NCBI GenBank assembly: GCA_029245525.1
Contig: JAQWPD010000022.1
Span: 1-63,138 of the forward strand
Source of the DNA: Gammaproteobacteria bacterium
GTDB taxonomy: Bacteria > Pseudomonadota > Gammaproteobacteria > Steroidobacterales > GCA-2729495
DNA length: 63,138 nucleotides
Reading direction: 5' to 3'
The notes below the pieces were generated by a model, which saw only the letters and a list, made by a program, of their open reading frames with translations, ran no database searches and was not told the origin of the DNA. The translations under genes were made by a program, and so were the position numbers. Of this stretch, positions 1-63,138 are shown one piece after another; position 1 is the first letter of the stretch; each line of letters opens with the position of its first letter.

Positions 1-810
1 AAGGACCCTTATCTGGTTTATGCGAAGGTTGCCGGGGTATTGCATCCGCCGGTGTCTTTAAAAACGGGTATTCACCTTACGGCCTGTGTTGCAGAGAATG
101 CTATCGTGCCAGTCAGTTGTGAGATCGCCGCGGGCGTTGTCATTGATGCCGGTGTGGTGCTGGGAGAGCGCGTCTACGTGGGACCTAATTGTTATCTGGG
201 TGTCGGTGCAGAGCTGGGTGACGATACCCGCCTCATGGCTAATGTTACCTTGTATCACGGCGCTCATGTCGGCGCACGCTGCCTGATTCATTCTGCCACT
301 GTGATTGGCTCTGATGGTTTTGGTAACGCCCGAAATGGTGACGGCAGTTGGACTAAAGTGCCCCAGGTGGGTTCTGTGCAGATCGGCGATGATGTTGAGC
401 TGGGCTCCGGCTGCACTATCGACCGCGGGGCAATTAGCGACACGGTTATTGCTAATGGCGCACGGCTTGATAATCAGGTGCATGTGGCGCACAACGTTCA
501 AATCGGTCAGCACACGGCGATTGCAGGTCAGGTCGGGTTCTCGGGCAGTACTAAAGTTGGTGCGCGCTGTCAGTTCGGTGGGCAGGTCGCTATCTCAGGA
601 CATCTGGACATTTGTGATGACGTGGGGCTAATGGGCCGTGCAACCGTGACCAATAACATCACTAAGCCGGGTATTTACTCCAGCGGTATTTTGCCATTGG
701 AGACATCGGTTCTGCACAATAAAAATGCTGTGCGCTTCGGCCAACTTGATAAAATGGCACGAACGCTGAAAAAGCTTGAGAAAAAAGTATTTGGCAGTTC
801 CGGTTCATAA
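1..810 (+). CDS. lpxD: UDP-3-O-(3-hydroxyacyl)glucosamine N-acyltransferase LpxD (5' truncated by window edge)
   Basis: LpxD adds the second 3-hydroxyacyl chain, from acyl-ACP, to the 2-amino group of UDP-3-O-acyl-glucosamine in cytoplasmic lipid A synthesis. The frame is open from base 1, so the start lies outside the window and roughly the first 70-80 residues of a usual ~340-residue protein are missing. The visible part is a left-handed beta-helix of hexapeptide repeats (pattern I/V-G-x-x-x-x), with the conserved VHVAHNVQIG stretch around bases 475-510 that holds the catalytic histidine, and a helical Lys-rich C-terminus. It is followed by lpxA and lpxB on the same strand. The fabZ gene that normally sits between lpxD and lpxA is absent. 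Identification is firm. Confidence 0.95.
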   Translation, partial: KDPYLVYAKVAGVLHPPVSLKTGIHLTACVAENAIVPVSCEIAAGVVIDAGVVLGERVYVGPNCYLGVGAELGDDTRLMANVTLYHGAHVGARCLIHSATVIGSDGFGNARNGDGSWTKVPQVGSVQIGDDVELGSGCTIDRGAISDTVIANGARLDNQVHVAHNVQIGQHTAIAGQVGFSGSTKVGARCQFGGQVAISGHLDICDDVGLMGRATVTNNITKPGIYSSGILPLETSVLHNKNAVRFGQLDKMARTLKKLEKKVFGSSGS

Positions 811-906
811 AATGCAGAAGCTGAAAGCTTCGGTTAAAGATCATTTTTCAGTATTTTGTGGCTTGCAGGCTGCGGAAAGTGCGTTCAATATTATTTAGGG
901 ATCCTG

Positions 907-1677
907 ATGATTCATTCAACCGCCATAGTGTCTCCCAAGGCTAATATCGCTGCAAATGTGGAGATTGGCCCTTACAGCATTATCGGTGACGATGTGCAGA
1001 TTGGCCGTAATACCACCATCGCGTCGCACGTGGTTATTAACGGCCCCACCACCATCGGTGAGAACAACCGTATTTTTCAGTTTGCGTCCTTGGGTGATGA
1101 GCCGCAGGATAAAAAATACGCTGGTGAGTCCACTCGTTTGGAAATAGGTAACGGCAATACTATCCGTGAATATGTCACCATGAGTCGTGGCACAGCTCAG
1201 GATGATGGTATTACGCGTTTAGGCGACAACAATTGGTTAATGGCTTATGTGCATATTGCGCATGATTGCAAAGTGGGTAATGAAACTGTTTTTGCTAACT
1301 GTGCGAGTTTGGCGGGCCATGTTACTGTCGAAGATTACGTTATTTTTGGAGGTATGTCGGGTGCGCATCAGTTCACACGTATTGGCGCATATAGTTTTAT
1401 CGGCAACAATGCCGGAGTCACCCGCGATGTTCCTCCGTACTTCCTGGTCTTCGGTCAGCCTGCTGTTCCCAAGGGTATTAATTCCGAGGGTTTGAAGCGT
1501 CGTGGCTTTACCGCAGAGCAGATTCGTTCTGTTAAGCAGGCTTTCCGTATGCTGTACCGTTCAGACCTGCGTTTGGAAGAGGCGCAGGAGCAGATTAAGG
1601 CGCTGGCCGCCACGAGCCCTGAGCTCGAATGCATGGATACATTCTTGGCCCAATCCACCCGCGGCATCGTGCGGTAA
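907..1677 (+). CDS. lpxA: Acyl-ACP--UDP-N-acetylglucosamine O-acyltransferase LpxA
   Basis: LpxA starts lipid A synthesis by transferring a 3-hydroxyacyl chain from ACP to the 3-OH of UDP-GlcNAc. The 256-residue protein has the expected length, an N-terminal hexapeptide-repeat beta-helix beginning MIHSTAIVSPKA, the catalytic-histidine region VHIAHDCKVG, the GGMSGAHQFTRIG segment, and a C-terminal helical domain. The ATG at 907 is preferred over an upstream in-frame ATG at 856 because it gives the family N-terminus and has AGGGA just upstream at 897-901. It lies 96 bases after lpxD and 9 bases before lpxB, so the three are probably cotranscribed. Confidence 0.96.
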   Translation: MIHSTAIVSPKANIAANVEIGPYSIIGDDVQIGRNTTIASHVVINGPTTIGENNRIFQFASLGDEPQDKKYAGESTRLEIGNGNTIREYVTMSRGTAQDDGITRLGDNNWLMAYVHIAHDCKVGNETVFANCASLAGHVTVEDYVIFGGMSGAHQFTRIGAYSFIGNNAGVTRDVPPYFLVFGQPAVPKGINSEGLKRRGFTAEQIRSVKQAFRMLYRSDLRLEEAQEQIKALAATSPELECMDTFLAQSTRGIVR

Positions 1678-1686
1678 AGACTCGGC

Positions 1687-2844
1687 GTGCCGCGCATAGT
1701 TATTATTGCCGGCGAGGCTTCAGGCGACCAACTAGGCGCTGGGCTTATCGCTGCTGCGAAAGCCATTGATCCCGATATTGTGTTTGAAGGTGTTGGTGGC
1801 CCTGAAATGGAAGCTGCTGGGTTTAGCGCATGGTTTTCTTATGAGCGGCTGGCTGTTTTCGGTTTGTTTGAGGTGCTCAAGCACCTGCCGGATCTGCTCA
1901 ATGCCGGCAAGGATGTTAAGCAACGTATTCTGAAAAACCCGCCTGACCTCGTCATTGGTATTGATGCCCCTGATTTTAATTTGCGCGTGGAGAAAACCGT
2001 AAAAGCCGCAGGTATTCCGGTAATGCATTATGTGTGCCCATCAATTTGGGCATGGCGTGAGAGCCGGGTCAAACATATCAGTGCCGCTGCTGATCACGTG
2101 TTGTGCTTGCTGCCGTTTGAACCCGACTTTTTGCAGCAGCATAAAATCTCTGGTGAGTTTGTCGGTCACCCGCTGGCCGACGAGATTATTGAGCCACTGT
2201 CATTGGCTAGCGGCAGGTCCGTTTTGGGGCTGGATGCACAACGCCGCGTCGCCATATTGCCGGGCAGTCGCATGAGCGAAGTGCAGCGTCTTGGCCCTGT
2301 CTTTGCCGAAACAGCGGCATGGCTTGTCGAGCGCATTCCCGATATTCGTTTTGTAGCACCATTTGCGAATCAGAAAACCCGTGAGGCATTTAAGAGTTTG
2401 TGGCAATCGGCAGGGGTGAATGCGCCATTGGACTGTGTCGACGGCCATGCGCGAGAGGCAATGGCAGCTGCCGATGTGGTGTTGCTGGCTTCCGGTACTG
2501 CAACCTTGGAGGCGATGTTGGTCGGCAGACCTATGGTGGTCGCGTACAGGCTATCTCCGGTCAGTTATTGGCTGGCACGCCTGTTTAAGCTCATTAAGCT
2601 GAAGTATTTCTCCTTGCCTAATCTGCTGGCCGGTGAGGCTATTGTTCCGGAAATGATTCAGCATGATGCTGTGGTGGACAAATTGGGCCCCGCGGTGCTG
2701 GCTTATTATCAGTCTGCCGATGGCAACAAAGCGCTGCTGCAGCGCTTTGAGGAATTGCAGGGCGTGTTGCGGCAAAATGCCAGTCAGAAATCAGCGAAGG
2801 CCGCAATTCGGATGGTCGCCGAAGGACTTGCCCGTAAGGGCTGA
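1687..2844 (+). CDS. lpxB: Lipid-A-disaccharide synthase LpxB
   Basis: LpxB is a peripheral inner-membrane glycosyltransferase (GT19) that joins UDP-2,3-diacylglucosamine and lipid X to form the tetraacyl disaccharide. The 385-residue product starts at a GTG with MPRIVIIAGEASGDQLGA, the family's N-terminal GEASGD motif. It continues with YVCPSIWAWR, the ILPGSRMSEV segment, and the UDP-site region ASGTATLEAMLVGRPMVVAYR. The length is normal. Translation begins 9 bases after lpxA, which supports an operon. A 172-base gap without a clear gene separates it from rnhB. Confidence 0.96.
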   Translation: MPRIVIIAGEASGDQLGAGLIAAAKAIDPDIVFEGVGGPEMEAAGFSAWFSYERLAVFGLFEVLKHLPDLLNAGKDVKQRILKNPPDLVIGIDAPDFNLRVEKTVKAAGIPVMHYVCPSIWAWRESRVKHISAAADHVLCLLPFEPDFLQQHKISGEFVGHPLADEIIEPLSLASGRSVLGLDAQRRVAILPGSRMSEVQRLGPVFAETAAWLVERIPDIRFVAPFANQKTREAFKSLWQSAGVNAPLDCVDGHAREAMAAADVVLLASGTATLEAMLVGRPMVVAYRLSPVSYWLARLFKLIKLKYFSLPNLLAGEAIVPEMIQHDAVVDKLGPAVLAYYQSADGNKALLQRFEELQGVLRQNASQKSAKAAIRMVAEGLARKG

Positions 2845-3016
2845 GCTTCGTATAACCTCAACGGTTAATTCAGGCTGAAATAGGGTGGGTACAATCAGTC
2901 TAAAAAATAAGCAGGCTGAAAGAGCCTCGCAACAGACACTGAGCCGTCGGTAATCACTGGCGGTCGGCATCCGGAATCAAAAAGCCGGGGGCAGCGCTCT
3001 GGAAGAGCTCGAAACG

Positions 3017-3628
3017 ATGTTTAAGGGGAGTGTATTGACGGTACTAGCGGGTGTGGACGAAGCCGGTCGCGGACCATTGGTCGGTTCAGTCGTGGCCGCT
3101 GCTGTGGTGCTTGAGGTTGGTCAGGAGATTCCCGGCGTCCGCGATTCCAAACAGCTTTCCGAGAGTGCTCGCGAAACGGCCTTTGACTTGATTCGTGAAG
3201 TGGCACTGGATTACGCCATTGCTGAGGCCTCCCGAGAAGAAATTGACGAACTGAATATTCTTCAGGCCACTATGCTGGCAATGCGCCGGGCTGTGCTAAT
3301 GCTCAAAGTGGTTCCTGAGCAGATTTTGATTGATGGCAATCGTTGCCCCGACTTGGGCCATTACAACCGTATTGCCAAGCCGCTGATCGGTGGCGACCGC
3401 TTGTGCACAGCGATTAGTGCCGCCTCTATTCTCGCCAAGGTGACCCGTGACCGGCAAATGCGGGTTCTAGATGCCCGCTACCCTGAGTACGGTTTTGCGC
3501 GCCATAAGGGCTATCCTACAGCGCTTCACCGTGAGATTCTTGAGCAGCATGGGCCGTGCCCGGAGCATCGGCGCAGTTTTAAGCCGGTGAAAGCCGCCGC
3601 GGCTCTGCGTGATAGCGGGCGCTGTTGA
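3017..3628 (+). CDS. rnhB: Ribonuclease HII
   Basis: RNase HII cuts RNA in RNA/DNA hybrids and removes single ribonucleotides misincorporated in DNA. The 203-residue protein has the GVDEAGRG motif near residue 12 with the first Asp-Glu pair of the metal site, the DSKQLSE segment, IDGNRCP with a further acidic residue, and SILAKVTRDRQM. The ATG at 3017 gives a slightly long N-terminus; a start a few codons inside is possible. Its stop codon overlaps the dnaE ATG by one base (TGATG), so the two are translationally coupled. The lpxB-rnhB-dnaE order matches many gammaproteobacteria. Confidence 0.95.
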   Translation: MFKGSVLTVLAGVDEAGRGPLVGSVVAAAVVLEVGQEIPGVRDSKQLSESARETAFDLIREVALDYAIAEASREEIDELNILQATMLAMRRAVLMLKVVPEQILIDGNRCPDLGHYNRIAKPLIGGDRLCTAISAASILAKVTRDRQMRVLDARYPEYGFARHKGYPTALHREILEQHGPCPEHRRSFKPVKAAAALRDSGRC

Positions 3629-6600
3629 TGAGGCCGGGGTTTATTCATCTGAGGGTGCATTCTGAGTTCTCTATTGAAGACAGTGTCGTCCGCCTGCCCG
3701 GTTTGGTCGACGCAGTTAGCGCGGCAGCTATGCCCGCGGTGGCATTAACCGATGCCAACAACATGTTCGGGCTGGTCAAGTACTACCGAGAGTGTCTGCA
3801 GCAAGGGGTAAAACCGATTGCCGGTTGCGATCTGTTGCTTCGAATGCCGGGTGAAGCGGGCAGGGGCCTGCCTTTGCCGCTGCTTTGCAGCAGCGACGAG
3901 GGTTATCAGAACCTTACTCGCCTTATTACCCGGGCTTATTTAGAGGGGCGCAATGACCACGGGGTTGGTATTGAGCTGGATTGGCTAACCGCTGAGTCGA
4001 CAGCCGGTTTGATTGCGTTATCCGGGGGGCAGTTTGGGGCGCTAGGTGTCGCGCTTCAAGCAAACAATAAATCTAATATTAATGATTTAATACATAAATT
4101 TAAAGATGTTTTTGAAGGTAGATTCTATATAGAAATTCAGCGTCTAGGGCGACCGAAAGAAAATCACTATGTGCGGTCTGCCGTAAGGCTAGCGGCGGCT
4201 GCGAGCCTGCCTGTGGTGGCCACGAATGATGTCCGCTTTCTGACTGCCGCTGATTTTGATGCCCATGAGGCACGAACCTGTATTCACCAGAGCATGGCGC
4301 TGGATGACAACCGTCGCGATAAAATCTATACCGCCGAGCAGTACCTGCGCAGCCCTGAAGAAATGGCGGAGTTGTTCCGTGATCTGCCCGAAGCGCTCGA
4401 AAATACCGTGCATATTGCCAAGCGCTGCAACCTCACGCTGGAGTTGGGCGAAAATTATCTGCCAAACTACGACATCAGCGATGGCCGCAGTCCAGCGGAT
4501 TACCTTGCCGATGAGTCCCGTCGCTTGTTGGCGCTGAAGCTGATTGAACTGGCGGGTACTCCGGCGCACACGCCGCGTCCGGCGGGGGATTATGAAAATC
4601 GTTTAGAAGTTGAGCTGAAAGTGATCCGGGATATGGGCTTTCCGGGCTACTTCCTTATTGTGGCCGACTTTATTCGCTGGGCACGGGAGAATGATGTGCC
4701 AGTGGGGCCTGGTCGCGGTTCCGGTGCCGGCTCGCTAGTGGCTTTTGTTCTTGGCATTACTGATATCGACCCGCTGGAGTACGCGCTGTTGTTTGAGCGT
4801 TTTCTGAACCCCGAGCGTGTCTCCATGCCCGATTTCGACATCGACTTTTGTATGGACGGGCGCGACCGCGTTATTGATTATGTCGCACGCCGCTATGGGC
4901 GTGAAAAGGTTTCCCAGATTATTACCTACGGCACTATGGCTGCGAAGGCAGTGGTGCGTGATGCAGCCCGTGTGCTTGGGCTGCCGTACATGGTGGGCGA
5001 CCGCATCGCCAAGATGATTCCGCCAGATGTCGGTATGACGTTGGCCAAAGCCTTCGATGTGGAGGCCGACTTGGGTGAGCTTTACCGCAGCGATGATGAG
5101 GCTCGCGCGGTGCTCGATCTGGCGAGGCAGCTCGAAGGCCTGAAGCGCAATGCCGGTACCCATGCAGGTGGTGTGGTTATTGCGCCCTCTGAACTGACTG
5201 ATTTTGTGCCCTTATACACCACCGATGCCGATGCCGCACCGGTGACCCAGTTCGACAAGGACGATGTAGAGGCTGCAGGCCTGGTGAAGTTCGACTTCCT
5301 TGGCTTGCGCACTCTTACGATTATCGATTCGGCAGTGAAAACAGTGAATCGGCAGCGGGATGCCGTGGGGGACTCGCGGCTCGATATTCGGCTCTTGCCC
5401 CTGGATGACAGCAAAGCCTTTGCTTTGCTCAAGTCCGCCCGCACTTCGGCGGTGTTTCAACTCGAATCCCGTGGTATGCAAGACTTGATAAAACGCCTTC
5501 AACCCGATGAATTTACAGATATTATTGCCCTAGTCGCGTTATTTCGACCCGGCCCGTTGGAATCGGGGATGGTGGATGACTTTATTCAGCGCAAGCACAG
5601 CAAATCCGGTCAGCCGATTGATTATATGCACCCCGATTTACAGCCGGTGCTTGAGGACACCTATGGCGTCATTGTGTATCAGGAGCAGGTGATGCAGATC
5701 GCCCAGAAGCTGGCCGGTTACACGCTGGGTGGCGCCGATATGCTGCGTCGGGCGATGGGCAAGAAAAAGCCCGAAGAAATGGCCAAGCAGCGTGAGATAT
5801 TCATGGCCGGTGCTGCCAAAAACAACGTTGACCCAGGAAAGGCAAAGCAGATTTTCGACCTTATGGAGAAGTTCGCGGCCTACGGCTTCAATAAGTCTCA
5901 CTCGGCAGCCTACGCCTTGCTTGCGTATCAGACAGCTTGGCTGAAGGCGCATTATCCAGCGGCTTTTATGGCGGCGGTGTTGTCGGCGGACCTGGACAAC
6001 ACCGATAAGCTCGAATTCATGCAGCGTGAGTGCAAATCCATTGGCCTGCGTTTGTTGGCGCCGGATATTAATCAGTCTGCGGCCAAGTTCAGTGTGCCGG
6101 GTGATTTACAGATCCGTTATGGATTAGGGGCGCTCAAGGGTTTGGGGAAGGCCGTGGCCGATACCATCGTTGAGCTGCGTGAGCAGGATGGTGAATTTAC
6201 CTCGCTTGATAACTTTTGCTCACGGGTAAATACCCAGAAAGTTAACAAGAGGGCGATGGAGGCGTTGGTCAGATCAGGTGCTCTGGATGCGTTTGGCCCG
6301 AATCGGCCCAGTATCCTTGCGGCTTTGCCAATGGCGCTTGATAAGGCGGAGCAGGTGTCGCGGGACAGAGCCGCGGGGCAGAACGATATGTTTGGCGATC
6401 TGGTTGACCCGGTTGTTGCTGGTGCGACCGCCATCCGTGAATTGCCGGAATGGGGCTTTAGTGAGTTGCTGCAGAGTGAGCGGCAGGCGCTGGGACTGTA
6501 TCTGAGCGGTCATCCGCTTGATCTGTATCGTTCCGATGTGCGCTATATCTGCAAAGACACCATCGGCGGCTTGCTCGGTCGTAAGCCTCCCGCCCCTGCT

Positions 6601-7146
6601 GAAGAGGGCGGTTACCGCCGGACAAAAGGCGAAGATGTCGAGGTGGTCGGCCTGCTCACTGACTTCCGTAAACGAGGCAACCGAGTCACCATGTTTCTTG
6701 ATGATGGGGTGCATCGGATCGAACTTCAGATGTTTAAAGATAGCTTTGACAACTTAAAACATCTAGTTGAAAACTATAAGGTTCGTGTTGTTAAAGGGCA
6801 GCTGCGTTGGGACGATTTCATTGATGGCTGGCGCATTGCTGTCAGCGATATGTCTGATATCGACCGGGTGGTTGAGAACCGCGCAACCCACCTGCTCATT
6901 AACTGGGATGCTACCGGGGGGCACCAGCTGAATGTCACTGAGCTTGAGACCCTGCTGCAGCCGCACCGGCCCGGTCGCTGCGCGGTAAGCATTAATTACA
7001 CACGGGTCGAGGGCTCGGCGCGGATTCATTTGGGCGACAACTGGTGTGTGCGGCCGACGCCCGAATTGCGTGACCGGCTGACAGCCGTATTCGGTTTAGA
7101 CGGCTTTTCGTTCTTCGGCGATGCGAATCGTCGTGCAGCGGCATAG
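3628..7146 (+). CDS. dnaE: DNA polymerase III alpha subunit
   Basis: This is the replicative polymerase subunit of Pol III (family C). The 1172-residue product has an N-terminal PHP domain starting MRPGFIHLRVHSEFS, and the palm with the catalytic acidic motif PDFDIDF (Asp near residues 402, 404 and 406). The third Asp lies in VKFDFLGLRTL near residue 556, spaced as in the E. coli enzyme. It continues with the GKKKPEEM and AYGFNKSHSAAYA segments, helix-hairpin-helix sequence, and a C-terminal OB-fold region. A TTG at 3625 is in frame, but the ATG at 3628, overlapping the rnhB stop, is the natural start. Length matches DnaE rather than DnaE2. Confidence 0.97.
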   Translation: MRPGFIHLRVHSEFSIEDSVVRLPGLVDAVSAAAMPAVALTDANNMFGLVKYYRECLQQGVKPIAGCDLLLRMPGEAGRGLPLPLLCSSDEGYQNLTRLITRAYLEGRNDHGVGIELDWLTAESTAGLIALSGGQFGALGVALQANNKSNINDLIHKFKDVFEGRFYIEIQRLGRPKENHYVRSAVRLAAAASLPVVATNDVRFLTAADFDAHEARTCIHQSMALDDNRRDKIYTAEQYLRSPEEMAELFRDLPEALENTVHIAKRCNLTLELGENYLPNYDISDGRSPADYLADESRRLLALKLIELAGTPAHTPRPAGDYENRLEVELKVIRDMGFPGYFLIVADFIRWARENDVPVGPGRGSGAGSLVAFVLGITDIDPLEYALLFERFLNPERVSMPDFDIDFCMDGRDRVIDYVARRYGREKVSQIITYGTMAAKAVVRDAARVLGLPYMVGDRIAKMIPPDVGMTLAKAFDVEADLGELYRSDDEARAVLDLARQLEGLKRNAGTHAGGVVIAPSELTDFVPLYTTDADAAPVTQFDKDDVEAAGLVKFDFLGLRTLTIIDSAVKTVNRQRDAVGDSRLDIRLLPLDDSKAFALLKSARTSAVFQLESRGMQDLIKRLQPDEFTDIIALVALFRPGPLESGMVDDFIQRKHSKSGQPIDYMHPDLQPVLEDTYGVIVYQEQVMQIAQKLAGYTLGGADMLRRAMGKKKPEEMAKQREIFMAGAAKNNVDPGKAKQIFDLMEKFAAYGFNKSHSAAYALLAYQTAWLKAHYPAAFMAAVLSADLDNTDKLEFMQRECKSIGLRLLAPDINQSAAKFSVPGDLQIRYGLGALKGLGKAVADTIVELREQDGEFTSLDNFCSRVNTQKVNKRAMEALVRSGALDAFGPNRPSILAALPMALDKAEQVSRDRAAGQNDMFGDLVDPVVAGATAIRELPEWGFSELLQSERQALGLYLSGHPLDLYRSDVRYICKDTIGGLLGRKPPAPAEEGGYRRTKGEDVEVVGLLTDFRKRGNRVTMFLDDGVHRIELQMFKDSFDNLKHLVENYKVRVVKGQLRWDDFIDGWRIAVSDMSDIDRVVENRATHLLINWDATGGHQLNVTELETLLQPHRPGRCAVSINYTRVEGSARIHLGDNWCVRPTPELRDRLTAVFGLDGFSFFGDANRRAAA

Positions 7147-7204
7147 CATTTCGCGTTGGCTGTGCGACAATAGCGGCTAACTTCAGCGGGAAACACGAAG
7201 CACC

Positions 7205-8164
7205 ATGGATCTCAATTTTCTGGATTTCGAGCAGCCGATTGCTGAGCTTGAAGCTAAAATCGAAGAGCTGCGTTACGTCGGCGACGATTCCGAACTTAAT
7301 ATTTCGGATGAAATTACCCGTTTGCAGGCGAAGAGCAAAACGCTGACTAAAAGCATTTTTTCGAAATTGAGCCCCTGGCAGGTGGCCCAGTTAGCACGGC
7401 ATCCGCAACGCCCCTACACGCTCGACTATATAGAGGCTATCTGTACCGACTTCCAGGAGCTGCACGGTGATCGCATGTACTCCGATGATCCGGCCATTGT
7501 TGGGGGTCTGGCGCGCATCGAGGATCGCCCGGTGATGATCATCGGGCATCAGAAAGGTCGTGACGTTAAGTCGCGCGTGCTGCGCAACTACGGTATGCCG
7601 AAGCCTGAGGGGTATCGCAAGGCGCTGCGCCTCATGAAGATGGCCGAAAAATTTAATTTGCCTATCGTCACCTTAATTGATACGCCCGGAGCTTATCCCG
7701 GTGTTGGTGCTGAGGAGCGCGGGCAGAGTGAAGCCATTGCACGTAATTTGTTGGTAATGTCGCGACTTGCTGTCCCCATCGTCTCGCTGGTAATCGGCGA
7801 GGGGGGATCGGGCGGTGCGTTGGCTATTGGCGTCGGTGATCGTTTACTCATGCTTCAGTACGGTGTTTACTCGGTTATCTCACCTGAGGGCTGCGCGAGT
7901 ATTTTGTGGAATAACGCCAGTAAGGCTGAGACTGCGGCTGAGGCGATGGGTATTACGGCCGAAAAGTTGCAGAAACTCGGTCTGGTCGATCAGGTGTTGC
8001 CGGAACCCTTGGGCGGCGCTCATCGCGACCCCGAAGGCATGGCCGACGTCATTAAGAATGCGCTCATTAGTCATATTGACGCCTTGTCACTGCAGAGTAA
8101 GGATCAGTTGCAGTCCGCCCGTGAAGCCCGTCTGGCTTCATTCGGTCGCTTCGAAGAGGTCTAG
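7205..8164 (+). CDS. accA: Acetyl-CoA carboxylase carboxyltransferase subunit alpha
   Basis: AccA forms, with AccD, the cytosolic carboxyltransferase that moves CO2 from carboxybiotin to acetyl-CoA to make malonyl-CoA for fatty acid synthesis. The 319-residue protein starts [16 protein letters not shown] and has the usual N-terminal coiled segment, the [17 protein letters not shown] motif, [20 protein letters not shown], and the oxyanion-type loop [17 protein letters not shown]. Length is typical. It lies 58 bases after dnaE and 51 bases before tilS on the same strand, the standard order in this group. Confidence 0.97.
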
Positions 8165-8215
8165 TCAGTTGGCCCGGAGCGTTTCTTCAGTGGCGCGCTG
8201 GCTTGAGTCTGGGCT

Positions 8216-9598
8216 TTGGCTGTCGCACTAGCAGAGTTGCAGCAACGCGTGCGGGACGGGCTTCCCGGTTCCGCTAATCCTTGTTTTTGTGTTGCGCTGA
8301 GCGGCGGGCTGGATTCGAGTGTGCTGCTGCATGCTCTCGCAGCGTTGCGCTCTCAGATTCCCGATATGAAACTGCGGGCGGTTCATGTTGATCACGGCTT
8401 GCAGGCCGCCAGCACTGATTGGGCACAGCATTGTCAGACGATGTGCAAAGACCTTAACGTAGAGCTCTCCGTGCTCTCGGTTGAGGTGACGGACACCAAG
8501 CTGTTTGGACCCGAGGCAGCGGCGCGCAATGCCCGCTATGCCGCGATGGCGCGGGTTTTGCTCCCCGGAGAAACGCTATTGTTGGCCCACCATCAAGATG
8601 ATCAGGCAGAGACCTATTGGCTGCAGCTGATGCGGGGTGGTGGCGTGCATGGTCTCTCGGGAATGCCGGTGACGGCAGCACTTGGCGCGGGGAAGGTGCT
8701 GAGACCCTTGCTGACGTCTCGTCGTGGTGACTTGCAGGCCTATGCGGAGGCCGCCGGCATTCAGTGGGTGGAGGATCCGACCAATGCAGATGCGGCATTT
8801 GATCGTAATTTTGTGCGTCATCAGCTGCTGCCAGTGGTAAAACAGCGTTGGCCGGAGGCGGTGCCAGCGATGGCCCGCAGTGCACGCTACGCGGCTGAAG
8901 CGGCTGAACTCACCGAAGCGCTCGCGGCTATTGATGCGACTGGAGTCTGGGATGATTGCAGCGCAGGCATTTCTGAATTATTGCGTTTGCCTGAGCTGCG
9001 CCAGCGAAATTTGCTGCGGCACTTAATTCGCCGCGCCGGCCTGCCTGTGCCCCCTGAAGCTCGTTTGCTGGAGATCTGGAACAGTCTATTGTTTGCTGCT
9101 GCCGATGCGCAGCCTCGGGTGCGCTGGCGGGGTGGGTTTGCAGCGCGTTATCGGGACCGATTGTTCCTATTGCCCTCGTCAGCTGACAGCAATCCCGGTG
9201 CAGCAGCGTTTGGGCTTGAGCGCAATGCCGCAGTAAGCGGTAAGTTGTGGCAGGCGGGTGAGGCCACGAGTCATGTGAGTTTTCGTGAGACTGAGGGGCA
9301 GGGCCTTGATCCGAGTTTATTGCAGTGGCCCTTGCAGCTTCGTTTCCGTCAGGGCGGTGAGCGGCTTCGTCCGCAAGGTGCAGCTCACAGTCGCAGTCTG
9401 AAGAACTTGATGCAGGAGCGCGGGGTGCTGCCTTGGCGGCGCAATGCGCTGCCGCTTTTTTACAGCGGCAACACGTTAGTGGCCGTTGGCGGTATGTGGT
9501 TGGCCAGTGAATATTGCGTTGCTGCCGGCGAACCCGGGCTGATGCCTGTCTGGGAATCCGCTTTTCAGTTATGCCATCCGACGCGTGAGAGCGGTTAA
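8216..9598 (+). CDS. tilS: tRNA(Ile)-lysidine synthase
   Basis: TilS uses ATP and lysine to convert C34 of the CAU-anticodon tRNA-Ile to lysidine, which switches its decoding from AUG to AUA. The 460-residue protein has the N-type PP-loop motif SGGLDSS near residue 30, VHVDHGLQ, the LLLAHHQDDQAET segment, and LRPLL followed by EDPTNAD and FDRNFVRHQLLPV. The C-terminal TilS domain includes LRFRQGGERLRPQG and LKNLMQERGVLPWRR. The start is a TTG at 8216 because an in-frame stop lies at 8204 and no ATG or GTG fits better; the start is the uncertain part. Confidence 0.94.
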   Translation: MAVALAELQQRVRDGLPGSANPCFCVALSGGLDSSVLLHALAALRSQIPDMKLRAVHVDHGLQAASTDWAQHCQTMCKDLNVELSVLSVEVTDTKLFGPEAAARNARYAAMARVLLPGETLLLAHHQDDQAETYWLQLMRGGGVHGLSGMPVTAALGAGKVLRPLLTSRRGDLQAYAEAAGIQWVEDPTNADAAFDRNFVRHQLLPVVKQRWPEAVPAMARSARYAAEAAELTEALAAIDATGVWDDCSAGISELLRLPELRQRNLLRHLIRRAGLPVPPEARLLEIWNSLLFAAADAQPRVRWRGGFAARYRDRLFLLPSSADSNPGAAAFGLERNAAVSGKLWQAGEATSHVSFRETEGQGLDPSLLQWPLQLRFRQGGERLRPQGAAHSRSLKNLMQERGVLPWRRNALPLFYSGNTLVAVGGMWLASEYCVAAGEPGLMPVWESAFQLCHPTRESG

Positions 9599-9762
9599 AT
9601 ACTTAGCTCTGACCGGCGTTTTTCATTGTGATGAACCCGGTGCTCTGTTATCTTTTAACCCCGAGTAGGGTTCTCCTCTGGAGTATGGATGCCGGGCTTA
9701 ACAGAATGCATAAAACCGCAGGTTTTAATGTAAAAGCCGCTTGAAGAAAAAACTCTAAGTTA

Positions 9763-9790
9763 TTGCATAGGTTGCAATTTTTTTTATAGA
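9763..9790 (+). promoter_or_regulatory. Weak sigma70-like promoter candidate for pyrG
   Basis: The 249-base gap between tilS and pyrG is the first sizeable spacer in the cluster and holds an A/T-rich stretch. TTGCAT (9763-9768) and TATAGA (9785-9790) are separated by 16 bases, a possible -35/-10 pair about 58 bases before the pyrG ATG. The -35 matches poorly. Position and A/T content make a promoter reasonable, but the hexamers alone do not prove it. Confidence 0.25.
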
Positions 9791-9796
9791 GCCTGA

Positions 9797-11503
<1,707 letters not shown>

Positions 11504-11508
11504 GTATT

Positions 11509-12348
11509 ATGCGGTTGCTGAACTTCGAAGCCGGTACTGACCAGCCATTGTTCTTGATTGCCGGACCCTGTGTTATCGAGAGCGAGCAGCTCGTGCTTGA
11601 TACTGCGGGTCGCTTGAAAGAGATCACGCAAGCGCTGGGTATTGATTTTATTTTTAAAGCGTCGTTCGACAAGGCCAATCGTTCATCTGAGGCCAGTTAT
11701 CGTGGCCCGGGTATCGAAGAAGGCTTAAGGATTCTGGCTAAGGTAAAGTCTGATCTGGGCTTGCCAATACTCACCGATGTGCATGAGGACACCCCATTAA
11801 ACGAAGTGTCTGCGGTTGTGGATGTATTGCAGACTCCCGCATTTTTATGTCGCCAGACGAATTTTATAAAATCGGTTGCCGCCACTGGCTTGCCAATAAA
11901 TATAAAGAAGGGTCAGTTTCTGTCGCCCTGGGAAATGGGCAATGTAGTGGATAAGGCCCGCGCTACCGGCAATCAGAGCATTATGGTTTGTGAGCGCGGT
12001 TTCAGCTTTGGTTATAACAATCTGGTTTCAGATATGCGCTCGCTTGCCATCATGCGAGCAACTGGCGCGCCTGTGGTATTTGATGCGACGCATTCGGTGC
12101 AGTTGCCCGGTGGGCAGGGTGGCTCATCCGGTGGTCAACGTGAGTTTGTTCCGGTGCTCGCACGCGCGGCAGTTGCTGCCGGCGTTTCAGGGCTGTTTAT
12201 GGAAACCCACCCGGACCCGTCTGAGGCATTGAGCGATGGTCCGAATGCCTGGCCGCTGGAGCTTATGCCCGCTTTGTTGGAGCAGTTGGTTGCTATCGAT
12301 CGCGGCGTTAAATCTGCCGGTTTTATCGAGGATCAAATAGCAGGCTAG
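11509..12348 (+). CDS. kdsA: 2-dehydro-3-deoxyphosphooctonate aldolase (KDO-8-P synthase)
   Basis: KdsA condenses phosphoenolpyruvate with arabinose-5-phosphate to give KDO-8-phosphate for the lipopolysaccharide inner core. The 279-residue protein shows [33 protein letters not shown], the [10 protein letters not shown] segment, [13 protein letters not shown] and [13 protein letters not shown], all family hallmarks. The ATG at 11509 lies 5 bases after the pyrG stop. A 131-base spacer follows before eno; it holds a short hairpin (GCAACC-TTCT-GGTTGC near 12353-12368) without a T-run. Confidence 0.97.
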
Positions 12349-12467
12349 CAGGCAACCTTCTGGTTGCGCGCCAAACAGAGAAGAGCTCAAGTAGAGGGTT
12401 GCCATTCGCAGCCAATCGATGGCTGAATATTTATCTCGTTGAGATTCTTGTGAGGGCCAATAATTAA

Positions 12468-13760
<1,293 letters not shown>

Positions 13761-13820
13761 TTTTTGGTGCCGCGTAAGGCTAGCCAATAACTTTTACTAA
13801 GGGTCTGACAACACTGAATA

Positions 13821-14150
13821 ATGCGCACTGCCGGTTCTAATACGCTCTTTTTTAAATTGCTGCTGTTGGTGTTGGCGGTGGTGCTCATTATGCTTCAGGT
13901 TCGTCTTTGGTTTTCTGAAGATGGTTATCGCGAGGTGTCGCGTCTTGATGACGAGGTTGTGGCGCAGAAGCTGGAAAACGACAATTTGGGTGAGCGCAAT
14001 GCTCGTCTTGCGGCGGATGTCTTGGATCTTAAAAGTGGCAACTCGGCTATTGAAGAGCGTGCCCGTGCAGATTTGGGTATGGTTGAGGATGATGAAGATT
14101 TCTTTCTATTCGGAGAGGAGTCGCCTAAGTCCGAGTCAGTGGTTCCTTGA
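13821..14150 (+). CDS. ftsB: Cell division protein FtsB
   Basis: FtsB is a bitopic divisome protein that forms a complex with FtsL and FtsQ. The 109-residue product has a short cytoplasmic N-terminus, one membrane helix (about residues 9-26, LFFKLLLLVLAVVLIMLQV), then a periplasmic coiled coil with regular leucines (RLDDEVVAQKLENDNLGERN) and a conserved tail with RARADLGMVEDDEDFF. Its place directly after eno is diagnostic. In related genomes ispD and ispF follow; here only 137 bases separate it from truD. Confidence 0.9.
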   Translation: MRTAGSNTLFFKLLLLVLAVVLIMLQVRLWFSEDGYREVSRLDDEVVAQKLENDNLGERNARLAADVLDLKSGNSAIEERARADLGMVEDDEDFFLFGEESPKSESVVP

Positions 14151-14287
14151 GCACCAAGTCCCGGTTCGCAGCGTATAGCCCGCCCGAAGAGTTTGCGTTA
14201 AGTGATCCATGCCCGCATTTGGCGGCGTTTTTTTGAACTTTTCTTTTCTGACCGCATCCGGTTGTCAGACTCAAACGTGGTGCAGCT

Positions 14288-15430
14288 GTGAGTCGGTTAT
14301 CCGCTAAGTATTCATCAATGTCGTCGAAACCCTCATCATCCGCACGACCTTCGATACCAACGGTCATTACGCCTGAGTTACTCGCTGAGCTTGATGTACT
14401 GCATGGCTATACTGACCCTGCAAAGCTTGCCAGTCCTTTTGGTCCGGTTCATGCCACCGGCGTTATACGTGCCGAGCCCGGCGACTTTCGAGTGAATGAA
14501 CTGCCATTGGATTTGCCTTGCGGGGAAGGCGAGCATGCCTGGTTACGTATTCGTAAAGTTGGGAATAACACTGCCTGGGTTGCTAAACAGCTAGCAACCT
14601 TTGCCGGTGTTGAACCCCGCGATGTCAGTTATGCGGGGCTTAAAGACCGAGATGCCATTACTGAACAGTGGTTTAGTGTTTGGCTGCCCGGGCGCCCCGA
14701 TCCTGACTGGTCGATTTGGGCCGCTGGTGGGGTGGAAGTGTTGGAGGCAGTCCGACATCGTAAGAAGCTGCGGCGCGGCGATTTACGCGGTAACGAGTTT
14801 CGCTTGCGGGTGCGCGAGCTGAATGGAGATATCGAAGCGCTTGAAGCGCAATTGAGTCAGCTGGCCAAGACCGGTGTACCCAACTACTTCGGTTATCAGC
14901 GTTTCGGACGGGAAGGTGGCAACTTGCGGCTGTTACTTGGCAAGCGTCCGCCGGATCGCGATCAGCGCAGCATGGGCTATTCCGCGTTGCGCTCAAGCCT
15001 GTTTAATGGTTTTTTAAATAACAGAGTTCTGGGCTTGTTCTGGAGTCGTTGTGATGGTGATTCACGCGAGGGTGATGTTCACTTATCTGAGCGTGATGGC
15101 GATCTGCCTGCTTATACAGCCCTTTGTGGTGATGCTGCATTGGGTCGGCCGACGGCCGCTCTATTCGGTGAGGGCCGTGGCCGATTGTCGCCGTCTGAAA
15201 CCGCATTTTTCGCCGATTTTCCCGCTGTAACCGCATTGCTCATTAAAGAAGGTCTTAAGCTGCATCGCCGGTCGATGTGGTTACCGGTGGTCTCATTGGG
15301 GTACAGTTTTCATGAAAACTCTATGGAGTTGACCTTTAGTTTGCCCCCCGGAGCCTTTGCTACCACTGTGCTAGACATGCTATTGGGCTACCGACTTGGC
15401 AATGTGCCGGTAATACAGGATGATTCCTAA
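14288..15430 (+). CDS. truD: tRNA pseudouridine(13) synthase TruD
   Basis: TruD makes pseudouridine at position 13 of tRNA-Glu. The family core begins at SPFGPVHATGVIRAEPGDFRV, followed by GEGEHAWLRIRKVGNNT, and SYAGLKDRDAITEQWFS, which holds the catalytic Asp, and later GVPNYFGYQRFGREGGN. The called GTG at 14288 gives 380 residues with a Ser-rich N-terminal extension; an ATG at 14318 would give 370 and is equally plausible, as neither has a strong ribosome binding site. The gene normally follows ispF, which is missing here. Confidence 0.93.
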   Translation: MSRLSAKYSSMSSKPSSSARPSIPTVITPELLAELDVLHGYTDPAKLASPFGPVHATGVIRAEPGDFRVNELPLDLPCGEGEHAWLRIRKVGNNTAWVAKQLATFAGVEPRDVSYAGLKDRDAITEQWFSVWLPGRPDPDWSIWAAGGVEVLEAVRHRKKLRRGDLRGNEFRLRVRELNGDIEALEAQLSQLAKTGVPNYFGYQRFGREGGNLRLLLGKRPPDRDQRSMGYSALRSSLFNGFLNNRVLGLFWSRCDGDSREGDVHLSERDGDLPAYTALCGDAALGRPTAALFGEGRGRLSPSETAFFADFPAVTALLIKEGLKLHRRSMWLPVVSLGYSFHENSMELTFSLPPGAFATTVLDMLLGYRLGNVPVIQDDS

Positions 15431-15452
15431 ACTGCAGACAGCGGAATAAACA

Positions 15453-16196
15453 ATGCTTAAAGTTATCGAACATGGTGCGGTATTTGAGATCCGTATGGAT
15501 AAGGCACCCGCCAATGCGATGGACATGCCCTTTATTAAGGCGCTTCATGCCGTCCATCGGGAAGTTTGCGGTCAGGGTGCTGCTGCCGTAGTGATATCTG
15601 GTCGTTCAGGCATGTTCAGCGGCGGTCTGGATGTGCCTGCATTGATGGGGCTGGAGTATGCCGCGATGCTTGAATTCTGGGTTGGCTTTATGGACCTGAT
15701 GCAGGCCGTGGCTTCAAGTCCGGTTCCAGTCACTGCCGCTATTACCGGGCACAGTCCGGCAGGTGGCTCAGTGCTGGCTTTGCATTGTGACTATCGGGTA
15801 GCCGCCGCAGGTGATTTCAAGATAGGGTTGAATGAGGTGCAAGTAGGGTTGCCGGTGCCCTCAACTATCGGCCGCATGCTGGCGTCATTGGTAGGTCCGC
15901 GTAAGGCGCAGCAGCTCACAATGCAGGGCAAACTCATTAACCCTGCTCAGGCTTTGGCGCTGGGGATGGTCGATGAGCTCGTTGAGCCTGATAGTGTGGT
16001 TGCCCGAGCTGTCGAATGGTCTCAGCAACTGATAAGCCTGCCACCGATAGCAATGAATACCACTCGCTTGCAGGCTAAGGCAGATCTTTTGCAGCATCTG
16101 GCCGATGCCAATGATGCTCAGGTAACTACTGAATATTGGTTTAGCGACGAGACTCAGGCTGCTATGCAGGCTCTGGTCGCAAGATTGCAGGATTAG
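15453..16196 (+). CDS. Enoyl-CoA hydratase/isomerase family protein
   Basis: This 247-residue protein has the crotonase fold. The first oxyanion-hole segment is SGRSGMFSGGLDV near residues 50-62 and the second is TGHSPAGGSVLALHCDYRVAA near 97-117; GLPVPSTIGRMLA and a C-terminal helical tail complete the domain. The substrate cannot be read from sequence. The usual pair of hydratase glutamates is not evident, so an isomerase or other acyl-CoA role is as likely as hydration. It starts 22 bases after truD, where many relatives have surE, so it looks like a local insertion into the conserved order. Its 3' end faces the smr gene. Confidence 0.8.
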   Translation: MLKVIEHGAVFEIRMDKAPANAMDMPFIKALHAVHREVCGQGAAAVVISGRSGMFSGGLDVPALMGLEYAAMLEFWVGFMDLMQAVASSPVPVTAAITGHSPAGGSVLALHCDYRVAAAGDFKIGLNEVQVGLPVPSTIGRMLASLVGPRKAQQLTMQGKLINPAQALALGMVDELVEPDSVVARAVEWSQQLISLPPIAMNTTRLQAKADLLQHLADANDAQVTTEYWFSDETQAAMQALVARLQD

Positions 16197-16259
16197 CGGG
16201 TTAAATGAAATCAGCATCCTGATCTTGCGTTAGACTTCGCATATTTTAAAACGGTCCTT

Positions 16260-16817
16260 TTAGCGCAGCAACACGTACAGAGCGCCCGAGCCACCATGCT
16301 GTTGCGGTGCCGGAGTGTACGCGAGTACCGCATCGCTTTGTTGTAACCAGCCCATAACATTCGGTCTGATCTTCGGTCCTTTGGCAGAGTGCAAGCCTTT
16401 GCCAGTGACTATTCTTATGCAGCGCAGATTGCGCTCGCTGCAATAGCGTATAAACAGACGCAGTTCTTTGATGGCTTCAGCGACAGTCATGCCGTGCAGA
16501 TCGATGTATTCTTCTATCGGCAGTTTTCCACCGCGCAGTTCTCTCAGGTCTCTTTTGCTTACTTGCGTACGATGAAAGCTGAGATTGTCGCCCAGGGTAC
16601 CGATGATGCTATCCGGCGGAATCTGATTTTGCAGATCTTCCTGACGGGCAGCTTCCTGTTTGGCGCGCTCACGATTCTGACGCAACACTGTTTTGGGCTT
16701 TGGAGGTGATCGATGCTGATGTCGGACACGTGCTTTGATCGGCGTTACATCACCCGAGAGCTTCAGAAATAAATCGGCATCACTCTTAGGTTTTGATTTG
16801 TCATTTTTGTCGTTCAT
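16260..16817 (-). CDS. Smr/MutS2-family endonuclease-domain protein
   Basis: The 185-residue protein has a basic, low-complexity N-terminal half and a C-terminal Smr domain from about residue 100, with EYIDLHGMTVAEAIKELRLF, the nucleic-acid-binding loop VTGKGLHSAKGPKIRPNV and the terminal GGSGALYVLLR. In E. coli SmrB, such a protein cleaves mRNA at collided ribosomes; other Smr proteins nick branched DNA. The layout (short N-terminus plus one Smr domain) resembles SmrA/SmrB, but the sequence alone does not choose between them. It is on the opposite strand to the surrounding cluster and convergent with the enoyl-CoA hydratase-like gene. Confidence 0.88.
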   Translation of the reverse strand: MNDKNDKSKPKSDADLFLKLSGDVTPIKARVRHQHRSPPKPKTVLRQNRERAKQEAARQEDLQNQIPPDSIIGTLGDNLSFHRTQVSKRDLRELRGGKLPIEEYIDLHGMTVAEAIKELRLFIRYCSERNLRCIRIVTGKGLHSAKGPKIRPNVMGWLQQSDAVLAYTPAPQQHGGSGALYVLLR

Positions 16818-17236
16818 AGTTACTAAGTTTAACGCAGAATAAAATCTGACTATGGGTAAATTTTTCTCGTTACCAGACTTGATTTTTAAACATGACGTTG
16901 ATGAATATTGTCATATACCACCTTCGCTAAAGCTCAGATCATTCGAATTTTTTACCAGTAAGGCATTGTCATCATCCGGGTCATCCAGCTGCTGCAGCGT
17001 TGCTTTACTGGGGCACACTGCCAGCAGCATAAACTTTGCATGCTTACCAATAGCGCATTGCCCGATGATGAATTTGGGGTAGCCCTGAAGGCAAGTGACG
17101 AAAAGTACTGCCGGAAGTCGCCTAATAATGAGACAATGCCCGCCAATTTGGCGTATTCATTATTTTTGCATCGTCTGGCACCCGCAACTGGTTTTACGCA
17201 GGCTGTCTTGATGCTTGGCGGCTTTTTCCAAATACA
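16818..17236. other. Intergenic region smr-surE, no supported gene
   Basis: This 419-base spacer between two divergently read genes holds no recognisable protein or RNA. On the minus strand a frame stays open from about 17157 to a stop near 16917 and reads like protein (for example FIIGQCAIGKHAKFMLLAVC), but it lacks an early ATG, GTG or TTG with a ribosome binding site. It may be the 3' remnant of a lost gene or chance. A plus-strand frame ending at 17240 overlaps the surE start codon but has no homology I recognise. Confidence 0.5.
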
Positions 17237-17992
17237 ATGAAAATACTATTGAGCAATGACGACGGGTACCACGCAGAGGGCTTAGCAACGCTGGCGCTTG
17301 GCCTAAAAGACTTGGGGGAGCTCACTATTATTGCACCAGACCGCAATCAGAGTGGCGCCAGTCATTCGCTAACATTGGATATGCCGCTGCGGGTAAGTCA
17401 GACTCAGGACGGCATTTACTACGTCAACGGCACGCCTACTGATTGTGTCCATTTGGCAATTACTGGCTTGTTGAAGGAAGACCCTGACATGGTGGTTTCG
17501 GGTATTAATCATGGCGCCAACCTCGGTGATGATGTGCTCTATTCGGGGACCGTCGCTGCCGCAGTGGAAGGGCGTTTTCTCGGTCTTCCGGCAATTGCTG
17601 TGTCGTTAGTGGGCGACAACCCGAAGCACTTCGATACTGCGGCACAGGTCGTGCGTGACTTGGTTATACATTTGATGAAGCATCCGTTGCCGGCTAATAC
17701 TGTGCTGAATGTCAACGTGCCCGATGTTCCTTACGGTCAGCTTAATGGCTTCGAGTCTACCTGTTTGGGCAATCGGCATCGCGCGGAGCCTGTCGTGCCA
17801 ATGCGCGACCCGAAAGGGCGTGAGGTTTATTGGGTGGGGCCTGCAGGTATAGGCCAGGAGGCCGGACCGGGGACCGATTTTTATGCCATCGAGCATCATC
17901 GTGTTTCTGTTACGCCGCTGCAGGTTGATCTTACCCGTTATGATCATATTGACCGCATTGCTGAGTGGCTCCCAAAAGAGTTGTCGAAGTGA
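17237..17992 (+). CDS. surE: 5'/3'-nucleotidase SurE
   Basis: SurE is a metal-dependent phosphatase that hydrolyses nucleoside 5'- and 3'-monophosphates and is linked to stationary-phase survival. The 251-residue protein begins [16 protein letters not shown] with the metal-binding Asp-Asp pair at residues 8-9. It has [17 protein letters not shown], the [12 protein letters not shown] motif and [20 protein letters not shown]. Length is normal. surE-pcm-yqaA-nlpD follow one another in the usual order. Confidence 0.97.
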
Positions 17993-18053
17993 GTGTTGTG
18001 GCTTACACGGGAAATTTAGATTGAATGCTTCAGCGCATACTGAGGGTATTGGT

Positions 18054-18698
18054 ATGACCTCGGCCCGCACCCGTGAACGGCTCATTAATCGCTTGATGGA
18101 TAACGGCATAACCAATCAACTGGTGCTGGATCGATTTCGTTCGGTGCCCAGGCATTTATTTGTTCAGGAGGCGCTAGCCAGCCGCGCCTATGAGGATGAT
18201 GCCTTGCCTATCGGCTTTGGTCAGACTATTTCACAGCCATTGATTGTGGCACTCATGACGCAGGCATTGTTGGAGGAGTCCGACGGCTCCTTGCGGAAAA
18301 TGCAAAAGGTTTTGGAGATTGGCACCGGCTGCGGTTATCAGACTGCGGTGTTGGCACCGTTAGTGGCTACTGTTTACTCCATTGAGCGCGTGGCACCGCT
18401 TTTGCAGGAAACGCGAAAGCGGTTGTCTTCGCTTAATATTGCCAATCTTCGCTTGCGTCGTGACGATGGTCATCGCGGCTGGCCAGGCCAGGCTCCGTTT
18501 GATGGCATTATCGTCACCGCGGCACCTACTGATGTGCCACAAAACCTGTTGGCCCAATTGGCGCCTGGCGGTCGCTTGATTATGCCGGTAGGTGAGCAGA
18601 GCACCGCTCAGACGCTGTTGCGCATTACCGCGACCGAGTCTGGTTTTGTTGAAGAGAAGCTTGGTAAGGTTGCTTTTGTGCCGATGATTGAAGATTAG
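18054..18698 (+). CDS. pcm: Protein-L-isoaspartate O-methyltransferase
   Basis: Pcm methylates L-isoaspartyl residues of damaged proteins using S-adenosylmethionine, which starts their repair. The 214-residue product from the ATG at 18054 matches family length and shows VPRHLFVQEALASRAYEDDALPIG (in two overlapping segments), the GQTISQP signature, the SAM-binding motif VLEIGTGCGYQTAVLA and ITAAPTDVP-like sequence (IVTAAPTDVPQNLL). The same frame is open further upstream, inside surE, but those starts would add a non-family extension. Confidence 0.94.
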   Translation: MTSARTRERLINRLMDNGITNQLVLDRFRSVPRHLFVQEALASRAYEDDALPIGFGQTISQPLIVALMTQALLEESDGSLRKMQKVLEIGTGCGYQTAVLAPLVATVYSIERVAPLLQETRKRLSSLNIANLRLRRDDGHRGWPGQAPFDGIIVTAAPTDVPQNLLAQLAPGGRLIMPVGEQSTAQTLLRITATESGFVEEKLGKVAFVPMIED

Positions 18699-18702
18699 CC
18701 CT

Positions 18703-19281
18703 ATGCGTATATTTGCTTCACTAATGGACAAAATGCTTGAGTGGTCGAAACACCCTAAGGCGCCTTGGTTCCTGGGCGGTTTAAGCTTTGCCGAGTCTTC
18801 GTTTTTTCCAATACCACCCGATGTCATGCTCGCCCCCATGGTGCTGGCTAAGCCTCAGTCCGCGTGGCGTCTGGCAACAATTACCACGGTCGCCTCTGTG
18901 CTGGGCGGTATGGCGGGTTTTGTGATTGGTGTGTTTGCTCTGGATATGATCGAGCCGGTGCTGCGTGACTGGGGTCAGTGGGAAACCTATGAACATGCTC
19001 GTGAGTGGTTTGCCAAGTGGGGCATCTGGGCTGTGTTAATTGCCGGTTTTTCGCCCATTCCATACAAAATTTTTACTATTGCTGCCGGTGCAATGTCGAT
19101 GGCATTTTTGCCGTTTGTCGTTGCATCTGCAGTGGGTCGTGGTGCGCGATTCTTTCTGGTGGCAGGTTTAATGGCCTGGGGTGGCCCTAAGTTTGAAGCG
19201 AAACTGCGCGAGTATATCGACATTATCGGCTGGAGCGTCGTTGCCCTTGTCGTGGTGGCGTACGTTCTATTACGGGGTTAG
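18703..19281 (+). CDS. YqaA/DedA-like (VTT domain) inner-membrane protein
   Basis: This 192-residue membrane protein has the VTT/DedA architecture: the re-entrant segment SFAESSFFPIPPDVMLAPM near residues 25-43, a membrane helix around TITTVASVLGGMAGFVIGVF, a second re-entrant-type segment IAGFSPIPYKIFTIAAGAMS with the conserved Phe-Ser-Pro-Ile-Pro, and C-terminal helices. DedA-family proteins are linked to lipid-carrier or phospholipid flipping and proton-motive-force homeostasis; the substrate of this YqaA type is not settled. The ATG at 18703 is chosen; it lies 4 bases after pcm. It precedes nlpD, as in related genomes. Confidence 0.87.
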   Translation: MRIFASLMDKMLEWSKHPKAPWFLGGLSFAESSFFPIPPDVMLAPMVLAKPQSAWRLATITTVASVLGGMAGFVIGVFALDMIEPVLRDWGQWETYEHAREWFAKWGIWAVLIAGFSPIPYKIFTIAAGAMSMAFLPFVVASAVGRGARFFLVAGLMAWGGPKFEAKLREYIDIIGWSVVALVVVAYVLLRG

Positions 19282-19283
19282 TT

Positions 19284-19970
19284 GTGGGCAGAGCTTTATG
19301 GCTTGGCGTGGTTTGCTCTTTGCTGGTGGCTTGCAGCAGCGGCACCCTAAGCTGGCCTTCGAGCTATCACGTAGTAAAGCGAGGCGATACTCTATTCTCT
19401 ATTTCCTGGCAGTATGGCTATGACTATCGAGAACTGGCAGCTTGGAATAACCTGGGTGACGGCACCTTAATTTATGAAGGTCAGATCATCAGTTTGGTGC
19501 CGGGCTATAGCGGAAGCGGCGGTCGGGCCGCAGTGCCGAAGCCGGCCAATACCCGATCGAAGCCACTCCCAAAATACACGCCACCACCGGAGCAAAGCGT
19601 GTCCGGCTGGCAATGGCCGACGCAGGGTAAGGTCATTGCTGGCTATAAAAAAACCATTAAAACCGACTCGGGCATCAGCATTGGTGGTCGCTATGGGCAG
19701 CCTATAAATGCCTCGTCCGCCGGCCGTGTTGTTTATGCTGGTAGCGCTTTAAAAGGTTACGGTAATCTGTTAATTATCAAGCATAACAATACTTACCTTA
19801 GTGCTTATGGGTTTAATTCCGAGCTGCTGGTGAAGGAAGGTGACCGCGTCAGCAGTGGGCAGACAATCGCCCTCATGGGGCAGACTAATGCCGGTGAGGT
19901 GTTGCTGCATTTCGAGATTCGCAAGAACGGTAAGCCGGTGAATCCGGTCAATTATTTACCACGCTCCTGA
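19284..19970 (+). CDS. nlpD: NlpD-type amidase activator lipoprotein (LysM plus degenerate M23)
   Basis: NlpD is an outer-membrane lipoprotein that activates AmiC during daughter-cell separation. The 228-residue protein starts at GTG 19284 with a lipoprotein signal (lipobox LLVAC near residues 14-18). A LysM domain follows (YHVVKRGDTLFSISWQYG, about residues 28-72), then a Pro/Lys-rich linker and a LytM/M23 fold from about residue 105. The usual zinc ligands are missing: the HLHFE motif reads LLHFE and the YxH motif reads YGF, so it should bind and activate rather than hydrolyse. rpoS, which normally follows nlpD, is absent. Confidence 0.92.
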   Translation: MGRALWLGVVCSLLVACSSGTLSWPSSYHVVKRGDTLFSISWQYGYDYRELAAWNNLGDGTLIYEGQIISLVPGYSGSGGRAAVPKPANTRSKPLPKYTPPPEQSVSGWQWPTQGKVIAGYKKTIKTDSGISIGGRYGQPINASSAGRVVYAGSALKGYGNLLIIKHNNTYLSAYGFNSELLVKEGDRVSSGQTIALMGQTNAGEVLLHFEIRKNGKPVNPVNYLPRS

Positions 19971-19990
19971 TGACTTTGCCGCGAGCTTTC

Positions 19991-20350
19991 TCAGACGAGC
20001 AATGCGGCAACCACTGAGCGTGATTCACCATTCAATACATTAAAGGTGCGGCAAGCTGCCGCCGTATCCATCACCTCAAAGGCAATACCTTGTTGCATGA
20101 TCAAGGTAATCAGTTCGATGCTCGGAAACAGCTGGGTCGCGCCTGTGCCCAGTAGAATGATTTCAGGCTTAAGTTCGAGTGCTGCTGCAAAGTCATCGCG
20201 CATCATTTCGCCTAACGGTGCCGGTTGCCAGTGCTTGAACACTTGCTTTCCATGAATCAGGCAATTGCAGGTAATGAGCGTATCGTTAACGCTCAGTTGG
20301 CCCGGTGACCAGGACTGGATAACAATATCTTTGTCTAAAGTAAGCTGCAT
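19991..20350 (-). CDS. Mth938-like domain (DUF498) protein
   Basis: This 119-residue protein matches the Mth938/NDUFAF3-like fold seen in small bacterial proteins near recJ. It shows an N-terminal beta-rich region with NDTLITCNCLIHGKQV, then KPEIILLGTGATQLFPS, and a C-terminal segment VMDTAAACRTFNVLNGESRSVVAALL with the conserved Ala-Cys-Arg-Thr-(F/Y)-N. Its biochemical role in bacteria is not established; the eukaryotic relative assists complex I assembly. It is divergent from recJ, with start codons close together, so the two may share a control region at about 20350-20428. Confidence 0.86.
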   Translation of the reverse strand: MQLTLDKDIVIQSWSPGQLSVNDTLITCNCLIHGKQVFKHWQPAPLGEMMRDDFAAALELKPEIILLGTGATQLFPSIELITLIMQQGIAFEVMDTAAACRTFNVLNGESRSVVAALLV

Positions 20351-20428
20351 ATGTGCATACTAGAGCAATACAAGCATGGTCGGCACACTTGCCGGCATAT
20401 TTTGAAAAAAATCGTAAAGGATTATGTC

Positions 20429-22165
20429 TTGACTACAGAAATACGCCGCAGAGATGCAGGCAAAGGCGGCGAGTTGCCGCTGGATTTATCGGCGGTATTG
20501 CGCTGGATCTACGCTGCGCGCGGGGCTGATGCGTCCAGTCTGCAGCTCGGACTGGCCAATATGATTCCGGTGAGTCAGTTGGGCGGCGTAGAAGATGCGG
20601 TGATCCGTTTGCTTAAAGCCCGACAGAACCGGGAGAAGGTACTGATTTTGGGCGACTTTGACGCCGATGGTGCAACGGCTACTGCGGTGATGATGCGTTG
20701 TCTTGAGGCTTTTGGCTATGAGGGCGTGAGTTACATGGTGCCGGACCGCTTCACATTCGGTTATGGCTTGTCTGCGGGCATTACCGAAGAGGCGGCAAAG
20801 TTGCAGCCTAGCGTAATTATTACCGTCGACAACGGCATTAGCAGTATCGATGGCGTAGCCCGTGCGAATGAATTGGGTATTGATGTAGTGATTACCGATC
20901 ACCACTTGCCAGGTGAGCAGTTGCCGGCAGCTGTCGCGATTGTAAACCCGAACGCGCCCGGCAATGAATTTCCGAGTAAGTATTTGGCTGGCGTAGGCGT
21001 GGCATTTTATGTAATGGCAGCACTCGGCAAGGCATTGGCAGGAGCGGGTGTTATTTCTTCTGAAGTCGCGAAGACTGCTGCGGTAAGTTGTCTGGATCTG
21101 GTTGCTCTCGGCACAGTGGCCGATTTAGTGCCACTGGATCACAATAACCGGGTGCTCGTTTCACAGGGTCTGGCTCGTATTCGCGGTGGGTTATCCCGTC
21201 CGGGAATTTATGCTTTATTTGATTCTGCCAATCGCAATGCTCAGTCTGTGGTGGCTTCAGATATCGGCTTTGGTATTGCCCCGCGTTTGAACGCAGCCGG
21301 CCGATTGGATGACATGTCATTGGGGATTGATTGCTTACTGGCTTCCGATGCTGCATCGGCCAGAGAGATGGCAGTGCGGCTTGATAGGCTTAACAAAGAG
21401 CGTCGTGGTCTGCAGGATCAGATGCAGGAAGATGCCGGGCAATTGCTCGATAAGCTCGATGCGAAACTTGGCACTGACACGTGCTGGGGTTATTGCCTAT
21501 TCGATGAGCAATGGCATCAGGGTATCGTTGGTCTGGTGGCTACCAAAATTCGCGATCGGGTTAAGCGTCCGTCCATCGCTTTTGCGCCGGCGGATGTCGG
21601 CAGCAGCGAACTAAAAGGTTCGGGTCGCTCCGTTAAAGGGGTGCATCTGCGCGACGTATTGGCGGAAGTTAATGCGCAACATCCGCATATGATCGACCGA
21701 TTTGGTGGTCACGCAATGGCTGCGGGTCTGAGTTTGCAGGCAGATAGATTAAAGCCTTTTATGCAGGCATTTGATGCCGCTGTGGCTTTGCATCAGGAGC
21801 AAATTACCGATGTCGACACGCTCTGGTCTGATGGCGAGCTGGCAGCTGCAGAGCTTAATTTGCCATTGGCTGAAACGCTGCGCAATGCGGGCCCCTGGGG
21901 CCAGGCTTTCCCTGAGCCCTTATTTGACAACCGTTTCAGAGTGATTGATAAGCGTGTGGTGGGTGCGCGCCACCTGAAGCTGACCCTTGAGCCAAAGGGC
22001 GGCGGTGCCGAGATCGACGCCATTGCCTTCAATCGCGATGAGCTCCCCCGGAGGCATAGCGGTGGCAGTGATGGGCTCTATCGCATGGCCTATCGATTGG
22101 ATGTGAACGAATTCCGTGGGCGTCGCAAGCTGCAGCTGGTTGTGGAACATATTCAATCCGACTAG
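20429..22165 (+). CDS. recJ: Single-stranded-DNA-specific exonuclease RecJ
   Basis: RecJ degrades single-stranded DNA 5' to 3' in recombination and mismatch repair. The 578-residue protein from TTG 20429 matches the usual length. It has the DHH-family motifs ILGDFDADGATATA (about residues 71-84), ITVDNGISS, VITDHHLPGEQLP and IAPRLNAAGRLDDM, then the DHHA1-type region SGRSVKGVHLRDVL and RFGGHAMAAGLSL and a C-terminal OB fold. The TTG start is chosen because AAAGGA lies 8 bases upstream and the product begins LTTEIRRRDAG like other RecJ N-termini; an ATG at 20351 would add 26 unusual residues. Confidence 0.95.
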   Translation: MTTEIRRRDAGKGGELPLDLSAVLRWIYAARGADASSLQLGLANMIPVSQLGGVEDAVIRLLKARQNREKVLILGDFDADGATATAVMMRCLEAFGYEGVSYMVPDRFTFGYGLSAGITEEAAKLQPSVIITVDNGISSIDGVARANELGIDVVITDHHLPGEQLPAAVAIVNPNAPGNEFPSKYLAGVGVAFYVMAALGKALAGAGVISSEVAKTAAVSCLDLVALGTVADLVPLDHNNRVLVSQGLARIRGGLSRPGIYALFDSANRNAQSVVASDIGFGIAPRLNAAGRLDDMSLGIDCLLASDAASAREMAVRLDRLNKERRGLQDQMQEDAGQLLDKLDAKLGTDTCWGYCLFDEQWHQGIVGLVATKIRDRVKRPSIAFAPADVGSSELKGSGRSVKGVHLRDVLAEVNAQHPHMIDRFGGHAMAAGLSLQADRLKPFMQAFDAAVALHQEQITDVDTLWSDGELAAAELNLPLAETLRNAGPWGQAFPEPLFDNRFRVIDKRVVGARHLKLTLEPKGGGAEIDAIAFNRDELPRRHSGGSDGLYRMAYRLDVNEFRGRRKLQLVVEHIQSD

Positions 22166-22205
22166 CATCATTATTCTTTACGTATTTACGGGTTATTGAC
22201 GAACT

Positions 22206-23301
22206 ATGGAAACGGCGCAGATTAAATCCAGCCTGACCGACCTTCGCGAACGCACTGCTGCGTTGAGGGGGTATCTTTGACTTTGAAGGCAAACAGGAGC
22301 GTTTAGAGCTCGTTAATCAAGAACTTGAAGACCCTGAAGTTTGGGCTGATCCGGCGCGCGCAGAGGGGCTTAATAAAGAGCGATCTGTGCTCGAAAAGGT
22401 TGTGAGTTTTTTGGGTCAGGCCGACCACTTAATTGATGATGGTTTTGAGTTGTTGCAGTTGGCAGAAGAAGACAATGATCAGGATATGCTCGACAGCGTC
22501 CTTACTGATCTTGATGCTGTTAAAAGCGAAATTGAAAAGTTGGAATTTCAGCGGATGTTTTCCGGCCCGGCGGACGCTGCCAGTGCCTTTCTCGATATCC
22601 AGGCGGGTTCCGGTGGCACCGAGGCACAAGATTGGGCCGAAATGTTATTGCGCATGTATCTGCGCTGGGCAGAGCAAAATGGTTTTGATGCTGAGCTCAT
22701 TGAGGTCTCTGCCGGCGAGGTTGCTGGTATTAAGAGCGCTACCGTGCACATCAAAGGCGAGTATGCATTTGGCTGGTTGCGGACTGAAATCGGCGTGCAT
22801 CGCTTAGTGCGTAAATCACCATTTGATTCAGGTAATCGTCGGCATACCTCGTTTTCGGCTATTTTCGCTGCTCCCGAAGTTGACGATGACATTGAAATCG
22901 AAATTAATCCTGCCGATTTGCGCGTGGATGTTTACCGTGCCAGTGGTGCGGGTGGTCAGCATGTGAATAAAACTGAATCAGCGGTGCGCATTACCCACTT
23001 GCCGACCAATATTGTGGTGCAGTGTCAGAATGATCGTTCGCAGCATAAAAATCGTGATACCGCGATGAAGCAGTTAAAGGCTAAGCTTTATGAGCATGAA
23101 CAGCAGATGCGGAATGCAGAGATGAAAAACGTGGAGGACGCTAAGTCAGATATTGGCTGGGGTAGCCAGATTCGCTCGTATGTGCTCGATCAATCCCGTA
23201 TTAAAGATTTACGTACCGGCGTTGAAACCGGTAATACCGATGCCGTGTTAAACGGTTCCTTGAATCAATTTATTGAGGCCAGCCTGAAACAGGGTCTGTA
23301 G
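22206..23301 (+). CDS. prfB: Peptide chain release factor 2 (programmed +1 frameshift)
   Basis: RF2 reads UGA and UAA stop codons. The first 24 codons (ATG 22206 to CTT 22275-22277) end at an in-frame TGA; shifting +1 continues as [19 protein letters not shown] to the stop at 23301. The combined 364 residues match RF2. The body shows the RF2 anticodon-like SPF motif ([11 protein letters not shown]) and the peptidyl-hydrolysis GGQ motif ([13 protein letters not shown]). Autoregulation is built in: when RF2 is scarce, the ribosome stalls at UGA and shifts. The gene sits between recJ and lysS, as usual. Confidence 0.97.
22266..22281 (+). promoter_or_regulatory. prfB programmed +1 frameshift site
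   Basis: The bases AGGGGGTATCTTTGAC at 22266-22281 contain an internal Shine-Dalgarno-like AGGGGG, the slippery CTT codon and the in-frame TGA followed by C. This is the standard RF2 autoregulatory frameshift cassette, with the SD-to-CTT spacing expected for +1 shifting. Reading resumes at GAC 22279-22281. Confidence 0.96.
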
Positions 23302-23312
23302 ACTGTATAGCT

Positions 23313-24821
23313 ATGTCTGATAACAATAACAACACATCCATTGATCAAAATAAGTTGGTTGCTGAGCGACGCCAAAAACTGACGGCTCTGCGAGAGCAGG
23401 GCTTTGATTTTCCGAATGAGTTCCGGCGTAACACGCTGGCTGGTCAGGTTAAGGCTATTTACACTGAGCACAGCAATGAATTGCTTGAAGAGAGGGCTAT
23501 CGAAGTGCAGGTTGGTGGCCGCATGATGACCCGCCGTATTATGGGTAAGGCGAGTTTTGCCACTTATCAGGATCGCAGCGGAAAATTGCAATTGTTTGTT
23601 CAGCGCGATGCAGTAGGCGAAGAGGTTTATAAGAGTTTTAAAACCTGGGATCTTGGTGACATTGTTTGGGCACGCGGTGTGTTGTTCCGCACGAAGACAG
23701 GCGAGTTGTCGGTTAAGGTTTCTGAATTGCGCCTGCTAACTAAATCATTGCGGCCATTGCCGGATAAATTTCATGGGCTTTCTAATCAGGAAACCCGCTA
23801 TCGGCAACGCTATGTTGATCTCATTATGAGCGATGACTCGCGCACGGTGTTCACGCGTCGCTCACAAATAGTGAAGTATATTCGTTCGTACCTTGATTCT
23901 ATGGAGTTTCTCGAGGTTGAAACACCAATGATGCATGCTATTCCTGGCGGTGCCGTGGCAAGGCCTTTCGTGACTCATCATAATGCTTTGGATGCTGAGT
24001 TTTATTTGCGTATTGCGCCTGAGTTGTATCTTAAGCGTCTGGTCGTCGGGGGGTTTGAGCGGGTGTATGAGATCAACCGCAGCTTCCGCAATGAGGGCGT
24101 GTCGACGCGCCACAACCCTGAGTTTACTATGCTCGAACTCTATATGGCTTATGCCGATGAGCAGGTGCTCATGGATTTGCTGGAGTCTATGTTCCGCGGG
24201 GTCTCCGAGGCGGTTTTGGGCACAACCACCGTGACCTATGATGAGCGGGACTACGATTTATCTCAGCCGTTTAAGCGCATGTCGGTTGAAGAGTCGGTAA
24301 TCCAATTTAATTCTGACTTGGATGCAGCGAAGCTGCGTGATCGTGATTACCTTGTTGCGGTTTGTGAGCGTATGGAGATCCACGTCGAAGCGGGTTACGG
24401 TGCCGGCAAGCTAATGATTGAAGTGTTTGAGAAAACTGTCGAGGATCAGCTGTTTGAGCCGACATTTATTACGGGCTACCCCGCTGAGGTTTCACCATTG
24501 GCGAGGCGTACTACGGCAGATCCATGGCTCACTGACCGATTTGAATTCTTTGTGCATGGTCGCGAATTGGCCAATGGCTTTGCCGAGTTAAACGATGCCG
24601 AAGATCAGGCAGAGCGATTCCATCACCAGGTGGAGCAAAAAAACGCCGGCGATGATGAGGCTATGTTTTACGATGCGGATTATATCAACGCATTAGAAAT
24701 TGGTTTGCCGCCAACCGCAGGCTTAGGTATCGGTATCGATCGTTTGGTGATGTTTTTGACTGATTCGCCATCAATACGTGATGTGCTGTTGTTTCCGCAC
24801 TTGAGGAAGCTACAGGACTAG
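23313..24821 (+). CDS. lysS: Lysyl-tRNA synthetase (class II)
   Basis: LysS charges tRNA-Lys. The 502-residue class II synthetase has an N-terminal OB-fold anticodon-binding domain (about residues 60-175, with [20 protein letters not shown]) and the catalytic core with motif 1 ([18 protein letters not shown]), motif 2 ([17 protein letters not shown], then [13 protein letters not shown]) and motif 3 ([16 protein letters not shown]). It begins 11 bases after prfB, and the prfB-lysS pair is conserved. It ends the housekeeping block; a 187-base spacer follows. Confidence 0.97.
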
Positions 24822-24985
24822 TTGATGTGCATTAGATGTCGCTTTAATAGCCCGCTTCGGTAGTTTTATAGGGTTGAGGGGCGCAGCAAGTGTATTTTGT
24901 GGTCTTCAGGCGTTGTGGTTGCGGTGTATTAAGAGAGCCGGCATCGCGCATTGGTCATCCTCTGTCCATGCGTAGATTTATGTTC

Positions 24986-25002
24986 AGCCCTAGGGCTATC
25001 AT
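24986..25002 (+). promoter_or_regulatory. Palindrome and -10-like element just before the ChaN-like gene
   Basis: A perfect 12-base palindrome AGCCCTAGGGCT (24986-24997) runs into TATCAT (24997-25002), a 5 of 6 match to a -10 hexamer, only 7 bases before the ATG at 25009. If used, the transcript would be nearly leaderless and the palindrome would lie between -35 and -10, a place where a dimeric regulator could act. There is no convincing -35. Confidence 0.3.
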
Positions 25003-25008
25003 AAAGGC

Positions 25009-25890
25009 ATGATTCATCGCCTTATTGTTCTCTGGATGTGTTCGCTGTGTTGCGCACTTGCCGTAGCCGAGAATATGTTCGATGGGCAGGGAGGCACGCT
25101 GAGTAGAGCCGATCTGTTTGCCGCAATTAGCGCCGCTGATGTGGTGGTGCTTGGTGAAGTGCACACCGATGCGGGTGGGCATCGATGGCAGCAGAATCTG
25201 CTGCGTGATTTAGTTGATCAGAATATCGAGTTCATTTTATCAGTTGAAGAATTCGACCGTAGCCAGCAGTTAGCACTGGATGAGTTCTCCGACAAAAAAA
25301 TTAATGGCCAGGCGCTTAAAGACATTCGAGCATTTGTTGGCCCATCGGTGCGTGATCAATGGCGGGAGTGGTATCTGCCGCAGCTCGAAATTGCCCGCGA
25401 CGGAGGCGTATCATTAATTGCAAGTAACTCGCCGCTTAAATATTCCCGTATGGCCCGCAATGTGGGGTGCACAAATATCAGCGATCTTTCGGATGCCGAG
25501 CGTGCATTGTTTGAGTGCCCTCTGCTGCCAGTAGACCTTCTCTATCAGGCGCGTTTTTATCGGACGATGGAAAAGGTTTCACGGAGTAATAAGAAGTGGG
25601 GTATGAAACCACTTAGTCAGTTGCAGATGTCAAAAATGTTTCGTGCGCATCGCGTTTGGGATGCAACCATGGCAGGATCAATTGCCGATGCCCGTGAGCG
25701 ACACAAGCTTAAACTGGTGCATATCGTTGGTAGCTTTCATTCTGACTACAACGGCGGTTTGATTCAGGAGTTACAGGCACGTGCTTCGTCGGATCGTGTT
25801 TTGGTGATCTCAATTAGACCGGGCCGGGCGGCCCAGTTGCCGGTAGCCGATCAGCAGCGTGCCGATATACTGGTGTATAAGGGGACATGA
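25009..25890 (+). CDS. ChaN-family (DUF399) exported protein
   Basis: This 293-residue protein has an N-terminal signal sequence (about residues 1-20, with several Cys) and a ChaN-type domain. Visible marks are ADVVVLGEVHTDAGGHRWQQ (about residues 42-61), SVEEFDRSQQ, and a late VHIVGSFHSDYNGG that resembles the ChaN metal/haem-pocket region. ChaN of Campylobacter binds haem and is an iron-regulated lipoprotein; transfer of that role here is inference. The stop overlaps the start of the UbiD-like gene (ATGA at 25887-25890), so the two are translationally coupled. Confidence 0.75.
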   Translation: MIHRLIVLWMCSLCCALAVAENMFDGQGGTLSRADLFAAISAADVVVLGEVHTDAGGHRWQQNLLRDLVDQNIEFILSVEEFDRSQQLALDEFSDKKINGQALKDIRAFVGPSVRDQWREWYLPQLEIARDGGVSLIASNSPLKYSRMARNVGCTNISDLSDAERALFECPLLPVDLLYQARFYRTMEKVSRSNKKWGMKPLSQLQMSKMFRAHRVWDATMAGSIADARERHKLKLVHIVGSFHSDYNGGLIQELQARASSDRVLVISIRPGRAAQLPVADQQRADILVYKGT

Positions 25891-27596
25891 CAATGAGTAA
25901 CAGTAATCTGCCGGACAACTCCGTTGATACCAGCGACAGTACTGAAGACATCGATGCCACTTTGCTTTCACGCCGCACCATGCTCGGTTTGGCCGCAGGT
26001 TCCGCCAGTCTGGCGTTTGCCAACGCCTGCAGTTCAGAGAGCAGTTCATCATCGGTAGCGACCGGCGCCGCATTGAGCGGCAATATTCAGGCTCCCTTCA
26101 AAAGCATGCGCGATTATGTGGCCGCACTTGATGCATATGGCTTGGTCATGCGGATAGCCGAAGTTAACCAGGATGAATATGAAGCCACTGGACTGATGTG
26201 CCGTGCCCGGGACCAGCATGGCATGCGAGGTGCGCCGTGCTTTATGTTTGATGGGGTTGTTATTGGCGGTAAGAAGGTGAAGGGACCATTGTTAGTGAAT
26301 GAAAGCGGTAACTCTCATGCTGAGTGCATTGCCTTCGGTCTTGCGCCGGTGGATGATGGGCCGATCAGTACTGAACCATTTAACAGTTACCGCAAAGCTC
26401 GCGAGTATGTGGAGCAACTGTTGCTTGCCAACGACGGCGAGTACCCGACAATATCCCCGGTAGTTGTTGAGGCCGCTGACTCACCGTGTAAAGAAGTAAT
26501 ATTGCATGGAGATGAAATAGACTTAACTAAGTTTGCATTTATTCAGGGTAATCCGGCTGATGCTGGGCGTTACATAAATACCGGTCAGGTTTACACCCGC
26601 CATCCAAAGTACGGCGTGAACTTCGGTACCTATCGTTGTCACCTGCGCGGCCCGCGTGAGTTGGGCCTTAACTCGGAGCCGGGGCAGACCGGGTATCGTC
26701 ATTTAAAAGCGGCGCAGGCTCGTGGCGAAAAGGTGGCACAGGTTTCAATAGTGCTCACGCCCGATCCTTATGTCTGGATGGTCGCGGGCAGTAAAATGTC
26801 TTTCGGCAAAAATGGATTAGTGGATGAGATGTCCATCGCCGGTGGTTTAGCGGGGCAGGGCATTGACACTGTAAAATGCGAGACTAACAGCTTTATGGTG
26901 CCGGCGAATGCCGAAATGGTGATCGAAGGTGAGGTGCCGCTTGATGATCTGCGTCCGGAAGGCCCTTACGCTGAAATGGTCGGGTATCAGGGCAAGGTAA
27001 AGGATGAGGTGTTCTGGTTACGGGTTACCGCGGTAACTCATCGGCGAAACCCGTGGTTAATGAACAATTTTACCGGTGAGCAGGCGGGTGCATTAATGGC
27101 TGCCGGTCATGCGCGCTCGTTTATGCGTTTAAAAAAGAATTATCCTGCTGTTGTAGATTTCTTTCCAGATACGCGTGCGGTCGGGTTCTATTTTGTCAGC
27201 ATCAGTAAAACCCGGCCAGGTCAGGGCTTGGAAATTGCCCGGGCGATAGCAGAGCGTGATTTCTTTGCCAAGATTGTTGTGGTGCTTGATGACGATGTTG
27301 ATGTGACCGATCACGATGCCGTGCTTGCGGCTATCGGTGCGCGATGGCAACCGTATGGCAATCTTCAGGTTTACGAAGAAAGGCCGGCTTTGCCATTGGA
27401 TCCGAGCTCGGTAAAAGTGGGTAAGGGCAGTAAGATAGCAATCGATGCCACGCGGCAGTGGCCTGAAGAGAACGGGCCGACGGTATTTCCTGCAACGAAT
27501 GAGTCGTTACTATTGGCGGGTGCACCAGATGCGTTTGCTAACGTCGATGCGAAGTGGGGCGATGCTTTGCGCTTGTGGCGGCCCGGGTCAGGCTAG
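25887..27596 (+). CDS. UbiD-family (de)carboxylase with twin-arginine lipoprotein-type leader
   Basis: UbiD enzymes use prenylated FMN to remove or add carboxyl groups on aromatic or unsaturated acids. From about residue 70 the 569-residue protein shows UbiD features: GVNFGTYRCHLRGPRELGL (cofactor/substrate region), IEGEVPLDDLRPEGPYAEMVGYQG with the acidic residues of the E-R-D/E network, and VVVLDDDVDVTDHDAVL with the late acidic motif. The N-terminal 65 residues are unusual: SRRTMLGLAAGSASLAFANAC is a Tat-like signal (split here as a 20-residue core SRRTMLGLAAGSASLAFANA plus Cys), followed by a Ser-rich tether. That predicts export and possible lipidation of a family that is normally cytoplasmic. 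No UbiX is in the window. Confidence 0.85.
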   Translation: MTMSNSNLPDNSVDTSDSTEDIDATLLSRRTMLGLAAGSASLAFANACSSESSSSSVATGAALSGNIQAPFKSMRDYVAALDAYGLVMRIAEVNQDEYEATGLMCRARDQHGMRGAPCFMFDGVVIGGKKVKGPLLVNESGNSHAECIAFGLAPVDDGPISTEPFNSYRKAREYVEQLLLANDGEYPTISPVVVEAADSPCKEVILHGDEIDLTKFAFIQGNPADAGRYINTGQVYTRHPKYGVNFGTYRCHLRGPRELGLNSEPGQTGYRHLKAAQARGEKVAQVSIVLTPDPYVWMVAGSKMSFGKNGLVDEMSIAGGLAGQGIDTVKCETNSFMVPANAEMVIEGEVPLDDLRPEGPYAEMVGYQGKVKDEVFWLRVTAVTHRRNPWLMNNFTGEQAGALMAAGHARSFMRLKKNYPAVVDFFPDTRAVGFYFVSISKTRPGQGLEIARAIAERDFFAKIVVVLDDDVDVTDHDAVLAAIGARWQPYGNLQVYEERPALPLDPSSVKVGKGSKIAIDATRQWPEENGPTVFPATNESLLLAGAPDAFANVDAKWGDALRLWRPGSG

Positions 27597-27660
27597 CTGC
27601 CCGGAAAAGACCTATCGGCATTATTGTTGTATAACTTTCGTATGATCCGGGAGATCCGAA

Positions 27661-29028
27661 ATGGCAGTTTGGCACACCAAAACAGACCAGCCTCAACTTG
27701 TACCTAAGTTTATGAGCTGGTTAGAGCAGCGCAATCCGCATGAGCCTGAGTTCCATCAGGCTGTTTATGAAGTGGGTATTAATGTGCTGCCGTTTTTACG
27801 TAAACATCCCCAGTATATGGATGCTGCCATCTTTGGTCGCTTAACTGAGCCTGATCGCATTATTACTTTTCGCGTGGTTTGGTGCGACGATAAAAACAAA
27901 GTGCATATTAACCGCGGTTATCGGGTTCAGCATTGCAATGCTATTGGGCCTTATAAGGGTGGTATTCGTTTTCACCCAAGTGTGAATCTTAGTATTCTTA
28001 AGTTTCTCGCATTTGAACAAACGTTTAAAAACAGTCTTACCGGTTTGCCCTTGGGTGGCGGTAAAGGGGGCTCCGATTTCGACCCCAAGGGAAAGTCTGA
28101 CGCCGAAGTTATGCGATTCTGCCAATCGTTTATGACCGAGTTATATCGGCATATAGGCCCAGATACCGATGTGCCTGCCGGCGACATTGGCGTGGGCGCA
28201 CGTGAGGTCAGTTATTTGTTTGGTCAGTACAAGCGCTTGTCAAACACCTTTACCGGTGTGATGACCGGTAAAGGCTTGTCGTTTGGCGGCAGTCAGATTC
28301 GTACCGAAGCCACTGGTTATGGTTGCGTCTACATGATGGAGGATATGCTTGCCACCCGTGGTAATACATTAGAAGGTAAAACTGCTGTGGTCTCGGGGTC
28401 GGGAAATGTCGCTCAATACGCCGTCGAAAAGTTGATCGAGCAGGGTGCTAAGCCGGTCACAATGTCCGATTCATCCGGTTTTATTTTTGACCCTGCTGGC
28501 ATTGATCGTGCCAAGTTGCATTGGATCCGCGACCTCAAAGATACTCGCCGGGGGCGTATTTCGGAATACGCCGATGAGTTCGGCGTGAATTTTTATCCTG
28601 GCGAACGCCCATGGAATGTACCATGCGAACTTGCATTTCCCTGTGCCACTCAGAATGAACTCAATGTTCATGAAGCAAAGGCGTTGATCGCCAGCGGATG
28701 CATCGGTTTGTCAGAAGGTGCCAACATGCCTTCCGAGCAGGATGCCATTGATGTGTTCCAACAGGCAAAAATTTTGTTTGCACCCAGTAAAGCCGCCAAT
28801 GCCGGCGGCGTTGCTGTTTCCGGACTGGAGATGAGCCAGAACAGTATCCGGATGTCATGGAGCCGCGATGAGCTGAACAACCAGCTCCGCGATATCATGC
28901 GCAATATTCATGCTCAGTGTGAGCAATATGGGCGCGAAGATGATGAGTACGTCAATTACTTAAAAGGGGCAAATATCGCAGGCTTCGTTAAGGTGGCCGA
29001 TGCGATGCTCGCTTATGGCGTAATGTGA
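27661..29028 (+). CDS. gdhA: NADP-specific glutamate dehydrogenase
   Basis: GdhA makes glutamate from 2-oxoglutarate and ammonia. The 455-residue length fits the hexameric NADP type. The N-terminal domain has GYRVQHCNAIGPYKGGIRFH with the substrate lysine, the PLGGGKGGSDFDPKGKSD loop with the catalytic lysine, and DTDVPAGDIGVGAREV. The Rossmann domain has VSGSGNVAQYAVEKL, and the C-terminal region has LSEGANMPSEQDAID and NAGGVAVSGLEMSQNS. A GGGAGAT ribosome binding site lies upstream of the ATG at 27661. No gltBD-type gene or regulator is adjacent. Confidence 0.97.
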   Translation: MAVWHTKTDQPQLVPKFMSWLEQRNPHEPEFHQAVYEVGINVLPFLRKHPQYMDAAIFGRLTEPDRIITFRVVWCDDKNKVHINRGYRVQHCNAIGPYKGGIRFHPSVNLSILKFLAFEQTFKNSLTGLPLGGGKGGSDFDPKGKSDAEVMRFCQSFMTELYRHIGPDTDVPAGDIGVGAREVSYLFGQYKRLSNTFTGVMTGKGLSFGGSQIRTEATGYGCVYMMEDMLATRGNTLEGKTAVVSGSGNVAQYAVEKLIEQGAKPVTMSDSSGFIFDPAGIDRAKLHWIRDLKDTRRGRISEYADEFGVNFYPGERPWNVPCELAFPCATQNELNVHEAKALIASGCIGLSEGANMPSEQDAIDVFQQAKILFAPSKAANAGGVAVSGLEMSQNSIRMSWSRDELNNQLRDIMRNIHAQCEQYGREDDEYVNYLKGANIAGFVKVADAMLAYGVM

Positions 29029-29052
29029 AGTGTGGGTATTAGCAGGCTTAAG

Positions 29053-29097
29053 GTCGTGATCAAAAGCACGACATCTAAAGAAACACTCTGCTATAGT
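29053..29097 (+). promoter_or_regulatory. Promoter candidate with inverted repeat upstream of rhlE
   Basis: An inverted repeat GTCGTG (29053-29058) and CACGAC (29067-29072), 8 bases apart, overlaps a -35-like ACGACA (29068-29073). An 18-base spacer leads to TATAGT (29092-29097), a good -10. If used, rhlE would have a leader of about 200 bases. The repeat could be an operator or a weak gdhA terminator hairpin; it has no T-run. Confidence 0.35.
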
Positions 29098-29109
29098 CCT
29101 CTGCGTCGT

Positions 29110-29289
29110 GGCGCACTTCGGTCTGCGCCATCCACTTAAGCAAGGCAGGTTCGCCGGTTTAAGTTCTTAAAACAAAGTCTGGACCGAACCTCGCGCAACC
29201 GTTGCAATAACGGATTCTGCACATTGGTCAGGCGCCCCCGGTAAATCAGGTAATGCTTTGCCGGCGGATGTTGGGTAAAGCAACATCCG
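29110..29289 (+). promoter_or_regulatory. Structured rhlE 5' leader
   Basis: The leader before rhlE contains two clear hairpins. GGCGCA (29110-29115) pairs with TGCGCC (29124-29129) around a CTTCGGTC loop. CGGATGTTG (29265-29273) pairs perfectly over 9 bases with CAACATCCG (29281-29289) around a 7-base loop, ending a few bases before the AGGAG ribosome binding site at about 29295-29299. A long structured leader on a DEAD-box helicase gene suggests structure-dependent or cold-responsive control; that part is inference. Confidence 0.45.
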
Positions 29290-29310
29290 ACAATAGGAGT
29301 AAATCCCCAC

Positions 29311-30648
29311 ATGTTATTTAATCAGCTCGGTCTGTCGGCCGAACTACTGCGCGCTATTGAACAGCAGGGTTATAGTGAAACCACGCCTATTCAAGAGCAG
29401 GCCATTCCGCTTGTTCTTAAGGGTGTCGACCTATTGGCTGGAGCTCAAACCGGCACTGGTAAGACAGCTGGTTTTACGCTGCCCATGTTGCAGCGTTTGC
29501 AGGAGCGTCAGGAAAGCAACCCATCAGGAAAAATCCGTGTGCGCGCACTGATTCTTACGCCAACCCGCGAGCTTGCTGCTCAGGTTGCCGAGAGCGTTGA
29601 GCAGTACAGCTATTATTTGCCATTTCGCACAGCGGTGATTTTTGGTGGTGTAAAACCGGGCAAGCAAATTGATAGATTGCGTCGAGGCGTGGAAATTATT
29701 GTCGCTACTCCCGGGCGTTTGCTTGATCATATAAATCAGGGCAACGTCGACCTTTCGACCGTTGAAATTCTGGTTTTGGATGAGGCCGATCGAATGCTCG
29801 ATATGGGTTTTATTCGTGATATCCGTAAAATTCTAAAGGTGCTCCCAAAAAGTCGTCAGACTTTATTGTTCTCAGCAACCTTCTCGAAACAGATTAAGTC
29901 TCTTGCCAATGACTTTCTTCGTGAGCCTACAGAGGTTCAAGTGACGCCACAAAACACAGCAGTGGAGCGGGTGAGTCAACTGGTGTATCCGGTGGATAAG
30001 AGCCGCAAGCGGGAGCTATTATCGCATCGCATTGGCGCAGAAAACTGGAGGCAGGTGCTGGTGTTTACCCGCACTAAACATGGCGCAAATAAATTGGCTG
30101 AACAATTAGGAAAAGACGGTATTAATGCACAAGCTATTCATGGCAATAAGTCGCAGAGTGCGCGCACCAAGGCATTGAGCAATTTTAAGGCTGGTCAGAC
30201 GCGAGTACTAGTGGCTACTGATATTGCCGCGCGCGGTATTGATATCGACCGTTTGCCCTATGTGGTGAACTATGAACTGCCCAACGTACCAGAAGATTAC
30301 GTGCATCGTATCGGGCGCACAGCGCGAGCCGGTGAAAATGGCCATGCCTTGTCATTGGTTTGTGTTGATGAACTGAAGTTGCTGAGCGATATTGAGCAGC
30401 TACTGGGTGAAAAAATACCTAGAGAAGTGATTCCCGGTTACGAAGTTGATCCGAGTATTAGAGCTCAGCCTATTCAGAATGGCAGAGGTGGTGGTCGCAA
30501 TAACTCGCCTCGTCGCGGCGGTGGTGGGAAGTCACAGGGTAAGCCTGGTGGATCCCGGTCTGGACCCTACAAAGGAAAGTCCAGTGGCAGCAGTGCTTCC
30601 AATTCTGGACGACCTAGCGGGAGGAGCAGGAGAAGACGCACGGGCTGA
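29311..30648 (+). CDS. rhlE: DEAD-box ATP-dependent RNA helicase RhlE
   Basis: RhlE unwinds short RNA duplexes and acts in ribosome assembly and RNA turnover. The 445-residue protein has the Q motif ([15 protein letters not shown]), motif [15 protein letters not shown], motif II DEAD in [16 protein letters not shown], and the helicase C-terminal domain with [12 protein letters not shown] and [10 protein letters not shown]. From about residue 390 it carries a Gly/Arg/Ser-rich basic tail typical of RhlE. A second DEAD-box gene, dbpA, lies 5.8 kb downstream. Confidence 0.94.
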
Positions 30649-30700
30649 GTTATTTGAGGCTGTGTATAGTATTTTTTAATTGAACCGAGAGATTTTTTCA

Positions 30701-31063
30701 GTGAGTAATACAGAAGTTATAGAACCCGCTTTTCAGTCCCAGCGCTTTAGTTGCCCGGTATGCGGCGAATTGCATGATCAGGTATGGCTTAACCTCTATG
30801 CTGAACAGGTGAATAATCCTGCGGGTGTGCCGTTGCGCATTGAGGGAGCAGGGCTGGAAATGCTGAAGAACAATTCGCAGTTTACACCTGAAGTGCTTAA
30901 GCAGAAGGTGGCATACTGGAACAAGGTTAATAATGGGGAAGTGTTTCTTGACCGATGGGCATCTGTAACCACTGATTTGTTTGTTGCCGGTATGGAGTTA
31001 AGTGTTTGCCGCGGGTGCATGGCAGTGCAAATCTGGGTGGGTGGCCAGATGGTTTCCCGTTAG
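30701..31063 (+). CDS. Small protein with paired Cys motifs (zinc-ribbon-like), function unknown
   Basis: I do not recognise the family. The 120-residue product from GTG 30701 has one CPVCGELHD motif near residue 20 and a CRGC motif near residue 105, together a plausible four-Cys zinc site. Between them is a mixed charged region with FTPEVLKQKVAYWNKVN. There is no signal or membrane segment, so it should be cytoplasmic. GTG 30701 is preferred over TTG 30680 because a GAGAG sequence lies 9 bases upstream. It follows rhlE by about 50 bases and precedes a secreted protein. Confidence 0.65.
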   Translation: MSNTEVIEPAFQSQRFSCPVCGELHDQVWLNLYAEQVNNPAGVPLRIEGAGLEMLKNNSQFTPEVLKQKVAYWNKVNNGEVFLDRWASVTTDLFVAGMELSVCRGCMAVQIWVGGQMVSR

Positions 31064-31097
31064 TTTGTAGGTTGGGGTGTAAAAAGGAGGTCGGCTT

Positions 31098-31808
31098 GTG
31101 GTTATGCAGTTGAGACAATATTTATCGTTGCTGCTATTCATGGCAGCAATCGCATCAACGCCGGCTTATTCAGCGCAGCCCGTGCTACCTTCGCCGGATT
31201 CTTCTGAGTTTTGTCAGCGTGCACAGCAGTTATTGGCTGACACGCTGCTCCTCAGTGACAACACAGTGTTTACCAATATGGCGGAATACCGTCACTCCAA
31301 GCCGATGATTGATCCGTTAAAGACCTATCAGGTGGTGGCCTATCAGCTATCCACACCTATTTTGGTGTCGTGCAAGCTCAAAGGTGCTGCGCATATCCGT
31401 GCAGCTTATGGCGAGTCAGCTGCGGGTGAGCAACAACCCTGTTCGAGTGTTACCCGTATTGCCCGAGCACAGGCGGCAGACGAGTTGCAGGCGGAAGGTA
31501 ATGTAACTGGTGCCGATGCGGCCAGAGCGATGGTTATTGAGAATAACGAGCCTGCCATTACCGGCTACAGTTATCTTGCCGATTATGAATTGAGCTATGC
31601 GGATGCTAACGGTGTGCTACACATCAATTCGAATTGGAAATTAAATGATTACGACAGTTGGCTGACCTGGGTATTACCAGAGTTTCTCGAGGGTCAGTAC
31701 TATTGCAATATTCCTACTATGGAGTACATAAAAGGTTTGGCCACGGGTGCCATAATACCCGGTACATTAATCACCACTGATGATGATGCGCCTGTGACGC
31801 CCCAGTAA
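31098..31808 (+). CDS. Secreted protein of unknown function
   Basis: I do not recognise the family. The 236-residue product starts at GTG 31098, with a strong AAAGGAGG ribosome binding site 7 bases upstream. It has a Sec signal peptide (about residues 1-27, hydrophobic core LSLLLFMAAIA, likely cut after AYSA). The mature part has four Cys (in SSEFCQRA, ILVSCKLK, QQPCSSV and QYYCNIP) that could form periplasmic disulphides, and a WxLxxYDSWLTWVLPEFLEGQYY-like segment near residue 195. It lies just before the Rieske oxygenase gene on the same strand, but a link is unproven. Confidence 0.7.
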   Translation: MVMQLRQYLSLLLFMAAIASTPAYSAQPVLPSPDSSEFCQRAQQLLADTLLLSDNTVFTNMAEYRHSKPMIDPLKTYQVVAYQLSTPILVSCKLKGAAHIRAAYGESAAGEQQPCSSVTRIARAQAADELQAEGNVTGADAARAMVIENNEPAITGYSYLADYELSYADANGVLHINSNWKLNDYDSWLTWVLPEFLEGQYYCNIPTMEYIKGLATGAIIPGTLITTDDDAPVTPQ

Positions 31809-31877
31809 ATTTGTACGACCATAGAACTTGTGGGTGGTAGCGACAATACAAACGTGCATTGAGCAAAAAGGTTGAAT

Positions 31878-32780
31878 ATGGGAAAAAAAACCGATTGGTT
31901 TCCTGTGCTGGCCTCCAGCGAGCTCGGGAAAAGACCGCTGGCAAAAACCCGCTTCGGTGAGAAGCTGGTGTTCTGGCGCAGCAATGATGGTGTTGTGTGT
32001 ATGCCAGATCGCTGCCCGCATCGCGGTGCTGCGCTAAGTCTCGGAAGGGTTGTGAACAACAATATTGCCTGTCCTTTCCATGGTCTGGAATTTGCTTCGG
32101 GCGGAAAATGCGTGCACATGCCGGTGGAGCAGAGCCAGCGTATTCCTGATGATTTCGGCATTCGTTCATACGCCGTATGCGAAGCAGATGGCTACGTATG
32201 GCTGTGGCGCGGTGACGAGTTGCCTGCCGCCGAGCGACCGCCAGTGCCAAAGCATTCGGGCCTTATTGGGCGCCGCTACGGTGAATCAACGTCGGTGTGG
32301 CCCGCCCATTACACCCGCTGCATCGAAAATGTTTGCGACTTCAGTCATCTGCCCTTTGTGCATTCAAAAACCATCGGCCGGACTATGAGCGATAGTCCAA
32401 TACCGGTTGAGCTTGAAGAATTCACCGGAGGGTTTCGTGGTTATTTAATGAAGCAAAAAGGCGCCAAGCCAATGCTCGAGTTTTTGTATCCGAACATGTG
32501 GATGCTGCATGCTTCCCATAACATCTATATGACGGCAGTGTTTGTTCCGGTGGATGATCACAGTACTGAAGTTTACGGGCGAAGCTATTACCGCTTGCCA
32601 ATTCCGAAGATGTTGGCTGATGCTTACACCCGCCTATCGCAGCTCATAGTCTTTGCGGAAGACTGGCCAGTTGTTGCGAGTCAAGAGCCCTGGGATGTGA
32701 AAGACGCTAGCAATGAAAGACTGCTGCCTAGTGATGCTCCGGTGATCGCATACCGCAAGCTGTTGCGCAATTATCAGTAG
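31878..32780 (+). CDS. Rieske non-heme iron oxygenase, alpha-subunit type
   Basis: The 300-residue protein has an N-terminal Rieske [2Fe-2S] domain with CPHRG (Cys46, His48) and CPFHG (Cys65, His68). The catalytic domain has the mononuclear-iron motif in RCIENVCDFSHLPFVH (Asp154, His157, His162). This is the layout of single-component-type ring oxygenases and demethylases that take electrons from a separate reductase; none is adjacent. The substrate cannot be told. ATG 31878 is preferred, with AAAAGG about 7 bases upstream. The TetR gene and the Rieske fusion gene follow on the same strand. Confidence 0.88.
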   Translation: MGKKTDWFPVLASSELGKRPLAKTRFGEKLVFWRSNDGVVCMPDRCPHRGAALSLGRVVNNNIACPFHGLEFASGGKCVHMPVEQSQRIPDDFGIRSYAVCEADGYVWLWRGDELPAAERPPVPKHSGLIGRRYGESTSVWPAHYTRCIENVCDFSHLPFVHSKTIGRTMSDSPIPVELEEFTGGFRGYLMKQKGAKPMLEFLYPNMWMLHASHNIYMTAVFVPVDDHSTEVYGRSYYRLPIPKMLADAYTRLSQLIVFAEDWPVVASQEPWDVKDASNERLLPSDAPVIAYRKLLRNYQ

Positions 32781-32861
32781 TCTATATTCCTATAAACTTC
32801 AGGTTCTTGCGGACTTTAGCGCCATTCCTATGGTTCGGACGCTTGATATTTATTTTGTAGT

Positions 32862-33521
32862 GTGCAAAATAGCAATATGGTCGTCACAGCCTCTGTAAAA
32901 GCCGAAAAAAACGATGCCCGCTGGGCTAAAACTCGGCGCAAGTTGCTTGATGGTGGCCGCAGTGTATTTTCGGGGCAAGGCGTTGAAGCGACCACAGTGC
33001 TCGATATTATACGCGCTGCTGGCGTATCGCAGCCGTCTTTCTACAATCACTTTGAATCCAAAGATGCGCTGGCACGGGAGATTGCGGCAGAATTTTTTCG
33101 CCGGGATCGCGAGCGTAAGCTGCAAGTATTTGAAGAGGTGGAAGATCCGGCTATTGCCATTGCGATAAACGTGCAACAGACACTTGCTATAGCGACTGAT
33201 GACCCAGTCATCGCTTGGACATTTATCAAGAGTGATCACTTACGTGCATTGGTGATCTCCAGTGATAAAGACCCCCTGGCATCGATGATTAAGGCGGGCG
33301 TTAAACAGAAACGGTTTAATGTTCGCAGTGCCCGTACAGTGGCAATCACTATTCGCGGTGCTGCATTGGCAGTGGTGCAGGATGTATTAAATGGCACAGC
33401 GGATAAAAATGTTGTGCGTGAATTTCAATGTTTGGTGTTGCGAATGCTGGGTCTTGACTCACAGGAATGCATGGTTGTTGTGAAGCAAGCGACAGTATTG
33501 TTTCGTACCGTAAGCAGTTAG
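32862..33521 (+). CDS. TetR/AcrR-family transcriptional regulator
   Basis: The 219-residue protein has an N-terminal helix-turn-helix: ARWAKTRRKLLDGGRSVFSG leads into GVEATTVLDIIRAAGVSQPS and FYNHFESKDALAREIAAEFF, the standard TetR DNA-binding core. The ligand-binding C-terminal part is all helical and family-specific. The start may be GTG 32862 or ATG 32877; neither has a good ribosome binding site. Its stop codon overlaps the ribosome binding site of the downstream Rieske-SDR fusion gene (AGGAG at 33520-33524), so the regulator and its probable target are coexpressed. It likely controls one or both oxygenases. Confidence 0.9.
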   Translation: MQNSNMVVTASVKAEKNDARWAKTRRKLLDGGRSVFSGQGVEATTVLDIIRAAGVSQPSFYNHFESKDALAREIAAEFFRRDRERKLQVFEEVEDPAIAIAINVQQTLAIATDDPVIAWTFIKSDHLRALVISSDKDPLASMIKAGVKQKRFNVRSARTVAITIRGAALAVVQDVLNGTADKNVVREFQCLVLRMLGLDSQECMVVVKQATVLFRTVSS

Positions 33522-33530
33522 GAGTTTAAG

Positions 33531-35804
33531 TTGTATACAAACGTTTGGTATGTTGCGGGGTTTTCGAAAGATCTCGCAAAAGATCCGGTTAAAGTCACGA
33601 TGCTGGGTGCAGATTTTGTATTGTTTCGTGAGATGGATGGCACTCCGAAGTGCATCAGTAATGTCTGCCCGCATCGAGGTTCGAGTATGGCAGACGGTAT
33701 CATCTATAAGGACGGATCTATAGGTTGCCCATTTCATGGCTGGCGTTTTGATGGCGAAGGGGCGTGTACTTTAATTCCGTCGCGCTGTGATCACGAGCCA
33801 CAGGTTGTGGCCCCAGGTATTAAAATCGATGCTTATCCTACCGTTGAGCGATATGGCTGCATCTGGGTGTTTTTGGGCGATGACCCGGACGCTGCCTCGC
33901 CTATTTTTGATGTCCCTGAGTGGGAAGATGATGCGTTTCATCATACGACTAATGAAGAAATCTGGGAAGCTGACTATGTGACTTCAAAGTTTACCAACCT
34001 TGATTATGTGCATCTTCCCGTAGTGCATGGCATTTTATTTCAAGGCAATGAGAATCCGATTCAGGCACCCGAGCATGTTGTCACCAGCACCGAACACGGT
34101 TTTCAATCCGTGATGCGTGTTAACCCCGCACCCAGTGAGGGAGTCTGGAGTGAAATGCGAGAGGAGGGCGCGAAGGTCGAGTCCAGAATGAAATTCTTTG
34201 TTCCTGGTTTTACTTTGCGCGGGCAGGTTGAGATTGGCGGTATTGGTTCCGGCGAATTCAATATTTTCTATGAGTTTACGACGCCTATTGATGAGCATCG
34301 TACGATGATGCGCCATATTTTTCTGCGAAATTATCGTATGGAGGCAGACTTTGACGCCGAGCATACGCGCCGTAACCTGCAAAATATTCATCAGGATAAA
34401 GATCTTGCCGAACGCCAAAGGCCATTGATTGCTCCTGATGGGCCTAACCCGGATGGGTTTTATACGCATGATGAAGACAAAATTATGCTGACCTATTGGG
34501 GTCTCATGGAGCAAATGCGCAACAAGGGCTGGCAGCTTGATCGCAGTAAGCTACACGCTGCGGATATTAAGGTTCGAATCATTCCCTCGCCCAATCGAAA
34601 GGCTGACCCAGAAGGCTGGGCTTATCCAGCGGTAGCCTTGTTGGACCCAGCAGATATTACTCAACCCTCTGTGAAGGACCTTAAGTTTGTTGATATCGAT
34701 AATGTGGAGGCAACGCGAGCTAAAGATTACGGCAAGTCGGAGCCGGTGGTGCCAAGAGATGCAAAATCGAAAGCGACTATGGAATGGGAGGATGAAGCCC
34801 TCACAATGATCGAAAAGGCCCCTGGCTTTATACAACCTATGATCATAAAAAATGCTGAAAAAGCAGCGCGGGAGAAGGGCAGCAATTTTGTCACAGTTGA
34901 ACTTATGAAAGAGTTGCAGGCAAAACAAAATGGTGGTGTGGCGCCAGCAGCTGATGGCTCTGCTCCAAAGCCGAAAATGGCAAAACGTAAACAATCAAAA
35001 GGAAGTGTTATGCAGAACGGACAAGAACTCGCAGGTAAAGTTATTATTGTAACCGGCGGTACAATGGGTATTGGGTTTGGTATGGCCACACGCCTTGCTA
35101 AGTACGGAGCGAATATTGTTATTACCAGTCGTAATGCCGATACAGGTGAGGAAGCCCTAGCTCGCTTATCTAAAGCTGCGGGCGTTGACGCTAATGCGGT
35201 TGCCTATTTCCAGATGGATATCAGCAAAGAGTCTGACAATGAAAATCTTGTTAAGTTTGCTGTTGATAAGTTCGGCCGACTCGACTCTATTATTAATAAT
35301 GCGGTCTATCCGGGCGATTTCCAAATGTTGGGTGAAGAGCCGCTGGATAGCTTTCAGCAGGTTGTCGATACCAATATCACCGGTACTTATCTCGGCATGA
35401 AGTTCGCTATTAAACAGTTTTTGGCGCAGGGTGCTGACACCGGTGATAACTATTCCATTGTCAATATCAGCTCAGGTGCTACCCGTGATACGGGCATGCG
35501 TATGGCGCCGTATATCGCGTCTAAGCGCGCAGTTGAAGGTTTGACTCAGGCTGCAGCGTTGGAGTATTCACGGCAGGGTATTCGCGTGAATACGTTGTTA
35601 TTCGGAGTCTTCGAAACCGAGAAAGCCAAGCAATTTCATGATGCGATGCCAGAATTTGAGCAAAAGAATGCGGCTAAACATCATGTGGGACGCTTCGGAG
35701 ACCCTGAGCATGATGCCGGTGAGGCTGCGGCTTACCTTATTTCTGATCGCGGCTCATTTGTTACCGGCACCACAATGATTCTCGATGGCGGTATGTGCTT
35801 ATAG
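33531..35804 (+). CDS. Three-part fusion: Rieske oxygenase, PCP_red-like domain, short-chain dehydrogenase
   Basis: One uninterrupted 757-residue frame from TTG 33531, with AGGAG 6 bases upstream. Residues 1 to about 400 are a Rieske oxygenase: CPHRG (Cys46, His48), CPFHGW (Cys66, His69), and the iron motif NLDYVHLPVVH (Asp158, His161, His166). Residues about 417-467 (MEWEDEALTMIEKAPGFIQP then EKAAREKGSNFVTVELM) resemble PCP_red, the small domain at the end of protochlorophyllide reductase subunit B. After a Pro/Lys-rich linker, residues 494-757 are a complete SDR with TGGTMGIG, NNAV in place of NNAG, SSGAT and the YxxxK motif (APYIASKRAVEG). It predicts oxygenation and alcohol/ketone oxidation by one polypeptide. 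Substrate unknown. Confidence 0.85.
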   Translation: MYTNVWYVAGFSKDLAKDPVKVTMLGADFVLFREMDGTPKCISNVCPHRGSSMADGIIYKDGSIGCPFHGWRFDGEGACTLIPSRCDHEPQVVAPGIKIDAYPTVERYGCIWVFLGDDPDAASPIFDVPEWEDDAFHHTTNEEIWEADYVTSKFTNLDYVHLPVVHGILFQGNENPIQAPEHVVTSTEHGFQSVMRVNPAPSEGVWSEMREEGAKVESRMKFFVPGFTLRGQVEIGGIGSGEFNIFYEFTTPIDEHRTMMRHIFLRNYRMEADFDAEHTRRNLQNIHQDKDLAERQRPLIAPDGPNPDGFYTHDEDKIMLTYWGLMEQMRNKGWQLDRSKLHAADIKVRIIPSPNRKADPEGWAYPAVALLDPADITQPSVKDLKFVDIDNVEATRAKDYGKSEPVVPRDAKSKATMEWEDEALTMIEKAPGFIQPMIIKNAEKAAREKGSNFVTVELMKELQAKQNGGVAPAADGSAPKPKMAKRKQSKGSVMQNGQELAGKVIIVTGGTMGIGFGMATRLAKYGANIVITSRNADTGEEALARLSKAAGVDANAVAYFQMDISKESDNENLVKFAVDKFGRLDSIINNAVYPGDFQMLGEEPLDSFQQVVDTNITGTYLGMKFAIKQFLAQGADTGDNYSIVNISSGATRDTGMRMAPYIASKRAVEGLTQAAALEYSRQGIRVNTLLFGVFETEKAKQFHDAMPEFEQKNAAKHHVGRFGDPEHDAGEAAAYLISDRGSFVTGTTMILDGGMCL
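34997..35012 (+). promoter_or_regulatory. Internal ribosome binding site and ATG at the SDR boundary
   Basis: AAAAGGAAG (34997-35005) sits 4 bases before an in-frame ATG (35010-35012), exactly where the SDR domain begins (MQNGQELAGK). This could yield a separate 264-residue SDR in addition to the fusion, or be a relic of two once separate genes joined by loss of a stop codon. Confidence 0.5.
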
Positions 35805-36078
35805 CAGCGCTGCCATTGGCGCACGGCAGATGCTTTGTCTTATTAGTATCGGGTTGTTTGTGGGCGAGTGTCCGGCTTGCAGCGTTGTAATGCAGAGATT
35901 TAGCCGCAACTCAACACATTGATGCCTCGAGAGCTCACCGGCGTATGGCTCCGCAGTGTCGCTTGGCCATAGGCCTGCTTTTGTGTTTGCCCGAAGTAAC
36001 GCGTTTAATGGCTGCAATTAATCCGTTGATTCTGTGTTTCTCCGGATTATTCGCTGAGTAATTTCTCTGGAGACCGGC

Positions 36079-36420
36079 ATGCGTCGTGAGATAGAAACCT
36101 TTGATGACGGTGCGCAGACTGTGCGACTTTTCGACGCGAATAATCGCTTGGTTCGCATTGAAACTTACGCCAGCGGTAATGCACTCAAAGCCGCCATCCA
36201 CTATCTCTATGACAAAGCAGATAACAATGTGGAGCGGATTGTTTATAGCGGTTCTGGAGAGGAGTTACGAAGACTGTATTTTGATGCGGATGGTAATGAA
36301 ATAGCTGATACCAATGCAGCTCCGGTTCGTTGGGCAGCTATGGATGGCTCCGACGAGGGTTTTGACCCAAAAGGCTCAGAGCAGTTAAGCGCCAAAGAAA
36401 CGAATACCAGTAATGAGTAA
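36079..36420 (+). CDS. Small acidic protein of unknown function upstream of dbpA
   Basis: I do not recognise the family. The 113-residue product begins MRREIETFDDGAQTVRLFDA and contains short beta-type stretches (RIETYASGNALKAAIHYLYD; YFDADGNEIADTNAAP) that loosely resemble YD-type repeats, and it ends in an acidic, Ser/Thr-rich tail. There is no signal or membrane segment. A CTGGAGA sequence precedes the ATG at 36079. Its stop overlaps the dbpA start (ATGAGTAA at 36413-36420), so it is translationally coupled to the helicase and may act with it or set its level. The 274 bases upstream, after the Rieske fusion, hold nothing I can identify. Confidence 0.65.
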   Translation: MRREIETFDDGAQTVRLFDANNRLVRIETYASGNALKAAIHYLYDKADNNVERIVYSGSGEELRRLYFDADGNEIADTNAAPVRWAAMDGSDEGFDPKGSEQLSAKETNTSNE

Positions 36421-37801
36421 TTCTTTCAGCAATCTTGCCGCTGGGCTGTCGCCCGGCATTATTGGCAATCTGGCGTCTCTTGGTTACCACGAAATGACGC
36501 CGATTCAGGCAGAGAGTCTGCCGCATATTCTTTCGGGTAAAGACGTTATTGGCCAGGCGCGCACTGGCTCGGGCAAAACTGCTGCCTTTGGCCTTGGCCT
36601 AATCTCCATGCTCGACACCCGAATATTTGATGTGCAGGCGCTGGTTCTGTGTCCTACGCGGGAGCTGGCAGACCAAGTTGCCAAGGCCATTAGGCGATTA
36701 GCGCGGGCAACGCCGAATGTAAAAATTCTTTCATTATGTGGTGGAGTGCCTTTTCGCCCACAGGCAGCATCATTGGAATACGGGGCGCATATTGTTGTGG
36801 GCACGCCCGGCCGTATTGAGGATCATCTGCGTAAGCAGACGCTTGACCTTGATGCAGTGAAAGTACTGGTGCTTGACGAGGCTGACCGGATGCTTGATAT
36901 GGGTTTTCAGGACAGCATTGAGAATATTATTGAGCAGATTCCGCAGCAGCGGCAGACTCTTTTATTTAGCGCAACCTTCCCTGATTCAATTCATTCTGTA
37001 GCCTCAAGTGTAATGCAAGATCCGGTAATCATTGATGTAGCGGCGAGTCATGACAGCAGTACTATTGAGCAGCATTTCTACCTCGTAAATGACAGTGCCG
37101 ACATCCGGACTAATGCAGTGCAGTTGCTGTTATTCCAGCATTCGCCTACTTCAGCGGTCGTGTTCTGTAATATGAAGAAGGAGGTCGCCAAGCTCGTACA
37201 GCAATTGGTCGAGGCTGGCTTTTCTGCTTTGGCTTTGCACGGTGATTTAGAACAGCGTGATCGCGATAGCACACTGGTGCGTTTTGCTAATGGCAGCGCC
37301 ACAGTACTGGTGGCCACCGACGTTGCCGCACGCGGGCTTGATATTGAAAGTATTGATGTTGTGATTAACTTTCAGCTCGCTCATGACCCTGAGGCGCACG
37401 TCCATCGTATTGGCCGCACCGGCAGAGCCGGACAGCTGGGCCGCGCGTTCACACTGTATTCATCGCGTGAGAGCCATAAAATTGCTGCGCTGGAAGAGCT
37501 GTTGCGGTGTTCGGTTGAGCCAGAGAGTCTGCCGCCATCGAGCTTGATGAGTCAGCAGCCTGCAGCGGCCGCGATGACGACATTGCGAATTGATGGCGGT
37601 AAGAAACAAAAATTGCGTCCGGGCGATATTCTCGGTGCTCTGACCGGGCAGCATGGCATTGCTGGCAGTGACGTTGGCAAGATTGCTATTTTTGATGCCT
37701 GCGCCTATGTTGCTGTAAGTTCCAGCAGCGCCGACACCGCGGTAAAGAAAATCAGCCGCGGCAAGCTCAAGGGGCGTTCATTTCGTGCGTGGATAATTTA
37801 G
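36413..37801 (+). CDS. dbpA: ATP-dependent RNA helicase DbpA
   Basis: DbpA is a DEAD-box helicase guided to hairpin 92 of 23S rRNA by its C-terminal RNA-binding domain, acting in large-subunit assembly. The 462-residue protein has [71 protein letters not shown] and HRIGRTGRAG. The tail from about residue 390 (TLRIDGGKKQKLRPGDILGA, then ALTGQHGIAGSDVGKIAIFD) is the DbpA-specific domain and separates it from RhlE. It overlaps the preceding small gene by 8 bases. Confidence 0.95.
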   Translation: MSNSFSNLAAGLSPGIIGNLASLGYHEMTPIQAESLPHILSGKDVIGQARTGSGKTAAFGLGLISMLDTRIFDVQALVLCPTRELADQVAKAIRRLARATPNVKILSLCGGVPFRPQAASLEYGAHIVVGTPGRIEDHLRKQTLDLDAVKVLVLDEADRMLDMGFQDSIENIIEQIPQQRQTLLFSATFPDSIHSVASSVMQDPVIIDVAASHDSSTIEQHFYLVNDSADIRTNAVQLLLFQHSPTSAVVFCNMKKEVAKLVQQLVEAGFSALALHGDLEQRDRDSTLVRFANGSATVLVATDVAARGLDIESIDVVINFQLAHDPEAHVHRIGRTGRAGQLGRAFTLYSSRESHKIAALEELLRCSVEPESLPPSSLMSQQPAAAAMTTLRIDGGKKQKLRPGDILGALTGQHGIAGSDVGKIAIFDACAYVAVSSSSADTAVKKISRGKLKGRSFRAWII

Positions 37802-37830
37802 TTCTTATAGCGCAGACCTATCAGAAAGTA

Positions 37831-38607
37831 TTATTGTGGTTTGTCGCGGGTAAAAACCGGCACCTGGGCTGTCGACATCGCAGCGTTATATCGGTAGCCA
37901 GCCACGTTGAATTTTTTTACTTCCTCGGCATCGCTAATGCCCTTTTTAATTATCCAGGCGCTCATCAGGCCGCGGGCTTTCTTGGCATAGAAGCTGATAA
38001 TTTTATAGTTACCGTTTTTCAGGTCTTTAAACGCCGGACTTACAATATTGGCATTCAGTGTTTTTTTATCGACAGCCTTGAAATATTCATTCGAGGCAAG
38101 ATTTATCACAGCGTCTGACCTCAGCTTTTTAAGTTGCTTGTTCAGCGCATCGGTAATCCTGCTGTCCCAGAACTGGTAAAGATCTTTGCCGCGCTGATTG
38201 GCAAACTTGGTGCCCATTTCAAGGCGATACGGCTGAATTAAATCCATCGGGCGCAGCAAACCATAAAGGCCGGATAAAATCCGCAGATGCTCCTGCGCAA
38301 ATTTGAGCTCACTGGCAGAAAATGTCTCTGCTTCAAGGCCGGTATAGACATCGCCTTTAAACGCCATCGCCGCCGGCTTAGCATTCTTCCGCGTAAAGGG
38401 AGTATGCCATTCCATAAAACGCTCAAAATTAAGGTTGCCCAAATTTTCGCTGATACCCATTAGTGCTGATATGCCGCTGGGACTCAGTTTTTGTAAGTCA
38501 TTGATAAGTAACTGTGATTCATCGAGAAACAGCGGCTGGGTGGCAGTTTTAGCTGGCACAGGGGTTTCGAAATCGAGTGTTTTGGCTGGGGAAACGAGTA
38601 TTAGCAT
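37831..38607 (-). CDS. yaaA: Peroxide-stress protein YaaA (DUF328/UPF0246)
   Basis: YaaA of E. coli lowers intracellular free iron and protects DNA under hydrogen peroxide. The 258-residue product equals the E. coli length and starts MLILVSPAKTLDFETP, followed by GISENLGNLNFERFMEWHTP, YTGLEAETFSASELKFAQEH, LYGLLRPMDLIQPYRLEMGT and ISFYAKKARGLMSAWIIKKG, all family blocks. An upstream in-frame ATG at 38712 would add 35 non-conserved residues, so 38607 is chosen. It is convergent with dbpA and divergent from the ABC transporter pair. Confidence 0.95.
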   Translation of the reverse strand: MLILVSPAKTLDFETPVPAKTATQPLFLDESQLLINDLQKLSPSGISALMGISENLGNLNFERFMEWHTPFTRKNAKPAAMAFKGDVYTGLEAETFSASELKFAQEHLRILSGLYGLLRPMDLIQPYRLEMGTKFANQRGKDLYQFWDSRITDALNKQLKKLRSDAVINLASNEYFKAVDKKTLNANIVSPAFKDLKNGNYKIISFYAKKARGLMSAWIIKKGISDAEEVKKFNVAGYRYNAAMSTAQVPVFTRDKPQ

Positions 38608-38760
38608 GCTTAAAGTGTGTCGAAAAAGTGCGGTGGCGACAAGGGCTTCTGTGTGGCTGGCTATTCTGTGGGTTGCGCTGCCCCGCACAATGACCCTTAC
38701 TTCATCGTCCACGAGCGCGTAACATCAGCGCCTCATTCGGTTTTAGGGTAAAAATGACAG

Positions 38761-39708
38761 ATGTCTGGTGTTTTAACAGATATTCCGGTTCTTAAGGTTA
38801 CGGGCGCGCATCGTGCGTTTGCCGCCCGGCAGGCGCTACACGATGTGAGTTTCGGCGCATCGAGCGGCGAGATCATTGCCTTGCTCGGGCCCAATGGCGC
38901 AGGTAAAACTACCTTAATGCGCGCGATTGCTGGGCGGTTGAAGTTGGATGCAGGCACCGTCAGTGTTGCCGGTCTTGATCCGTATATTGATTCAACCGCG
39001 CGAGCTAAATTGGGTATCGTGCCTCAGGCTATTGCTTTGTATCCGGCGCTCACTGCCCGGCAGAACCTTGATGTATTTGCTCGGCTGGCCGGTTTGCGCG
39101 GGGTTGCTATTACTGATGCCATAAACCTTGCCTTAGACCGCGCACAATTAGCCGGCCGTGCCGATGACGCTCTCGGCAGTTTGTCAGGCGGTATGCAGCG
39201 CCGGTTAAACATTGTTGTTGGCGCCTTGCAGAGCCCTCTTTTGTTGTTGCTCGATGAGCCTACGGTGGGCGTTGATCTTGATGCTCGGCAAACCATCCAT
39301 GCATTACTGCATGACCTGCGTAATACCGGGATGAGCATTCTGATGAGTACCCATGATTTTGAGCAGGCGACTGCAGTTGCTGATCGAGTTGCGTTTATGG
39401 CTAACGGGCGCCTGCTGGCTGAAGGGGCGGTGGCCAGTTTGGTGAGGCAGGTGTTTGGCGATGGCAAGGAAGGTGTGGTCGCCTTCGATGCTTCAGTGGG
39501 TCAAAAAGCCGGCCGTATTTTGATGGACTTCGGTTTGCGTGCGACGAGTGATGAACGCCTCTGGAGTGGTCCGGTAACCGGCGGTTATGAGGCATTGGAC
39601 GCTTTAGAGAAAGACCTGGAAGAGGCGGGCGCGCATGTGGCGGAAATACGCCTTCGCGATCCGGGCCTTGATGGCGTGTTTATGCACTTAATAGAGCATA
39701 CGTCATGA
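38761..39708 (+). CDS. ABC transporter ATP-binding protein (ABC-2 type)
   Basis: The 315-residue ATPase has Walker A GPNGAGKTT near residue 48, the signature LSGGMQRR, Walker B LLLLLDEPTVGVDLD and the H-loop region STHDFEQA. A C-terminal extension of about 85 residues follows the nucleotide-binding domain, as in NatA/CcmA/DrrA-like exporters. It overlaps the permease gene by 4 bases (ATGA at 39705-39708), so the two form a two-component exporter. The substrate is unknown. The pair lies just upstream of crtZ on the same strand, but nothing shows that it handles pigments. Confidence 0.92.
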   Translation: MSGVLTDIPVLKVTGAHRAFAARQALHDVSFGASSGEIIALLGPNGAGKTTLMRAIAGRLKLDAGTVSVAGLDPYIDSTARAKLGIVPQAIALYPALTARQNLDVFARLAGLRGVAITDAINLALDRAQLAGRADDALGSLSGGMQRRLNIVVGALQSPLLLLLDEPTVGVDLDARQTIHALLHDLRNTGMSILMSTHDFEQATAVADRVAFMANGRLLAEGAVASLVRQVFGDGKEGVVAFDASVGQKAGRILMDFGLRATSDERLWSGPVTGGYEALDALEKDLEEAGAHVAEIRLRDPGLDGVFMHLIEHTS

Positions 39709-40937
39709 CAGTAGCAATGTTTCGTGCCATGTGGTTAAACCTGCTGAATGATCGCGGAGCACTTATTATGGCCTTTGTAATGCCGGTAGTGTTCTTTCTG
39801 GTAATGGCTGAAATTTTTAGCAGTGCTTCTGGTTCCCAAATGCAGATGCGGGTCGCGTTTATTGATGAAGTGAACGACGAGCTTAGTGTGCGTCTGCTCG
39901 ATGCATTGAAAGCCAACGACTCAATTAAGGTCATCAATACACAAGGGTTGGGCCGCGAGCAACTTACGGAGTTGGTTATCCGGGGCACTGCAGACGTGGG
40001 ATTGCTGGTGCGTGCAGACGGCCGGCGTCTTGATGATGCTGGAGGGTTCGGGCCGTCGCCATTAGTGCTGATTAATGATCCCTCACGTGGGGTGACTGTG
40101 CAGATGCTCAGCGGTCAAATTCAGCAGGCGTATTTTTCTGCATTACCGGATGTTGCACTCGGTAGCGTTGCGAATGTTCTTGAGGATCAGTTTATTGAGT
40201 TTGATGATGAGCAGCGTAGCGAGCTTGATGAGGGCTTGAGCGAAATGGGTGCTGCTGCTGCCGACGGGCAGCAAGTGGGTTGGTCGGTGGGTGATATTGT
40301 TGAACCGCAGGCAGTTACCGGTCCACCGATGGCCACTAATCATGTCGGTTACTACGCGGGTGCTGTAGCATTTATGTTCCTATTGTTTTCCAGTATGAGC
40401 GGCGCAACCTCACTCACTGAAGAACGCGAGTCGGGTGTTCTTGATCGTATTCTTGCCGCACCTGGCGGCATGATTGTCATGGTCAACGGTAAGTTCCTAT
40501 TCCTTGCCGTTCAGGGCTGTGTGCAGATGTTGCTCATTTTTTTGACAGCTTGGCTCGTCTACGGCGTGGATTTGCCGGGGCACTGGAAACTGTGGTCATT
40601 GATTACTCTGATTGCCTCTATGTCCGCCGCTGGTTTGGCATTGCTGGTAGCGGCGGTATGCCGCACACCGGCACAGGCAAGAAATATGGCGAACATTACC
40701 GTGATATTGCTGTCCATTGTTGGCGGGAGTATGGTGCCAAGGTTTTTCATGCCACCCTGGCTGCGTGATCTGGGTTGGTTTACTCCAAACACTTGGGTGC
40801 TCGAGGCCTATTCCTCAGTGTTTTGGCGAAACGAGGGTCTGGAGAGTTTGTTGTTGCCTTGCGGACTGTTAATCGGACTTACCGGTGTCTCGCTGTTCGG
40901 CGCTCAATGGTTTGCTGCCTATAGAGCTAGGCTATAG
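39705..40937 (+). CDS. ABC-2 type transporter permease
   Basis: The 410-residue membrane protein has one N-terminal membrane helix (about residues 18-38, ALIMAFVMPVVFFLVMAEIF), a large extracytoplasmic loop of about 180 residues, then five membrane helices in the C-terminal half, including YYAGAVAFMFLLFSSMSGAT, FLAVQGCVQMLLIFLTAWLV and TVILLSIVGGSMVPRFF. This is the standard ABC2_membrane_3 layout. It pairs with the overlapping ATPase gene. Transport direction is probably outward by family; the cargo is unknown. Confidence 0.9.
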   Translation: MTVAMFRAMWLNLLNDRGALIMAFVMPVVFFLVMAEIFSSASGSQMQMRVAFIDEVNDELSVRLLDALKANDSIKVINTQGLGREQLTELVIRGTADVGLLVRADGRRLDDAGGFGPSPLVLINDPSRGVTVQMLSGQIQQAYFSALPDVALGSVANVLEDQFIEFDDEQRSELDEGLSEMGAAAADGQQVGWSVGDIVEPQAVTGPPMATNHVGYYAGAVAFMFLLFSSMSGATSLTEERESGVLDRILAAPGGMIVMVNGKFLFLAVQGCVQMLLIFLTAWLVYGVDLPGHWKLWSLITLIASMSAAGLALLVAAVCRTPAQARNMANITVILLSIVGGSMVPRFFMPPWLRDLGWFTPNTWVLEAYSSVFWRNEGLESLLLPCGLLIGLTGVSLFGAQWFAAYRARL

Positions 40938-41002
40938 CTCTATGCTCGGTTTATAATTTGTACTCTAATAACCCTTAAGGGTCATTGTTTCATAACTACT
41001 GT

Positions 41003-41512
41003 ATGTCTCATTTATTCACTAATATCGGTGTCATGCTGCTCTGCTTTGTCGCGATGGAGGGCGTGGCTTTTTTCAGCCACAAATACATCATGCACGGTTT
41101 TTTGTGGTGCTGGCATGAGTCGCATCATACTGCGCGTGAAAGTTGGTTTGAACAGAATGACCTATTCGCATTCATATTCGCCGTACCATCCATAGCCGCT
41201 ATTTGGTTCGGCACTAACGGGCATCCGTTGTTGCTCTGGGCTGGGGTTGGTGTCGCTTTATACGGCCTTGTGTATTTCATATTTCATGATGTGATTGTTC
41301 ATCGACGCGTTCGCACCGGCTATATTCCCAAAAGCTCGTACATGCGACGTATCGTAGAGGCCCATTGGGTGCATCATTCAACCAAGGGCAAAGAGGGCGC
41401 GGTGTCGTTTGGGTTTATTTATTCAAAGCCTGTGGCTGAGTTAGTCAAAGAGCGTGATGCTCTGGCAAAGTCGCGAAAGGACGAAACCTTGAAGCCTCAT
41501 GGGGTTTCCTAG
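41003..41512 (+). CDS. crtZ: Beta-carotene 3-hydroxylase CrtZ
   Basis: CrtZ is a membrane di-iron enzyme that hydroxylates beta-ionone rings, turning beta-carotene into zeaxanthin. The 169-residue protein has the four histidine clusters of the family: HKYIMH, HESHH, HDVIVH and HWVHH, together with YIPKSSYMRRIVEAHWVHHS. Membrane helices surround them. ATG 41003 is chosen over TTG 40985, as MSHLFTNIGVMLLCFVAMEG gives a normal N-terminus. It is convergent with crtB, with an 8-base gap, so it completes the carotenoid locus from the opposite strand. Confidence 0.93.
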   Translation: MSHLFTNIGVMLLCFVAMEGVAFFSHKYIMHGFLWCWHESHHTARESWFEQNDLFAFIFAVPSIAAIWFGTNGHPLLLWAGVGVALYGLVYFIFHDVIVHRRVRTGYIPKSSYMRRIVEAHWVHHSTKGKEGAVSFGFIYSKPVAELVKERDALAKSRKDETLKPHGVS

Positions 41513-41520
41513 ATTGGGGA

Positions 41521-42480
41521 TTATCGAATTGCTGGTGGCGCTGTCCAGAGGTCACTGTCGCGCGGTGCCGGCTGTGTTTTGTTATCGAACCACGATGCCT
41601 TTAAGGCATCAATCATGCCTTCTGCAATGCCCAACAGCTTTCGGCGCTTCCGCACAACAACGCGCTCATTGAGTGCGCTTACGCCGCGCTCGCGTACTTT
41701 ATCGCCAATTGCTTTGTACACTCCGCGTGCGGATGCCACAGCCCATGCTGATCGGAAACCTAACGAGCGTAAGCCCTGATCCGCTGATGCGTAGTAACGA
41801 TCCGCCTCGTTGAGCAGCCGTTCAATCACACTCATTAGTGCTGCTGAGTATTCCGGGTCGGAGAGTTCTTGCGGAGGAATGCCAGCCTCTACGAGCCAGT
41901 CTTCAGGTAGATACACTCGATCAATGAGCGCGTCTTCACGCACATCACGCGAGATATTTGTGAGTTGAAAGGCAATACCAAGATCAGTCGCACGTTGCAA
42001 AGCGGCTTCATCACGAGCACCCATCACATAAGCCATCATTAGGCCAACAACCCCGGCAACGTAGTAGCAATATTGCAGGGTCTCATCAAAACTTTTGTAT
42101 TGATGTTCCTCTGCGTCCATAGCGAACCCTTCGAGCAGTTCCAATGGGTAGCGGCCGGGGATCTCATTGGCTTTCAGAACATAGCGCAGACCTTCGAAGA
42201 TAGGATCTTCCGACGGCTTGTTATCAATGGCAGCCTGAGTTTTTTCTTTAAGTTCATTGAGAATTTGGCGGGTTACTTCCGCTTTTTGGGGCTTGCTATT
42301 GAACCCTAGTTCCTGATTATCGATCACATCATCACAATGGCGACACCAGGCATAAAGCATATAGGCATTGTTGCGGGTTTCTTCGTTAAACAGTTTTGCC
42401 GCAGTAGCGAAGCTCTTAGAGCCGCTCTTAATGATGAGCCTGCTGGTGTCGACCAGTGCGGCATGGTTTAAGTCATTCAA
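41521..42480 (-). CDS. crtB: Phytoene synthase CrtB
   Basis: CrtB condenses two geranylgeranyl diphosphates to phytoene, the committed carotenoid step. The 319-residue protein has the first Asp-rich motif YAWCRHCDDVIDNQE near residue 45 and the second in LTNISRDVREDALIDRVYLP near residue 175. AEEHQYKSFDETLQYCYYVAG and GLMMAYVMG are also family blocks. Length is normal. Its ATG overlaps the crtI stop by 4 bases (42477-42480), so crtI and crtB form a coupled pair read leftward. No crtE is in the window to supply GGPP. Confidence 0.95.
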   Translation of the reverse strand: MNDLNHAALVDTSRLIIKSGSKSFATAAKLFNEETRNNAYMLYAWCRHCDDVIDNQELGFNSKPQKAEVTRQILNELKEKTQAAIDNKPSEDPIFEGLRYVLKANEIPGRYPLELLEGFAMDAEEHQYKSFDETLQYCYYVAGVVGLMMAYVMGARDEAALQRATDLGIAFQLTNISRDVREDALIDRVYLPEDWLVEAGIPPQELSDPEYSAALMSVIERLLNEADRYYASADQGLRSLGFRSAWAVASARGVYKAIGDKVRERGVSALNERVVVRKRRKLLGIAEGMIDALKASWFDNKTQPAPRDSDLWTAPPAIR

Positions 42481-43982
42481 TGTTTGCTCCAGTCTTCTTC
42501 CATTAGTCCGGCAGTGGCCGCCGCTGAATTAATGACCCCTGGTATGCCTGCGCCCGGATGTGTTCCGGCACCAACAAAATAAAGGCCTTTTATGGCCTCG
42601 TCTCTATTATGAACCCTAAACCAAGCGCTTTGAAGCAGGGTAGGCTGAAGTGAGAAGGCAGACCCGAGGTGGGCATTAAGGGTCGTTTCGAAATCCGGTG
42701 GCGTAAAGATTCGCGAACTAACGATTCTTTTGCGGAGACCTGGCATTACCCGTTCTTCTAGGCTATGCAGAATACGATCACGCAACAGCGGGCCGGCCGT
42801 CTCCCAGTCGACTTTGCCTTTGCCTAGATGGGGGACCGGCGCCAGTACGTAGTGGGTCGAGTGTCCCGGAGGTGCCAGACTGTCGTCCGATACTGATGGT
42901 GAGTGCAGATACAATGAGAAATCGTCGGCGAGTTCACCGCGATCAAAAATATCTTTCAGCAGCTCCTTATAGCGTGGACCGAACAATATTGAGTGATGAG
43001 CCAAATTTTCATATTTGCCCTCGACACCAAAGTAAACTAAAAACAGTGACATAGAATGGTCATTTCGCTCGAGCTTTTTAGCGGCGGGTTTGGCCGGAGC
43101 CGTTTCCCTTAGTAAATGTTTGTAGGTGTGCACGACATCGGCGTTGCTACCAACAAAATGACTGGCGATGAACTCACCACTTTTTAGCTTGACGCCGGTG
43201 ACGCAATTATTCTCAGTAATTATTTCGTCCACAGCAGCATTTAGGCGGATGCTGCCGCCGAGATCTCCAAATAGTTTAACCAGTGCCGCAACCAGTGCGC
43301 CTGTCCCGCCGCGGGGAAAGTGCACACCGAACTTGAGTTCGAGAGTGTGGATGAGTGTGTATATGGATGAGGTCGTAAAAGGGTTTCCGCCGACCAGCAA
43401 CGTGTGATAGCTAAATACCTGGCGCAGCTTTTCATCTTTAATAAAGCTGGCTACTTTACTGTATACCGAGCGATAGGCCTGCAGTTGCACCAAGTTAGGT
43501 GCAGCTTTAACCATGCTCCAAATGTTAAGAAACGGCACATGGGCGAGCTTTTCATAGCCTTCCGCGTACACGGCTGCCGAGTATTCGCGAAATTTGCGAT
43601 AGCCCTCAATATCCTGTGGGCTGAATTCATTGATGGCTGCTTCGAGCTGGGCTTCATCACCCACATAGTCAAACTCCATGCCATCGGGCCAGATTAGCCT
43701 ATAAAACGGTGTCAGTGGTTCAAACTGTATGTAGTCTTCCCGGCGTTTGCCGCCGGCAGTAAACAGATCATCGACAACCTGAGGTACCGTAAGTACCGTG
43801 GGTCCTGCGTCAAACTTAAAGCCGTCTTGTTCCCAAACATAAGCACGACCACCCGGTTTGTCTCGGCTCTCGAGAATAATCGTGGGTATGCCGGCAGCCT
43901 GCAGTCTTATTGCCAGAGCGAGTCCGCCAAAGCCGCTGCCAATGACTATGGCTCGTTTTTCTGCAGTATCAGCGCCGTTCAT
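42477..43982 (-). CDS. crtI: Phytoene desaturase CrtI
   Basis: CrtI is an FAD-dependent membrane-associated enzyme that introduces four double bonds to make lycopene from phytoene. The 501-residue protein starts with the dinucleotide-binding motif VIGSGFGGLALAIRLQAAG (about residues 12-30), followed by GGRAYVWEQDGFKFDAGPTV. It ends with the CrtI signature GLYFVGAGTHPGAGIPGVIN. The desaturation number cannot be told from sequence alone, but crtY downstream in the pathway implies lycopene. The 152 bases upstream, before crtY, could hold the crtI promoter; no clear hexamers stand out. Confidence 0.95.
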   Translation of the reverse strand: MNGADTAEKRAIVIGSGFGGLALAIRLQAAGIPTIILESRDKPGGRAYVWEQDGFKFDAGPTVLTVPQVVDDLFTAGGKRREDYIQFEPLTPFYRLIWPDGMEFDYVGDEAQLEAAINEFSPQDIEGYRKFREYSAAVYAEGYEKLAHVPFLNIWSMVKAAPNLVQLQAYRSVYSKVASFIKDEKLRQVFSYHTLLVGGNPFTTSSIYTLIHTLELKFGVHFPRGGTGALVAALVKLFGDLGGSIRLNAAVDEIITENNCVTGVKLKSGEFIASHFVGSNADVVHTYKHLLRETAPAKPAAKKLERNDHSMSLFLVYFGVEGKYENLAHHSILFGPRYKELLKDIFDRGELADDFSLYLHSPSVSDDSLAPPGHSTHYVLAPVPHLGKGKVDWETAGPLLRDRILHSLEERVMPGLRKRIVSSRIFTPPDFETTLNAHLGSAFSLQPTLLQSAWFRVHNRDEAIKGLYFVGAGTHPGAGIPGVINSAAATAGLMEEDWSKH

Positions 43983-44134
43983 TTTGTTGTTATTCTCATT
44001 GATATGTCATTTAAAAGGGCCTAAACGACCAGCCTATAGGGTTATCGCTGTTGGGCACACAATCTGCTACTAACTATTCGTTGTTTAGTGGGTAATGGAT
44101 TGGGTTTGTGTCAGATAAGCGCAGTTTGCTCGTT

Positions 44135-45307
44135 TCAGGCATTGGGGTACTTAAAGACGGCTCGCCACGCTTTGCGTATCTTAACCGGAGGCTTGCCCGA
44201 TAGGATACGGATTTTATCGGCAAGACCATTATTGCCGGCATAGAATCGTGCAATTAGACCCGCACCAAGCCCATAAAAGCGTTCCAGTACATGGCGGCGT
44301 TCTTCTGGCTTGGCGGCCAGGAACAGCATGCGGTTTAACACCCTGTAGAAACCGGTCTGCCGCCAAAGTCTGCGACTTGCATTGCGGGTTACTTGATAGA
44401 CGTCGTCAGCGGTCCAGTTCGGATTTGCTCCCAGTTCTAATGCAAGTTCATCGGCGAGTCTGACGGCGTTGGGCAACGAGTAGCCGGTGGCAGGCTGAAA
44501 CAGGGCAGCATTCAGTCCGGATCGCGGCACTCCCGGTAGATGATCCCAAAACGCATCGATGTCACCGCCTAGAGTGATCGGCAGCACACCATCTTCTCTG
44601 CGCAAAGTGGCTTCAATCTGCCAGCCCTGTGCGGCTGCATAGCTATCAATCGCATCACTGTAGCCACCAATAGAGATATCAGGAGTGTCGCTGTAGCGGG
44701 TATCTTCAATAAGTAGGGTGTCTGCCGTGAAGGGCAGTGTATAAAAGAACCGGTAACCGTCATCCTGACTTTGGGTGGCATCCATAATGATGGGACAGGT
44801 CAGGTGGTGAGGCGTCTTAGTGCGAACCACGCGACCAACAAACTTCTGAAAGCGAACGTCGAGATGTGCATTGGGTTTGGGCCCGCGACCATCGATTACA
44901 GCTCGGGCTTTGATTCTGCTGCCGTTCAGCAGGGTTACCGCATCGGGGCACACCTCGGCGACTTCAGTATTGAGGGTTATGGCGTCGGAGAGTCGATCAG
45001 AGGCAACACTATCAAGTGTTTCAGAGGTGATGCTGTGGTAGCTGCCATTGAGTGTGCGTTGTCGGTTCGGGAACCGAACCTCGTAGTGATCCCAACTAAA
45101 GTCAATCAGCGGTTTGAGCCAGTTGCGCTGGGTACTGCTTAAGTCTGAGGCATGAAATGACCAAGTGTGATTGCCGCCGAGTGCCGGACCCTGCTCCAGA
45201 ATCATAATCTTTAGTTGGGGCAGTGCATCACTAAGACGCAGGGCAATCAGTGTATTAGCGAGTCCGCCACCCACCAGAATCAGATCGGCATGCATAGGTT
45301 CGGTCAT
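44135..45307 (-). CDS. crtY: Lycopene beta-cyclase CrtY
   Basis: CrtY forms beta-ionone rings on both ends of lycopene, giving beta-carotene. The 390-residue protein has an N-terminal dinucleotide-binding motif (LILVGGGLANTLIALRLSDA), GNHTWSFHASDL, ARAVIDGRGPKPN, and the acidic catalytic-type motif LPFTADTLLIEDTRYSD (equivalent to the family's FxEET/FxEDT block), then GLNAALFQPATGYSLPNAVRLAD in two segments. It overlaps the upstream thioredoxin-like gene by 4 bases (45304-45307) and lies 152 bases from crtI. Confidence 0.93.
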   Translation of the reverse strand: MTEPMHADLILVGGGLANTLIALRLSDALPQLKIMILEQGPALGGNHTWSFHASDLSSTQRNWLKPLIDFSWDHYEVRFPNRQRTLNGSYHSITSETLDSVASDRLSDAITLNTEVAEVCPDAVTLLNGSRIKARAVIDGRGPKPNAHLDVRFQKFVGRVVRTKTPHHLTCPIIMDATQSQDDGYRFFYTLPFTADTLLIEDTRYSDTPDISIGGYSDAIDSYAAAQGWQIEATLRREDGVLPITLGGDIDAFWDHLPGVPRSGLNAALFQPATGYSLPNAVRLADELALELGANPNWTADDVYQVTRNASRRLWRQTGFYRVLNRMLFLAAKPEERRHVLERFYGLGAGLIARFYAGNNGLADKIRILSGKPPVKIRKAWRAVFKYPNA

Positions 45308-45831
45308 TCAGGCGCTGTCGCTATTGATGAGGTGAGGTTGGGAGTTGGCGTGTCAAAGTAGGGCTGCAGCGTTGCCAGTACTTCGCGCAATAGCGACTTC
45401 TTCGGCCGCCCCCGCCATTTTGCCACCACGTCGCCATCGGCGTTGAGCAGAACCAGGCACGGCTGATTAATATCAAGTGTAAAACGCGTTGCCCAATAGT
45501 TATTAATGTCGATAGCGATGGGCACGTTCTCCGGTACCCAACGTCGGAGCACTTTGGCCACATCATCGACCGTGGGCGTTGGTTTTTTAAGCACACCAGT
45601 TACGCGGTAGCTTCGCAGTTCCGGGAGCGTCCGGCGAAGCTTTTTTTCCCAGCTGCCTATCCAGCGCAGCTTCCGCGCATCAGCCACAATAAGCAGCAGC
45701 GGCTGCCCCATCATGTTCTGATAGCTATAGGGTTTGCCGTATTGGTCGGTCAGATCCGGCGGCGTTGCCGTTTCGGCATGGCTTAGCACAGAGCCAAGGA
45801 GGAACAGCAGGATAACGGTGAGTTTTTTCAT
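45304..45831 (-). CDS. Exported thioredoxin-fold-like protein coupled to crtY
   Basis: The 175-residue protein has a Sec signal peptide (MKKLTVILLFLLGSVLSHAE, cut near residue 19-20). The rest resembles a redoxin/thioredoxin fold: PPDLTDQYGKPYSYQNMMGQ as the strand and turn leading to the usual active-site helix, then PLLLIVADARK, and a late FTLDINQPCLVLLNADGDVV strand pair. The CxxC active site is absent, so oxidoreductase activity is unlikely. The stop overlaps the crtY start (ATGA), so it is translated with the carotenoid cyclase. The reason is unknown; assembly or protection of a pigment complex is only a guess. Confidence 0.7.
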   Translation of the reverse strand: MKKLTVILLFLLGSVLSHAETATPPDLTDQYGKPYSYQNMMGQPLLLIVADARKLRWIGSWEKKLRRTLPELRSYRVTGVLKKPTPTVDDVAKVLRRWVPENVPIAIDINNYWATRFTLDINQPCLVLLNADGDVVAKWRGRPKKSLLREVLATLQPYFDTPTPNLTSSIATAPE

Positions 45832-45916
45832 GTTGCGTATTATTGCCTATCAGCATCATGTGCGTGGGTGTTTTTATGCGACATTTCTTGAGATCCTGCA
45901 TTGATAGAGTGTTGTC

Positions 45917-47776
45917 TCAGCGATAACCCTCTGCCTGCAATTTGAATAGCTTGGCGTATATATCAGGTTTTTCCATTAATTCATGGTGCGTACCGTATTC
46001 AATAATCTGCCCTTGCTGCAGCACTGCAATCCGGTCAGCTTGGCGCACAGTTGAAAACCGATGCGATATCAGAACGGTTATTTTTCCTTTGGTGTGATCG
46101 CGGAAATATTCAAACAGTTCCGCCTCTGCCCCAGCATCCATAGCAGCCGTTGGTTCATCCAGCACTAAAACTTCCGCACCGCTGCGCATGAATGCTCGGG
46201 AGAGCGCAATCTTTTGCCACTGTCCGGTTGATAGCTCCTTGCCGTATTTAAACCAGTTCCCCAGTTGTGTTTTGAACCCATATTCCATGCGCTGAATAAA
46301 TGGCGCAGCCATGCCTTTATGCGCAGAATCCTCCCAGCGTGATTCATCACTAAAACCCTCGACATCCCCGGCACCAATGTTTTCTCCCACATTGAACTGA
46401 TAGCGATTGAAGTCCTGAAAGATTACCCCGATGCGTCGATGCAAGGTATCTCTATCCCATTCTTTTATATCCCGACCATGCAATAAGACGCGTCCTGATG
46501 CGGGCGTATAAAAGCCACATAATAATTTAATGATGGTGCTTTTACCGGCACCGTTTTCACCCACTAAGGCGAGGCTTTCTCCGAGTCGAACATTTAGGTT
46601 GATATTTACCAGTGTGGCAGTAGTTTCGCCCGCGTACTTAAAGCTCACGTTTTCAAAGCGAATGCCGTCTTTTGGGTCAGGACCATCAAGAGCATTGCCT
46701 TGATGCTGCTGTGGCGCCTGTTCTAAGTACTCATAGAGATTGGTCAGGTAGAGGTTATCTTCATACATACCCCCAATGGAACCGAGTCCTGCAGAAACCG
46801 CCGATTGCCCCTGACGGAATAACAAAAGGTACATGGTCATTGCGCCGAGCGTAATGGTGATGTTGATGGCAGCAATAACAATCCATGCATAAGCACCATA
46901 AAGCGCGATAGTTCCTAGGAGAGTTAACAGCAGGCCCCAAGTTTCACGTCTGATTGTGAGCGCACGGTCTTCCGCATAGACCTTGCGAAAAATTGCCTTA
47001 TAGCGCTCGAGTAACATATTGCCCAGCCCGAAAAGTTTCACTTCCTGTGCGTGATCTTCACGGGCTAGTACGATTTCAAGATAGTTCTGCAGTCGTGATT
47101 CTGGCGCCCGAAACCGGAACAGTCGGAAGGCATCGCCTGAGAATTTAGTTTCAGCAAAGAACGCTGGCAGGCCGGCAACAATCAGCAGTACCATGGCCCA
47201 GATAGAGAACTGAGCAATCAATACGCTGAAGCTTATCAGCGCAATGAGTTGTTGGATGAGCGCGAAGCTGCGCATGACCAAGCTCAGTGGACGACTCGAT
47301 GCTTCACGTCGCGCGCGTTGCAGTTTGTCATAGAATTCAGAGTCTTCGAACTGGCTAAGATCCAGCGTGAGGGCTTTTTCCAAAATCATTTCGTTGACCC
47401 GCTGACCCAGTTCGGCGCGCAGTAACGATTGGCATGCGTTGATGCCGCGTTGGGCAACATTCAGCAAGGCAATAATGCCTCCCTCCAGCAACACCAGCTT
47501 TAATACCACCCAGTAGTCGGGAATACTGCCAGCCCGAACCAGGTTCATTTGCAGCACAACGGCATCAACGATCAGTTTGCCGACCCAGGCCATTGCCGCA
47601 GGCAGTAATCCGGCAGCCAGAGTGAGCAGACCAAGTGTTATTGCTAGGCGATGGTTGGTTGCCCATACCAGTGCAAGTGCCCGCCGGGAATAGACGAATA
47701 CGGCCAAGTTGCGGATCAGTGCTTCGCGCCAAGTGTTGGCCGGGATAGCGGGATCTTTGCCATGCGGAGATGCCAC
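45917..47776 (-). CDS. ABC exporter half-transporter (fused membrane and ATPase domains)
   Basis: The 619-residue protein has an N-terminal ABC exporter membrane domain with about six helices (residues ~45-335) and a C-terminal ATPase with Walker A GENGAGKSTIIKLL, Q-loop IFQDFNRYQFNV, signature ELSTGQWQKIALSRAFMR and Walker B VLVLDEPTAAMDAGAE, then SHRFSTVRQADRI. The signature reads LSTGQ, not LSGGQ, a variant seen in some peptide or lipid exporters. It would work as a homodimer. The cargo is unknown; no peptidase domain or precursor peptide gene is adjacent. Confidence 0.9.
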   Translation of the reverse strand: MASPHGKDPAIPANTWREALIRNLAVFVYSRRALALVWATNHRLAITLGLLTLAAGLLPAAMAWVGKLIVDAVVLQMNLVRAGSIPDYWVVLKLVLLEGGIIALLNVAQRGINACQSLLRAELGQRVNEMILEKALTLDLSQFEDSEFYDKLQRARREASSRPLSLVMRSFALIQQLIALISFSVLIAQFSIWAMVLLIVAGLPAFFAETKFSGDAFRLFRFRAPESRLQNYLEIVLAREDHAQEVKLFGLGNMLLERYKAIFRKVYAEDRALTIRRETWGLLLTLLGTIALYGAYAWIVIAAINITITLGAMTMYLLLFRQGQSAVSAGLGSIGGMYEDNLYLTNLYEYLEQAPQQHQGNALDGPDPKDGIRFENVSFKYAGETTATLVNINLNVRLGESLALVGENGAGKSTIIKLLCGFYTPASGRVLLHGRDIKEWDRDTLHRRIGVIFQDFNRYQFNVGENIGAGDVEGFSDESRWEDSAHKGMAAPFIQRMEYGFKTQLGNWFKYGKELSTGQWQKIALSRAFMRSGAEVLVLDEPTAAMDAGAEAELFEYFRDHTKGKITVLISHRFSTVRQADRIAVLQQGQIIEYGTHHELMEKPDIYAKLFKLQAEGYR

Positions 47777-47875
47777 ATTAAATGCCTTTTAGTTGTGGGT
47801 GCCTATTGTAGCCTGTTGCCGGAGCAAGCAGACGGCGGAGCCAAGCCAGAGCACTGCTCTTCGGTCAAAGAGACA

Positions 47876-49453
47876 TCAGATACGAGCTACCGAGTAGTGC
47901 GGATCGTCTTCAGCCACTTCAATTTCGATGAGCTTGCCGGCGGTTTTAATCATTTTTTGGCACTCCGGACTTAGGTGGCGCAGTCGCAAACGCTTGCCTG
48001 CTTTACGATAGCGTTCTGTCAATGCATTGAGCGCTTCCATGCTGGAGTAGTCTGCAACGCGCGCATGCTTGAAATCAATGATGACCTGGTCTGGGTCGGT
48101 GGCTGGAGACATGCTGTCTGAAAACTCTCTTACTGAGCCGAAGTAGAGCACACCCTGGAGGTTGTAGATGCGGGTTTTGTCATCAATGTCATGCGGGTTT
48201 AGCCACACGTGTTGTGCGCTTTCCCAGGCAAATACCAGTGCTGAAACAATAACGCCAGCAAATACAGCAAGCGCCAGGTTGTGCATAAATACGGTGACCA
48301 GTGTTACCACGAGAATCACAATGACTTCACTGGATGGCACTTTGCCGATGGTGTTGAAGCTTGACCACTCGAATGTACCAATAACGACCATGAACATCAC
48401 CCCAACCAGTGCGGCAATCGGAATCTGACTAATAACCGGACCACCTATCATAATCAGCGCGGTGAGAGTGAGTGCCGCGACCACACCGGAGGTACGGCCG
48501 CGACCTCCCGATTTAATATTAATGAGACTCTGGCCAATCATTGCACAGCCGCCCATGCCGCCGAACAGTCCGGACAGAAAGTTGGCGCCGCCCTGTGCAA
48601 AGCATTCGCGGTTGCCCTGTCCCCGTGTTTCAGTCATGTCATCAATCAATTGCAGGGTCATTAGTGACTCAATGAGTCCGACCATTGCCACCGTAAGTGC
48701 CACACCACCGATCAGCATGATAGTTTGTTGATTCCAGGCAATGTCACCCGGCCATGCCAGCACCGGTATGCTGCCATTGAGTTCCGTACTGCCGGTGCCT
48801 TCCAATAACACATCTGCAATGGTCTTGGTGCTTACTGCATCGAAGTAGGTGAGCAGACTCACGCCCACGATGGCGACCAGAATCGAAGGTACGGCATCAC
48901 TGATACGGGGGAAGAACTGAATAATGCACATGGTGAGCGCGGCAAGGCCAGCCATTACGTAGAGTTGTTCCTCGGGCAACCAGTTTCCATCGAGTCCGCG
49001 GAATGAGTCAAATTGGGCCAGCAAAATGAGAATAGCCAGGCCGTTAACGAATCCCATCATCACCGGGTGGGGCACAAGCCTGATAAATCGACCCAGTTTA
49101 AAAGCGCCCACTAAGCCCTGAATGATGCCGGCAAGCATGAGCGTGGCGAACAGGTATTGCATGCCGAGATTGTCAACACCCATTGCCAGACCATCCTGCG
49201 CACCAATATCAACAACCTTCGCAACAACAACAGCGATGGCACCTGTAGCGCCTGAGATCATGCCCGGTCGGCCGCCAAAAGATGAGGTGATAAGTCCGAG
49301 AAAGACAGCAGACCAGAGCCCGACAATCGGATCAACGCCGGCAATAAAGGAGAACGCAATGGCTTCGGGTACCAGTGCGAGGGCGACGGTTAAACCGGAG
49401 AGAGTGTCATCTTTCCAGTTGCCGTTCTTTTTTACGAAGAGATTGAAAATCAT
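47876..49453 (-). CDS. SulP-family anion transporter with STAS domain
   Basis: The 525-residue protein has the SLC26/SulP layout: about 12-14 membrane segments from residue 20 to 410, including TVALALVPEAIAFSFIAGVDP, GLWSAVFLGLITSSFGGRPG and MIGQSLINIKSGGRGRTSGV, then a cytoplasmic STAS domain (about 415-515, with VIIDFKHARVADYSSMEALN). Family members carry sulfate, bicarbonate or dicarboxylates. The substrate is not deducible, and there is no adjacent carbonic anhydrase or sulfate gene. It is read leftward, upstream of the ABC exporter. Confidence 0.9.
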   Translation of the reverse strand: MIFNLFVKKNGNWKDDTLSGLTVALALVPEAIAFSFIAGVDPIVGLWSAVFLGLITSSFGGRPGMISGATGAIAVVVAKVVDIGAQDGLAMGVDNLGMQYLFATLMLAGIIQGLVGAFKLGRFIRLVPHPVMMGFVNGLAILILLAQFDSFRGLDGNWLPEEQLYVMAGLAALTMCIIQFFPRISDAVPSILVAIVGVSLLTYFDAVSTKTIADVLLEGTGSTELNGSIPVLAWPGDIAWNQQTIMLIGGVALTVAMVGLIESLMTLQLIDDMTETRGQGNRECFAQGGANFLSGLFGGMGGCAMIGQSLINIKSGGRGRTSGVVAALTLTALIMIGGPVISQIPIAALVGVMFMVVIGTFEWSSFNTIGKVPSSEVIVILVVTLVTVFMHNLALAVFAGVIVSALVFAWESAQHVWLNPHDIDDKTRIYNLQGVLYFGSVREFSDSMSPATDPDQVIIDFKHARVADYSSMEALNALTERYRKAGKRLRLRHLSPECQKMIKTAGKLIEIEVAEDDPHYSVARI

Positions 49454-49591
49454 TTGAAAATAGTTCGCTGTAACCGCGCAATCGCGCAGCAGTTTATGGG
49501 GTTAGTCGGGATTTTAGGGGGCCGGGTTGAACTCTGGGCCTGACCAAGGCGTGAACTATACCGAAATCTCAGTTTTCATGCGGAGTATTTG

Positions 49592-49726
49592 ATGCCGGGT
49601 ACTGACTCTACAATCACTCTTGTCACAGGGGCGTGTGGATTCGTCAGGCTTAAAATAAGCGCAGGCGCCATTGGTCAGGCTTGGTGGATGCCGCCATTAT
49701 TGATGATCTTTGCGATTATGGGCTAA
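49592..49726 (+). pseudogene. Possible 5' remnant of an NAD-dependent epimerase/SDR gene
   Basis: The 332-base spacer between sulP and the sterol-desaturase-like gene contains an ATG at 49592 with CGGAG 6 bases upstream. Its first residues, MPGTDSTITLVTGACGFV, match the TGxxGFV nucleotide-binding start of extended SDR/epimerase proteins. After about 18 codons the similarity stops, and the frame ends at TAA 49724-49726 after 44 residues. Another frame is open from about 49678 to 49782 with IIDDL-like sequence, as if a frameshift or deletion broke the gene. The short match could be chance; I favour a decayed gene. Confidence 0.4.
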
Positions 49727-49785
49727 CCGGATTGTCGGTTTGGCGTTATTATCAGGCAGTAACTTCTAATATTTGCCTTTAATCT

Positions 49786-50565
49786 ATGATTGAATTTCCT
49801 CCGTTTAGCCTCGCTAGTTTGGTGCTCACTGAGCTAGTCCTAACTTTTTTTATTGTGCTTCGTTATCTGTTGTTAGCGGGTTTTTTCTATTGGGCGTTGT
49901 GGAAGCGGCCTGCTGAAAAAGTGCATGCTCGCAGGCTCGCAAAAAGTGAGCCGTCCAAAAAAATCATGAGACATGAGATTTATTGGTCGGTTGTGTCTTC
50001 GTTTATTTATGCTGCATCCGGCGTTTGGGTTATAGAAGCATGGCGCGGTGGTGGTACCCAAATCTATTTTGATGTGTCTGAGTATGGTTTGGTTTATCTG
50101 CTACTGAGTTTGCCGATATACATGTTTCTTCACGATACCTATTTCTATTGGACGCATCGTGCCATGCATCATCCGAAGATCTTTCCGGTGATGCATAAGG
50201 TCCACCATGAGTCACGGCAGCCAACCCCATGGGCTGGCTTTTCATTTCATCCGACCGAAGCTGTGGTAGGTGCTTTAATCTTGCCGCTGTTGGTTTATAC
50301 AATTCCTATTCATGTTGGTGTATTGATTGTCATGTTGGTGGTGATGACAGTTACGGGTATTACCAATCATGCGGGCTATGAGATTTTTCCCGATAGTTGG
50401 ATGCGGGGCTTTGTTGGTCGTCATTGGATATCGGCAACCCATCACAACATGCATCATCTGAAATACAAAACTAACTTCGCTTTGTATTTTCGTTTCTGGG
50501 ATAGGGTGATGAGCACAGATGAGATGGATGTTCCGTCAGAGGCCGCAAGAACTGATACGCTCTAA
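49786..50565 (+). CDS. Sterol desaturase / fatty acid hydroxylase superfamily membrane protein
   Basis: The 259-residue integral membrane di-iron protein has the superfamily histidine clusters: HDTYFYWTHRAMHH (about residues 115-128), HKVHHES, and ATHHNMHHLKYKTNFAL near the C-terminus, with membrane helices around residues 15-40, 70-90, 100-115 and 170-195. It should oxidise a lipid: relatives hydroxylate or desaturate sterols, fatty acids, carotenoids or alkylglycerols. Among bacterial relatives the substrate is seldom known. It lies near the carotenoid genes but is not adjacent, so a ketolase or hydroxylase role on carotenoids is only one option. Convergent with recQ. Confidence 0.85.
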   Translation: MIEFPPFSLASLVLTELVLTFFIVLRYLLLAGFFYWALWKRPAEKVHARRLAKSEPSKKIMRHEIYWSVVSSFIYAASGVWVIEAWRGGGTQIYFDVSEYGLVYLLLSLPIYMFLHDTYFYWTHRAMHHPKIFPVMHKVHHESRQPTPWAGFSFHPTEAVVGALILPLLVYTIPIHVGVLIVMLVVMTVTGITNHAGYEIFPDSWMRGFVGRHWISATHHNMHHLKYKTNFALYFRFWDRVMSTDEMDVPSEAARTDTL

Positions 50566-50574
50566 ATCGCAAGC

Positions 50575-52398
50575 TTAGCCAACTCCACTGAGTACAGCTA
50601 AAAACTCTTCGCCATAACGGTCGAGTTTAGACTGGCCTACGCCGCTGATGCTGAGCATATCCTCCAGATCCAGAGGACGATTGGTGAGCATTTGCTTTAG
50701 TGTGCTGTCGTGGAAGACCACATAAGGCGGCACGCCATGCTCCGATGCGAGGCGCTGCCGGCATTCGCGCAGGGCTTCCCACATAGGGAGATCGGCAGTA
50801 TCGATGTCGGCATCGGTGGCCGTAGAACGCACTTTGCCGCTGCCAGTTGCTCTGAGTCTCTTTGGCGTATCAGCGTCTATCCGGAGTTCAATGCTTTCTT
50901 CGCCTCGCAGAATGGCGCGCGCACTCTCGTTTAATACCAGTGCGCCGTAGCGATCGGCATCGGCTCGCAGGCACCCATGCACGACCAGTTGTCTGATAAT
51001 CGAACGCCATGTTTGCTTAGGTTGGTCGCTACCTATACCAAAAACGCTTAGATTGTTATGGCTGTGCTGCTTTACTTTTGGCGTAAGTTTGCCAAGTAGG
51101 ATGTCGATGATATGCGCAGCGCCAAATGTCTGGTCGCTGCGGTATACAGCAGACAGGAGTTTCTGCGCATCTTTGGAGCCATCACGAGTTAGGGGCGGTT
51201 GCTGGCAATTATCACAGTTGCCACAGCTCTCGATTGACGGTTCTCCAAAATAAGTTAATAACGGTGAGCGACGACAGGCTGTAATTTCACACCAGCCAAG
51301 CAGAGTATCCAGCTTTTGGCGCTCATGCTGCTTGTAGGCTTCTGATGCTGTCGACTCATCAGCCATTTGCCTGATCCTTACGACATCTTGTAAGCCATAG
51401 ATCATCCAGGCCTCCGCAGGAAGCCCATCGCGCCCGGCGCGACCTGTTTCCTGATAATAAGCCTCAAGACTTTTGGGTAAGTCTAAGTGGGCGACAAAGC
51501 GGACATCCGGCTTATCAATACCCATGCCAAAAGCAATTGTAGCGACAATAATCAGACCGTCTTCATTCAGAAATCGGCGTTGACTCTCTGCACGGACATC
51601 AGGTTCCAGACCCGCATGATAGGGCAGTGCGGTAAACCCCTGTTGATTAAGCCGTTTGGCCGTGCTCTCGGTTTTTTTGCGTGAGAGGCAATATATAATT
51701 CCAGCTTCATTTCGATGTTGGGTTAAAAACAGTTCGAGTTGCTTGTTGGCATCGGTCTTTGCCTGAACTTGATAGCGGATATTCGGCCGATCAAAATTGC
51801 TAAGCAAGGTTTCTGCATCGGTGAGAGCGAGCCTCTGGATAATCTCTTTTCTTGTGAGTGCCGTGGCCGTTGCGGTAAGCGCCATTCGTGGCACGCCCGG
51901 AAACCACTCCCGCAGCTCATGCAATGCGAGGTAGTCCTGCCGGAAATCATGCCCCCATTGCGAGACACAGTGGGCTTCATCAATCGCAATTAGTGAAATG
52001 GGCAGGCTTTGCAGCAGTGCACGGGTGCCAGGCTGGATCAGTCGCTCAGGTGCGACGTACAGCAGTTTGAGTTCGCCGTTGCGAAGCTGTGTCGTAATGT
52101 CCCGTTGTTGCTCATGTGAGAGCGATGAGTTCAGAAAAGCCGCTGGCACGCCCAGTTCGCGTAAGGCGCTAACTTGGTCCTGCATGAGCGCAATCAATGG
52201 AGACACAATGAGCGCAGTGCCTTCAAGCAGTTGTGCTGGCAGCTGATAGCAAACCGATTTGCCGCCGCCTGTAGGCATTAAGACCAGTGAGTCCTGGCCT
52301 TTTAAGGCACGATCAATAGCGGCCTGTTGTTGACCTCGAAATTCATCGTAGCCGTAAACGGTTTTTAGGATCTGTTGAGCGGAAGATGTCACGCGCAA
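50575..52398 (-). CDS. recQ: ATP-dependent DNA helicase RecQ
   Basis: RecQ is a 3'-5' DNA helicase in recombination and fork repair. The 607-residue protein has [13 protein letters not shown], Walker [16 protein letters not shown], the DEAH box in [42 protein letters not shown] and [17 protein letters not shown] zinc-binding region follows with [17 protein letters not shown] and [10 protein letters not shown], then a winged-helix part and a C-terminal HRDC domain (about residues 520-600, [20 protein letters not shown]). The start is TTG 52398 or GTG 52392; neither has a strong ribosome binding site. Confidence 0.95.
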
Positions 52399-52428
52399 AG
52401 GATAGCAGGGAATCGCTGTAAAATAAGC

Positions 52429-53076
52429 TTACTTCCCATTGAGTCCATTGATGAGATTGTCGGCAGACATGAGATTAATCCCGATGGAGCTTAGTTCGTT
52501 CCATCCATTCTCTGAAAAATTAGAGATGCCATCGGTTATTGCTACGACACGAAAGTCGCGCTCACTTGCTTCATAGACGGTGGCGCGGATGCAGTTAGGG
52601 TAATTGCACCCCGCGAGCACAATAGTTGAAACATCATGTGCCCGCAGCGTCTCCTCCAAACAGCTGTTATAAAATGCGCCCCAGCGAGACTTGTAGATAT
52701 ACCACTCTTTTTCACCGATCTCTTGAGGTTGGCTTGTGAGTAACAAATTGTCATCTGGCGGAGCAGCGTGGTGAGGGAGCAGTTCGGGTGCGAGTTCTCG
52801 GCCTTCGCTACCCACAAGAAACATTTGAGCGCCTTCGCTGAGCGCTTCACGCCGGCATAATTCTGCATTAGAGCCATCCGGTAGATACAGCCGGAGAATA
52901 TGAACGATAGGTGCGCCTTTGCTGCGGAATGCGTCGCAGAGTCTTTTGATGTGAGGCAGGGCTTTACTCGTACCAGTAATTTCAAAAGGTTGGCCATCGA
53001 GCGTGTCACGTTGTACATCAATTGTAACAAGTGCGGCATGCCCGAATTCGGGTTTTGTCCATGATGTGGGTTGCAT
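52429..53076 (-). CDS. Isochorismatase-like cysteine hydrolase
   Basis: The 215-residue protein has the cysteine hydrolase fold: ALVTIDVQRDTLDGQPFE with the catalytic-triad Asp, YIYKSRWGAFYNSCLEETLR with the Lys, and VLAGCNYPNCIRATVYEASE with the nucleophilic Cys (NCIRAT). This family includes isochorismatases, nicotinamidases, carbamoylsarcosine amidohydrolases and biuret hydrolases. The sequence does not name the substrate, and no pathway genes are adjacent. It lies upstream of recQ on the same strand with a 30-base gap. Confidence 0.85.
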   Translation of the reverse strand: MQPTSWTKPEFGHAALVTIDVQRDTLDGQPFEITGTSKALPHIKRLCDAFRSKGAPIVHILRLYLPDGSNAELCRREALSEGAQMFLVGSEGRELAPELLPHHAAPPDDNLLLTSQPQEIGEKEWYIYKSRWGAFYNSCLEETLRAHDVSTIVLAGCNYPNCIRATVYEASERDFRVVAITDGISNFSENGWNELSSIGINLMSADNLINGLNGK

Positions 53077-53215
53077 TGGGTTAGGTTTTTTTAGTGAGAC
53101 TAATTTACAGTTTATTTAAGTTAACGCTTAATGCAAAACACTCTTTCCGCGCGCGCTATCGTTCAAGCATGGATTGAAAAAATAAACTCGTGTGCTAGCG
53201 CCCCACAGATCAGCT

Positions 53216-53362
53216 TTAACGGCCTGCTCCATAGTGCTTTTTGAGCTTTTTACTGCCACCACAGGGGCAGCCATCATTGCCGCCGACTTTGGGTTTGCGG
53301 CGCTGATAGAGCGCTGCGGGGTAATCTTGACCGCAGTCAGAACCATGGATACGCGCTTGCAT
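53216..53362 (-). CDS. Very short SEC-C-like motif protein
   Basis: A 48-residue minus-strand frame reads MQARIHGSDCGQDYPAAL and ends GCPCGGSKKLKKHYGAGR, a SEC-C-type metal-binding tail. In the usual motif, CPCGSGKKYKKCHG, the second pair is Cys-His; here it is His-Tyr, so metal binding may be altered. The open frame reaches upstream to a stop at about 53403 with protein-like sequence (ERKPIPMQ), but no start codon before the ATG at 53362. The true protein may therefore have lost its start. It is too short to be sure. Confidence 0.5.
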   Translation of the reverse strand: MQARIHGSDCGQDYPAALYQRRKPKVGGNDGCPCGGSKKLKKHYGAGR

Positions 53363-53475
53363 GGGGATAGGTTTGCGTTCTGGGACGGCCTTTTCTGTCT
53401 ATTGCACTGGGTTCGGTAGCAGGTGATTGTCAGAAAGCTCTGGTCGGACCGTCAGCCTGCTCATCAGGATGGTAC

Positions 53476-53495
53476 GGGGTAACAGGTGTTACCCC
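53476..53495. promoter_or_regulatory. Perfect inverted repeat, candidate operator
   Basis: GGGGTAAC (53476-53483) and GTTACCCC (53488-53495) form a perfect 8-base inverted repeat around AGGT. It lies about 80 bases before a small frame with a good ribosome binding site and 244 bases before the desaturase gene. No T-run follows, so it fits a dimeric regulator's operator better than a terminator. The regulator is unknown. Confidence 0.5.
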
Positions 53496-53576
53496 ATGTA
53501 ATTGTTGCAAATTATTCCATCTGAACTCACTAAATCAGTGTGATTTTGGGTCGTATCAGCTAAGGAGTTGAGCTTC

Positions 53577-53708
53577 ATGACGCCCATTGAGGTTCACAGT
53601 ATAGACGTCAGACCGCATAGTGGTGTGTTGGGCATGGTGCTGTGCGCCCAAGTAGGGCAAACTGCGCATGTTGTTGTGTTTCTTTATTCATTACCATTGC
53701 TGAGTTGA
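53577..53708 (+). CDS. Small 43-residue reading frame upstream of desaturase
   Basis: An ATG at 53577 has AAGGAG 9 bases upstream (53562-53567), the best ribosome binding site in this stretch. The 43-residue product (start MTPIEVHSIDVRPHSG, end HVVVFLYSLPLLS) has a hydrophobic C-terminal end, with no family I recognise. It ends 30 bases before the desaturase start, which itself lacks a clear ribosome binding site, so it may act as a leader that couples translation. It could equally be a chance frame. Confidence 0.35.
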   Translation: MTPIEVHSIDVRPHSGVLGMVLCAQVGQTAHVVVFLYSLPLLS

Positions 53709-53738
53709 CTCAGGTCGCACCTGATTCAGTACCTTATT

Positions 53739-54524
53739 ATGTTCCGATTTCCCGCAGACCGGATTCCGGTTGCTTGCGTGCTGGTGTTCAGCATTATCGA
53801 TTTCGCGGTGTATTTCACCGTAGATAACCTTGTGTGGCTCGTTGCTTACACGGTGCTAACGATTATTCCTAAGGGCATTGTTTGCGCCTGGAATCACCAC
53901 CACCAACACACGAAAACATTTCATGCGACATGGGCTAACCGTGTGCTCGAATTCTTCTATGCATTGCATACAGGTGTAACCACCAATCTCTGGGTGCTGC
54001 ATCATGTGCTCGGTCATCATCGTAACTTCCTTGATCAGGCTCGCGATGAAAGCGCCTGGAAGCGCAAAGACGGTACAACAATGGGTGTTTTGGAATACAG
54101 CTTTACTATTGCGGCAACGGCTTATCCTCGCGGCTACAAAGTCGGCAAGAAGTTTCCGCGCCTACAGCGTGATTTCATTACTTATGCTGTACTGAGTCTT
54201 GTCGGCATTAGTGCCCTAACGGCGTATCGCCCAGTTCCCGCGCTGTTCGTGTTTCTAATTCCAATGGCGCTGGCGCTGTTGTTTACCGCGTGGGTAACCT
54301 TCGATCATCACAGCGGGCTGGATAGCGATGATCCCATGAAAGCTTCGTACAACAATACCAGTCCGTTTTTTAATATGATGACGGGCAATCTGGGGTATCA
54401 CACGGCCCACCATTACAAGCAGGGCCTGCATTGGTCAAAACTGCCTGAGCTGCACAAGCAGTTGGAAGGTGATATTCCTGCGGAACTGATTCGCAACGCC
54501 AAGTTTGTGTTGGCCAACAGCTGA
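53739..54524 (+). CDS. Fatty-acid desaturase family membrane protein
   Basis: The 261-residue membrane di-iron protein shows three histidine clusters typical of acyl desaturases: HHHQHTKTFH (about residue 52), LHHVLGHHRNF (about 88) and GYHTAHHYKQG (about 225), with membrane segments at residues ~10-45, 145-165 and 170-195. It is shorter than most acyl-CoA or acyl-lipid desaturases but complete in motifs. It likely introduces a double bond or hydroxyl in a lipid acyl chain; the exact substrate is unknown. An inverted repeat (53476-53495) lies upstream. Confidence 0.83.
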   Translation: MFRFPADRIPVACVLVFSIIDFAVYFTVDNLVWLVAYTVLTIIPKGIVCAWNHHHQHTKTFHATWANRVLEFFYALHTGVTTNLWVLHHVLGHHRNFLDQARDESAWKRKDGTTMGVLEYSFTIAATAYPRGYKVGKKFPRLQRDFITYAVLSLVGISALTAYRPVPALFVFLIPMALALLFTAWVTFDHHSGLDSDDPMKASYNNTSPFFNMMTGNLGYHTAHHYKQGLHWSKLPELHKQLEGDIPAELIRNAKFVLANS

Positions 54525-54545
54525 TAGCGCTACTAAAGCGCTATC
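54523..54545 (+). terminator. Hairpin at the end of the desaturase gene
   Basis: GATAGCGCT (54523-54531) and AGCGCTATC (54537-54545) pair perfectly over 9 bases around a 5-base loop, overlapping the desaturase stop codon. No T-run follows, so it is a non-canonical terminator or 3'-end stabiliser. Confidence 0.45.
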
Positions 54546-54562
54546 GGGGCTTGAATAATTGT

Positions 54563-54581
54563 CGTTATCCACAGAATAACG
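54563..54581 (+). promoter_or_regulatory. Isolated DnaA-box-like sequence within an inverted repeat
   Basis: TTATCCACA (54565-54573) matches the DnaA box consensus exactly. CGTTAT (54563-54568) and ATAACG (54576-54581) flank it as a 6-base inverted repeat. It sits upstream of the kelch-like gene, alone; a single box does not make an origin but could titrate or bind DnaA. Confidence 0.3.
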
Positions 54582-54664
54582 TGGAGTCATTCTCTTTTTG
54601 GGCTCGCCTCTTTTCCTGTTGATGGGCTATATTTGGTTTTAGGCATTCAATAGAGCAATTTGCA

Positions 54665-55636
54665 ATGAAATGGGATCAGCTTTTGAAGGCAGCGCCATGG
54701 GGCGTTAGGGCGATGCCGCGCGGCGGTCAGATGGATGGCTATTTCTATGTCATCAGTGGTCGTAAAGGGATGTTTAAAATCTACTCCGATACTTGGCGCA
54801 GTGCAGATGGCGTGAACTGGGAGTTGATGTCGGCTAAAGCGGGTTGGGGCAAGCGCTGTTATCCGGAAGTCGATTGCATCGACGGGCACCTTATTCTTAA
54901 CGGTGGACAGAGCCTTAAAACTTTTTATAACGATGTTTGGCGTTCGGCTGATCATGGGCGAACCTGGGATCAGGTGTGTGCTCAAGCACCTTGGAATGTT
55001 CGTGCAGGCCATCACAGCCATGTCATCAATGGCGATATTTATATGTTTGGTGGCGGCCGTAATTCAACCGACCGACAGTTTTACCCTGAGTTGTGGGTGA
55101 GCAAAGACCTGGGTGAAACTTGGGAGCTCCGTGGCGAGTTGCCGGAGGATATGGGCCGTGCCGGTATGCAGGTCGTGTATATCGACGGAACAATCTATTT
55201 CATGGGTGGTGATCACGACAATCCCGTTTGGCAGGCTAATTGGCCCGGGCGTCGCAATGATGTGTGGAAGTCAGATGACTTAGGTGAGACCTGGGAGATG
55301 CTGGGCCACGCGCCATGGTCTCCCCGCACGGGACATCAGGCGATTGCTCACAATGGCAAGGTGGCCTTAATTGGCGGTCATAAGCAGGGCAAGGGCAAAT
55401 ACATTCAGGACCTGGGCCATGATCTGTGGACTTGGGAGCCAAAGGCCTGCGGCGAAGGCATGGAAGGCTGGCAGCTTCACAGCAACAACGTCTGGAATTG
55501 CGAGTCAGTGGGGCAGGGCAAAAGTGATTTCATGATTGAGGTGCGCGATAACAAGATATGGACCTTTGGCGGTGATCGTGAGCGCATCTCGCCATGGCCT
55601 CAGGATAACGATGTGTGGGTGGCGGACGCGCCCTGA
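54665..55636 (+). CDS. Six-bladed kelch/BNR-like beta-propeller protein
   Basis: The 323-residue protein consists of repeats of about 50 residues, each ending in a D-x-W-x-S-x-D-x-G-x-x-W-E type motif: SDTWRSADGVNWE, NDVWRSADHGRTWD, PELWVSKDLGETWE, NDVWKSDDLGETWE, then HDLWTWEP and NDVWVADAP. This fits a kelch/BNR-type propeller with about six blades. There is no signal peptide or membrane segment, which is unusual, as many bacterial relatives are exported. It probably binds a partner or carbohydrate rather than catalysing. No neighbour points to a role. Confidence 0.75.
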   Translation: MKWDQLLKAAPWGVRAMPRGGQMDGYFYVISGRKGMFKIYSDTWRSADGVNWELMSAKAGWGKRCYPEVDCIDGHLILNGGQSLKTFYNDVWRSADHGRTWDQVCAQAPWNVRAGHHSHVINGDIYMFGGGRNSTDRQFYPELWVSKDLGETWELRGELPEDMGRAGMQVVYIDGTIYFMGGDHDNPVWQANWPGRRNDVWKSDDLGETWEMLGHAPWSPRTGHQAIAHNGKVALIGGHKQGKGKYIQDLGHDLWTWEPKACGEGMEGWQLHSNNVWNCESVGQGKSDFMIEVRDNKIWTFGGDRERISPWPQDNDVWVADAP

Positions 55637-55783
55637 TGAAACTGTTTTTTCGTTAGGTTCAGAGCGTCAGTCTGAAAAATGGCCTTGTCATGGCAGTGGT
55701 GTCTGGCCCCACAAGCTTTTCAGGCATTGCCGACTGGGTATGCTGATCCCTTCTTCTTGTCGAAACATGAAAGGCTGTAAAAA

Positions 55784-56272
55784 ATGAAGGCAAAAGCCCC
55801 AGAGAAAATATGCATTTTTGTCGATGTGCAAAACATCTACTACACCTGTCGTGAGGCCTATGGGCGTAATTTCAATTACAGTGCTTTTTGGGCCAGAGTG
55901 ACTGACGGCAATGAGCTGGTTGGTGCTTATGCCTATGCCACTGATCGAGGCGATGAAAAACAGCAGCAGTTTCAGAATATTCTGCGGGCTACAGGCTTTA
56001 CCGTGTTGCTGAAGCCTTTGGTCAAGCGAGCCGATGGGTCTACCAAGGCTGACTGGGATGTCGGTATTGCGCTGGATGTATACGAGGCGGCGTCAGAGTG
56101 TGACAAGGTGGTGCTCTTGTCGGGGGATGGTGACTTTGCCATTTTGCTGGAACGCATCAGGCAGCGCTTTAAAACCCGTTCGGAAGTCTATAGCGTATTT
56201 CCTTTAACTGCCGCAGCATTAATTACCGCGGCAAGCAGTTATGTTCCAATTGAGAAGGGTTTATTGCTTTAG
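55784..56272 (+). CDS. NYN-domain (LabA/DUF88-like) putative ribonuclease
   Basis: The 162-residue protein is a single NYN (PIN-like) domain: FVDVQNIYYTCREAYG near residue 12 with the first Asp and Asn, STKADWDVGIALDVYEAA (about residues 86-103) and LLSGDGDFAILLERIRQR (about 110-127) with the other acidic residues of a metal-dependent nuclease site. Family members are thought to cleave RNA. It is convergent with pldA, 10 bases apart. The 147-base spacer before it holds nothing recognisable. Confidence 0.85.
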   Translation: MKAKAPEKICIFVDVQNIYYTCREAYGRNFNYSAFWARVTDGNELVGAYAYATDRGDEKQQQFQNILRATGFTVLLKPLVKRADGSTKADWDVGIALDVYEAASECDKVVLLSGDGDFAILLERIRQRFKTRSEVYSVFPLTAAALITAASSYVPIEKGLLL

Positions 56273-56282
56273 CCGAGCAAAC

Positions 56283-57293
56283 TTAACGTTGTATATAGTC
56301 GTTTAATGACACGCCGATGCCAATGCGCTGTATGCGCGCATCGTAGTCGAGCAGGCTTTCACCATAGCCATTCCAATACTGGGCATAAACCCGCAACGAT
56401 TTTGTCATCGGGTAACTCCAGGTAAGCTCTAGGCCATTTTCTTCTGTGCCAGGCCTGAACATGGCGGTGAAGGTGTTTTTATTGGGCGCGTATGCCACCC
56501 GAATATCGCCGATACCATAGTAGCGATACATGTTCGGGTTGTTGTCGTCTTCATCATCTTCCGGCAGCCTGTACCAAGCCCGCAGCTCAACGGCCACGTT
56601 ATTAAAATCCAAATACAGGCGCCCCATAATTCTATCCCAGCTGCGTGAGAGCAATTGTGAGCGACCATTGGACTGGTGATTAATACCGATATTGAAACCC
56701 GCAATATTCCCACCGAACAGAGATGGACCGCCGCGATGACTGAAATACAGCTCCGGCTCGTAGTTGGTTTCCCTAAACGCGGAAGAAATTCTATCGTTGC
56801 GTATTTGCCACCACGAGACTGAAGTATAAGCGGCCATGATATCGTTATTGCTGCCAAACATATTGCGCCACACCGGGGCTTTAATGCTTATTTGAAACTG
56901 AGCTTCTTCATTGTCCAATAGATTGTTATCTCCACCCGAATTAAGCGTAGAGAGGTTTGGGTCTTTTGAGTAGGTGGCAATAATGTAGTTGGGTTTGAAA
57001 GCGGTAATCGCAAACGGATGATCGTAATTTTCTTGTTCATCGGCTGTACGAATTTGCATTGGCGTAGGTTGCTTATCAGTTGGCGCAGTTGCTGATGCCT
57101 GAGTGGGCGATATCTGCTCTTGGCATTGAGTGCGAATGGCCTCGACAGTGGTTTCGGGTGCTGCCGCTCTCAGAGCTTCAATTAGGCAGGCATCCTTTGC
57201 TTTAACTTGCTCCCCCATTGCATCAGCCGGGGCAAGCGCAATGGGAATAATTGCAAGGCAGAGCAGTGATTGAAACAAACGAGCAGTTGACAT
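56283..57293 (-). CDS. pldA: Outer-membrane phospholipase A1 (PldA/OMPLA)
   Basis: OMPLA is a calcium-dependent outer-membrane beta-barrel that degrades phospholipids leaked into the outer leaflet. The 336-residue protein from ATG 57293 has a Sec signal (MSTARLFQSLLCLAIIPIAL, cut near ADA). About 85 residues of linker follow, then a 12-strand barrel with the catalytic sequence NIGINHQSNGRSQLLSRSWD (His and Ser in HxS) and the Asn-rich YLDFNNVAVELRAWYRL strand, ending in a C-terminal aromatic-rich strand. An upstream ATG at 57446 would add 51 residues that do not look like a signal. Confidence 0.9.
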   Translation of the reverse strand: MSTARLFQSLLCLAIIPIALAPADAMGEQVKAKDACLIEALRAAAPETTVEAIRTQCQEQISPTQASATAPTDKQPTPMQIRTADEQENYDHPFAITAFKPNYIIATYSKDPNLSTLNSGGDNNLLDNEEAQFQISIKAPVWRNMFGSNNDIMAAYTSVSWWQIRNDRISSAFRETNYEPELYFSHRGGPSLFGGNIAGFNIGINHQSNGRSQLLSRSWDRIMGRLYLDFNNVAVELRAWYRLPEDDEDDNNPNMYRYYGIGDIRVAYAPNKNTFTAMFRPGTEENGLELTWSYPMTKSLRVYAQYWNGYGESLLDYDARIQRIGIGVSLNDYIQR

Positions 57294-57515
57294 GGTTGTG
57301 GTCCTGTGGCTCAGCAATGCCGGTTTGTTGAGCCAGCTCGAAACTGGTGATGACCTAAAGTCTATACGATTGAAGCCTGTTATCGACAGATGATGGAAAA
57401 AACCTCGGCCTGGTGCCTGAAGAAGTCCACCCTCTGAACGTATCACGATTATTGGAGCTCAAGCGGCAGGCGGTCTGCTATGTTTTCTGCCACTCAGCAT
57501 TATAAGGACTGCACC

Positions 57516-58385
57516 ATGGCCGATTCAGGCGACTCGGATCAATTTGTCTCTAGCCCTATGAGGGATAACTGGTATCAGCGTTCCTCTTACTTGGGGTCCA
57601 CTTTTGCGTTAATTACTACCGTCGACGAGCATGGGCAAACCAATATTGGTCCCTATCAGCTGAGTTTCCCGTTTGAGGTAAATACCGGTCGATCGTGGAT
57701 GGTGATTAGTCGCAATACGTCCAATACTGCAACTAATGTGCACCGCACCTTGAAGTGCGCGCTTAATTTTATCGAGTACGATGAGGCGCATATAGATACT
57801 ATTCTTAAGCTGGGTTACCCCGGTCAAACCACCGCTGAGAAGATGGCCTATAACACTCTCGATCTGGTCGATAGCCCGACTGCTGGGCGCGAGTCGAGCA
57901 GTATCTACCCAAAGATTCTGGCTGATGCCTATCAGGTTTATGAGTGCACGTTGGATATTGATCGTATTAATGAGAACCCTATTTTGCGTGATTCACTCTC
58001 CGCCCATTTGCTGCTGAATATCGATAATATTTTGGTGAAAGAAAAGTGGATGGGGGGTATCGATGGCAGTGGTGAAAATATGCCTAGAATACCTATGACC
58101 TATGGTTTTAGGGGAGGCAGTTCATTTTGGTTCGGCGAAGTGCAAGCCGCGTATAAGTTGCCCATTCCTGATATGGGCGCTAAGCACGAACTGGTGCATT
58201 ACGAAGCCAATCGTCTTGATGATGAAGTGCGTTTCACTGTGGATGCCTGTAAGCAGCTCACTGGTATTCCAAATGCGTTTTTAAGGAATGTCCTTGGTGG
58301 CATCGTTAAGCAGGCCAAAGCACGCGGCGTGACAAATGTTGATGAAGCTTTTGTATTGGAGCTTAATAAAGAGCGTGAAGAGTAG
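57516..58385 (+). CDS. Flavin-reductase-like split-barrel protein with possible PCP_red-like tail
   Basis: The 289-residue product from ATG 57516 (AAGGA 7 bases upstream) has a flavin-reductase-like FMN-binding split barrel in its first 200 residues: STFALITTVDEHGQTNIGPY, SFPFEVNTGRSWMVISRNTS and NVHRTLKCALNFIEYDE. The final 50 residues (VRFTVDACKQLTGIPNAFLR then GGIVKQAKARGVTNVDEAFV) follow the pattern of the PCP_red domain (W/F-T-x-x-A, then I-P-F-x-R, then A-R-x-R-G). That match is by eye. It may supply reduced flavin or act on a tetrapyrrole-like or other ligand; no partner is adjacent. Confidence 0.72.
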   Translation: MADSGDSDQFVSSPMRDNWYQRSSYLGSTFALITTVDEHGQTNIGPYQLSFPFEVNTGRSWMVISRNTSNTATNVHRTLKCALNFIEYDEAHIDTILKLGYPGQTTAEKMAYNTLDLVDSPTAGRESSSIYPKILADAYQVYECTLDIDRINENPILRDSLSAHLLLNIDNILVKEKWMGGIDGSGENMPRIPMTYGFRGGSSFWFGEVQAAYKLPIPDMGAKHELVHYEANRLDDEVRFTVDACKQLTGIPNAFLRNVLGGIVKQAKARGVTNVDEAFVLELNKEREE

Positions 58386-58438
58386 GCGGCAGGCGCAGAG
58401 ATTTTTATTCATGAGTGAACCCGATTGATCTGAGTTGT

Positions 58439-59092
58439 TTAGGATTCAATCGCCACTAAAAACAGCACCGCGTAATCCTGCTTTTGGCAACCGTTGACTG
58501 GCGGCATATCGGCACCGGGAGGAACTCTGAATGCCTCTTGCGGCGCGTTGGCCGGCGAGCAGGAGCCCGCTTCTGAGCCTGCTAGCGGTGTATAGCGAGC
58601 TGAACGACACCCAAGGTGAGTCACATCATAGAGTGTCGCTCCGTCGTCGAGCTTCCAGCGTTTTGCACCTGATGGGTCCGGAGGAAAAACCGTGAGCACG
58701 GTGGTGACCTCACGATCACCGGTGACCATGTATCTGCCCGGAGTCACGGGAAGCTTGGGCGGCTCCATGATCAGGCCGTTCTCCTCTAGCCACCAACCAT
58801 TGAGATCAAACTGCCATCCCGCTGGAGCGATGCCACTGGTTTCCTGTAAACGTTCATAGTTTTTCAGTCGAATACCTCGAGGACCGGGGTCAATAGGCCA
58901 GATAGCCCAGTTTTCTACTCCGGTTCCTGAGTTTGCGTTGGGTTCACCGAGGGCAGCGATAAACTGCAGTGGTATTTGCTTAAAATCTATTTCGCTCTCC
59001 ATCACCACCGGCGTTAGCTGACGTTCGCAGCCCGACAAAGATGGGAGTGCAACAATCAGCAATAAAGCCACGTTAGGCGTGCCTAGCCGCAT
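58439..59092 (-). CDS. Lipoprotein of unknown function
   Basis: I do not recognise the family. The 217-residue protein has a lipoprotein signal with lipobox LSGC (about residues 19-22; MRLGTPNVALLLIVALPS then LSGCERQ), so it should be anchored in a membrane facing the periplasm. The mature part has WAIWPIDPGPRGIRLKNYER, GWQFDLNGWWLEENGLIMEP and PGRYMVTGDREVTTVLTVFP, a beta-rich pattern, and four later Cys-containing segments. It is upstream of no obvious partner; the CIA30 gene lies upstream on the same strand, 93 bases away. Confidence 0.75.
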   Translation of the reverse strand: MRLGTPNVALLLIVALPSLSGCERQLTPVVMESEIDFKQIPLQFIAALGEPNANSGTGVENWAIWPIDPGPRGIRLKNYERLQETSGIAPAGWQFDLNGWWLEENGLIMEPPKLPVTPGRYMVTGDREVTTVLTVFPPDPSGAKRWKLDDGATLYDVTHLGCRSARYTPLAGSEAGSCSPANAPQEAFRVPPGADMPPVNGCQKQDYAVLFLVAIES

Positions 59093-59185
59093 AGGGAATT
59101 TTTTTCCAATAACTGATGCATAATAATTTCTCGAATGTTCAGAAGGTGTGGATAAAAGGTCAACCCCATATATCGTTGTTCGGTT

Positions 59186-59788
59186 TCAGCGGTAGAGTGA
59201 GATTTCGGCCAGCGAAATATCAGCTTTGAACTCCCGCATCCAACCCAGTATCGCAATTCGATTAATACGGGCAATATCAAGAGGCGCTTCGAGCCCATTA
59301 GGTTTAAAGGCATCCCACGGCAAGCGAACAATCTGCCATTCGGGTTTGGCGAAGATGGTCGCACGGTACGATTGATCGTACCACCCGCAATCGGCGGTAC
59401 GTATGTGCACGTTATAGTCTTCGTTGTTGCCGTAAACGAGCAGTTCCAAACCATCGTAGCCAGAGGCATCGAGCTGGGCATCACGACCCCCAAAGGACAT
59501 AGCCATTTGAATGAAACCACCATTGCTCTCACGCGTGACGTCACCTGTCATTCTGGCGCATTTCTTGCCCGCTATGTCGTCACCACCGAAGGCGGCATCA
59601 GAGATTCCGCCCATGACTCTATCGCTGAACCCGCGCCACCCGCTCTCACCGATGAAGTAGGGCTCATCCAGAGTGAAGTTAGTGAGCACAAGTTTGTTGC
59701 TATCGCCTGATGCCGCCATAACGCTGTTCCAATTGACAAATGGTGAAATGGCTAGACTCAGTACCAGTGAGCGTCGTTTAATAGTCAT
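59186..59788 (-). CDS. CIA30-family exported protein
   Basis: The 200-residue protein has a leader with two Arg (MTIKRRSLVLSLAISPFVNW), perhaps Tat- or Sec-type, and a CIA30 domain (PF08547): WRGFSDRVMGGISDAAFGGD (about residues 52-71), SNGGFIQMAMSFGG, YDGLELLVYGNNEDYNVHIR and WQIVRLPWDAFKP. CIA30 proteins have a galactose-binding-like fold; in mitochondria one assists complex I assembly, while in bacteria the role is unclear. It precedes the unknown lipoprotein on the same strand. Confidence 0.85.
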   Translation of the reverse strand: MTIKRRSLVLSLAISPFVNWNSVMAASGDSNKLVLTNFTLDEPYFIGESGWRGFSDRVMGGISDAAFGGDDIAGKKCARMTGDVTRESNGGFIQMAMSFGGRDAQLDASGYDGLELLVYGNNEDYNVHIRTADCGWYDQSYRATIFAKPEWQIVRLPWDAFKPNGLEAPLDIARINRIAILGWMREFKADISLAEISLYR

Positions 59789-59955
59789 TACGTTGCCGCC
59801 AAGTGCTGTTAACTAAGTATACGTTGAGCTTCTGTGAATGGATTCAGAGCCCGCAGGGTGTGCTAAGGCCCGCGGCAGCTGAATTTGGTGGGACTTTGTT
59901 TAAAAATTCCTCAGGCGGCCTCTCTGTCTGCTCTTTAGTCTGCTACTGTTCTTCT

Positions 59956-60690
59956 ATGAAACTGTCATTTGTCATTCCCGCCTATAACGAAGCCGAGTGG
60001 ATAGAGCGCTGTCTTAACCATATTTCAGCGGCTGTTGCGGTTTGCCGGATTGAGTCGGGCAACGAGTTTGCTGTTGAATACATTGTTGCGAATAACAATT
60101 CGACCGATGATACAGCGGAGCGGGCAGCGCAGGCTGGTGCTTTGGTTGTGTTTGAGGCCGTGAATCAAATATCAAGGGCTCGCAATGCAGGGGCTATGGC
60201 GGCATCCGGTGATTGGCTGATCTTTATCGATGCAGACAGCGATTTGTCGTCTGGGCTGTTAGCCGAGGTGTTAGAAATGATAAATGGGGGTAAGCATGTG
60301 GGGTGCGGAAGTTTGATGCATATGGATGACATGCGAGGGCTTGCTGCTTGGGCTTTGCGCGTCTGGTCGTTGTTGTCCAAAACCCTCAATTGGGCAGCGG
60401 GTTCATTTGTTGTGTGTCGCGCCGATGTTTTTGCTGAGTTGGGCGGCTTCAGTGAACAACTTTTTGTTGCAGAAGAAATCGATTTTTCTCGCCGTATCAA
60501 GAACTACGCTCGTCAGAATAAAAGTAAATTTGTGGTGCTTAAAAACCATCCGCTGCACACATCAAATCGCAAAGTCGGTCTTTATACAGAGAAAGAATTA
60601 GCCGGGCAGATGCTGCGCTTGCTCTGGCGACCGCTTAAAACTATGCGTGATAAATCGGCTTTAGGTATTTGGTACGACGGCAGGCGCTAG
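59956..60690 (+). CDS. Glycosyltransferase family 2 protein
   Basis: The 244-residue protein has a GT-A fold: MKLSFVIPAYNEAEWIERCL, VEYIVANNNSTDDTAERAAQ, SRARNAGAMAASGDWLIFID followed by the DxD-type motif IDADSD, and later GGFSEQLFVAEEIDFSRRIK with the ED-type catalytic motif. The acceptor and sugar are unknown. ATG 59956 is chosen because an upstream extension (from 59803) is not conserved-looking. It is convergent with the YdjM-like gene; the 167-base spacer upstream, shared with the CIA30 gene, may hold divergent promoters. Confidence 0.88.
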   Translation: MKLSFVIPAYNEAEWIERCLNHISAAVAVCRIESGNEFAVEYIVANNNSTDDTAERAAQAGALVVFEAVNQISRARNAGAMAASGDWLIFIDADSDLSSGLLAEVLEMINGGKHVGCGSLMHMDDMRGLAAWALRVWSLLSKTLNWAAGSFVVCRADVFAELGGFSEQLFVAEEIDFSRRIKNYARQNKSKFVVLKNHPLHTSNRKVGLYTEKELAGQMLRLLWRPLKTMRDKSALGIWYDGRR

Positions 60691-60725
60691 TAATTGCGCT
60701 CGCATTATTTTTGCCTAAAAATTAC

Positions 60726-61757
60726 TTAAAGCTTAGGTGATAAATCAGATTCCAGGTCGTTACCCTGAAGCATCAGCATTAATTTCGCACGTCTCGATGC
60801 TGATGTGTCTCTGTCTTGTTTCATTGTGACATGATCGCCCTTTGCGGCTGCTGGATCGACCCATATGCTCCACATTCCTTGTGACTCATTCGGCACCATT
60901 GAATAGCGCATGTCAGTGATCCGCAGCGGATTGCTCGGGTCGAGGGCGAGATAGCCTTTCGAGAACCACCCAAACCGCTGAATATCTCTCGCCTGTTGCG
61001 AATCTTTGTCTAACCAGGGCAGGTCGCTATCGATATCTAGCTTAGGAACAAAATCGCCAGGGTAGATGGTAACGTCTCTTGCTGCTCGCACCGCATCGGT
61101 GTGGTAGCCGTCTTCTATTTCGTAGATCACTTTCCACAACAGCAGATTGCCAAAGCTGGGCTTTGCTTCCATACGCACGGGAATATGCTGGCGTTGCTCG
61201 GCTAATTGTGAGCCGATACCCATAACCCGTTGATGTTGATAAAATCCGAGGCCCTGATAGATCAGCACCCAACATAAAGCGACTTGAGCAAATCGTGCCG
61301 ATTTTTTTATTACGCACAGAATGACCAATACCAGCAGCGGCAATGTGAACAGCGGATCAATAATCGAGATGGTATTAAATGCAAAACGTTCGTTAGTGAA
61401 TGGCCAGAGTAGTTGGGTGCCAAAACTGGTGCAGGCATCGAGCAGACCATGGGTTGCATAACCTAGAAAACAGTAAAGATAGGTGTATTTAAAGCTGATT
61501 TGCCAACGCCGGCTGAACAAAAAATAGAACAGCAGTGCACATATCAGCGCACCCACCGGAATAAACACAAGCGAATGTGTGAACTGACGGTGATATTCCA
61601 TTCGTAACAGCGGGTCGGTGCCAGAGCGGATGAGGTTGTCAAGATCCGGCGACATACCGGCTAAAGCACCAAATACCGTCGCCGCAACAATATGTTTTTT
61701 TGCAGCGAAAGCCTGAGGGACGCTCGCTCCGAGTACGCCTTGGGTAATGGGATCCAT
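60726..61757 (-). CDS. YdjM/DUF457-like membrane metal-dependent hydrolase
   Basis: The 343-residue protein begins MDPITQGVLGASVPQAFAAK and has the YdjM/DUF457 pattern: AGMSPDLDNLIRSGTDPLLR then YHRQFTHSLVFIPVG with metal-binding His and Asp, and YATHGLLDACTSFGTQLLWP. About four membrane helices cover residues ~35-185; the last ~150 residues are soluble. E. coli YdjM is induced by DNA damage, but no LexA box is seen here. ATG 61757 is preferred over an upstream ATG at 61874, which would add 39 unlike residues. Confidence 0.85.
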   Translation of the reverse strand: MDPITQGVLGASVPQAFAAKKHIVAATVFGALAGMSPDLDNLIRSGTDPLLRMEYHRQFTHSLVFIPVGALICALLFYFLFSRRWQISFKYTYLYCFLGYATHGLLDACTSFGTQLLWPFTNERFAFNTISIIDPLFTLPLLVLVILCVIKKSARFAQVALCWVLIYQGLGFYQHQRVMGIGSQLAEQRQHIPVRMEAKPSFGNLLLWKVIYEIEDGYHTDAVRAARDVTIYPGDFVPKLDIDSDLPWLDKDSQQARDIQRFGWFSKGYLALDPSNPLRITDMRYSMVPNESQGMWSIWVDPAAAKGDHVTMKQDRDTSASRRAKLMLMLQGNDLESDLSPKL

Positions 61758-61934
61758 GTGAGTCCTTGTCTCCTGATATTTGCTATGAGGCTCGACAAAT
61801 TGGCAGGCCTCGGCCAAGCGAGCCGGCGAATTTGAGGCGAGTCTACGTATGACCTTCAAGATGCCACTAATCACAAATGCCAGGACAGTTTCAGTTGCAC
61901 CGGCCAGCAGGTGGAGGCTTTGTCACATAAGTAG

Positions 61935-62150
61935 CAAGGTGTCTACGATGGGCGTGACCGTGCAACTAACAAACTGAAGCGGCAAGTCATGTCGGTTGAT
62001 CTTATTTTCGGGTCTAACTCAGAGTTGCGCGCGGTCGCAGAGGTGTATGGTGCAGATGATGCGCTGGCAATTGTTGTTGAAGACTTTGTGAATGCATGGG
62101 GCAAGGTGATGATGCTTGATCGCTATGACGTGAGATCGTCTCAATTGTAA
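61935..62150 (+). pseudogene. katG: 3' remnant of catalase-peroxidase katG
   Basis: The frame ending at TAA 62148-62150 reads [13 protein letters not shown], then [20 protein letters not shown], then [18 protein letters not shown], which matches the extreme C-terminus of KatG (normally GRDR...[18 protein letters not shown]...FVAAWxKVMNLDRFDL). About 70 residues of a roughly 720-residue enzyme remain; an in-frame TAG at 61932-61934 and loss of the rest make it non-functional. An ATG at 61989 has no ribosome binding site. The 177 bases between 61758 and 61934 hold nothing I can identify. Confidence 0.88.
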
Positions 62151-62262
62151 TGCTGAAACAACGCGGTCTTCGCTATTGTTTATTATTGCGAGCAGGGTCA
62201 GGTTGCTGGCATCTAACCCAAAAAAGCGGTGCCAAAGTCTTTGTTATGCCTTATTTTTTGTA

Positions 62263-63063
62263 CTATAAGCCCAGTGGCGTAAATATGTCTCGCTTTTTAA
62301 AGTAAGACATGAGTTTTCGCCGGATGACCTTGCGTGGGGTGAGCCAGCGAACCGCATTGCCGCCGTCTTTAGCGTTAAGCATGCCTTCGACAAGAAATGG
62401 GGTGACCGTCTCGACGGTGTCAGCCAGTAGGTTGAGAATCTTTTTGGATTCTTCCCAGCCACGTCCGCGTTTTTCTGGCGGTGGCACCAACAGGTCAGTA
62501 ATCACAATACCCGGGCTTAGGTAACAGACTTTAACGTTGGTGGTCTTGAGTTCCGCCACCATCGATTTGGTGAAATGCCGGACGGCACATTTTGTTGAGC
62601 CGTAGACACTCACGGTCGGGCGCACCATGCCATTGCTGCCGAAACCTTCCATGTTAAAAATCTTGCCGCCGTTAGGCTGGCCGTACATGCCTTTAATCGC
62701 AATCTGATTGCAGTACATCAAGCCGGTGAGGTTGGTTTGTATGGTGGCTGCAATGGTTTCGGGCTCTTGCATAAACAGCATGGCCTGACCGACTTCGGTG
62801 CCTGCATTATTTACCCAGATATCGACAGGCCCCAGTTCACTAACGGCAAAATCCCAGAGCCTCTGGTCGTCTGCATAAACGCCAACGTCACAGGTGCAGC
62901 CAGCAATTTTGCGTTCCGGCCAGTCGCTTTGCAGCTCGCTCACAACAGCTTCGACAGCATTTTGCCTGCGGCTTGAAATAATGAGGTCATGCCCATGCCG
63001 CAAAAACTCTTTGGCAAGCCCTAAGCCAATACCCTGGGTACTGCCGGTAATAACGATGTTCAT
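62263..63063 (-). CDS. Short-chain dehydrogenase resembling chlorophyll b reductase (NOL/NYC1 type)
   Basis: The 266-residue SDR has MNIVITGSTQGIGLGLAKEF, the CDV segment, DIWVNNAGTEVGQAM, IFNMEGFGSNGMVRP and the YxxxK motif VYGSTKCAVRHFTKSM, followed by YLSPGIVITDLL. The N-(I/M)-(D/E)-G-x-G-S-(D/N)-G block in place of the usual N-I-S-S, and the TGSTQGIG/DIWVNNAG wording, are those of plant NOL/NYC1 chlorophyll b reductases and their bacterial relatives, from memory of those sequences. Function in a non-phototroph is unknown. It ends the window, with no visible partner gene. Confidence 0.82.
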   Translation of the reverse strand: MNIVITGSTQGIGLGLAKEFLRHGHDLIISSRRQNAVEAVVSELQSDWPERKIAGCTCDVGVYADDQRLWDFAVSELGPVDIWVNNAGTEVGQAMLFMQEPETIAATIQTNLTGLMYCNQIAIKGMYGQPNGGKIFNMEGFGSNGMVRPTVSVYGSTKCAVRHFTKSMVAELKTTNVKVCYLSPGIVITDLLVPPPEKRGRGWEESKKILNLLADTVETVTPFLVEGMLNAKDGGNAVRWLTPRKVIRRKLMSYFKKRDIFTPLGL

Positions 63064-63138
63064 ATGCGCTGCTCGCTGGATTTATGTTGGCAGCATTTAA
63101 GCAGAGGTGGCATTTCTATGCCATGCGATCGGTTCCTG

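Follow-up and report, generated by a model that had tools for sequence, protein, structure and literature searches.

A single open reading frame in the window (the whole 63,138-nucleotide stretch of DNA that was analysed) appears to place a Rieske oxygenase, a PCP_red domain and an SDR on one polypeptide chain. This raises the questions of whether the fusion is real, how it came about, and what purpose the joining of these enzymes might serve. The reading favoured here, and considered reasonably probable, is that of a VanA-type Rieske oxygenase with a PCP_red tail that became fused by stop loss to a downstream SDR, the two catalytic parts carrying out a sequential two-step oxidation.

The frame runs without interruption from a TTG codon at position 33531 to a stop at 35804 and comprises 757 codons (Table 1). 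Support for the TTG start comes from an upstream AGGAG sequence and from relatives, whose equivalent codon is GTG or ATG. Within the Rieske domain, the CxH and CxxH ligand pairs (C46/H48 and C66/H69) are present and invariant in all ten rows of alignment A2. The VanA_C domain harbors the motif D158-x2-H161-x4-H166, and these residues together with D289, also invariant in 10/10 rows, presumably form the 2-His-1-carboxylate site of the mononuclear iron and its bridging Asp. PF08369 scores 46.8 bits against the curated Pfam cut-off of 32.5, and residues 400-500, searched against the PDB as an 11-row profile, match two solved structures, 2xdq_B at the ChlB C-terminus (1.2e-5) and 2kru_A, the PCP_red domain of BchB (4.3e-5). 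The SDR is complete: adh_short_C2 (PF13561) covers residues 512-755 with an E-value of 8.8e-49, and TGGTMGIG (508-515), NNAV (589-592), NISSG (645-649) and YIASK (661-665) satisfy all of the classical-SDR criteria TGxxxGxG, NNAx and Ser-Tyr-x3-Lys. The three-part architecture with intact motifs proposed in a preliminary description of this DNA is thus borne out, including its assignment of the middle segment to PF08369. The Pfam matches at E<=1 include neither a PF00148 domain of the nitrogenase component 1 type nor a PaO/CAO-type catalytic domain, the place of the latter being taken by VanA_C, nor an FNR/reductase or ferredoxin domain. The predicted structure has a pLDDT of 39 at full length and of 54 for residues 400-500 alone, values too low for a fold search.

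Table 1 Features of the fused gene and its immediate surroundings, in window positions.
Feature	Position	Strand	Remarks and basis
TetR-family regulator, directly upstream	32862..33521	+	PF00440 and PF21306
Shine-Dalgarno AGGAG of fused gene	33520..33524	+	sequence, duplex energy
Fused gene, Rieske oxygenase + PCP_red + SDR	33531..35804	+	757 aa, TTG start; open frame, Pfam, stop-free homologues
Rieske [2Fe-2S] domain, residues 6-85	33546..33785	+	PF00355, E 3.8e-21
Rieske ligand motifs CPHRG (46-50) and CPFHG (66-70)	33666-33680, 33726-33740	+	motif reading
VanA_C catalytic domain, residues 157-300	33999..34430	+	PF19112, E 5.3e-10
PCP_red domain, residues 419-461	34785..34913	+	PF08369, E 3.1e-12; ChlB/BchB C-termini in PDB
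Lys-rich linker, residues 467-493	34929..35009	+	conserved among fused copies
Internal Shine-Dalgarno AAGGA before old SDR start	34999..35003	+	sequence, conservation, duplex energy
ATG (Met494), ancestral SDR start	35010..35012	+	aligns with start codons of free SDR genes
Complete classical SDR with stop, residues 494-757	35010..35804	+	PF13561/PF00106; motifs

The whole protein was searched against 40 genomes of the window's family, and a stop-free Rieske-PCP_red-SDR frame was found in five of them, spanning three genera. Complete fused copies are present in the genome of the window itself (G000) and in G002 (95% identity), G001 (88%) and G022 (79%), while the copy in G014 (76%) ends at the end of its contig at residue 633 with the junction intact. 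The preliminary description had singled out residues 470-494 as the place where an assembly join or a missed stop codon might have created the fusion. The relatives G001, G002, G014 and G022 are themselves MAGs (recorded as uncultured Gammaproteobacteria or 'Chromatiales'), and two further relatives do carry a stop at the junction, both of which lend such an artefact some credit. However, the open frame is shared by five assemblies; besides the window's own there are two with 95% and 88% identity to it and two from other genera. Because the same stop-free order recurs in these relatives, an assembly join or a missed stop does not account for the window, and an error of either kind was rejected as extremely unlikely.

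A sixth genome, G015, belongs to a fourth genus and has a single frame that begins inside PCP_red and continues through the linker and the SDR; upstream of residue 427 the sequence is unrelated, within a continuous contig. No orthologous Rieske gene was found in this genome (80% complete), where the best full-length match to the Rieske half shows 34% identity. G015 is either a remnant of a fused gene or an assembly join, and is not counted as a fusion. Beyond the family, no fused copy was found among the best two to four candidates scored per genome in 396 genomes of the order (E<=1e-80), 369 of the class (searched with A2) or 349 of the phylum, these three samples overlapping. The non-family matches from the order sample end at or before residue 378. 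Carriage on a phage or plasmid was rejected: none of the 4396 records with a match covered 80% of the query in one place, and no relative of A2 was encoded on any viral contig searched.

Other members of the family point to the origin of the fusion. In G017 and G010 the two genes lie in the same frame and are separated by a single stop codon, TAG and TAA, respectively. The SDR of G027 and G021 starts shortly after PCP_red in a different frame, and in G021 the Rieske part sits on a different contig, which breaks off at residue 455. Since four relatives keep separate genes, two of them with only one in-frame stop between, sequence comparison indicates that the fusion arose through loss of a stop between neighbouring genes. 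It also indicates that PCP_red was the tail of the oxygenase before stop loss joined the SDR, because the oxygenases of unfused relatives already end in PCP_red; its position in mid-chain is thus a consequence of the later stop loss. The fusion perhaps had a single origin. In the Rieske tree the five fused rows fall on one side of a branch whose support is modest (75/86; recovered in 76% of bootstrap trees) and does not reach the value that the tool treats as firm. The SDR tree lacks resolution and leaves the fused copies ungrouped.

Further arrangements occur in the family. Rieske-PCP_red proteins of about 470 aa are encoded in G024, G025 and G029 (95%, 73% and 87% complete, respectively), with no SDR match at E<=1e-60. 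In G020, G004 and G030 the SDR (66%, 55% and 70% identity) adjoins a Rieske gene on the opposite strand, the pair being divergent in the first two and convergent in G030; these Rieske genes align only to about residue 377 and therefore lack PCP_red. G009 has pieces at contig ends only. Given the three genomes without an SDR match and the G015 SDR without an orthologous Rieske gene, each half may be able to work without the other.

The stretch between PCP_red and the SDR comprises 27 codons and retains a KPKMAKRK-like core (KAKMVKRK in G014). Differences among the window, G022 and G014 number 20, 21 and 35 at the first, second and third codon positions, respectively, and when the third-position count was compared with those from 5000 within-codon shuffles it was matched by seven. 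Addition of G015 gives 34/44/72, a third-position count reached by 3 of 5000 shuffles; the close pairs window-G002 and window-G001 alone are uninformative (625/5000). The linker is under less constraint than the domains, as its dN of 0.17-0.35 compares with a dS of 0.9 or more between these lineages. As a control, the stretch in G017, which lies mostly behind the stop codon, shows a weaker excess (39/26/51, 87/5000 shuffles), and it too has dN below dS (0.48 versus 2.3 against the window). Despite this unclean control, the codon pattern gives moderate support to the linker being read as protein. In the predicted models the linker is unstructured or of low confidence.

Immediately behind the linker, the ancestral SDR start may still be in use. 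A four-base Shine-Dalgarno core ahead of Met494 is retained by the G015 remnant and by each of the five fused copies. The window, G022 and G014 share 45 invariant glycines, and a single one of them, that inside the internal Shine-Dalgarno sequence, is encoded by GGA throughout; G015 uses GGA there as well, which makes it the only such codon out of 18 when all four lineages are compared. Synonymous sites are nearly saturated, and GGA makes up 5-12% of the Gly codons of these genes. At -3.7 to -6.3 kcal/mol the duplex energy is moderate, ranking second to seventh among the 15-30 in-frame ATGs; by the energy of its worst row, Met494 is fourth of 16 conserved Met codons, and Met220 is likewise preceded by a Shine-Dalgarno core in all its rows. 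Strength alone is therefore not decisive as proof of an internal start, and the conservation pattern is suggestive of a free SDR that is also made from this site.

The distribution of PCP_red bears on its role in the fused protein. PF08369 was surveyed in 60 related genomes, of which 31 yielded a total of 68 matches; 67 were assigned to classes by BLAST against exemplars, with some manual sorting in four of the classes. Flavin reductases are the most frequent hosts (27 of 67), followed by Rieske-type proteins (14 pieces in 13 genomes, the G015 remnant counted), DUF169 proteins (6), bilin reductases (6), BchZ-like (4), BchB (3) and nitrogenase-like proteins (2) and one radical SAM protein, with the BchB, BchZ, UspA and radical SAM labels being readings of sequence and neighbours rather than Pfam results. 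One match is PCP_red alone. The UspA class contributes three matches in one protein, a host that does not plainly suit a docking role. Pfam searches of six exemplars confirmed Flavin_Reduct, DUF169, Fe_bilin_red and Oxidored_nitro, and scored PCP_red below the cut-off in five of the six (19.5-27.3 bits) and just above it in one (33.2). Elsewhere in the class PF08369 occurs in 18 of 274 genomes, where open-frame lengths suggest candidate BchB/BchZ-like hosts and a UspA/radical-SAM pair. The preliminary description had envisaged a middle domain that binds the substrate or tethers it between two active sites. This role finds no support, as the domain is the tail of unfused oxygenases and ends unrelated redox proteins as well; for the same reason a linker evolved for channelling was rejected. 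PCP_red is best read as an old oxygenase tail that probably serves as a docking or assembly module, since many of its hosts are redox enzymes that are fed electrons by partner proteins.

Gene context links the SDR to Rieske oxygenases beyond the fused copies. An SDR match at E<=1e-60 is present in 14 of the 40 family genomes, and its context is readable in 13. It is fused to the Rieske gene in five, a same-strand neighbour in four and an opposite-strand neighbour in three, that is, fused or adjoining in 12 of the 13 readable genomes. The exception is G015, where it follows the PCP_red remnant only; the unreadable case is G009, at contig ends. The suggestion in the preliminary description that the oxygenase acts before the SDR is, as an inference, supported by this association. 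In nine genomes (the window's own, G002, G001, G022, G017, G010, G021, G030 and G020) the Rieske gene has a TetR homologue beside it. Such a homologue was not found within the upstream sequence present in G014, G029, G025, G024 and G004, nor at nine loci of more distant Rieske genes (L036, L037, L039, L042, L043, L045, L047, L062 and L065). No ferredoxin or reductase partner gene was recognised by eye among the neighbours. In the window and in G002, crt-like genes follow about 5 kb further downstream; a carotenoid link was rejected, as such genes were not seen in the examined stretches of G022, G017 and G010. In the unfused G010, a gene that by eye resembles a SOUL haem-binding protein is located about 2.3 kb from the SDR.

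In the proposed mechanism, the oxygenase half would hydroxylate one small molecule with electrons from a separate reductase, and the tethered SDR would interconvert the resulting alcohol and carbonyl with a nicotinamide cofactor, so that the net outcome would be a two-step oxidation of one substrate. The SDR carries an ITSRN motif that suggests NADP(H), and this half could equally be a reductase. PCP_red would dock or assemble rather than form a passage from one site to the other. Some free SDR may be supplied as a second product by the retained internal start, and the TetR regulator, sensing substrate or product, probably controls the gene. SDRs commonly form tetramers or dimers. For Rieske oxygenases, a 2025 perspective describes C3 symmetry (PMC12445004).

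Two alternatives concern what the fusion does. It might simply have followed from the loss of a stop and be close to neutral; the free form made from position 35010 would then be the SDR that works, and the full-length chain would confer no advantage. The ancestral start with its Shine-Dalgarno sequence, kept in every fused copy and even in the Rieske-less G015 remnant, would fit this, as would the GGA codon shared by four lineages and the separate genes that suffice in unfused relatives. It is nevertheless held to be unlikely: the linker keeps its Lys-rich core, its differences in the fused lineages are mainly at third positions, and three genera have kept the frame open although their synonymous sites have diverged almost to saturation. 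The opposite extreme, an obligate single-chain Rieske-PCP_red-SDR channelling enzyme with no free SDR, draws on the same preserved frame and linker and on the window's own genome, in which no other match to the protein was seen at E<=1e-60 among the 26 of 37 candidates scored. The preserved internal start, the unstructured or low-confidence linker and the separate genes of relatives speak against such an enzyme and make it quite unlikely.

The remaining alternatives take PCP_red as a clue to the substrate. Chlorophyllide a oxygenase and pheophorbide a oxygenase oxidise rings of the chlorophyll type, and chlorophyll b reductase is an SDR. By this analogy PCP_red could mark a tetrapyrrole enzyme in which the Rieske part oxidises a chlorophyll- or bilin-type ring before the SDR acts. 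Such an enzyme would be in keeping with PCP_red also ending bilin-reductase-like, BchB, BchZ-like and nitrogenase-like proteins in the family and order, with the SOUL-like gene of G010, and with chlorophyllide a oxygenase (CAO), described as a Rieske enzyme that uses two successive monooxygenations (PMC13297055). It is very unlikely, however, as PCP_red also ends flavin reductases and DUF169, UspA-like and radical-SAM-like proteins, the PaO/CAO-type Pfam match is missing at E<=1, and bilin-reductase-PCP_red (6 genomes) and Rieske-PCP_red (12 genomes plus the G015 remnant) co-occur only in G029. A tetrapyrrole cluster was likewise rejected, none of its genes being recognised when the neighbours of the fused copies were read by eye. 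A bolder version, regarded as highly unlikely, holds that in this family PCP_red works as a movable C-terminal tag by which unrelated redox enzymes (Rieske oxygenase, flavin reductase, bilin reductase, DUF169 and nitrogenase-like reductase) are brought to a shared partner or to tetrapyrroles. On that view the fusion would oxidise a side chain of a chlorophyll-derived ring in two steps on one chain, from a gene that also yields free SDR, and would be a bacterial equivalent of the chlorophyll cycle of plants.

On the favoured reading, the stop-loss fusion of an oxygenase with its neighbouring SDR, the locus offers a Rieske oxygenase that is naturally fused to its likely downstream dehydrogenase. 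The fused and unfused states are found in close relatives, so that any gain from tethering is directly measurable and the family constitutes a natural test of how enzyme pairs become linked. PF08369 emerges as a mobile tail on enzymes other than chlorophyll reductases, and the function of PCP_red becomes a testable question. A 2026 trait survey lists PF08369 among the Pfams that pre-screen genomes for phototrophy ahead of a pathway check (PMC12815261). As the domain also tails enzymes that are not chlorophyll reductases, a match to it alone is no marker of phototrophy. Among the titles and abstract openings listed by a literature search, with subscription journals and preprints largely outside its scope, there was no report of a Rieske-SDR or Rieske-PCP_red fusion.

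Among known systems, the oxygenase half most resembles the VanA_C-type Rieske oxygenases, with which it shares the Rieske pair, the D-x2-H-x4-H motif and the VanA_C domain (PDB matches to SxtDIOX, 6.7e-22; SxtT, 2.4e-20; the dicamba O-demethylase DdmC, 2.9e-20; NdmA, 1.7e-17); in the window protein the chain continues into PCP_red and a full SDR. The SDR half shares motifs and a full-length match with classical SDRs such as gluconate 5-dehydrogenase (1vl8_A, E 1e-37) and the glucose 1-dehydrogenases, but is fused behind an oxygenase. The same two enzyme types are encoded by adjacent genes in plasmid-collection records such as those from Caballeronia, Novosphingobium, Acinetobacter and Klebsiella, where the genes are separate rather than one as in the window. 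PCP_red is held in common with BchB/ChlB of DPOR, whereas the window protein has no nitrogenase-type domain and carries PCP_red after a Rieske oxygenase. Chlorophyllide a oxygenase and pheophorbide a oxygenase are likewise Rieske enzymes, the tetrapyrrole link being one of analogy through PCP_red only, with no PaO-type Pfam match. According to the 2025 perspective cited above, a self-sufficient Rieske system has yet to be identified (PMC12445004), and the window protein, which lacks a fused reductase, does not qualify. Self-sufficient oxygenases are similarly fused to a redox enzyme, but their partner is an electron-transfer reductase, whereas that of the window oxygenase is a hydride-transferring SDR.

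When L002 and L003 are compared with the fused gene of the window (33531-35804), the divergence between the window and its complete fused relative G001 proves to be unevenly distributed. Synonymous sites in the Rieske half are near-saturated, with a pS of 0.79, whereas the pS of the SDR half, 0.37, is far lower. The SDR halves of G001 and G002, another complete fused relative, are nearly identical. This uneven divergence together with the near identity of the two SDR halves is a sign of recombination inside the fused gene, or of transfer. A remnant of the gene in G015 carries unrelated sequence in place of the Rieske half; it arose by deletion, or else represents an assembly join.

The second Rieske/VanA_C gene of the window has a counterpart (90%) in G002; tblastn found no close counterpart at the equivalent place beside the genes of G022 (fused), G017 and G010 (both unfused). 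The carotenoid-type group includes an FA_hydroxylase-domain protein identified by Pfam, and phytoene-synthase-like and desaturase-like genes were recognized by eye.

Features of the window and of related loci
Feature	Location	Description	Basis
Second, distinct Rieske/VanA_C gene	window 31872-32780	immediately upstream of TetR gene	
Carotenoid-type genes	window 40985-43982	downstream of fused gene	Pfam and by eye
Fused-gene remnant	L099 2235-3224 (G015)	PCP_red end, linker and SDR in frame	
Apparent SOUL haem-binding protein gene	L100 8409-9113 (G010)	~2.3 kb from unfused SDR/Rieske pair	by eye
Bilin-reductase-type proteins with PCP_red-like end	L075/L091, L080/L092, L082, L086/L097, L123, L126/L104		

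Besides the fused gene, the sole PF08369 match at E<=0.001 in the window's own genome is a flavin-reductase-like protein (L068/L098, C98) with PCP_red at its C-terminus, a type present in 25 of the 60 related genomes searched. A PCP_red-like C-terminus also follows bilin-reductase-type proteins in six genomes of the family (Pfam check in two), and in L097 and L104 an apparent nitric-oxide-reductase-type gene, recognized by eye, adjoins the gene in question. DUF169-type proteins end in PCP_red in L073, L074, L075, L078, L108 and L118 (Pfam check in one). Long frames with several PCP_red copies lie close to a shorter PCP_red frame in L087, where the long frame is UspA-like and the shorter one radical-SAM-like, and in seven class genomes assigned by frame lengths alone (G409, G548, G596, G607, G611, G612 and G621).

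In L029 of G026, apparent reaction-centre genes (by eye) adjoin a BchZ-like gene whose end is PCP_red-like, and G026 is probably a phototroph within the window's family. In G007 and G014 (L095, L096), two NifH-like genes stand in a row with two nitrogenase-component-like ones, and the final gene of the row terminates in PCP_red; the group resembles an uncharacterised nitrogenase-like reductase.
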